The notes: generated from the sequence alone by a model not told the origin. Shown: positions 1 to 36,307, counted from the stretch's first letter. The stretch is 36,307 nucleotides of DNA from Devosia equisanguinis (GCA_945862355.1 CAMAYR010000018.1:1-36307); one strand, 5' to 3'. Numbers and translations are program-made.

Positions 1-302
1 GCGATCAGCTCGCAAAATCAATGCGCTGGAAAAACTTCACGGCCGACGACGATAGAGGTGAGACGATAGAGGTGCGACGGTGGAGGTCCCGGGATCAAGA
101 AAAATCCGCGATCAGACGGTCAAGGTCGGCGGCATCCATCTGCCTTGCATGAGGTCGAAAGAGTTCGACACCGTGTCGTGAGTCGGAGGTCGAACAATGC
201 AAGGAAATCGCGCGTTCGGCAGGCTTGATGGGGCAGCAAGTGGCGGTCCGGACCTGCCGGCAAAGTTGCGGCATGGAGAGGACCTGAAAAGGTCTCGCGC
301 TA
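1..302. other. Left-edge non-coding stretch with short tandem repeat
   Basis: No convincing gene is visible here. The first 55 bases could hold the last codons of a plus-strand gene cut by the window edge, but this is too short to support. The stretch includes three 14-bp tandem units at 49-90. The rest shows no recognisable promoter or RNA. Confidence 0.4.
49..90. repeat. 14-bp tandem repeat, three units
   Basis: Units at 49-62 and 63-76 are nearly identical (acgatagaggtg plus two variable bases). The third, at 77-90, is diverged but keeps the acg-t-gaggt pattern. It lies outside any supported gene. It may be a replication-slippage product; no function can be assigned. Confidence 0.7.
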
Positions 303-1124
303 TCAGCTTGCCTTGTTCCGCTTCTCCGGCGCGGTGCGATAGAGAGTGAGAACGCGGTCTAGCTCGGCCATGCAGGCAGGATCGAAATCTACTTCGGCCC
401 GCAGGTCCTGCTTCCAGTGTCCATGGGTATCTTTACCGCGCAATAGCATGGCACTGGCGCCGGGGAAGTTCGTCTCCTGCACCGATGGCGCAACGTAATG
501 GATCGACAGGCCGATGCGCCGATCATTCGTTGTGTTCGGGTGGGACGCATGCAGGCAGTCCTCTTTATGGAAGGAGAACTGGCCCGCCTTCAGCGGAACG
601 TGGATCGCTTTGCTTTCGTCAATGCCATTTACTGTCTGTCCCCGCGACAACAGGTTGGCGCTCGACTTCAGCTCCTCATGGCTGAAGACGCCCTTATTGT
701 GCGAGCCGGGGAGAAAGCGCATGCAACCCGAGGCGATAGACGCCTCGGATATTGCGATCCAGGCCGTGCATGTGTTGGGTGGCTCAAGACCATAGTAAGT
801 CGAGTCCTGGTGCCAGGACACGAAGGTCTTGTCGTCGGCTTCCTTTTGGAAGAAGGACGAGCCCCAGCACAGGATGTTGGGCCCGATCAGATCCTCGACC
901 GTATCCAGCAGCCTGGGATGCGAGACCAGATCGGTCAGGAAGGGGAACGGCAGGTGCGCCTTGATCTGGCAACGTTTCTGGATCTGCCCGCCTAGCCTCT
1001 TCTCAACCCTCTCGACGTGGCGGCGTACCTCGAGGCACTCGTCTTCTGTTAAGAGATCGACTGGTCCGAAAAAGCCGTTGTTGTGATAGTAGTCGATGTC
1101 GGCTTGGTTCAATCGCTTCGGCAT
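303..1124 (-). CDS. Phytanoyl-CoA dioxygenase (PhyH) family protein
   Basis: A 273-residue protein of the PhyH branch of Fe(II)/2-oxoglutarate-dependent oxygenases, which hydroxylate small organic substrates while decarboxylating 2-oxoglutarate. The iron-binding facial triad is visible: H105 and D107 in WHQDS, and H192 in CLHASHPN. It is followed by Arg202/203, the usual position for gripping the 2-oxoglutarate carboxylate. There is no signal peptide, so it is probably cytoplasmic. It is divergent from the deacetylase-family gene starting at 1240, with 115 bp between the starts, so the two may share a control region. The substrate cannot be read from sequence; this family often serves catabolism or secondary metabolism rather than phytanate oxidation. 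Confidence 0.88.
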   Translation of the reverse strand: MPKRLNQADIDYYHNNGFFGPVDLLTEDECLEVRRHVERVEKRLGGQIQKRCQIKAHLPFPFLTDLVSHPRLLDTVEDLIGPNILCWGSSFFQKEADDKTFVSWHQDSTYYGLEPPNTCTAWIAISEASIASGCMRFLPGSHNKGVFSHEELKSSANLLSRGQTVNGIDESKAIHVPLKAGQFSFHKEDCLHASHPNTTNDRRIGLSIHYVAPSVQETNFPGASAMLLRGKDTHGHWKQDLRAEVDFDPACMAELDRVLTLYRTAPEKRNKAS

Positions 1125-1239
1125 GGTGCACCTCGCGCCGTTCGCGGTCTTCGATTAAGGGTTCGCATCGTCTCCATATTCGAACATTATCGGCCGGCGG
1201 GGTTACCTGTCCAACGGTGATTTCAGGAAAGCATTACAC
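1125..1239. promoter_or_regulatory. Divergent intergenic control region
   Basis: These 115 bp separate two divergent starts and must hold the promoters of both. The centre (about 1155-1195) is richer in AT than its surroundings. An AGGAAA ribosome-binding site at 1225-1230 serves the plus-strand gene. I could not define -35/-10 boxes with confidence. Confidence 0.4.
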
Positions 1240-2091
1240 ATGAAAGACAAGGGCTCCTCGGCATACTTTCCTTACAGCGCGCTCCCTGATCGCTCATCTG
1301 TGAAATGGCCGAATGAGGCGCGCGTGGCGCTGTGGGTGGTACCCAACATCGAGCATTTCAACATCGAGATCGGGAACCCTGCGCCGGATGTCCGCAACTA
1401 TTCGCGCCGCGACTACGGCAACCGGGTCGGCGTCTGGCGGCTGATGGAGACGCTGTCTGCCCATGGAATTCGCGGCACTGTGGCGCTCAACGGCGAGGTG
1501 ACTAAATTCTATCCGCGCATTGTCGAGGAAGCATTGAAGCTCGACTGGGAGCTGATGGGCCACGGCCTGACCAACTCCATCATGCTGTCCGGCTTGGCGG
1601 TCGAGGAGGAGCGCCGGATCATCACCGAGACGCGGGCGGCGATCGCAGGTTGCGGCCGGAAAATGCGCGGCTGGCTCGGCCCCGGACTTACAGAGACCTG
1701 GAGCACGCTCGATCTGCTGCGCGAGGCCGGTGTCGAGTACGTTGCCGATTGGGTCAACGACGACCTGCCCTACGCAATGAACAACGGTCTCGTTTCGATC
1801 CCATACTCGATCGAGCTAAACGACATGCCTCTTTTCAACAATCCGAGCATCTCGATCGAGGAGTTCTACCGTCGGATCTGCGAGACATTCGACGTACTGT
1901 ATGCCGAAGGCGCCACATGCCCGCGCGTCATGTGCATCGCATTGCACCCATTTCTTATTGGTGTGCCGCATCGCATTCGATGGCTCGACCGCGCGCTGGC
2001 CTACATCCGCGGACACGACCGTGTCTGGCTGTCGACAGGTGCGGAGATCATCGCGGCATGGAAGGCGCAGGTTCCAGAGGCCAGGGCATGA
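1240..2091 (+). CDS. Polysaccharide deacetylase (NodB-fold) family protein, PuuE-like
   Basis: A 283-residue NodB-fold protein. The GHG motif around H108 (in MGHGLTNS) and the late HPFLIGVPHRI segment resemble the PuuE-type (cofactor-independent allantoinase-like) and peptidoglycan-deacetylase-like branch rather than chitooligosaccharide NodB, which has a TFDDG motif that is absent here. It has no signal peptide, so a cytoplasmic amide or imide hydrolase is more likely than a cell-wall enzyme. The ATG has an AGGAAA site 9 bases upstream. It is divergent from the PhyH-like oxygenase, which suggests a joint catabolic task. Fold is fairly sure; substrate is unknown. Confidence 0.82.
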   Translation: MKDKGSSAYFPYSALPDRSSVKWPNEARVALWVVPNIEHFNIEIGNPAPDVRNYSRRDYGNRVGVWRLMETLSAHGIRGTVALNGEVTKFYPRIVEEALKLDWELMGHGLTNSIMLSGLAVEEERRIITETRAAIAGCGRKMRGWLGPGLTETWSTLDLLREAGVEYVADWVNDDLPYAMNNGLVSIPYSIELNDMPLFNNPSISIEEFYRRICETFDVLYAEGATCPRVMCIALHPFLIGVPHRIRWLDRALAYIRGHDRVWLSTGAEIIAAWKAQVPEARA

Positions 2092-2192
2092 TATGGCCGG
2101 CGGCAGGTCTGCGTTTCTTCACCACAGGCACCCCACCCTTCACCAACCCAACCCTTGTGCCCAAGTGTCGTCGGTAGACAATCCATTGTTTC

Positions 2193-3012
2193 ATGCAAGC
2201 GCAGATCCAAGGCAACGAAACCGCTGGAAAAAGGTCTCGACCAGCCCTGCTCGCCCAGGCCATCGAGGCTGAGGTCGCAGATTTTCTCGGCAAGCATGCC
2301 GATCTGAAGAACGAGCAAGGCCACCAGCGGCTGGTGCGTCACGGCCATTTGCCCGAGCGCGAGGTGATGACCGGCATCGGCCCAGTCGCGGTGCGCCAGC
2401 CGCGCGTGCGTGAGCGCGAGGCTACCGCCAGCGATCCCGTGCGCATCCGCTTCTCGCCGACGATCCTGCCGCCCTACATGCGCCGCTCGAAGTCGATCGA
2501 GACGTTGCTGCCGATCCTGTACCTCAAGGGCGTTTCGACCGGCGATTTCTCGGAAGCACTGGCGGCGCTGCTCGGCAAAGACGCTGCCGGTTTGTCCGCA
2601 TCTGCCATCGGCCGCTTGCAGGATGGCTGGCAGGACGATCATGCCGCGTGGTCGAAGCGCGATCTTTCAGCCAAGCGCTACGTCTACGTCTGGGCTGACG
2701 GCATCCATCTGCAGGCCCGCCTCGAAGACGAGAAGCAGTGCATCCTCGTTGTCATTGGTGCGACGCCGGAAGGCCGCAAGGAGCTTGTCGGATTTACCGA
2801 TGGCGCAAGGGAAAGTGCGCACGACTGGCGCGCACTGCTGCTCGATCTCAAGCGGCGCGGGCTCGATGCGTCGCCCGAGCTGATGATCGCAGACGGTGCG
2901 CTCGTCGCGCTGAAGGCGCGCCTCCGGCACGACGCTTCTGGAAGGCCGCCGGCGAAGTCTGGCCGAAAACGCGCGAGCAACGCTGCTGGGTGCACAAGAC
3001 CGCGACTAACGA
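2193..3012 (+). pseudogene. IS256-family transposase, frameshifted and truncated
   Basis: The first ~240 residues read as an IS256-family (Mutator-like) DDE transposase: HGHLPEREV, PYMRRSKSIETLLP, YVWADGIHLQ with the first catalytic Asp, and MIADGAL with the second. From memory of the family, the next expected words are GFWKA and then EVWPKTREQRCWVHKTA. These are present, but in another frame after about 29 extra bases near 2911-2939. Family similarity ends near 3010, so the third catalytic residue and about 40% of the protein are missing. It is a dead remnant. I could not identify terminal inverted repeats. It lies about 150 bp from the 3' end of a tRNA-Val gene. Confidence 0.85.
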
Positions 3013-3158
3013 TCTTGTTTGACATGCGACCGTGGAACTACACGACAGGTTTGACCGCCCGACAGAAGCCGTGCTTCCCATGTGCTTCCCAGGTCGGAAG
3101 TGCCAATCGGTGGGAATGCCGATAAATCCGCTAGGGCTTTGAAATTGATGATGTAACA

Positions 3159-3233
3159 TGGTGGGCGGTATAGGGATTGAACCTATGACCCCACGCGTGT
3201 GAAGCGTGTGCTCTACCGCTGAGCTAACCGCCC
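3159..3233 (-). tRNA. tRNA-Val (anticodon CAC)
   Basis: The minus strand folds as a full tRNA: a 7-bp acceptor stem GGGCGGT/ACCGCCC, a D-arm with TTAGCTCAGCGGTAGAGC, an anticodon stem CACGC/GCGTG around loop TTCACAC, and a T-arm with GGTTCAATCCC. The loop gives anticodon CAC, reading GUG valine codons. The discriminator is A (position 3162) and the 3' CCA is encoded (3159-3161). The 3' end points toward the IS256 remnant, the usual orientation for an integration site at a tRNA 3' end. Confidence 0.95.
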
Positions 3234-3375
3234 GATCCAGGGCGCTCTTATTGTTGGCGGGCGAGCTGATGTCAAGGCGTCCGCAAAGTCGTGAAGGCCC
3301 GGCATTGACGCGCACCCGGGTCTGGCTAGATTGGCCGCCAATCTATGAAGAAACCACGGGGGAGGCGAAGCGATC

Positions 3376-4440
3376 ATGACGTTCAGGACATCCACGGCCG
3401 GCAGCGCGGTAGGTACGGCTGCGATTGTGGTAGCCACGGCGGGCGTCGTCGGGCTCGTTGCGTCTGCGAGTGCGCACGCGCAGGCCCCGGCAGCCGATTT
3501 CTACAAAGGCAAGTCGATCACGCTTCTCATCGGCGGCACGGCCGGTGGCGGGCTCGACACGGCAGCGCGCATATTCGCCCGGCACGCCAGCAAGCATATC
3601 CCCGGCAACCCAACCTTCACGCCTCAGTTGATGCCCGGCGCTGGCGGCATCCGCACGATGGAGTTTCTCGCCAACAACGCGCCCAAGGACGGCACCACCA
3701 TCGCCACTGTTCCGTCCGGCCCGCTGATCGAGCCGCTTGTGGGCACGCGCAAAAATCCCCGGCCGATGACCGACTACAACGCGCTGGGAGCGTGGAGCCA
3801 GGACTTCAGCCTGTGTGCCGCGTGGCATGGCTCGGGGTTCAAGTCGCTCGCCGACGTGCAGGCCCGTGAGATGACCGTCGCGGGTATCGGGGCTGCAGCG
3901 ACCCCGGACACTTTCCCGAAGGTGCTCAATGCCACGATCGGCACCAAGTTCAAGGTGATTACGGGGTATCAGGGCACGCAAGAGACCATCATGGCGGTCG
4001 AGCGCGGGGAGACCCACGGGCGATGCGGCTGGACATGGTCGAGCCTCAAGGCGGTCAAGCTCGATTGGGTCAAGGATAAGAAGATCCACTTGCTCGTCCA
4101 GATGGGCGCGCAGAAGAGCCCGCTGTTCCCGGACGTGCCCTTCGCACGCGATCTGGCCAAGACCCAGGAGGACAAGCTGATGCTCGATCTGATGTTCTCC
4201 ACGCTCGCGCTGTCGAACTCGTACTTCGCGCCTCCCGGCGTTCCCGCTGACCGTCTCGAGGTGCTGCGGAAGGCGTATCAGGCGACCCTGCAGGACAAGG
4301 ACCTGATCGCGGAGGCGGTGAAGATCCAGAAGGAGGCGCCATCGCCCACCTTCGGTGCTCCGATGCAGAAGATGCTGGAGCAGATCTATGCCACGCCCAA
4401 GCCCGTCGTGCAGCGCCTGCAGGCGGTGCTGAAGAAGTAG
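3376..4440 (+). CDS. Tripartite tricarboxylate transporter (TctC/Bug) substrate-binding protein
   Basis: A 354-residue periplasmic binding protein of the Bug/TctC family, which captures carboxylates for TctAB-type secondary carriers. Residues 1 to about 37 form an export signal ending in AHAQA. The mature part begins with the family-typical DFYKGKSITLLIGG and a glycine-rich ligand loop, GTAGGGLDTAARI, followed by PQLMPGAGGIR. A GGAGG site at 3360-3364 supports the ATG at 3376. No tctA or tctB lies in the window, so it is an orphan receptor, common in this family. The ligand is unknown. Confidence 0.9.
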   Translation: MTFRTSTAGSAVGTAAIVVATAGVVGLVASASAHAQAPAADFYKGKSITLLIGGTAGGGLDTAARIFARHASKHIPGNPTFTPQLMPGAGGIRTMEFLANNAPKDGTTIATVPSGPLIEPLVGTRKNPRPMTDYNALGAWSQDFSLCAAWHGSGFKSLADVQAREMTVAGIGAAATPDTFPKVLNATIGTKFKVITGYQGTQETIMAVERGETHGRCGWTWSSLKAVKLDWVKDKKIHLLVQMGAQKSPLFPDVPFARDLAKTQEDKLMLDLMFSTLALSNSYFAPPGVPADRLEVLRKAYQATLQDKDLIAEAVKIQKEAPSPTFGAPMQKMLEQIYATPKPVVQRLQAVLKK

Positions 4441-4486
4441 CCGACGCGCCGTTCAGCCGCGCTGAGCGACCGCTGGGAGGGGGGGA

Positions 4487-5677
4487 TCAGGCTGCCGCAC
4501 GAGGCTGGCGCTCGATCCCCTCACGCTTCAGCGCCAGTGTGGCGATCGTGGCGACCACCGACGACACCAGCATGATCGCGAATGCGATGTCGTAGGAGCC
4601 GTGCGCATCGAACGCGATGCCGCCGATCCACGCGCCGAGCCCACCAGAGGCGTGGTGGATCATGATCGCAAAACCACAGATTGTTCCAAGTTGCCTGTTG
4701 CCGAAGGCGTTGCGGACCGCGATCACGGTCAGCGGGGCGGTCATCATGAATGTCAGGCCGAACACCAGCGTGAACACCAGTACCGAGACGCTCGACTGGT
4801 CGATGAGGATGAGGCCGAAGGCGCCGACCCTGACGACGAAGCAAACGAGCATGGGGAACAGAACGCCGCGCTTGTCGCACCAGATGCCGGACCACAGCAC
4901 ACCGATCATCGCCATCAGGCCCATCAAGGCGAGTAGATTCCCCGCGAATAGCGTCGACAGGCCCTTGTCCTGGGCAAACGCTACGAGGTGAGTGGAGACG
5001 AAGAAGTCGTCGAGGCCGCAGATCGCATAGGTGACGAGGAGCAGCCAGAAGCGGCGCGTCCTGGCCGCCTCGCCAAGTGACATGCCCTCGACCGGGACCG
5101 GTGCGGGAGCGCCGATCGTGGGCTGGCGGTCGCGCGGGATCCACAACAGAAGTGGCATCAGTGCGAGATGGGCGATGCCGAGCCATAGATAGATCGAGCG
5201 CCACCCGACGCTGACGAGCACGAGCGCCATCGCTGCGATCATGAACAGTTGGCCAGCACTCATGCCCGCGCTGATGATCCCGTTGGCGGCACCGGCGCGC
5301 TGAGGATAGAGCCGCGTCACCATGATGCTCACGGGGGTAATGGAGGCGATGCCGTTGCCGACGCCGAACACCAGCCCGAACAGTACCAGGAGATGCCAGG
5401 GCGCCGAGGCGTAGCCAATCAGCCCTATGCCTAAGGCGCTGATGGCGAGGCCCCAGGCTAGCACGGTTCGCGCTTCGTAGCGGTCGATCATGCGCCCGGC
5501 CAGGAACATGAAAACGGCAGTGACCACGTAGTAGATCGCCACGGTGCTGCCGAGCAGACCACGCCCGAGCGCGAAATCCTCCGCCATCGGTTTCAGTGTC
5601 AACCCGAAGGCGAAGCGGGCGCCGCTGCCGACGAACATGATCAGGAATCCCGTCGCCAGGATGATGAGGCTGGTCAT
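4487..5677 (-). CDS. MFS transporter, oxalate/formate antiporter-like
   Basis: A 396-residue inner-membrane carrier with about 12 hydrophobic segments in two halves, the usual major-facilitator plan. The first loop motif appears as AGRMIDRYEART after the second segment, and the half-repeat WCDKRG lies in the second half. The overall character resembles the oxalate:formate/monocarboxylate (OFA/MCT-like) branch. The frame is open for 77 more codons upstream, but that part is polar, Cys/Pro-rich and unlike a transporter; the first hydrophobic helix begins right at the chosen ATG (5677). It is convergent with the TctC gene ending at 4440. Organic-acid transport is a reasonable guess, not shown. 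Confidence 0.85.
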   Translation of the reverse strand: MTSLIILATGFLIMFVGSGARFAFGLTLKPMAEDFALGRGLLGSTVAIYYVVTAVFMFLAGRMIDRYEARTVLAWGLAISALGIGLIGYASAPWHLLVLFGLVFGVGNGIASITPVSIMVTRLYPQRAGAANGIISAGMSAGQLFMIAAMALVLVSVGWRSIYLWLGIAHLALMPLLLWIPRDRQPTIGAPAPVPVEGMSLGEAARTRRFWLLLVTYAICGLDDFFVSTHLVAFAQDKGLSTLFAGNLLALMGLMAMIGVLWSGIWCDKRGVLFPMLVCFVVRVGAFGLILIDQSSVSVLVFTLVFGLTFMMTAPLTVIAVRNAFGNRQLGTICGFAIMIHHASGGLGAWIGGIAFDAHGSYDIAFAIMLVSSVVATIATLALKREGIERQPRAAA

Positions 5678-5901
5678 GGCGGCCGGTCTTCTCGTTGATG
5701 GCGATGACGTCGTACCTGGGCAGGCGGAGCAGCCGATGCAGGGTGTGGAGTAGAATTGACAAGCCAAGCAGGGGACTGGGTAGCCTACCGGCGGGCGGCG
5801 GTCGAGATGTCCGAGACACCCCCACGATCCACCAGAGATTTTTCGACTGGGGATCGTGCTACCTGCTGGCGCACAATCGCAAAATTGGGCATAGGGGCGC
5901 C

Positions 5902-6282
5902 ATGTCACGACTTGCGATTCCCTGCGCGCTCTTCTTCCTGCTTTCGGCCCAGCCGTCGGCAGCTATCGAGCAACGCCAGATCGACCAGATCGACCGCCTG
6001 GTAGCTACAGCCCCGCCCGGCCAGAGCGCATCGGCGTTTCTCGGCCGCCACTACGCCGTGCTACTTTGGGTGGAGGACTACTGCGACGGACGCTCCGACG
6101 GCAGCGTGCGAGCTTATCTCGCTGACAAAGGAAAGGCAGACCCGGACGGGTTCGAGAACGGCTGGATGGACGCGCTGGACCTTCTCAACAAGACCAATCC
6201 GCAATCCATGTGTGCGCTGGCCGCAGAGCTTTATGGCCAGGAAGGCCGCCAGATCCGCGGCGGATGGTCTAAGAAGCGTTAG
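5902..6282 (+). CDS. Small secreted protein of unknown function
   Basis: A 126-residue protein starting with a clear signal peptide (MSRLAIPCALFFLL, cleavage near SAA at about residue 22). The mature part is short, mostly helical-looking and has two cysteines (in EDYCDG and QSMCAL) that could form a disulfide in the periplasm. I do not recognise a family. The frame is open upstream, but the signal peptide fixes the ATG at 5902. It stands alone between divergent and tandem MFS genes, so context says little about its role. Confidence 0.7.
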   Translation: MSRLAIPCALFFLLSAQPSAAIEQRQIDQIDRLVATAPPGQSASAFLGRHYAVLLWVEDYCDGRSDGSVRAYLADKGKADPDGFENGWMDALDLLNKTNPQSMCALAAELYGQEGRQIRGGWSKKR

Positions 6283-6440
6283 ACGCCTCCACCGAGGGGC
6301 CCAGTGGCAACACGCTCGCACACCCGGCGGTAAGGTCGGTGTGGCTAAGGTGTTGCGTAACGACGCTGCTGCTGCAACTTTGTCCTCCTCGGCGGCGATG
6401 CCGATGTAGCCTGACGCCTGTCAACAACTCGATCGAGGCA

Positions 6441-7697
6441 ATGAGCATTCTCAACCTGAACATGCGCGGTCTTGCCGACAGCCCTATCATTCGGGTCTGG
6501 CGCCATCGCGACTATGCGCTGTTCATGAGTGGGATCGGCCCCCACTATGTCACGGGTTGGATGCAGCGCTTCTCGGTGGGCTACCTCGCCTGGGAGTTGT
6601 CGCATTCGCCAGCGTGGCTCGGGGCGGTGGCGGCAGCGGATCTGGCACCGATGATTCTGATCGCGCCATTTGCCGGCGCGATCGTGGATCGCTGGGACCC
6701 GGTCAAACAGATCAAGCTCGCGCTGATAGCGGTGCTCTTGCACGCCATCGTGCTCGCCGGGCTGATGCTGAGCGGGTTGATGACGATCGAATTGCTGTTC
6801 GCGATCACGCTCGTCAATGGCTTCCTCATGCCGGTCTACAACGCTGCGCGGACAACGGTGGTGCCGGCGTGCGTACCCCGCTCGGATTTCCCCAGCGCCG
6901 TCTCCCTCGATTCGTCGTTCTTCCACAGCTCCCGTTTCGTCGGCCCGCTGCTTGCGGCCCTCGTCATCAGCGTATGGGGTGTAGGCGCAGCCTTGATGGC
7001 TCATGTGGCCGGCGTGGCGTTCTTCATCTTCCAGATTTTCAGGATGCGGGTAACGCCGCCGGTCCGACAGAAGTCGACGAGCAATCTGTGGCAGGATGTG
7101 ACGGCGAGCTTCGTCTACATCAAGGCACACAAGGGAATATTTCCACTGTTCGTGCTGATGACGATGGCGTCCGTCACGGCGCGGCCGCTGCAGGATTTCA
7201 TGCCGGGGTTTGCCGGTGCGGTGTTCAAGTCCGGGACCGACGGACTTGCCATCCTCACGGCCGGCATGGGCGTCGGCGCCATGATCGGGGCGACGTGGAT
7301 CGCGATGCGTGGGCACACGCGGGGCATGGTCTACATCGTGGTGGTCTCGACCATCGGGCTTGCCTTGTCGATGCTCGGATTCGTTGCGACCGGCTCGCTG
7401 TGGATGGCAACTGTCTTCGGCGGCTTTGCGGGGTTGACGCTGACTGTGATGGCGACGGGCATCTCCGCGCTCGTCCAACTCGCGGTCGCCGACGACATGC
7501 GCGGCCGCGTGATGAGCCTTTTCGCGATGATCTACCGCGGCGTGCCGGCGATCGGTGCGCTCGCGATCGGGTTCGGGGCCGAGCTCTTCGGTTTGAGGAT
7601 GGCGTTCGCGGTCGCAGCACTGGTTTGCGTCGTTGCCTGGATCGGTATCGCGCGCATCCACGAGCGGGTCGACGTCGCGATCCAGGATCGGCGCTGA
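6441..7697 (+). CDS. MFS transporter, DHA3/EntS-like
   Basis: A 418-residue multi-pass membrane protein of the drug:H+ antiporter-3 type (EntS/MefA-like). Features are the N-terminal RVWRHRDYALFMSG lead-in, the GAIVDRWDPVKQI loop after the second helix, and DDMRGRVMSLFAMIYRG in the second half, a hallmark of this branch. The ATG at 6441 directly precedes the typical N terminus; the open frame upstream is Cys/Arg-rich and not transporter-like. It is convergent with the methylmalonyl-CoA mutase gene, only 3 bp apart at the stops. Export of a small molecule is likely; the substrate is unknown. Confidence 0.87.
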   Translation: MSILNLNMRGLADSPIIRVWRHRDYALFMSGIGPHYVTGWMQRFSVGYLAWELSHSPAWLGAVAAADLAPMILIAPFAGAIVDRWDPVKQIKLALIAVLLHAIVLAGLMLSGLMTIELLFAITLVNGFLMPVYNAARTTVVPACVPRSDFPSAVSLDSSFFHSSRFVGPLLAALVISVWGVGAALMAHVAGVAFFIFQIFRMRVTPPVRQKSTSNLWQDVTASFVYIKAHKGIFPLFVLMTMASVTARPLQDFMPGFAGAVFKSGTDGLAILTAGMGVGAMIGATWIAMRGHTRGMVYIVVVSTIGLALSMLGFVATGSLWMATVFGGFAGLTLTVMATGISALVQLAVADDMRGRVMSLFAMIYRGVPAIGALAIGFGAELFGLRMAFAVAALVCVVAWIGIARIHERVDVAIQDRR

Positions 7698-7700
7698 GGC

Positions 7701-9896
<2,196 letters not shown>

Positions 9897-10095
9897 GGCT
9901 CACCTGTTCGCGCCTTTGTCCGCCAAAGGCAGGGTCAGCGGCAAGGGATACGATGGTATGCCGCCGCGATTAGACCTCCGCGCTGATTTACCATCTGACA
10001 GGCTCCCCTCCCGCAGGTATTCGCTTATCGCTATTCTACAAGATCGTTGCGCGGGAGCGCGGCTGCCTACGACTGAAAGCACGCGAGGATACGCG

Positions 10096-10362
10096 ATGAA
10101 GTCTGGACTTTCGTTGCCACAGCGGGTCGCCTCGATGGTGGTCGTTGGCATCTTCTTGGCGGCTCCAGCCGCCTTCACGCCGGCCCATGCCGTATCGGCG
10201 AAGGTCAAGAAGTCGTGCGCGGGTGACTACAAGCGGTTATGCCCGAGGTACAAGGTCGGCAGCGCGCAGTTGCGGGCCTGCATGGAGGCCAAGCAGGGCG
10301 AAATCTCCTCGAAGTGCGTCCAGGCCCTGATCGACAGCGGTGAGGTCAACCGGCGCCGTTGA
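10096..10362 (+). CDS. Small secreted Cys-rich (GLG1-like repeat) protein
   Basis: An 88-residue protein with a signal peptide (residues 1 to about 32, ending in AHA) and a mature domain of only ~55 residues holding four cysteines: C41, C49, C62 and C74. The pattern C-x7-C-x12-C-x11-C with GSAQLRACM and ISSKCVQAL matches the short cysteine-rich repeat known from Golgi protein GLG1 and found as single copies in small periplasmic proteins of Rhizobiales. Two disulfides are likely. The function of the bacterial versions is unknown. It ends 53 bp before the holC start. Confidence 0.78.
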   Translation: MKSGLSLPQRVASMVVVGIFLAAPAAFTPAHAVSAKVKKSCAGDYKRLCPRYKVGSAQLRACMEAKQGEISSKCVQALIDSGEVNRRR

Positions 10363-10414
10363 CAGGGCTGGACGATTTGCCGACAGGTGGCCGTACAATC
10401 CTGGAGCGCCGATC

Positions 10415-10879
10415 GTGACCAGCCCGCAGCAAACCGAGGCATTGTTCTATCACCTCGAGCAGCATCCGCTCGAGACGGTGCTGCCGCTCCTCTTGCTCAA
10501 GACGCTCGAGCGCGGGTGGCGCGCCGTCGTCCAGGCTGGGACGGAGGAGCGCCTCGAGGCGCTCGACCAGCATCTGTGGACTTTCGACGACAATGCCTTT
10601 CTGCCGCACGGGCGCAAGCAGGACGGACACGCCCAGCGCCAGCCCGTCTACCTGACGACGGGGCCTGAAAATCCCAACGGCGCGACCGTCCGTTTTCTCG
10701 TAGAGGGCGCCGATCCCCCTGAGCCGGAAGGCTATGCGCGTCTCGTCATCATGTTCGACGGACGAGACGAGAACGCATTACAGGACGCGCGCCGCTATTG
10801 GAAGGACCTGAAGGGCAAGGGCTGTGCCGTGACCTATTGGCAGCAGGGCGAGCGCGGCGGCTGGGAGCGCAAGGCCTGA
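10415..10879 (+). CDS. holC: DNA polymerase III subunit chi
   Basis: A 154-residue cytoplasmic protein matching the chi subunit of the clamp-loader assembly, which binds SSB and connects it to the replicase. Typical features are the start TEALFYHLEQHPLE, LLLKTLERGW, then LDQHLWTFDDNAFLPHG, and the late RLVIMFDG and ARRYWKDLKGKG segments. E. coli chi has 147 residues, so length fits. I chose the GTG at 10415 because GGAG at 10403-10406 sits properly upstream and the family N terminus starts there; the longer frame from 10340 would overlap the preceding gene. Confidence 0.92.
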   Translation: MTSPQQTEALFYHLEQHPLETVLPLLLLKTLERGWRAVVQAGTEERLEALDQHLWTFDDNAFLPHGRKQDGHAQRQPVYLTTGPENPNGATVRFLVEGADPPEPEGYARLVIMFDGRDENALQDARRYWKDLKGKGCAVTYWQQGERGGWERKA

Positions 10880-11121
10880 CGGGACGGCTCGTCAGGGCGG
10901 GTTTGGTACGACCGGATGCCCTTGCGCCGGCTGAGATCGGGACGCTTTAACTGCCATGCGCACACGTTCTTTGCACAGCTCAATGTCCGTGGCACAAGGC
11001 GCACCAAGGGGAATTTTAGTCCCCTGCGAACCACGATGCTTCCAACCACGGCGGAGTTAGCGTGCATACAGCGGCGGCTGGCACTTCGGTACGCGTCTCC
11101 AGGGATTGGACCTGACGCACA
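10880..11121. other. Intergenic stretch with a short hairpin
   Basis: No gene is supported in these 242 bp. A perfect 6-bp inverted repeat (AGGGGA/TCCCCT, 7-base loop) sits at 11007-11025. It lacks a T-run, so it is not a classical terminator. It may be a regulatory structure ahead of the membrane gene at 11122 or simply chance. Confidence 0.35.
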
Positions 11122-12534
11122 GTGGCTGCGACGTGCTCGCTCACGGTGGTGTGTGGGCTTGCGACGTTCGCGTGGGGGGAAGAACTGCCGTTGGGCTTGC
11201 TGATCGCTGGTGCCCCGCTCGCGGTGGCCGTGGCGTGGTTGTTTCCCGTCGAGCTGGCGCTGCTGTTCGCGGCGGTGACGATGTTCCGCATTCATGAGGC
11301 CTACCAGTTCCTGATGCCTCTGCGGCTGCCGCTACTGGCCGCTTCACTGGCGATGCTGTCGTGCGCGCTCCACATGGTTTCGGGGAAGGTGTCGCTGCCC
11401 GACAGGCCCGAGTTGAAGCTGGCGCTGCTGTTCTTCGCGCACGTCACCATCGGCTGCGTGTTCAGCGTGAATATCGACCAGTCCTTCGGCATCTGGTCGG
11501 ATGGAGTGATCAAGCTGCTGGTGGCGATGGTGTTCCTGGCCATGATCCTGGTCGTCCCACGCGACGCGGGCAAGGTTGCCTTCGCGCTGGTGGCGGGCAG
11601 CGTTCTGATCAGCTGCGTTGCGATCTACAACCAGTACATGGGGCTCGAGCTCGTCGAAGGCTCTCGTGTCACAATTGCCCGCTCGATCAGATCGCAGCTG
11701 GGCGATCCCAACGACCTGGCTTTCGCCTTGATGTTTCCTGTAGCTTTTGCCCTGGCGGCGCTGACGGTGCGGGGCCAGAGCATCGGTCGGCGTGTGCTCT
11801 GGCTCGCCGCGCTGGTGCTGATTTGCTGGGCGGTGATCGCAACTAAGAGCCGCGGCGGGTTGCTTGCCACGATGGCCGTCATCGGGTGCGTGTACGCAAT
11901 CAATTTCAAGGCAAAGTTAATGCCGTTGATCGTGGCCGCAGCGCTGGGCGCGATGTTCTATGTCGTGGCCGGGATCGGGGAGCGCGAATACTCGATCGGG
12001 GCTGCGAGCGCTATCGACGATTCGTCGATGACCCGCATGGACGCCTGGCGGGCCGCGTTTCTGATGGCGGTCGACCGGCCGATCTTCGGGGTGGGGATCG
12101 GCAACTTTCCCGATCGCTACTGGCTTTACGCCCAGCATTGGCTCGGGCGGAGCTACGTCACGCACTCGGTCTGGTTCCAGGCATTGTCGGAGACCGGGTT
12201 CGTCGGATTGGGCTTGCTCGTGGGGATGTTCGTGACGGCGATAAAGTCGGCCTACAGGTCGATGCGCGTCCTCGAGCGAGTGCAGGCTCCGGTTAACGTT
12301 CTGGCCCTTAGCGTCGCCGTGTTCGCAGCCTGGATAGGGATTGCCGTCGCCGGCAGCTTCCTCTCGCAGATCTTCGGCTGGCAGATTTTTACGCTCGTGG
12401 CTCTCACTGCAGTGCTCGGCCAGCATGTCGCAGAGACTTATCCCGCCGAGGCGATAGCCGTCGGGCTGGTGGCGTCGAAGGTGGACCAGGCTACTGCGGG
12501 GCCGGCTTCGGCTACACGGCGACTGGCGCCTTGA
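11122..12534 (+). CDS. O-antigen ligase/polymerase family membrane protein
   Basis: A 470-residue integral membrane protein with about ten or more hydrophobic segments and a large periplasmic loop. The arrangement matches the Wzy_C/O-antigen ligase family: the TKSRGGLLA motif (residues ~233-242), then a loop with [26 protein letters not shown], and a conserved [17 protein letters not shown] segment with the His that such enzymes use. These enzymes join polyprenyl-linked sugars to lipid A or polymerise them. The GTG at 11122 is the first possible start after an in-frame TGA at 11113. No other glycan genes lie nearby. The 3' end overlaps the convergent thyA by 23 bp. Confidence 0.83.
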
Positions 12535-13333
12535 TGTGGGGATGGGGATCGTAGCCGGTAAGGCCGAAATCCTCGAACTGGAACTCGAAGATCGAGCGGA
12601 CGTCGGGATTGATCTCGAGACGCGGCAGCGGGCGCGGTGCGCGCGTCAGCTGCAGGTCGGCCTGCTCGAGGTGATTGAGATAAAGGTGAGCGTCGCCGAA
12701 GTTGTGGATGAACTCGCCCGGCTTCAGCCCCGTCACCTGCGCCATCATCATCGTCAGCAGCGCATAGCTGGCGATGTTGAACGGCACGCCCAGGAACACG
12801 TCGGCGGAGCGCTGGTAGAGCTGGCAGGAGAGCTTGCCGTCGGCGACGTAGAATTGGAACAGGCAGTGGCACGGCGCCAGCGCCATGTCTGGAATGTCGG
12901 CGGGGTTCCAGGCTGAGACGATGATGCGGCGGCTGTCCGGATTGGTCTTCAGCGTGTCCACGACCTCCTGGATCTGGTCGATGGTGCGGCCGCTTCCCGT
13001 CGACGATGGGCTATCGCCAGCTGGTGCTGCCCATGAGCGCCACTGCTTGCCGTAGACGGGGCCTAAATCGCCGGTGTCGTCGGCCCATTCGTCCCAGATT
13101 CTGACGCCGTGCTTCTTCAAATAGGCGACGTTGGTGTCGCCGGCCAGGAACCAGAGCAACTCGTGGATGATCGACTTGACATGCAGTTTCTTGGTGGTGA
13201 CCAAGGGGAAGCCGTCGGCGAGATCGAAACGCATCTGGTGGCCGAAAACCGACAGCGTTCCCGTGCCGGTCCGGTCGGTCTTCTTCGCACCGTTTTCGCG
13301 CACACGGCGCATGAGATCGAGGTATTGTTGCAT
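12512..13333 (-). CDS. thyA: Thymidylate synthase
   Basis: A 273-residue enzyme that methylates dUMP to dTMP using methylenetetrahydrofolate. Family landmarks are all present: [39 protein letters not shown], the catalytic Cys155 in [27 protein letters not shown] and [13 protein letters not shown]. coli ThyA has 264 residues; the difference is mainly a short Pro/Ser-rich insert after KQWRSW (about residues 102-115), which some alphaproteobacterial forms carry. No folA follows in the window, although the two are often paired. The N terminus is canonical, although the ribosome-binding site is weak. Confidence 0.97.
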
Positions 13334-13438
13334 GGCTCAACTCTAGCTCGATTCTGAAGTGCTCGCCGCGTTTGACGTGCAATTTCCCCAGAAACCCGGA
13401 TCGGGAGCGCAGATGAGGGAAGGCGGCGTCGATCACGA

Positions 13439-14218
13439 TCAGCCCGGCAGCAATGCCAACGCTGCCAGTTGCAGTCCGTTGTAGAGTGCGTGCAGGGCTA
13501 TCGGCAGCAACAGGTTCCCGAAGCGTCGCATGAGCCAGGCGAAGTAGAGCCCGATCAGGAAGATCTCGAGCATCCCGACGATCGAGTAGAAATGCAGCGC
13601 CGTCCAGCCGACAGCACTTATGACAGCTCCGCCGCGAAAGCCGAGCCGCGTCTTACTGAGGGCTGGCAGCAGAAAGCCGCGGAACAGCAGTTCCTCGGCG
13701 AGTGGGGCACCGATAGCAATTGCCAACGCGGCAAGCCATACCGCAGGCGAGCGGGCCAATGCCCAGAACGGACGCAGGTCAGCGGTGAATTCGTCGGGTC
13801 GCAACAGGTAGAAGAAGAGATTGTAGGGCGCCAGTAGCGCTACCATGCCGGCGAGCCCGATGAGAAACGTCGCGAGCGGTAGACGCGGCTCCAGCGACAG
13901 AACGCCCAACCGGCTTCCGCCAAACCGTGCCGCCCCCCACCACACCAGCGCGATCAGCACCACCTGCATGACGATGAGCGTCAGCATGGTGTTGAACATC
14001 GTCGCCAACTCTGGCCTCGGATCGCCGGCCAGGCCCGCCAGCAATTGGCCGAGGCGCGCATGGAGCGGCTGCGCCATGTAGGCAAGGCCAATAGCCACCA
14101 CGACGGTTATGAACGCAAACACGAGGGCCGCGCCGACGCTCCACGGCGTTCGTGCGCCGAAGGGGGCTTCGCTCGATTGGGGATCGTTGTCCGGTTCAGG
14201 CGCGGGGTGCTCTTTCAC
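13439..14218 (-). CDS. CPBP-family intramembrane metalloprotease
   Basis: A 259-residue membrane protein of the CAAX protease/bacteriocin-processing (CPBP, Rce1-like) family, with about seven hydrophobic segments. The three motifs are in place: EELLFRG (E175, E176, R180), H209 in WTALHF, and H243/N247 in HALYNG. These form the glutamate intramembrane-protease site. The GTG at 14218 is chosen because the GAGGG ribosome-binding site lies just upstream and overlaps the pyrC stop; the frame upstream of it is an out-of-frame shadow of pyrC. Starting only 8 bp after pyrC, it is probably translated by coupling. The substrate is unknown. Confidence 0.85.
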   Translation of the reverse strand: MKEHPAPEPDNDPQSSEAPFGARTPWSVGAALVFAFITVVVAIGLAYMAQPLHARLGQLLAGLAGDPRPELATMFNTMLTLIVMQVVLIALVWWGAARFGGSRLGVLSLEPRLPLATFLIGLAGMVALLAPYNLFFYLLRPDEFTADLRPFWALARSPAVWLAALAIAIGAPLAEELLFRGFLLPALSKTRLGFRGGAVISAVGWTALHFYSIVGMLEIFLIGLYFAWLMRRFGNLLLPIALHALYNGLQLAALALLPG

Positions 14219-14226
14219 GGGTTCCC

Positions 14227-15555
14227 TCAGCACCCTTCGAGGAAATGGACGGGCTCGCCCGCGGCACTCCCGACGATAACACCATCCCACATCACGCGCC
14301 GGCCGCGCACCAATGTGCCCTGCGGGAAGCCGGTCACAGTGACCCCGTCGTAAGGCGTCCAGCCGCAGCGGCTGGCGATCATCGAGTTGGTGATCGTCAC
14401 GCGGCGTTTCAGATCGACGACGGCGAGGTCTGCGTCCCAGCCGACTGCGATGCGGCCCTTGCCACGAATGCCGAAGGTGCGCTGCGGTCCATGGCTCGTC
14501 AGATCGACGAGGCGCGCAAGCGAGAGGCGGCCCGCGGCGACGTGATCGAGCATGATCGGAAGCAGTGTCTGCACGCCGGTCATGCCGGAATGAGACGCTG
14601 GATAGGTGTGATGCTTTTCCTCGTGGGTGTGCGGTGCGTGATCGGAGCCCAGCACGTCCACGACACCCTGCTCGAGGGCGCGCCACAACGCTGCACGATG
14701 GCGCTCGTCGCGGACGGGCGGGTTCATCTGGGCGTAGGTGCCGAGCCGCTCGTAGCAATCGGGTGCAACCAGAGTCAGATGATGCGGCGTGACCTCGACG
14801 GTGGCATAGGCCTTGTGATCGGCGAGGTAGGCCATCTCCTCCGCTGTAGAGACGTGCAGCACATGCACCCGCCGACCGTGCTTCTCGGCCAGCCCGACGA
14901 GCCGCCGCGTGGCGATGAGCGCCGCTTCCGGATCGCGCCATACGGGATGGCTCGAAACGTCGCCCTGCCGGCGCTCGGCCATGCGGGCGTTGAGACGATC
15001 CTCGTCCTCAGCATGGAATGCTGCCCGGCGGGAGATACTGCCGATGATCCGGTCGAGCGAAGGCTCGTCGTCGACGAGCAGGTTGCCGGTCGATGAGCCC
15101 ATGAACACCTTGATGCCGGCAGACCCCGGCAGCCGCTCGAGGGCAGGAATGTCGTCGACGTTCTCGCGGGTCCCACCGACGTAGAATGCGAAATCGCAGA
15201 ACATGCGATGGTGCGCGCGGGCCACCTTGTCGGCCAGGGCCTCCGCCGAGGTGGTCAGCGGGTTGGTGTTGGGCATCTCGAAAACGGCAGTGACGCCGCC
15301 GAGCACAGCGGCCCGGCTGCCCGTCTCGAGGTCCTCCTTGTGGGTAAGCCCCGGCTCGCGGAAATGAACCTGGCTGTCGATCACGCCGGGCAGGATGTGG
15401 AGGCCCGTGCAGTCGATCGTCTCGGCCGATCGTGCCGCGCCGAGATCGCCCAGCGCCGCAATGCGTCCGGCGCGGATGGCGAGGTCGCGGATGCCCGCAC
15501 CGTCGTGGTTGACGACCGTTCCTCCCGTGAGGATCAGATCGAAGGTGTCGGCCAT
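14227..15555 (-). CDS. pyrC: Dihydroorotase, class I
   Basis: A 442-residue amidohydrolase that cyclises carbamoyl-aspartate to dihydroorotate in pyrimidine synthesis. The family outline is clear: LPGVIDSQVHFREPG, the Lys in GIKVFMGSSTGN that is normally carbamylated, a metal-type His in VHVLHVSTAEE, TPHHLTL, NPPVR and the catalytic GSDHAPH. The first His of the usual HxH metal motif is Gln here (Q62-V-H64). I recall this variant from other rhizobial dihydroorotases, so it may be a lineage trait. It is not next to pyrB. An inactive PyrX-like role is an alternative, but most ligands remain. Confidence 0.85.
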   Translation of the reverse strand: MADTFDLILTGGTVVNHDGAGIRDLAIRAGRIAALGDLGAARSAETIDCTGLHILPGVIDSQVHFREPGLTHKEDLETGSRAAVLGGVTAVFEMPNTNPLTTSAEALADKVARAHHRMFCDFAFYVGGTRENVDDIPALERLPGSAGIKVFMGSSTGNLLVDDEPSLDRIIGSISRRAAFHAEDEDRLNARMAERRQGDVSSHPVWRDPEAALIATRRLVGLAEKHGRRVHVLHVSTAEEMAYLADHKAYATVEVTPHHLTLVAPDCYERLGTYAQMNPPVRDERHRAALWRALEQGVVDVLGSDHAPHTHEEKHHTYPASHSGMTGVQTLLPIMLDHVAAGRLSLARLVDLTSHGPQRTFGIRGKGRIAVGWDADLAVVDLKRRVTITNSMIASRCGWTPYDGVTVTGFPQGTLVRGRRVMWDGVIVGSAAGEPVHFLEGC

Positions 15556-15640
15556 TGGTCAGGGCCTTTCCATGCCTTGCGCTGGGTGAGCCGCCCGCAT
15601 ACGTAAGTCGTGCCCGATATGCAACCTCGAGGGTAGCTTG

Positions 15641-16552
15641 ATGAGCAAGGCGCAACGCGCCGTGTTGGGGGACCGAGGCATCATCTCCGTGACGGGGGAG
15701 GATGCCCAAAAGCTGCTGCAGGGCATCGTGACGAACGATCTCGATGCCACCCCCACCGAGCCGGCAGTATTCGCGGGTCTGTTGTCGCCGCAGGGCAAGA
15801 TCCTGTTCGACTTCTTCATCGTGCGTTTTGGGACGGGGCCGGACGCAGGTATCCTGCTCGACGTGGCGGCCGACAAAGCCGACGATCTCGTCAAGCGGCT
15901 GATGCTATATCGACTGCGCGCAAAAGCAGCGATCGAGAGGCGGCCCGGCTTCGCGGTCGCGGCCCACTGGGGAGGCAATCCAGGTGGTAATTCAGGGAGC
16001 GACATGGGCAACGGCGGCATGATTGCCGTCGTCTCAGATCCGCGGCATCCCGAGATGGGCTCGCGTGCCTACGTCACAGATCCTCCGCCACCACACGGCG
16101 CGCTGGGTGATGCGGCCGCCTACCACGCTCACCGTATCGCACTCGGCATCCCCGAAGGCGGCAAGGACTGGGACTTCGGCGACACATTTCCGCACGAGGC
16201 CAATTTCGATCTTCTGAATGGAGTGAGCTTCGAGAAAGGCTGCTACGTCGGCCAGGAGATCGTCGCGCGCATGCAGCATCGCGGGACAGTCCGCAAGCGC
16301 GTGGTGCGCGTTACGGGCGCAGGCGACCTGCCGGCATCGCGGCCCGACGTGGTGATGGGCGATGTCGCCATCGGCAGGCTCGGATCGGTCGCGGATTGCA
16401 GGGGGCTCGCCCTCTTGCGCCTCGACCGCTCGATCGAGGCGATCGACAAGGGGCTTGCCATCACTGCTGGGGGCATCGTGCTCGAGATTAACCCCGAGAT
16501 GATCTCGCGCCAGCGAACGCTGATGGCCGAGAAGGCAGGAGGCGCGGCATGA
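15641..16552 (+). CDS. ygfZ: YgfZ/GcvT-domain folate-binding Fe-S cluster protein
   Basis: A 303-residue relative of the glycine-cleavage T-protein. YgfZ (COG0354, IBA57-like) binds tetrahydrofolate and helps maintain certain Fe-S enzymes, such as the radical-SAM protein MiaB. The signature KGCYVGQE is at residues 199-206 with the key Cys201, preceded by FPHEANFDLLNGVSF. The N-terminal part (QGIVTNDL, LLSPQGKILFDFF) is also typical. A TTG lies just before the ATG, but a GAGGG site at 15629-15633 fits the ATG at 15641 better. The stop overlaps the tag start (ATGA), so the two are co-translated. Confidence 0.93.
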   Translation: MSKAQRAVLGDRGIISVTGEDAQKLLQGIVTNDLDATPTEPAVFAGLLSPQGKILFDFFIVRFGTGPDAGILLDVAADKADDLVKRLMLYRLRAKAAIERRPGFAVAAHWGGNPGGNSGSDMGNGGMIAVVSDPRHPEMGSRAYVTDPPPPHGALGDAAAYHAHRIALGIPEGGKDWDFGDTFPHEANFDLLNGVSFEKGCYVGQEIVARMQHRGTVRKRVVRVTGAGDLPASRPDVVMGDVAIGRLGSVADCRGLALLRLDRSIEAIDKGLAITAGGIVLEINPEMISRQRTLMAEKAGGAA

Positions 16553-17157
16553 GTCTTGGACAGCCCGTGCGTTGCCCGTGGGCCGGCATCGACGATGCCG
16601 TCTACCAGCGCTATCACGACGAGGAATGGGGCGTGCCCCTGCTCGTTGACCGGCTGCTGTTCGAGAAACTGGTGCTGGAAGGGTTTCAGTCGGGCCTGTC
16701 GTGGCGGACTATCCTCAAGAAGCGTGACAATTTCCGCCGCGCTTTCCACGACTTCGATGCCGCGCGCATCGCCCGCTATGGCGAGAAGGACAAGGCGCGG
16801 CTGATGGCGGACGCCGGCATTGTGCGCAACCGTTTGAAGATCGAGGCCACGATCGACAATGCAAAGGCCTATCTGGCGCTTGCCGAGAAGCAGCCGCTGG
16901 GGTCGTTCCTGTGGGGCTTCATGGACGGCAAGCCCCTGATTCACGAACGCGCCGCGATGAAGGACGTGCCGGCTCAGACGCGGGAGTCGGGGGTCATCTC
17001 CAAAGCGCTCAAGGCGGTGGGCTTTCGCTTCGTTGGGCCGACCACGGTTTACGCATTCATGCAGTCGACGGGAATGGTCAACGATCACCTCGTCTCATGC
17101 CACCGCCACGCGCCGTGCGCTGCGTTGCAGGGCAAGCTGCAGGCGATGCCCACATGA
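16549..17157 (+). CDS. tag: DNA-3-methyladenine glycosylase I
   Basis: A 202-residue base-excision repair enzyme that removes 3-methyladenine from DNA. Tag landmarks are RCPWA near the N terminus, YHDEEWGVP, FEKLVLEGFQSGLSW and the FRFVGPTTVYAFMQ and GMVNDHLVSCHRH segments. The zinc ligands known from E. coli Tag (Cys, His, His, Cys) correspond to C9, H23, H180 and C184. Both ends overlap neighbours by ATGA: ygfZ before and the HD phosphohydrolase after. It appears intact. AlkB (32774-33409) handles other alkyl lesions. Confidence 0.95.
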   Translation: MSLGQPVRCPWAGIDDAVYQRYHDEEWGVPLLVDRLLFEKLVLEGFQSGLSWRTILKKRDNFRRAFHDFDAARIARYGEKDKARLMADAGIVRNRLKIEATIDNAKAYLALAEKQPLGSFLWGFMDGKPLIHERAAMKDVPAQTRESGVISKALKAVGFRFVGPTTVYAFMQSTGMVNDHLVSCHRHAPCAALQGKLQAMPT

Positions 17158-17762
17158 GCAAGCCGGACGACAACGCCCCGCGCGCCTGGCAGCGGATGCT
17201 CTCGGGCCGTCGGCTCGACCTGCTCGATCCGCGTCCCGAGGACATCGAGATCGCCGACATTGCGCATGGGCTGGCGCGGGTTGCGCGATGGAATGGGCAG
17301 ACGATCGGGGCCCACGCCTACTCGGTGGCCCAGCACGCGCTGCTCGTCGAGGCACTGGTTCGGCAGCAGTGCGCGACGGCGCCACGGCAATTGCTGATGG
17401 CAGCACTTCTTCACGATGCGCCGGAGTACGTGATCGGGGATCTGATCAGCCCGTTCAAGGCTGCGCTCGGCGTCGACTATAAGGCGTTCGAATTGCGACT
17501 TCTGGCTGCCATCCATCGACGTTTCGGGCTTGCCGATACGCTGCCGGTGGAATGGATTGCTGCGATCAAGGCTGCCGATCGGTCCTCGGCGTGGTGGGAG
17601 GCGACGCGGCTCGCGGGCTTCACGCTCGAGGAGGCCCATCTGCATTTCGATCGCCCCGAGGCCCGCGGCGATGGCGTGCCGGCCGAGGTGATCGAGGCAT
17701 GGCCGACGGGCGAGGCCCAGACGCAATTCCTCTCGCGCTTCGCGGCCCTGGCCCAGCCTTGA
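17154..17762 (+). CDS. HD-domain phosphohydrolase, YfbR-like
   Basis: A 202-residue HD-superfamily metal-dependent phosphohydrolase. The metal site is visible as H54/H61 (AHAYSVAQHA), the HD pair H87-D88 in ALLHDAPEYVIGDLISPFK, and D142 in KAADRS. The EYVIGDLISPFK segment after HD resembles the 5'-deoxynucleotidase YfbR, which hydrolyses dNMPs, but enzyme activity is inferred. The start ATG overlaps the tag stop (ATGA), giving a three-gene unit with ygfZ and tag. A role in nucleotide pool clean-up beside a DNA repair enzyme is plausible. Confidence 0.88.
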   Translation: MSKPDDNAPRAWQRMLSGRRLDLLDPRPEDIEIADIAHGLARVARWNGQTIGAHAYSVAQHALLVEALVRQQCATAPRQLLMAALLHDAPEYVIGDLISPFKAALGVDYKAFELRLLAAIHRRFGLADTLPVEWIAAIKAADRSSAWWEATRLAGFTLEEAHLHFDRPEARGDGVPAEVIEAWPTGEAQTQFLSRFAALAQP

Positions 17763-17908
17763 GGGACACGCCAGCCGGCTGGTTAGGTACGCTGCACCCC
17801 TTATGAAGACTGGGCTATAAGGCAGATTTGCGTCCTAACGTACTAAGTTATTTGCTCAAAATAGCCATGATCGGGTCTTAGCTCTCGAAATATGAACGGG
17901 AGACAACG
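17763..17908 (+). promoter_or_regulatory. AT-rich leader and candidate operator of the NadQ-like gene
   Basis: This 146-bp gap contains the most AT-rich patch of the neighbourhood (about 17840-17875), expected of a promoter. An imperfect palindrome, ATTTgctcaAAAT (17850-17862), could be a site for the regulator encoded just downstream. There is also a perfect 12-bp palindrome CCAGCCGGCTGG at 17771-17782, without a T-run. A GGGAGA ribosome-binding site lies about 10 bases before the ATG. Confidence 0.35.
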
Positions 17909-18967
17909 ATGCCGATCCAGATGCACACCAAGGATACCGGCGAGATGCCGCTAGACCAGACGAGCGCTGGTCGTGCCCCGCGCCGGGAGCGATCGACGGT
18001 CGAGATCGGGCTCAATGCCGCGATCCTGGGGGTCAGGGACAACGAGCCGAAGGTTCTCGTCGTTCGGCCGGATGGCGAGGCGCGAACCGGGGTGGACGCG
18101 CTCCCCTTCGGTCCCTTCGCGCCGCTGGAGCACCGCACGCTTGAAAGCGGCCTCAGATCGTGGGTGACCGAGCAGACCGGTCTCGATCTGGGCTACGTTG
18201 AGCAACTCTATACCTATGGCGATCGCGGCCGCCACGCGCAGCCCGGCGATACCGCTCCTCATGTCGTCTCGATCGGCTATCTCGCGCTGACGCGGCTGGT
18301 CGACGAGGCCGCCTCGGTACGCGGCGTCTGGCGGAGCTGGTACGAGTTCTTCCCCTGGGAGGATTTCCGCAACGGCGAGCCGGCGGTGCTGCAGGAGGTT
18401 ATCGTTCCGCACTTGAGGGCCTGGGCGGAGCGACCGCGTCCGGCTGCGTCGTCGAACCGGCCGATCGTGCGGGCGGAGCGGGTGGGCATGTGCTTCGGGC
18501 TCGACGGCGCGGGATGGGACGAGGAAAAGGTGCTCGAGCGCTACGAGCTGCTGTATGAGGCAGGTCTGCTCGACGAGGCCCGCCGCGACGGTCGCGAGGT
18601 GACCGGCGGCCTGGAACCGGGGACGAGCGCCAGGCTCGGATTGCCGATGCGGTTCGACCATCGCCGGATCTTCGCGACCGCCATCGGGCGCATCCGGGCC
18701 AAGATAAAATGGCGGCCGGTCGTTTTCGAGCTGATGCCGGACGAGTTCACCTTGTTCGAGCTTCAGCGGACTGTAGAGGCGATCCTCGGACCGCATCTGC
18801 ACAAGCAGAATTTCCGGCGCCTCGTGGAGACTGCGGGGTTGGTCGAGCCGACCGGCGTAGTGCGCACCAACACCGGGGGCAGACCGGCGAAGTTGTTCCG
18901 CTTCCGTCGCGACGCGCTGCTGGAGCGGCCGTCGCCGGGCGTTCGGGTGAAGACGGGGCGAACCTGA
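17909..18967 (+). CDS. NadQ-like NAD regulator (Nudix-related domain plus winged helix)
   Basis: A 352-residue protein with an N-terminal Nudix-like domain (about 30-170) and a C-terminal winged-helix part (about 195-340, with FELQRTVEAILG and NTGGRPAKLFRF). The Nudix box region (about 68-92) reads SWVTEQTGL where catalytic enzymes have REUxEExGU, so key Arg and Glu residues are lost. This suggests a ligand sensor rather than a hydrolase. The layout fits COG4111/NadQ, described in Rhizobiales as a repressor of NAD synthesis genes; NrtR is a more distant analogue. No nad genes lie in the window. Two-domain reading is fairly sure; the NadQ name is from family memory. Confidence 0.75.
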   Translation: MPIQMHTKDTGEMPLDQTSAGRAPRRERSTVEIGLNAAILGVRDNEPKVLVVRPDGEARTGVDALPFGPFAPLEHRTLESGLRSWVTEQTGLDLGYVEQLYTYGDRGRHAQPGDTAPHVVSIGYLALTRLVDEAASVRGVWRSWYEFFPWEDFRNGEPAVLQEVIVPHLRAWAERPRPAASSNRPIVRAERVGMCFGLDGAGWDEEKVLERYELLYEAGLLDEARRDGREVTGGLEPGTSARLGLPMRFDHRRIFATAIGRIRAKIKWRPVVFELMPDEFTLFELQRTVEAILGPHLHKQNFRRLVETAGLVEPTGVVRTNTGGRPAKLFRFRRDALLERPSPGVRVKTGRT

Positions 18968-19100
18968 TCCGATCTGCATTCCAGCCGGTGCATCGGCTGT
19001 CCGGGGGGCGGCTGGGGCGTCGACTTGACGGCGCGTCAGGGCTCGCATTGAAATACCCCGTGGCGCCCGGTCGTGGCGCGGGCGAGGGTGGTGGTGTGGC

Positions 19101-19778
19101 ATGGCAAGGTCCATCGGGGCGGCTCGGTTTGTGCTGGGAGCCATGTCACTCTGCGCCGCAGTGCTCCTTTCCGGGTTTCCACTTGCAGCCTCCGAGCCGC
19201 TGCGGCGGGCGGCTGCTCGCGGTGATTTCGGCGCTATCGCTCGCCTGATCGCGGCCAAGGCTCCACTCGAGGGAAAGGATGCAACTGGCCAGACCGCGTT
19301 GCTGCTGGCGGTTGCCGGTGGGCATGTCGCCGTCGCCAAGGCGCTGATCGAAGCCGGTGCGGACGTAAACGCGATTGCCGCGAACCGTGACACGCCCTGG
19401 CTGTTGGCCGGCGCACGCGGGCGCACTGCCATGCTCGAGGCGATGTGGCCCAAAGGGCCGGATCTATCGTTACGCAACCGCTACGGTGGCAGCGCTTTGA
19501 TCCCAGCCTGCCATTACGATCACGTCGAGACCGTCCGCTTTCTGCTCACGACCTCGATAGATGTGAACCTCGTCAACGATCTGGGGTGGACCTGCCTGCT
19601 CGAGATCGTGTTGCTGACCGATGGGGGCAAGCGGGCACAGGAGAACACCCAGCAGGTGCTCGCGGCCGGGGCCGATCCCAATATCAAGGACAAGGATGGG
19701 GTCAGTGCACTCACTCATGCGCAGCGCCGTGGGCTCGCGGAAGTCGCCAGACTGATCGCCGGGAAGGGCGGTCGATAG
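19101..19778 (+). CDS. Secreted ankyrin-repeat protein
   Basis: A 225-residue protein with a signal peptide (about 1-30, ending LAASEP) followed by about five ankyrin repeats covering almost the whole mature chain: EPLRRAAARGDFGAIARLI, then GQTALLLAVAGGHVAVAKAL, DTPWLLAGARGR, GGSALIPACHYDHVETVRFLL and a final GVSALTHAQRRG. Such small periplasmic ankyrin proteins usually bind partner proteins; no catalytic domain is present. The second repeat group is the best conserved, with EAGADVN. It starts 133 bp after the NadQ-like gene and may share its transcript. Partner unknown. Confidence 0.88.
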   Translation: MARSIGAARFVLGAMSLCAAVLLSGFPLAASEPLRRAAARGDFGAIARLIAAKAPLEGKDATGQTALLLAVAGGHVAVAKALIEAGADVNAIAANRDTPWLLAGARGRTAMLEAMWPKGPDLSLRNRYGGSALIPACHYDHVETVRFLLTTSIDVNLVNDLGWTCLLEIVLLTDGGKRAQENTQQVLAAGADPNIKDKDGVSALTHAQRRGLAEVARLIAGKGGR

Positions 19779-19946
19779 CGACATCGTGGCATGGAGTGCG
19801 CCTGGTTGGAGGCGGGTGCTCGTGGCCGTGTCGTCGTCGACTTTCGGTGCTGTCTTGCACAATGATTGTTGCGCCCCCGCGCGTTCGTCGCCAAGTTGAG
19901 GCCGCGTCGGATCGCAGACGCTGGCAATTCCGAGGGAGGAACTGGA

Positions 19947-20933
19947 ATGGTGATACGAGGGATCGGCCTGCTTGGGCTGGTGGGGGCGATGGCAGGTGCT
20001 GCCTGTGGCTTCATCGGCGAGGCGGCAGCGCAAGGAGCGTCGAAGGCTTGGCCGCAGCGCAATGTGCGCTTTATCATTCCATTTGGTCCGGGTTCTGGCG
20101 CGGACACGAGTGCGCGGATGCTGTCGCCAGCTCTTCAGCAGAAGTGGGGGCAGCCGGTCATCGTGGAGAACCGTCCGGGCGGCGATGCGATGGTCGCGAT
20201 CAACGCGTTCACCAGCGCTGCCGACGATCATACTCTGCTTTATGGCGCGGTCGCCTCGTTCGTCGCACATCCCTATCTCTACGAGAATCGGTCCTACGTC
20301 CGCGAGCGGGACCTGCTGCCGATCGCTCGGATCTCGGTCACTGTGATGGCAGTTGGTGCGCCCGCTTCCCTGGGCGTGAAGACGCTCAAGGAGTTCGTGG
20401 CGCATGCCAAGGCGAATCCGGGCAAGCTCAACTCCGCATCGGTCCAGGGCATGTCCGAGATCATCTTCTATGGCTGGATGAAGAAGGAAGGGATCAGCGT
20501 CCCTAAGGTTCCCTATCGCGACATCGTCCAGGCCGCGCCTGACGTCGGAGAGGGGCGGCTGCAGCTTCTGATGTCGTCGCTCGCCCCGCAGATTCCGATC
20601 GCCCGGGCCAATAAGCTGGTGGTGCTGGGTGTGGGCAACCAGCGTACCCCCGTGATCGACGTGCCGACTATATCGGAGGCGGGCTACCCCGATCTCGACC
20701 ATGCCGGACTGATCGGTGTGTTCGGCCCTAGGGGAATGGCTGCCGATCTGCGTGCCCGGGTTGGTCAGGACATCGTCGAGGCTGGAAAATCCAAGGTTAT
20801 CGTCGAACGGCTGACTGCGACGGCCCAGCTTCCCGCTTTCGCGGGTGCTGCCGAGCTCGAGAAGTCGATCGGGGAGATGTCGGCCAAGCTGGCTGGCGCT
20901 GCGGCGGCCCTGGGTATGAAGCGCAAGCAATAG
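19947..20933 (+). CDS. Second TctC/Bug substrate-binding protein
   Basis: A 328-residue periplasmic binding protein of the Bug/TctC family, unrelated in detail to the copy at 3376. A signal peptide occupies about residues 1-29 (ending AAAQG), then WPQRNVRFIIPFGPGSGADTSAR gives the typical first strand and ligand loop. ENRPGGDAMVAINAF and DVPTISEAGYPD are further family marks. A GAGGGAGGA site just upstream (about 19932-19940) fixes the ATG at 19947; the frame is open further upstream but that part has no signal peptide. Like the first copy it has no tctA/tctB beside it. Confidence 0.92.
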   Translation: MVIRGIGLLGLVGAMAGAACGFIGEAAAQGASKAWPQRNVRFIIPFGPGSGADTSARMLSPALQQKWGQPVIVENRPGGDAMVAINAFTSAADDHTLLYGAVASFVAHPYLYENRSYVRERDLLPIARISVTVMAVGAPASLGVKTLKEFVAHAKANPGKLNSASVQGMSEIIFYGWMKKEGISVPKVPYRDIVQAAPDVGEGRLQLLMSSLAPQIPIARANKLVVLGVGNQRTPVIDVPTISEAGYPDLDHAGLIGVFGPRGMAADLRARVGQDIVEAGKSKVIVERLTATAQLPAFAGAAELEKSIGEMSAKLAGAAAALGMKRKQ

Positions 20934-21346
20934 CTAAACTGCCGACATGGAGGCGCCGTCTGCTGGTGAGTATCTGGCAGGGCATTCCGAAGTAACGGTT
21001 GCGCGCGATGGCTTTGTACCGGTGCGCGCCACCGTTGCTCGGTGGTCACGGAGGTTCCGAGTTGCATGCTGGCGCTGGAATATTTGACTATTTCGGCTCT
21101 AACACACAAAGGTCTGGCGTGTGCCCCACTTGCCCTTGGCGCCGGGTCCAGGTACCAGGGCCGGCTTGAACATCTGGGGGACGCGGGGTGATCGCGCCGG
21201 GCGGAACTGACGTCGGATTTGCTGGTTCGCGCGGGCGTAGCGGGAGCACGATCGGCGCTTGCCGCGATGGTGCCCGTCGAGCGGCGGCATTTGTCAGGGC
21301 GACGCGGATAAGGGCGACGCCGAGAACCGTCCGCGGCACTCTTCGA
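20934..21346. other. 413-bp stretch without a supported gene
   Basis: I see no recognisable gene, RNA or repeat. The frame of the following secreted protein is open from a GTG at 21188, so up to 53 extra N-terminal residues are possible, but they are Arg/Gly-rich and would bury the signal peptide. Promoters for the downstream gene presumably lie here; none could be assigned. Confidence 0.4.
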
Positions 21347-21784
21347 ATGTGCCTGATGGCGGTCTGCATGGTTCTGATTGCGCTGCCTGCCGTTGCCCAG
21401 AGTGCGCCTGGAACCTGCGAGAAGAAGGACTTCGAGGCCGTGGTCGAGAGCGCGGCGCACTCCCTGCGCGATCTCAATTCTCGCAATGCGCCGGGCTTCC
21501 AGGACAAGCTGCGCCTGCTACGAGAGCGCCAGAAATGGTCGGCCGATGAGTTCATGGCGAAGGCCGCGCCGTTCGTCCAAGACGACAGGATTGCTGCGTT
21601 CGATGAGAAGTCCACTGGCCTTTTGAACAAGATCAACAGCATGGGCGAGGCCGGAGCGGCATCGAGCACACCGGATTGCAAGCTGCTCGGAGATCTGCGC
21701 GCGACCATGAAGGCTTTGATCGACACTCAGATCGAGAAGTGGGCCTATATGTTCGCCAAGATCGAGCGTGGACTGGTCAACTGA
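21347..21784 (+). CDS. Small secreted helical protein of unknown function
   Basis: With the ATG at 21347 this is a 145-residue protein beginning with a short signal peptide (MCLMAVCMVLIALPAVAQ). The mature part is predicted to be helical from its heptad-like charge pattern and carries two cysteines (GTCEKKDF and TPDCKLL) that could pair. I do not recognise the family. There is no good ribosome-binding site at 21347; the GTG at 21188 is the alternative. It stands convergent to the YhiN-like flavoprotein gene. Confidence 0.6.
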   Translation: MCLMAVCMVLIALPAVAQSAPGTCEKKDFEAVVESAAHSLRDLNSRNAPGFQDKLRLLRERQKWSADEFMAKAAPFVQDDRIAAFDEKSTGLLNKINSMGEAGAASSTPDCKLLGDLRATMKALIDTQIEKWAYMFAKIERGLVN

Positions 21785-21817
21785 AATTGTCTGCTGCCCG
21801 CCCTATGCCGGGCCACG

Positions 21818-23092
21818 TCAAGGCGTGTTCGTCGTGCTGTCCGGCGTCATTCCGTCGAGCGTCGTGGCCGCAAGAAACGCCAGCGCTCCGCGTCCTGCTG
21901 CCGCGCCGGTCGAAAGGCACGCCTGGAGCAGGTAGCCACCTGTCGGTGCCTCCCAGTCGAGCATCTCGCCCGCCAGAAACGTTCCAGGTCGACTGGTCAG
22001 CATGTAATCAGCATCGAGCGCTGCGAACTCTACGCCGCCTGCCGTCGAGATGGCGCGGCCGATCGGCGCCGTGCCTGTGAGCACGATCGGCAGAGCCTTG
22101 CTGCGTTCGGCCAACGCGGTCGCAGGGACTTGTCCGAGGGGCCGTCCTTCCGCGTGGGCCCACTCCTGGAGCAAGCCGATGGCAACGGGAGGAAAGCGGA
22201 GCTTGCGCAGAAATGTCGACAAGGAGGTCTTGGCCCGAGGCGTGTCGAGTTGGCGGGCCAGCGTCGCGGCGTCGAGATCGGGGCGCAGGTCGAGGTGAAG
22301 CGTTGCCGAGCCGTCGCGGGCGATGGCCTCGCGAAGCTCCGCCGAGAGCGCGTAGATCGCTCCGCCTTCCAGGCCCTGCTCTGTGACAATGGCTTCCCCG
22401 CGCACCGTCTGTCCTTCATAGGCAAGGCCGATGCGCTTCAGCGGTTGGCCAGCGAACCGATCGCGGAAATGTGCCGACCATTGGACGATGAAGCCGCAGT
22501 TGGCCGGCACGACGGGTTCGACCGGGATGGCGGCAGTGCGGAGGATATCGATCCAGGCGGCATCGGAGCCGAGGCCCGGCCAGCTTCCCCCGCCGAGCGC
22601 CAGCACGACGGCTTGCGCTTCGATCGATGTGCTGCCTTGCGGCGTGTCGAATTGCAGCCGGCCGGCCTCGTCCCAACCGCGCCAGGTGTGCCGCGTCCGC
22701 ACCTCGACGCCGCGCGCTGCAAGCTGGCGCAACCAGGCGCGCAACAGCGGCGAGGTTTTCATGGCTTTCGGAAAAACGCGGCCACTGCTGCCGACGAACG
22801 TGGGCTGGCCGAGAGCTTCGCACCAGGCGCGGGCGGCGTCCGGGGGATAGGCTTCGATCGCTCCGCGGAGGCTGCCTGCCCTTTTGCGGTATCGCTGCAT
22901 GAAAGTTTCGAGGGGTTCGGAGTGCGTGAGGTTGAGACCGCCTCGCCCGGCCATCAGCAGTTTGCGGCCGAGGGAGGGCATACGGTCGTAGACTGTCGCC
23001 TGCATCCCCGCTGCAGATACGACGTCGGCTGCCATCAGTCCGGCAGGACCGCCGCCGACGATCGCGACATGAGGTTTGGATCGATCGGACAC
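21818..23092 (-). CDS. HI0933/YhiN-like flavoprotein
   Basis: A 424-residue FAD-binding oxidoreductase-like protein. The N-terminal Rossmann motif VAIVGGGPAGLMAA (about residues 9-22) binds the FAD ADP part. KLLMAGRGGLNLTHSEP follows, which is the signature of the HI0933/YhiN family, and this copy looks like the TIGR03862-type subfamily. Near the C terminus, GTFLAGEMLDWEAPTGGYLLQ closes the FAD fold. The reaction of this family is not known. It is divergent from the hydrolase gene at 23248. The start is supported by the family N terminus although the ribosome-binding site is weak. Confidence 0.88.
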   Translation of the reverse strand: MSDRSKPHVAIVGGGPAGLMAADVVSAAGMQATVYDRMPSLGRKLLMAGRGGLNLTHSEPLETFMQRYRKRAGSLRGAIEAYPPDAARAWCEALGQPTFVGSSGRVFPKAMKTSPLLRAWLRQLAARGVEVRTRHTWRGWDEAGRLQFDTPQGSTSIEAQAVVLALGGGSWPGLGSDAAWIDILRTAAIPVEPVVPANCGFIVQWSAHFRDRFAGQPLKRIGLAYEGQTVRGEAIVTEQGLEGGAIYALSAELREAIARDGSATLHLDLRPDLDAATLARQLDTPRAKTSLSTFLRKLRFPPVAIGLLQEWAHAEGRPLGQVPATALAERSKALPIVLTGTAPIGRAISTAGGVEFAALDADYMLTSRPGTFLAGEMLDWEAPTGGYLLQACLSTGAAAGRGALAFLAATTLDGMTPDSTTNTP

Positions 23093-23247
23093 GTGCGCTT
23101 TCGTTGGCGGGATGTGGGCGGGGCTCCGCGTGTAGCACCGAACACCATGCCCGACCAGCGTGCGCGCGGGCCGTGCGCGCGGGCCGCGAAGATGCTATCG
23201 GGTCGTAGGATACGGTAGCGACGGTCAATCAGGCGGAAGGGCCATTC

Positions 23248-24156
23248 ATGCGCACGATCGAACCTGTCATCGCCCATGCGCAGGACAGCGCACTCGGACA
23301 CGCAGCGGGCAGCGGCCTCGCGGGTGGGGGCGATGCCTTCGTCGTGCGCGACCTCGTTTATGGCCACATCGCGGGCAAGGACCGGCTCGCACGTCTCTAT
23401 CGACCGGCCGGGGTCGGGCCGTTTCCCGCCGTCGTGCTCGTCCACGGCGGCGCGTGGAACAACAAGGATCGCACCGACGGGCAGAGCACTGCGCTCGATT
23501 TGTGCAATGCCGGCATTCTGGTGCTGTCGCTCGATTTCCGCAACGCGCCCGAGGCGCCTTATCCCGCTTCCTTGCAGGACATCAATCTCGGTATCCGTTG
23601 GTTGAAGGCCCATGCCAAAGATCTCGGCACGAGCCCGGATCGCATCGGTCTCTACGGCACGTCGAGCGGTGGGCATCAGGTGCTGGTGTCGGCTCTGCGG
23701 GCGGAGGACCCGCGCTATTGCGCACACACACTGGCCGAGGCGCCGGACACGGACGCGAAGGTTTCGTTCGTTATCGCCGGCTGGGGCGTGCTCTATCCGT
23801 GGGACCGCTACAACATGGCCAAGGCCCAGGGTAAGGCGGTTATGCTCAAGAGCCATCACACGTTCTTCGGCGAGAGCGAGGCAGCGCACGTGGAGGCGAC
23901 ACCGGCATTGATCCTGGAACGCGGCGAGAAGGTTCATCTGCCCCCTGCGATGCAGTTCCAGGGCGATAAAGACGAGTGGACGAGCGTGGCGCAGGCCGAG
24001 CGTCTCGGGGCGGCGTGGCGCGCGCGGGGCGGGCAGATGGATGTCGGAATCTACGAAGGCGAGCGGCACACGTTCCTCAACGAGCATCCGGCAGCGCCCA
24101 ACTCGGTCAAGGCCCTGGCCGCGATCATCGCCTTCGTGAAGAAGCACGCTGGCTAG
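23248..24156 (+). CDS. Alpha/beta hydrolase, HSL/BD-FAE-like esterase
   Basis: A 302-residue cytoplasmic alpha/beta hydrolase. HGGAWNN (H66-W70) is the oxyanion-hole motif of the hormone-sensitive-lipase-like group. The nucleophile is S140 in GTSSGGH, the acid is probably D240 or D242 (QGDKDEW), and the base is H274 (GERHTF). All triad parts are present, so it should be active on small esters or amides. A GGAAGGG site lies directly upstream of the ATG. It is divergent from the flavoprotein gene and convergent with the sirtuin gene. The substrate is unknown. Confidence 0.9.
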   Translation: MRTIEPVIAHAQDSALGHAAGSGLAGGGDAFVVRDLVYGHIAGKDRLARLYRPAGVGPFPAVVLVHGGAWNNKDRTDGQSTALDLCNAGILVLSLDFRNAPEAPYPASLQDINLGIRWLKAHAKDLGTSPDRIGLYGTSSGGHQVLVSALRAEDPRYCAHTLAEAPDTDAKVSFVIAGWGVLYPWDRYNMAKAQGKAVMLKSHHTFFGESEAAHVEATPALILERGEKVHLPPAMQFQGDKDEWTSVAQAERLGAAWRARGGQMDVGIYEGERHTFLNEHPAAPNSVKALAAIIAFVKKHAG

Positions 24157-24333
24157 TTCTCAGCCTCAGCAGGCCCCGGCGCGTCTTACGATCGAGGATG
24201 TTCGCCGAAGGCGTCGCGCCCGGCCGACGGTATGGGAATAGCCGGATCGCAAATGGTCGCTGACCGGCAGAGAGAAATACGCCCACGGATTTCTTCGCCG
24301 GCCGATGGCACGTTCTGACTGTCGTTTCGCTGA

Positions 24334-25050
24334 CTATCCTTTCAGGATCTGTTCCACGAAACTCGGCACGATCTCGGTTGCCTTACCGTGGATCGCCTCG
24401 TTGAAGTTCGAGACGCCGTCGGAGGGCTCGAGGTTCAGCTCGATCGTGTGCGCACCGGAACGACGCGCGAGCTGGACGAGGCCGGCAGCGGGATAGACCG
24501 CGCCGCTGGTGCCGATCGACACGAACAGGTCGCACGCATCGACGAGCTGGGCGATGCGGTCCATGTGGTAGGGCATCTCGCCGAACCACACGATGTCGGG
24601 TCTGACGCCACCCGTTCTCTTGCAGCCAGGGCAGGTGTCTGTGGTCGAGATGTCGCCAGTCCAGTCGAAGCGGGCGGCACAGTGGGTGCATTTGGCGCGC
24701 AACAACTCGCCGTGCATGTGAATGACGTTTCGCGCGCCGGCAGCCTCGTGCAGGCTGTCGACGTTCTGGGTGACGATGTGGACTGTGTGGCCGGGCTTGG
24801 GGGTGTGCTCGCGCTCGAGGCGGGCGAGCGCGTAGTGCGCCTTGTTGGGCTCGACGCCGTGAAGCCCCCGCCGGCGCAGATTGTAGAAATCGTGCACCTT
24901 GTGGGGCTGGCGCGCGAAGGCTTCCGGTGTGGCGACCTCCTCGATGTCGTACTGCGCCCAAACGCCGTCCTTGTCGCGAAAGGTCGCAATGCCACTCTCG
25001 GCGGATATGCCCGAACCGGTGAGGACCACGATGTGTTTCCAGTGTGGCAT
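24334..25050 (-). CDS. cobB: NAD-dependent protein deacylase, class III sirtuin
   Basis: A 238-residue Sir2-family enzyme that removes acyl groups from lysines using NAD. Motifs: GSGISAESGIATFRD for NAD, Y56 and R59 in FYNLRR (the Tyr-x-x-Arg pair that lets class III sirtuins act on succinyl/malonyl-lysine), TQNVDSLH, catalytic H113 in HMHGELL, and the zinc Cys 121, 124, 140 and 143. The frame is open 50 codons further upstream, but the family start and compact length fit the ATG at 25050. The symbol follows E. coli CobB and is used for the family in general. It may link acyl-CoA metabolism (methylmalonyl-CoA mutase in this window) with protein acylation. Confidence 0.9.
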   Translation of the reverse strand: MPHWKHIVVLTGSGISAESGIATFRDKDGVWAQYDIEEVATPEAFARQPHKVHDFYNLRRRGLHGVEPNKAHYALARLEREHTPKPGHTVHIVTQNVDSLHEAAGARNVIHMHGELLRAKCTHCAARFDWTGDISTTDTCPGCKRTGGVRPDIVWFGEMPYHMDRIAQLVDACDLFVSIGTSGAVYPAAGLVQLARRSGAHTIELNLEPSDGVSNFNEAIHGKATEIVPSFVEQILKG

Positions 25051-25124
25051 AGTAGTTTTTTCTCCTCGTCTCTTACGCGGACGACTGATTGATCGATGGC
25101 ATTGAATAGGCATATCAAGCCGCA

Positions 25125-26201
25125 TTGGCGACTTCATGGCAGCGGAATGCGGAGGAAGCTTTGACGGGTACGCTCGACATGGGTGTTCAGCTGGCTGCAA
25201 GTGCCGTTCGGTTCGGCGTGTTCTATGGCGTCAACCAGGTCATGGACCGTCAGGCGCGGCTTCTCGGTCAGCAGGGGTCCTACAAGCCGAAGCGGCCGGT
25301 GCCCTCGCGGCAGGCGTTGATGGCGTCGCTCGGGGAATTGTTTCTTGCCGATGCCGCGAACGTGCGGCGCGGGATTTATCCGCCGATGGAGCAGGAGCCG
25401 GGAGGCATTGGCGAGCTCGCGGCGCGTGTAAGAGCAATGATGGCTGATCTGCCCGGCGCGCTCGAACGCCGGGAGACGGGGGCGGCGGACAGCGCGAGGA
25501 GCGAGGCGCCGGCGGCAGGTTTACCCGACTACTACGTGCAGGACTTCCATTTTCAAGACGGCGGTCATCTCTCCGATGTATCGTCGCGGCTCTACGATGT
25601 GCAGGTCGAGACGTTGTTCTACGGCGCGGCCAATACGATGCGGCGCGCAGCACTGCCCGCGATTGCGCGCGAGATCGCGGGCCGCGATCAGCGCCGCATG
25701 TCGCTCCTCGACGTAGCGTGCGGCACGGGCCGCTTTCTGCGTCAGGTTCGAACCGCCTGGCCAGCGCTCCAACTGACCGGAATCGATCTGTCGGAAGCCT
25801 ATCTCCGCGAGGCGCGCCGGCACATGGCCGAACTGCGGCCCGCTGCCTGGCTCGAAGGCAACGCCGAGGCGATCCCCTTAGCGGACGCGAGCCAGGACAT
25901 CGTGACGTGCGTCTATCTTCTCCACGAGCTGCCGCAGGATGTGCGTCGGACGGTAGCCGCCGAGATGGCACGCGTGCTGAAGCCGGGTGGTCTGTTGGTC
26001 TTCGTCGACAGCCTGCAGATGGGCGACCGCCCCGGCTGGGACGGAATGCTCGAGGCGTTCCCCGTGCGGTTCCACGAGCCCTACTTCAGAAGCTACGCCA
26101 TCGAGGACCTGGGCCGGATGTTCAACGAGCTGGGGCTGGCGGTGGAGGCGACGAGCCTGGCGTTTCTGTCGAAGGTGGTCGTCTGCCGGGCGCCGCGCTG
26201 A
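25125..26201 (+). CDS. SAM-dependent methyltransferase, class I
   Basis: A 358-residue protein with an unassigned N-terminal part (1 to about 185) followed by a Rossmann-type methyltransferase domain. Motif I is LLDVACGTGRF (about 194-204); then come GIDLSEAYL, GNAEAIPLADASQDIV and VLKPGGLLVFVD. The N-terminal segment PDYYVQDFHFQDGGHLSD precedes the core and may be the substrate-binding cap. The start is uncertain: TTG at 25125 has no good ribosome-binding site, and an in-frame ATG at 25179 is possible. The last 80 bp overlap the minus-strand gene ending at 26122. The substrate is unknown. Confidence 0.82.
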   Translation: MATSWQRNAEEALTGTLDMGVQLAASAVRFGVFYGVNQVMDRQARLLGQQGSYKPKRPVPSRQALMASLGELFLADAANVRRGIYPPMEQEPGGIGELAARVRAMMADLPGALERRETGAADSARSEAPAAGLPDYYVQDFHFQDGGHLSDVSSRLYDVQVETLFYGAANTMRRAALPAIAREIAGRDQRRMSLLDVACGTGRFLRQVRTAWPALQLTGIDLSEAYLREARRHMAELRPAAWLEGNAEAIPLADASQDIVTCVYLLHELPQDVRRTVAAEMARVLKPGGLLVFVDSLQMGDRPGWDGMLEAFPVRFHEPYFRSYAIEDLGRMFNELGLAVEATSLAFLSKVVVCRAPR

Positions 26202-26922
26202 CGTCGTTCAGGCGCGGTCTCGCGGCACCCTCGAAGATTGCGCGGTTGAGCGCTGCCGCGCCGAGATCCTTGGCACTGGACAAGATCCGGATCCCCTCGG
26301 CTGCGTGTGCGTCGGCGTTGGCGACGATCCGCAAATTGGCGGCAACCAGCGCGGGGCCCGGATCCGGCCCGAGCGAGCCGATCTCCGCGATCAACAATCG
26401 GTCCGGAAAGCGGCCCGCCGCCTCGACGACGAATTGGCGCTGGATGGGGGTGGCCTCGTCCGTCACGATAACAACGATGCGCGCCGAAGCCGCCGCGGCG
26501 AGCCGCATCGCGTCAACCATCGTTTGCGGCCGCTCTGTGCTCGCCCGCAGCGGCATCACGCGCACGCCCGGGGCCTGGGGCGACTCTGCTGCGATCCGGC
26601 TTGCGTAGAGTGTCGGACACGTCGGCTGCACCGACACCCGCGCAGCGCACACGCCATGCGGACGGCGGTCTCCGTCGACGAAATCCCAGCCGACCAGCTC
26701 GCCTTCGCCGTCGCGCGCCAGCCGCGCCGCGATAGCCGGCCGCGTGTAATCGATGCCGCTGCCGATGATCGCGACCGTTATCCCGCCGGGATCGGCGCCG
26801 GGTGGAACGCGTGGTTTCTCCGTTGGCGTCTGAGACAGGACCGTGTTGGCGAGCAGAGCCACGGCAGCCGCCGAAAGCAGCGGCCCCGCCCGACGCCCTT
26901 TCCCCTGGCGATCACGCTTCAT
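26122..26922 (-). CDS. Degenerate subtilisin-fold (S8-like) secreted protein
   Basis: A 266-residue protein with a basic, then hydrophobic N terminus (about 11-30, likely signal or anchor) and a subtilase-like core. VAIIGSGID with D58 matches the strand carrying the catalytic Asp. The block where subtilases have HGTHVAS reads CPTLYAS here (C102), and GVRVMPLRA is the usual next strand. No GTS-type serine block is visible. It therefore looks like a catalytically dead S8 domain, unless alignment misleads me. A Pro/Ser-rich tail ends the protein. Its ATG overlaps the mobB stop (ATGA), so it belongs to the fdhD-mobA-mobB transcript. Its 3' end overlaps the convergent methyltransferase by 80 bp. 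Confidence 0.7.
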   Translation of the reverse strand: MKRDRQGKGRRAGPLLSAAAVALLANTVLSQTPTEKPRVPPGADPGGITVAIIGSGIDYTRPAIAARLARDGEGELVGWDFVDGDRRPHGVCAARVSVQPTCPTLYASRIAAESPQAPGVRVMPLRASTERPQTMVDAMRLAAAASARIVVIVTDEATPIQRQFVVEAAGRFPDRLLIAEIGSLGPDPGPALVAANLRIVANADAHAAEGIRILSSAKDLGAAALNRAIFEGAARPRLNDVSAAPGRRPPSTETPGSSPPPPAPAR

Positions 26923-27446
26923 GCACGTGCTCGCGCAGCGAGCTTCAAGTGCGCTTCGACGAAATCCGCGATCGTCGCGATGTCGTCGAGCGCAAAGACG
27001 GGCACGGTCTCGCCCACCACTGAATGATCGGCCGCGACAGCGATGACCGTCGGGTCCTCCCTCGATAAAGGCCGCTGCTCGCGGGAGGCCGTCCGGCGTG
27101 CCTCGATCTTGGCTATCGGGTGGCTCTTGTAGCCTTCGACGACGACGACGTCGCACGGCGCCAGCGCAGCGATGACGTCGGCGAAATCCGGCTCCGGTGC
27201 ATCGTGCAACTCGGTGACGAGCGCCCAGCGTTCAGATGAGACGATGGCAACCTGGCCCGAGCCTGCGCGCCTGTGGCGTGCGCTATCGGTGTCGCCGTCG
27301 TCGATCTGGAAAGCGTGATGGGCATGTTTTACACTCGCAACCCGGTAACCGCGGCGCGTGAACTCCTCGATCAATCGGACGGCAAGGGTGGTCTTGCCGG
27401 AGTTCTTCCAGCCCGCGATGCCGATGAGCGGTGGCAGCTTCGTCAT
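26919..27446 (-). CDS. mobB: Molybdopterin-guanine dinucleotide adapter protein
   Basis: A 175-residue P-loop GTPase-like protein that assists MobA in making the Mo-bis-MGD cofactor. The P-loop is GWKNSGKTT (about residues 12-20), followed by SVKHAHHAFQID, DSARHRRAGS, and DVVVVEGYKSHPIAKIE, all typical of MobB. The chosen ATG overlaps the mobA stop (ATGA), and the stop overlaps the start of the next gene in the same way. The longer upstream frame is a mobA shadow. Length is usual for the family. Confidence 0.95.
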   Translation of the reverse strand: MTKLPPLIGIAGWKNSGKTTLAVRLIEEFTRRGYRVASVKHAHHAFQIDDGDTDSARHRRAGSGQVAIVSSERWALVTELHDAPEPDFADVIAALAPCDVVVVEGYKSHPIAKIEARRTASREQRPLSREDPTVIAVAADHSVVGETVPVFALDDIATIADFVEAHLKLAARARA

Positions 27447-28147
27447 GCGCCGGCCGCCTCGATCAGTGCCATGCACCGACGTGCCTCGGCCAACTCGTCG
27501 GGTGTATTGGCGTTGAAGAACGGGTCGATGGAACGACCCTCCACCTCGATCATGTCGAATGCCACGGGCACCGTGCCGTGCTTGTCGGTCCAGGCGAGCA
27601 CTTTGCGCAGGCCGCTGAGGAGTGCGGCCTCGAGATCGTCGGCAAGCGCGATCGGCCACAAGCCGATCACGGGATGCAGATCGCCGTCCGATTGCGCGAT
27701 GGCGATGGCGTTGGGCTGGTCGGTTACCGCTGCCGCGAGGCGGCCGACGAGATCACGCGGCAGGAACGGCGCGTCGGCCGATGCTGTAACGATCCAACGA
27801 GTTCCGGTCGCGTTCTCTGCAGCCCAGCGCATTCCCGCAAGAACGCCGGCGAGCGGGCCCACGTACCCCTCGATGGTATCTGCTACGACGGGCAGTCCGA
27901 AACCGGCAAAGCGGACGGGATCGCCGTTGGCGTTGATCACGAGCGGCCCGACCTGGGGGGCTAATCGCGCGATGACGTGGGCGAGCATCGACTTGGCGCC
28001 GATGTCGAGCAAGCCCTTGTCGCCACCGTGCGGATCGGCACATGCATCCGAGCGGGCAATGGGGAACATGCGCCGCGACAGCCCACCGGCGAGGATGACG
28101 CCGGCTATGGCTGGCGGAGGGCTCGAATGCGCGTCAGTGTTCGGCAT
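27443..28147 (-). CDS. mobA: Molybdenum cofactor guanylyltransferase
   Basis: A 234-residue nucleotidyltransferase that joins GMP to molybdopterin to form MGD. The family signature LAGGLSRRM (about 19-27) is present, but GGDKGLLDIG follows only after about 14 extra residues (PIARSDACADPH region); most MobA proteins have RMGGxDK with no gap. Further marks: INANGD, VVADTIEGYVGPLAGVLAG, SADAPFLP and the final PFFNANTPDEL. The start overlaps fdhD by 14 bp and the stop overlaps mobB, so the three are co-translated. Probably functional despite the insert, since the residues on both sides are conserved. Confidence 0.94.
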   Translation of the reverse strand: MPNTDAHSSPPPAIAGVILAGGLSRRMFPIARSDACADPHGGDKGLLDIGAKSMLAHVIARLAPQVGPLVINANGDPVRFAGFGLPVVADTIEGYVGPLAGVLAGMRWAAENATGTRWIVTASADAPFLPRDLVGRLAAAVTDQPNAIAIAQSDGDLHPVIGLWPIALADDLEAALLSGLRKVLAWTDKHGTVPVAFDMIEVEGRSIDPFFNANTPDELAEARRCMALIEAAGA

Positions 28148-29024
28148 CTGGGACACTGCTCTTGCGGCGGTGCTTGCTGTCCTCATCGTCGACGCGCGCG
28201 AGGTCGGCATCGAATACGATGCGCTCAGCTCCCGACAGCGCCACGAAGCGCTTGCCGCGCGCCCGGCCGATGAGAGTGAGGCCAGTTTTGCGGGCGAGCT
28301 CCACCCCCCAGGCCGTGAAACCCGACCGCGACACGAGAATGGGGATGCCCATCTTGACGGTCTTGATGACCATCTCGGAGGTGAGCCGGCCGGTCGTGTA
28401 GAAGATCTTGTCGTGCGCGGGGACGTTGTTGACGAGCATGTAGCCGGCGATCTTGTCGACAGCGTTGTGGCGGCCGACATCCTCCATGTAGACGAGCGGC
28501 CGGTCCTCCTCGCACAACACGCAGCCGTGGATGGCGCCTGCCTTGAGGTAGAGGCTCGGCTCGGTGTTGATCTTGCGGGTCAGTTGATAGAGCCAGGACG
28601 TGCGGATGCGCGCAGCCGGCGAAAGCTCTATCCTGTCGAACTCCTGCATCAGGTCGCCGAAAACGGTCCCTTGCGCGCAACCCGACGTCTGGATCTTTTT
28701 CTTGAGCTTGTCCTCGTAGTCGGTTTGCCGCGCCGTGCGCACGACGATCGTCTCGATCTCGGGCTCATAGTCGATGGCGGTGATCTCGTCGTCGGCGCGC
28801 AGCATGTTCTGGTTCAGGAGATAGCCCACGGCGAGCAGATCTGGATGGTCGCCGATCGTCATCATGGTGACGATCTCGCGCGCATTGAGGAACAGGGTCA
28901 GGGGCCGCTCGGTGACGACGGGCGTCACGATGGCGCGGCCGTCGTGATCGATGCCCTCCACGGCGACGGACAGACGGGGATCGTCGGGTGTCGGGCGAAC
29001 CGCGAATTGGGCGAGCTTTGTCAT
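28134..29024 (-). CDS. fdhD: Formate dehydrogenase sulfurtransferase FdhD
   Basis: A 296-residue protein that transfers sulfur from the cysteine desulfurase IscS to the Mo/W-bis-MGD cofactor of formate dehydrogenase. Conserved parts: TERPLTLFLN, the sulfur-carrier Cys116 in SGCAQGT, GAIHGCVLC, YMEDVGRHNAVDKIAG and TTGRLTSEMV. E. coli has a CxxC here; this protein keeps only the first Cys (C-A-Q-G), the one reported as essential. A GTGAGAAG site before the ATG at 29024 supports the start. It leads the mobA-mobB operon. No formate dehydrogenase subunit is in the window. Confidence 0.94.
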   Translation of the reverse strand: MTKLAQFAVRPTPDDPRLSVAVEGIDHDGRAIVTPVVTERPLTLFLNAREIVTMMTIGDHPDLLAVGYLLNQNMLRADDEITAIDYEPEIETIVVRTARQTDYEDKLKKKIQTSGCAQGTVFGDLMQEFDRIELSPAARIRTSWLYQLTRKINTEPSLYLKAGAIHGCVLCEEDRPLVYMEDVGRHNAVDKIAGYMLVNNVPAHDKIFYTTGRLTSEMVIKTVKMGIPILVSRSGFTAWGVELARKTGLTLIGRARGKRFVALSGAERIVFDADLARVDDEDSKHRRKSSVPDAEH

Positions 29025-29245
29025 CTTCTCACGGGGTTGCAGAACAACTCGGGATATAGCCGAGTGGTCGCCCTTCGGCAAATCGAGCGGCCTTGCAGGG
29101 AACGCGAGACCGATCTGCGGAGCATCACGATCTGCAACTTTGGTCGAGCGGCGAAGCGCGGGTGTGTGTGTATGATCGCTGAGGACGTATAGCTGATCGG
29201 GACAGAACCGGCTATGCAGCTTGCGAGTTGGAGGTCATCTGCTGA

Positions 29246-30421
<1,176 letters not shown>

Positions 30422-30806
30422 GCTGTGCACCATCCGGTTGCAGTCGGACGAGGGGGCTGGCGCAAGCTGGCCCTTTCGCACATCTGGCGCATGACTGGCT
30501 CGAATATCTGGCTCGAATATCTGGCTCGAATGTCCGGGGTCGCGGTTCCGTCGGACCTCGATGCTCCCACCCTCGACGTCGCGGCAGCCCTTGATTGGTG
30601 GCTGGGCCGAACTGCTGCGGGCCGTCCATGGCACGTTGCCATTGGACAGCCTAAGCGGATGCAGCGATCCGGAGAAATCCCGGAGCCAAGGCTGGCCCGC
30701 CTTCGCGGACCACGACGGGTGTTGGGCCAAGTATACCGAGTTGGCGCAGATGTCGGGGCAATCATGTCCCCGGAACCGTCGTGATGACGGCTACGCGAGG
30801 TCGGGG
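30422..30806. other. 385-bp stretch with triple 13-bp repeat, no clear gene
   Basis: Between the broken TRAP gene and pyrE (convergent). Open frames of about 100 codons exist on both strands, but none resembles a protein I know and all overlap each other. A 13-bp unit repeated three times lies at 30496-30534. No terminator with a T-run is apparent. Confidence 0.4.
30496..30534. repeat. 13-bp tandem repeat, three units
   Basis: The unit tggctcgaatatc occurs at 30496-30508 and 30509-30521, and as tggctcgaatgtc at 30522-30534 (one change). It is immediately 3' of the TRAP pseudogene, outside supported genes. The unit length is not a multiple of three, which argues against a coding role. Confidence 0.85.
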
Positions 30807-31367
30807 CTATTTGAAATCCTCGATGGTCAGGATGGCCCGAAAGGCGAGCTTCGCAGCAGCGAAGTTCTCAACGGCGCCCTCGTCGCGGTCGACGATGGTG
30901 ACGACGCAGGCGATTTCCGCGCCGTCCTTGCGCGCGGCCTCGATGGCCTTCATCGAGGAGCCGCCGGTGGTGGTGACATCCTCGACGATGATAACGCGCT
31001 TGCCGGAAAGGCTCTCACCGGGTGCGAGGCCTTCAACGAGCTTCTCGGTGCCGTGATCCTTGGGCGTCTTGCGCACGAAGAATGCGGGGAGCCGTCGGCC
31101 GCGAGCGTGGCCCGCCACCGCAATTGCAGTCGCCAGGGGGACTGCACCCATTTCCAGCCCGCCTACGTAGTCGGCGGGCACGTCGGCTATTGCGTCGAGC
31201 ACGAGCTCGCCGATCAGGTGGGCGCCCTCTGGGTCGAGCATCGTCGGCTTCATGTTGAAGTAGAAATTGGAGGTTCGGCCCGAGGCGAGCTTCACGCTGC
31301 CGCCGGTGCTGAAGGAGCGCGCGCGGACGATGTCACGCAGGCGGGTGCGGCTTTCGGTGTTCGGCAT
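30807..31367 (-). CDS. pyrE: Orotate phosphoribosyltransferase
   Basis: A 186-residue type-I phosphoribosyltransferase that makes OMP from orotate and PRPP. The PRPP-binding signature is [14 protein letters not shown] near residue 125-138. Upstream come [31 protein letters not shown] and the mobile-loop [15 protein letters not shown] with its catalytic Lys residues. An AGGAAG site about 7 bases before the ATG supports the start. It is monocistronic as far as can be seen, separated from pyrC in this window by other operons. Appears intact. Confidence 0.96.
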
Positions 31368-31537
31368 GTGGCGCTTCCTGGAGCTCGAGGTGTCGGCATC
31401 TGCAACCCGTTCACGCCAAATGGGTGGGTCGTGTCAAGGGGATCTCGGAACTGGAATGTTGATGGCGCAGGTGCTGAAAGGCTTGTATCAGATGGCGCCC
31501 TCGTGTCTTGCAACGCGCGTCGAAGAAAGGTCCCGCG

Positions 31538-32221
31538 ATGTTCAATCCCGAAAGCCCGCCGGAGTTGTCCGTCACGCGCTGGATAAACACGCGTCAACCG
31601 CTGTCGCTCAAAGCGCTCGAGGGCAAGGTCGTGATGGTGATGGCCTTCCAGATGCTGTGCCGTGGGTGCGTCGAGCATGGCCTGCCGCAGGCGAGGAAGG
31701 TCGCAGAGCAGTTCAGCGACGATGAGGTCGTCGTGATCGGCTTGCACAGCGTGTTCGAGCATCACGCGGTCATGACGCCGGCGGCGCTCGAAGCGTTCAT
31801 GCACGAGTACGGCTGGCCGTTTCCGGTGGCGATCGACACGCCGGCTGCGGAAGATGCGGGCGGACTTCCCGCTACGATGAAGGCCTACGAGATGCGGGGA
31901 ACGCCGACGATCCTGCTGTTCGATCGCCAGGGGCGATTGCGGCGGCACTATTTCGGCCATGTCGAGGATATGCGGCTATCGGCCGAGCTGATGGGGCTTG
32001 CCATCGAAGATGCCGAGGCGCCTCGGGAGGCCTCTGTCGCGCTCGAGCGGCGGATGCACGCCACGCTGCTCGATCCGCACGCCCAGCATCATCATGGGCA
32101 TGATCACGATCATGATCATGAGCATGGGGAAGGCTGCGGGTGCGACCACGATCATGGCCACGATCATGGCCACGATCATGCTCATGGCCATGATCACGAC
32201 CACAAAGCCACGCAGAAGTAG
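31538..32221 (+). CDS. Thioredoxin-fold redoxin with His-rich metal-binding tail
   Basis: A 227-residue protein. Residues 1 to about 160 form a thioredoxin-like (TlpA/peroxiredoxin-type) domain: the active-site CRGC (C41, C44) after VVMVMAFQML, and the cis-Pro loop MRGTPTILLFD (P123). Residues 181-222 form a tail of alternating His and Asp/Gly with 19 His and a CGC pair (C200, C202). Such tails bind Ni, Zn or Cu in HypB, SlyD and ZIP-type proteins. No signal peptide is seen, so it is probably cytoplasmic, where it could couple thiol redox chemistry with metal buffering. A GAAAGG site precedes the ATG. It is monocistronic. Confidence 0.87.
   Translation: MFNPESPPELSVTRWINTRQPLSLKALEGKVVMVMAFQMLCRGCVEHGLPQARKVAEQFSDDEVVVIGLHSVFEHHAVMTPAALEAFMHEYGWPFPVAIDTPAAEDAGGLPATMKAYEMRGTPTILLFDRQGRLRRHYFGHVEDMRLSAELMGLAIEDAEAPREASVALERRMHATLLDPHAQHHHGHDHDHDHEHGEGCGCDHDHGHDHGHDHAHGHDHDHKATQK
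32085..32210 (+). repeat. Low-complexity His/Asp codon repeat
   Basis: The His-rich tail is coded by simple repeats of catgatcac/catgaccac type, including three near-identical runs of ccacgatcatgg at about 32146-32180. The run is in frame and inside the gene. It is prone to slippage, so tail length probably differs among strains. Confidence 0.8.
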
Positions 32222-32239
32222 ATCTTCGAGGAGCGGCTT

Positions 32240-32671
32240 CTATCTGCCGCCAGGGGCATGGCGCGGCAGGCGGTTCTGCAACGCCCTCGCGAGATCGTCG
32301 GTGCCCAGGCGGCCGTGCTGGAACCAGATGCTGCGGCCGTCCTCGGCCTCGATCAGGAATCCGTCGAGGCTGCGCAAATAGGTGAACCCGACGACTTCCC
32401 GCCACGAGATCCGCACGACGCCAGCGAGCGGGGAAACGTAGGTCAGGCCGCGCTCGTCGCAGTACACCTCGACGAGAAACACTTGATAGGTCAGCGCCAG
32501 CCACAGCCCCAGCACGATGTAGGGGACGAGGCTGTGCCATTCTGCGGCCGGTATGCCACCGCTCCAGACCAGCCAACCCACTGAGATCGGCGCCACGATC
32601 AAGGCCGCGCTCGCGAGCCGGATCCATAGTGGAAACCGCATTGGTACGAAGCTGGGCTCAGAATTTGTCAT
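32240..32671 (-). CDS. Small membrane protein with PH-like domain
   Basis: A 143-residue protein with two transmembrane segments (about 13-35 and 46-70) followed by a ~70-residue cytosolic part (YCDERGLTYVSPLAGVVRISWREVVGF, then GFLIEAEDGRSIWFQ split by short strands). This resembles bacterial PH (bPH2/YdbS-like) domains in membrane proteins. The function of that group is mostly unknown. It is convergent with the redoxin gene with an 18-bp gap. An internal ATG at codon 11 is a possible alternative start. Confidence 0.72.
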   Translation of the reverse strand: MTNSEPSFVPMRFPLWIRLASAALIVAPISVGWLVWSGGIPAAEWHSLVPYIVLGLWLALTYQVFLVEVYCDERGLTYVSPLAGVVRISWREVVGFTYLRSLDGFLIEAEDGRSIWFQHGRLGTDDLARALQNRLPRHAPGGR

Positions 32672-32773
32672 GGCAGGACCTGCAACTCGGGGTGACGCCT
32701 TCAGGGTGGGCCGAAGATGGCAGACGGCGGCTAATGGCGGGTGAACATCGGTTATCGACCATCGGCAAGAGGC

Positions 32774-33409
32774 TCAGCCGAGGCCAGGCGGCGTGACCCG
32801 GCGCAGCGTGAGGTTGATACGGCCGCCCCACGGTACGAGGTCCGAGCTGCCCGGATGGATGCGATCCAGGCCGTGGTAGGCGAGGCGGGCATCGCCCGCC
32901 AGGACCACGATATCGCCGGATCCGAGGGTGATGCGCTGCTTGGGGTCGGCTCTGCGGGGACCACCGATATGGAAAACCGCGGTATCGCCCAGAGATACGG
33001 AGACGACGGGGGCAGCCATATCCTGCTCGTCGGCGTCGATATGGCTGCCGAGCCGAGTGCCTGCCTCGTAATGGTTCACGAGGCAGGCTTGGGGCGGGGC
33101 TGCATAGCCGGCGACCTCCATCCAAAGGTCGAGGAGGCCGGCGGGCAGAGCTGGCCATGGCTTGCCGGTCTGAGGGTGGTTTGGTTGATAGCGGTAACCG
33201 CCCGTCCGGTCGGAGATCCAGCCGAGGGAACCGCAATTGGTCATGCGGACCGAGAACGGTTTGCCAGTGCGCGGCATGGCCGGGCGGTAAAATGGCGCAG
33301 CGGCCACGATATCCACGACGGCGCGCATCAGGCTGGCTTGGCGCTTTTTGCTCAGATAGCCGGGAAGGTGGCGAAACCCACTTGGGAATGCTGCATTGTC
33401 GCGGGGCAT
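32774..33409 (-). CDS. alkB: Alkylated DNA repair dioxygenase
   Basis: A 211-residue Fe(II)/2-oxoglutarate dioxygenase that oxidatively removes 1-methyladenine and 3-methylcytosine lesions. The iron site is H123 and D125 (GSHIDADE) with H179 (AYHGLDRI); R197 and R203 (GRINLTLRR) are the 2-oxoglutarate and substrate arginines. The nucleotide-recognition lid contains [10 protein letters not shown] and RYQPN. Length is close to E. coli AlkB (216). It is divergent from dnaK, with 263 bp between the starts. No ada gene is seen nearby. Confidence 0.95.
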
Positions 33410-33508
33410 GGACGGTCGTCCTCCTCGGGGCGGCGACGGCGTGGCGGGCTTCAGGCGCGACGCCTCACGAGCGTGTCGTTTTTACACCGGCCAGAAGTAC
33501 CAATGCCG

Positions 33509-33536
33509 TTGAAGGGAATTATCCCCCCGCCTATAT
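33509..33536 (+). promoter_or_regulatory. Candidate heat-shock (RpoH) promoter of dnaK
   Basis: TTGAAG at 33509-33514 and CTATAT at 33531-33536, separated by 16 bp with a C-rich run (CCCCCCGC) just before the -10 box. This resembles the sigma-32 pattern cTTGAA and CCCCATaT as used in alphaproteobacteria. It lies about 140 bp before the dnaK ATG. I did not see a CIRCE element in the leader. Confidence 0.5.
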
Positions 33537-33672
33537 ACCGGCGGTAGTCGACTGTAGGGAAATGGGGACCGCCCCGTCATTGCCCGCCCGGTGCTCCCGG
33601 GCTGACGACGGGCTCGAGACGCCGTTATGCCGGGTCTCCGGCGGTTTGCCGCAACGAAAAGGAACTTGGATT

Positions 33673-35613
33673 ATGAGCAAGGTCATCGGTATCGACCTCG
33701 GCACGACCAATTCGTGCGTGGCCGTCATGGAAGGCAACACGCCGAAGGTCATCATCAATGCCGAGGGCTTGAACACGACGCCCTCGATCGTGGCATTCAC
33801 GACGGATGGGGAGCGGCTCGTCGGTTTGCCCGCCAAGCGTCAGGCCGTGACCAACCCGTCCAATACGTTTTTCGCCATCAAGCGGCTGATCGGTCGTCGC
33901 TTCGACGAGGCCAACGTCCAGCGCGACAAGAAGCTCGTGCCGTTTCAGATCGTCAAGGGCGGCACCGGCGACGCGTGGGTGGAAGCGCACGGCAAGCAAT
34001 ATTCCCCTTCGCAGGTATCTGGTTTCATCCTGCAGAAGATGAAGGAGACCGCCGAGGCGTACCTCGGCCATCCTGTGACGCAGGCCGTGATTACCGTGCC
34101 GGCCTATTTCAACGATGCCCAGCGCCAGGCGACGAAGGATGCAGGCCGCATCGCGGGCCTGGAGGTGCTGCGCATCATCAATGAGCCGACGGCGGCAGCG
34201 CTCGCCTATGGCCTCGACAAGAAGACGGCGGCCAAGACGATCGCGGTCTACGACCTGGGCGGTGGCACGTTCGACGTGTCCGTGCTCGAGATCGGCGACG
34301 GTGTGTTCGAGGTCAAGTCGACCAATGGCGACACGCATCTGGGCGGCGAGGACTTCGATCTGCGGCTCGTGGAGTACTTCGCCAGCGAGTTCAAGAAGGA
34401 GAACGGGATCGACCTGACGAAGGACAAGCTCGCCCTCCAGCGCCTCAAGGAGGCGGCCGAGAAGGCCAAGATCGAGCTTTCGTCCGCGTCTCAGACAGAG
34501 GTCAACCTGCCGTTCATCACGGCCGACGCGACCGGTCCCAAGCACCTCACGATGAAGCTCACCCGCGCCAAGCTCGAGAGCCTCGTCGACGACCTCATTG
34601 CAAAGACCAAGAACCCCTGCATTCAGGCGCTCAAGGACGCCGGGCTGAAGGCGGCCGAGATCGACGAGGTGGTGCTCGTCGGGGGCATGACGCGGATGCC
34701 GAAGGTGCAGCAACTGGTCAAGGAGCTGTTCGGTAAGGAGCCACACAAGGGCGTCAATCCCGACGAGGTGGTGGCCGTCGGTGCGGCCATCCAGGGCGGC
34801 GTGCTGAAGGGTGACGTCAAGGACGTGCTGCTGCTCGACGTGACGCCGCTGTCGCTCGGCATCGAGACGCTGGGGGGTGTGTTCACCCGGCTGATCGAGC
34901 GCAACACCACGATCCCGACCAAGAAGAGCCAGGTCTTCTCCACGGCCGAGGACGGCCAGACGGCGGTGACGATCAAGGTGTTCCAGGGCGAACGCGAGAT
35001 GGCAGTCGACAACAAGTCGCTCGGGCTGTTCAATCTCGAGGGTATTCCGCCGTCGCCGCGCGGTATGCCGCAGATCGAGGTCACATTCGACATCGACGCC
35101 AACGGTATCGTCAATGTTTCCGCGCGCGACAAGCAGACTGCCAAGGAGCAGTCGATCCGCATTCAGGCCTCCGGCGGTCTCTCCGAACAGGAGATCGAGC
35201 AGATGGTCAAGGACGCGGAGGTGCACGCCAGCGACGACAAGGCCCGCCGCGAGATGGTGGAGATCCGCAACTCGCTCGAGGCGCTCGCACATTCCACCGA
35301 GAAATCGCTGGCTGAAAACGGCGACAAGGTGTCGGAAGCGGTGAAGACCGAAGTCGAGGCTGCCATCGCTGGCGCGCGCGAGGCACTGAAGTCGGAGGAC
35401 ACCGACAAGGCGAAGGCGGCTATGGAAACGCTGAGCCACGCCGCCATGAAGATCGGCGAGGCAGTCTATGGCGCTCAGGCGCAGCCCGGCGGCCCCTCCG
35501 ATGCCGACATGGGTGGGGCTGGCGCTGACGCCGGCTCCGCGAAGTCGGGTGGCGGCGAGAAGGTCGTCGACGCCGACTTCGAAGAGGTCAAGGACGACAA
35601 GAAAAAGGCTTGA
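33673..35613 (+). CDS. dnaK: Molecular chaperone DnaK (Hsp70)
   Basis: A 646-residue cytoplasmic ATP-driven chaperone working with DnaJ and GrpE in folding and heat-shock control. ATPase-domain marks: [53 protein letters not shown] and the [13 protein letters not shown] motif. The substrate-binding domain follows ([14 protein letters not shown]), then a helical lid and an Ala/Gly-rich tail that ends in an acidic EEVKDD pattern. Length is typical. An AAAAGGAA site precedes the ATG at 33673; the frame is open upstream but that region has no DnaK character. A strong terminator lies directly after the stop. Confidence 0.98.
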
Positions 35614-35622
35614 TGCCTTCCG

Positions 35623-35654
35623 GGGGCAGTGCCGGGACGGTGCTGCCCCTTTTT
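35623..35654 (+). terminator. Intrinsic terminator after dnaK
   Basis: An 11-bp stem (GGGGCAGTGCC pairing with GGTGCTGCCCC, with two G-U pairs) and a 5-base loop, followed by five T residues. It begins 9 bases after the dnaK stop and must reduce readthrough into dnaJ. Confidence 0.88.
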
Positions 35655-35917
35655 ACGGCGCGAGTTGCGCCGGCTCGTCCTGGGCACTTCGTCCTCGAGG
35701 TCATTCTTGCTACAACGCCTGCAAGCATCCTGGCGCGATTCGGGTATGATCCCGGCGGCAGCCGGTCGATCGCGGTTGTCGACTGCGCGGTCGAGCTTCG
35801 CGGCGAAACGGATCGGGGCGTTCGGACTGGCGGGCAATTCTGCGCTGCAGCGCGTGCTGCAGGTTCGAAAGGTCGACGCCTTGATCAAGGTAATTGCTAA
35901 CCCGGGCGGGCGCTGAC
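35655..35917. other. dnaK-dnaJ intergenic region
   Basis: The space between the dnaK terminator and dnaJ start (263 bp). Open frames exist on both strands but none looks like a protein. A dnaJ promoter may lie here, because the terminator precedes it; no clear -35/-10 pair was found. A GGGCGGG stretch at about 35904-35910 lies before the dnaJ ATG. Confidence 0.45.
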
Positions 35918-36307
35918 ATGAGCAAGCGCGATTATTACGACGTTCTAGGCGTCCAGCGGGGCGCCACCGATCAGGACCTGAAATCTGCTTTTCGAAAATT
36001 TGCCAAGGAGTTCCACCCCGATCGCAATCCTGGCGACAAGGGCGCGGAGCAGAAGTTCAAGGATGTCAGCGAGGCCTACGAGGTCCTCAAGGATCCCCAG
36101 AAGCGGGCAGCTTACGATCAGTTCGGGCACGCCGCTTTCGAGCAGGGCAGTGGGGGACGGGGAGGACAAGGGGGCTTCGGTCCGGATTTCGCGGCCTCGA
36201 TGTCCGATATTTTCGAGGACCTGTTCGGCGACTTCATGGGGCAGCGGCGCGGCCGTCAGCGCCAGGGGCGCGAGCGTGGTGCTGATCTTCGTTTCAACCT
36301 GGAGATC
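35918..36307 (+). CDS. dnaJ: Chaperone DnaJ, 5' part
   Basis: The first 130 codons of DnaJ, cut by the right window edge. The J domain (about 1-70: [27 protein letters not shown] with the HPD motif that stimulates Dna[18 protein letters not shown]) is followed by the Gly/Phe-rich linker ([25 protein letters not shown]). The zinc-finger part would follow beyond the edge. The ATG matches the family N terminus exactly. It follows dnaK in the usual order. Confidence 0.96.

Follow-up and report, generated by a model that had tools for sequence, protein, structure and literature searches.

What is a predicted-exported relative of the subtilisin-like (S8) proteases doing at the end of an operon whose other genes make a cytosolic cofactor, and what keeps it there once it can apparently no longer cut? 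The question is raised by a stretch of Devosia equisanguinis DNA (GCA_945862355.1 CAMAYR010000018.1:1-36307), which we call the window and which comprises the whole 36,307 nucleotides analysed; in it, fdhD, mobA and mobB are followed by a fourth gene of this kind. The answer that we favour, with a probability of about 0.8 and on the strength of sequence comparison, is that the protein is an S8 pseudoprotease which probably arose from an active subtilase, has been retained in the molybdenum cofactor (Moco) locus under purifying selection and would act in a non-catalytic role.

A fourth gene at the end of fdhD-mobA-mobB

The three cofactor genes are firmly identified, with FdhD, MobA and MobB recognized by Pfam and NCBIfam together and all of them above the curated NCBIfam cut-offs (Table 1), and the initial annotation was right to assign them to the cofactor. 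It had also described four minus-strand genes overlapping by 14, 4 and 4 bp, with which the gene coordinates agree. Both 4-bp overlaps read ATGA, and the start codon of the pseudoprotease gene lies inside the one that it shares with mobB. Known fdhD-mobA-mobB operons have the same three overlapping genes, whereas here a fourth, predicted-exported gene is added at the 3′ end. The papers searched report no such fourth gene in these operons, and none of them brings a subtilase together with mobA/mobB, or fdhD and mobA together with Hyphomicrobium.

At its own 3′ end the pseudoprotease gene meets a convergent SAM-methyltransferase-like gene, which adjoins it in genome G002 too. On the other side of the operon, a dctP-like gene for a TRAP-type solute-binding protein runs divergently from fdhD. 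It contains one in-frame stop, either a true nonsense mutation or an assembly error, at a place where the relative L108 reads through. This gene is followed by a 13-bp tandem repeat (CTGGCTCGAATAT) in 2.8 perfect copies, and farther along the window lie 12- and 24-bp repeat arrays rich in CATGAT/CACGAT, which could be read as a His/Asp-rich stretch comparable with those of some metal-handling proteins.

Table 1. Features of the window (positions counted from its first nucleotide).
Feature	Position	Strand	Basis or remark
fdhD	28134-29024	minus	TIGR00129, 150.2 bits vs cut-off 140.9; PF02634
mobA	27443-28147	minus	TIGR02665, 196 bits vs cut-off 151.85
mobB	26919-27446	minus	TIGR00176, 157.9 bits vs cut-off 76.2; PF03205
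S8 (subtilisin-like) pseudoprotease gene, predicted exported	26122-26922	minus	266 aa
N-terminal hydrophobic signal segment, residues 1-31	26830-26922	minus	without lipobox or clear Tat motif
G54 codon, catalytic Asp position of S8 proteases	26761-26763	minus	alignment with homologs
D58 codon, +4 position, not catalytic	26749-26751	minus	alignment with homologs
RDGEG loop, residues 70-74	26701-26715	minus	alignment of dead and intact members
GWDFVDGD, residues 78-85	26668-26691	minus	D80/D83/D85 spaced as thermitase-type Ca2 ligands
C102 codon, catalytic His position	26617-26619	minus	not conserved in relatives
SAM-methyltransferase-like gene, convergent	25125-26201	plus	3′ end overlaps pseudoprotease gene by 80 bp
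TRAP-type solute-binding protein gene, dctP-like	29252-30421	plus	twin-arginine signal; in-frame stop near 29921
13-bp tandem repeat	30488-30537		after dctP-like gene
12- and 24-bp repeat arrays	32085-32199		

Subtilisin-like scaffold and catalytic positions

The window protein, taken alone, matches no Pfam or NCBIfam family, PF00082 of the S8 proteases included, and neither these collections nor PADLOC has a name for it; it is through its family that homology to S8 proteases is established. Searched against PDB sequences, a family profile that also includes intact members (those that keep the catalytic triad) retrieves thermitase-type subtilases, the best being 1dbi (E 1.3e-18), and PF00082 gives 72-98 bits in five tested intact relatives as well as 57 and 23 bits in less eroded dead ones. 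An AlphaFold2 model of the window protein, built from a 20-sequence alignment (mean pLDDT 68.6; residues 51-180 mostly above 79, residues 201-251 below 50 and unreliable), is placed by Foldseek with subtilisins first and reaches a VIA-align Z of 11.4 to subtilases. For L033, a better conserved relative, the pLDDT is 80.7 and the Foldseek match to subtilases has an E of 9.5e-09. The alignment behind these structures was seeded with real S8 proteases and favours that fold; because S8 proteins in the alignment bias the model, the more independent evidence comes from the match of the profile to PDB sequences. Profile and predicted model agree on the S8-like fold that had been proposed, and no other fold emerged.

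The residues tell a different story from the scaffold. Intact members, found in other families of the order, carry Asp (DTG/DSG), His (RHG), the oxyanion Asn (SAGN) and Ser (GSS, GTS or GAS), and 26 relatives retain all of D, H, N and S. In all 63 dead members, the Asp position holds G, T, A, S, L or I and no His occurs at the His position, while the oxyanion Asn is left in two of the 63 and Ser occupies its column in two. The window protein has G54, C102, no oxyanion Asn and no GTS/GSS block, and does not qualify as an active S8 protease. One correction to the initial annotation concerns D58, which it had taken for the catalytic Asp of a kept Asp block: intact proteins read D-[T/S]-G-V-N-Y where the window protein reads G-S-G-I-D-Y, which puts the catalytic position at G54, and the D58 column holds Asp in 61 of the 63 dead sequences, against Asn or Ala in intact homologs. 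Its other observations held, in that C102 aligns with the His of real S8 proteases and the GTS serine block is missing; proper alignment uncovered no intact triad. Asp, His, oxyanion Asn and Ser are all lost. The view that the Moco operon encodes a dead, exported S8-like protein is supported, and protease activity has, to judge from these residues, probably been lost. A hydrophobic segment precedes the core in 58 of the 63 dead homologs at the cut-off used, and the pseudoprotease is most likely periplasmic after predicted Sec export.

With thermitase and protease AK.1 (S8, PF00082) the protein shares the fold and a WDFVDND calcium-site motif, and the D, H, S block order of these enzymes is the same in the intact relatives. 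It differs from them by the missing Asp, His, Ser and oxyanion Asn, by the absence of a prodomain (the core follows directly after the signal segment), by a strongly diverged C-terminal half, by its fixed RDGEG loop and by the want of a PF00082 match of its own. The kept motif, WDFVDxD, has the same spacing as the Ca2 ligands Asp56/Asp59/Asp61 of protease C2, a site common to thermitase and AK.1 (PMC12838322), and D80, D83 and D85 are retained in 63, 48 and 59 of the 63 dead members, respectively.

Two pseudoprotease systems from other bacteria are useful for comparison. MamO is a putative serine protease with a trypsin-like scaffold, whereas the scaffold of the window protein is S8 and not trypsin-like. 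In magnetotactic bacteria, this dead serine protease activates another protease and binds metal (PMC4794232); the two share a bacterial serine-protease scaffold whose active site has degenerated, with roles (proposed ones for the window protein) other than catalysis, and MamO differs, scaffold apart, by its di-histidine metal-binding motif and its magnetosome system. CspC and CspA of Clostridioides difficile, which take part in spore germination (PMC6636752), are S8 pseudoproteases with sensing or regulatory roles. The Csp proteins, however, keep a prodomain and a jelly-roll insertion, lose two triad residues, and are spore proteins of another phylum in an unrelated gene context. The window protein represents a new family of pseudoproteases whose scaffold is known.

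Intact relatives and linkage to Moco genes

Loss of the triad is found in members from the window's taxonomic family and in one member of another family, L107, and intact-triad members are thinly spread across the class. In a maximum-likelihood tree of 89 sequences, a single branch (support 100/98, recovered in all 200 bootstrap trees) splits 63 dead from 26 intact members; the tree has no outgroup, gives little resolution of the branch order among the dead members and places L107 on a long branch. Because the triad is ancestral in S8 proteases, the intact state is taken as the older one.

Many intact members have an extension of 130-200 aa before the core, and most of their genes are convergent with a gene for a trypsin-like/TPR protease, in some cases doubled and with PDZ. 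Such pairing of a gene for an exported S8 subtilase with a convergent trypsin-like/TPR gene recurs in Alphaproteobacteria (L079-L102 and, at class level, L199 and L203), and no description of it was found in the papers searched. Phage defence was considered and rejected: PADLOC has no match for the window protein, and the intact pair yields only partial subtilase and trypsin-like matches and carries signal segments. In L079 (f18) and L081 (f9), fdhD-mobA-mobB is followed by an intact S8 gene and then by the convergent trypsin-like/TPR gene, an arrangement that appears to be the intermediate step. Within the window's family, 5 of 103 genomes match the trypsin-like partner at all, and only G333 and G033 do so strongly. 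These two genomes have a second, intact-type S8 (L142 and L128, respectively) beside the trypsin-like gene, and the G033 copy contains stop codons; such extra copies may be contamination or a second acquisition.

Linkage to the Moco genes extends far beyond the window. Matching homologs were found in 32 of 60 related genomes, most of them directly 3′ of mobA-mobB. Across 297 genomes of the order, a profile of 20 members (A1) distinguished the family from ordinary subtilases, and matches above about 115 bits place a member in 63 of the 103 genomes and 22 of the 25 genera of the window's family, a count that could miss members without the conserved N-terminal block on which the profile leans. 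The gene was not found in three genera and most g10 genomes of that family. Its position in the carriers is directly 3′ of mobB in 47, directly 3′ of mobA in 5 (genus g20) and elsewhere in 11, eight of which have moaA about 0.2-2.6 kb downstream on the same strand. Where it follows mobB, the conserved core begins 44-242 nt past the mobB stop, mostly less than 120. Three further families of the order show the linkage as well, and the survey of conserved mob linkage that the initial annotation had called for thus rules out an oddity of this one genome. In five g20 genomes (L110, L138-L141) mobB was not found, and mobA and the pseudoprotease gene are kept side by side. In the non-carriers examined, the place 3′ of mobB is taken by moaA, moeA, a cobS-like gene or nothing alike, with no divergent copy of the pseudoprotease gene.

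Constraint and candidate roles

Comparison of coding sequences demonstrates that the dead protein is under constraint. Pairwise dN/dS among dead members ranges from 0.06 to 0.30 in seven genera, against 0.07-0.13 among intact relatives (simple NG86 counts, with several dS values saturated), and conservation of the dead protein exceeds that of MobA in genus g20. Identity in the N-terminal block is 54% among dead and 56% among intact members, whereas over the remainder of the protein it is 26% among dead and 52% among intact members. The sole fully invariant columns in the 63 dead members are R70, D71, G72, E73, D80 and P88, and conservation stays below 65% in every Ser, His and Cys column. In the RDGEG loop of the dead members, R, D, G and E occur in 63/63 and the last G in 62/63, and DGE varies in the intact ones; since L079, L081 and L103, all intact, already have RDGEG, the motif has been fixed rather than newly gained. 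An S8 scaffold, a lost triad and selection that keeps the protein are the marks of an S8 pseudoprotease, and because a protein without any cutting residue is still preserved by selection, the exported dead protein of this family very likely has a new, non-cutting job.

The history that we favour would start from an exported subtilase that was still active and whose gene, as in the relatives, stood convergent with one for a trypsin-like/TPR protease. This ancestral pair would have stood directly 3′ of fdhD-mobA-mobB, a setting that persists with an intact triad in two other families, and the trypsin-like partner and all subtilase catalytic residues would have been lost on the line to the window's family, while the subtilase gene kept its translational coupling to mobB and continued under purifying selection. 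Its product would now act non-catalytically, in binding, as a scaffold or in regulation, and the working part may be the conserved N-terminal half, with the RDGEG loop and the retained subtilase calcium motif.

A specific form of this explanation, which we entertain tentatively, has exported bis-MGD molybdoenzymes as the clients of the protein, which would serve them in the periplasm as a chaperone, as an adaptor or in quality control and would derive from a protease that once carried out quality control on them. The genomic address fits: the gene lies beside mobB, mobA or moaA in 60 of the 63 carriers, mob linkage extends to the two families whose protease is still intact, and the lost trypsin-like/TPR partner is of a type often active in quality control. 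However, inertia can preserve gene position, and the gene is kept in the five g20 genomes without mobB and absent from many that have mobB. Co-occurrence with molybdoenzymes, which the initial annotation had suggested checking, gave a divided result, with a weak association overall (molybdopterin oxidoreductase matches averaging 7.0 in carriers vs 5.8, p 0.04 uncorrected for kinship) and its reverse within genus g10, where carriers have fewer of these enzymes. The proposal that carriers have more molybdoenzymes was dropped as weakly and inconsistently supported, and so was a link to periplasmic nitrate reductase, NapA being rare (8 of 103 genomes) and missing from the window genome. The chaperone idea is therefore possible by its address, and presence or absence adds little to it.

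Metal binding as the function itself, with the Asp-rich loop and RDGEG holding calcium or another metal much as MamO binds its own, appears unlikely, though it has both the spacing of thermitase-type Ca2 ligands (PMC12838322) and the MamO precedent (PMC4794232) in its favour. The same Asp residues occur in the intact proteases, so the calcium site may merely stabilise the fold. We give very little credence to a protein that is still an enzyme, with another nucleophile or a changed active site: C102 does stand at the His position of the window protein, but it is not conserved, which speaks against a Cys-based enzyme, and the invariant columns (R, D, G, E, D, P) include no Ser, His or Cys. Least credible of all is a passenger in frame only through its position at the 3′ end of the operon; its catalytic residues and C-terminal half are eroded and the gene has gaps in its distribution, but a decaying pseudogene is ruled out by the dN/dS values and refuted likewise by the invariant columns, with open frames and retention away from mobAB in g23 and others also against it.

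Returning to the retained, non-catalytic pseudoprotease, its most far-reaching version is one that we consider improbable as a whole. In it, a protease encoded within a Moco operon would have become a dedicated periplasmic factor without catalysis, which assists exported molybdoenzymes as a binder, as an adaptor or by sensing metal; RDGEG and the calcium loop would form the surface through which it works, and the stages from active protease to pseudoprotease would still be found alive at one address.

To our knowledge, the bacterial pseudoproteases described so far are few, and for almost none of them does the active ancestor survive at the same place in the genome. In the present case, intact proteases, linked intermediates and a dead family occur in one order, and individual residues show how constraint has shifted. 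At this locus, the reading frame of a predicted-exported protein also overlaps an operon for a cytosolic cofactor. The protein may be connected with exported molybdoenzymes or with metal, and if it does serve exported molybdoenzymes, it would add an extra-cytosolic step to a pathway thought complete.
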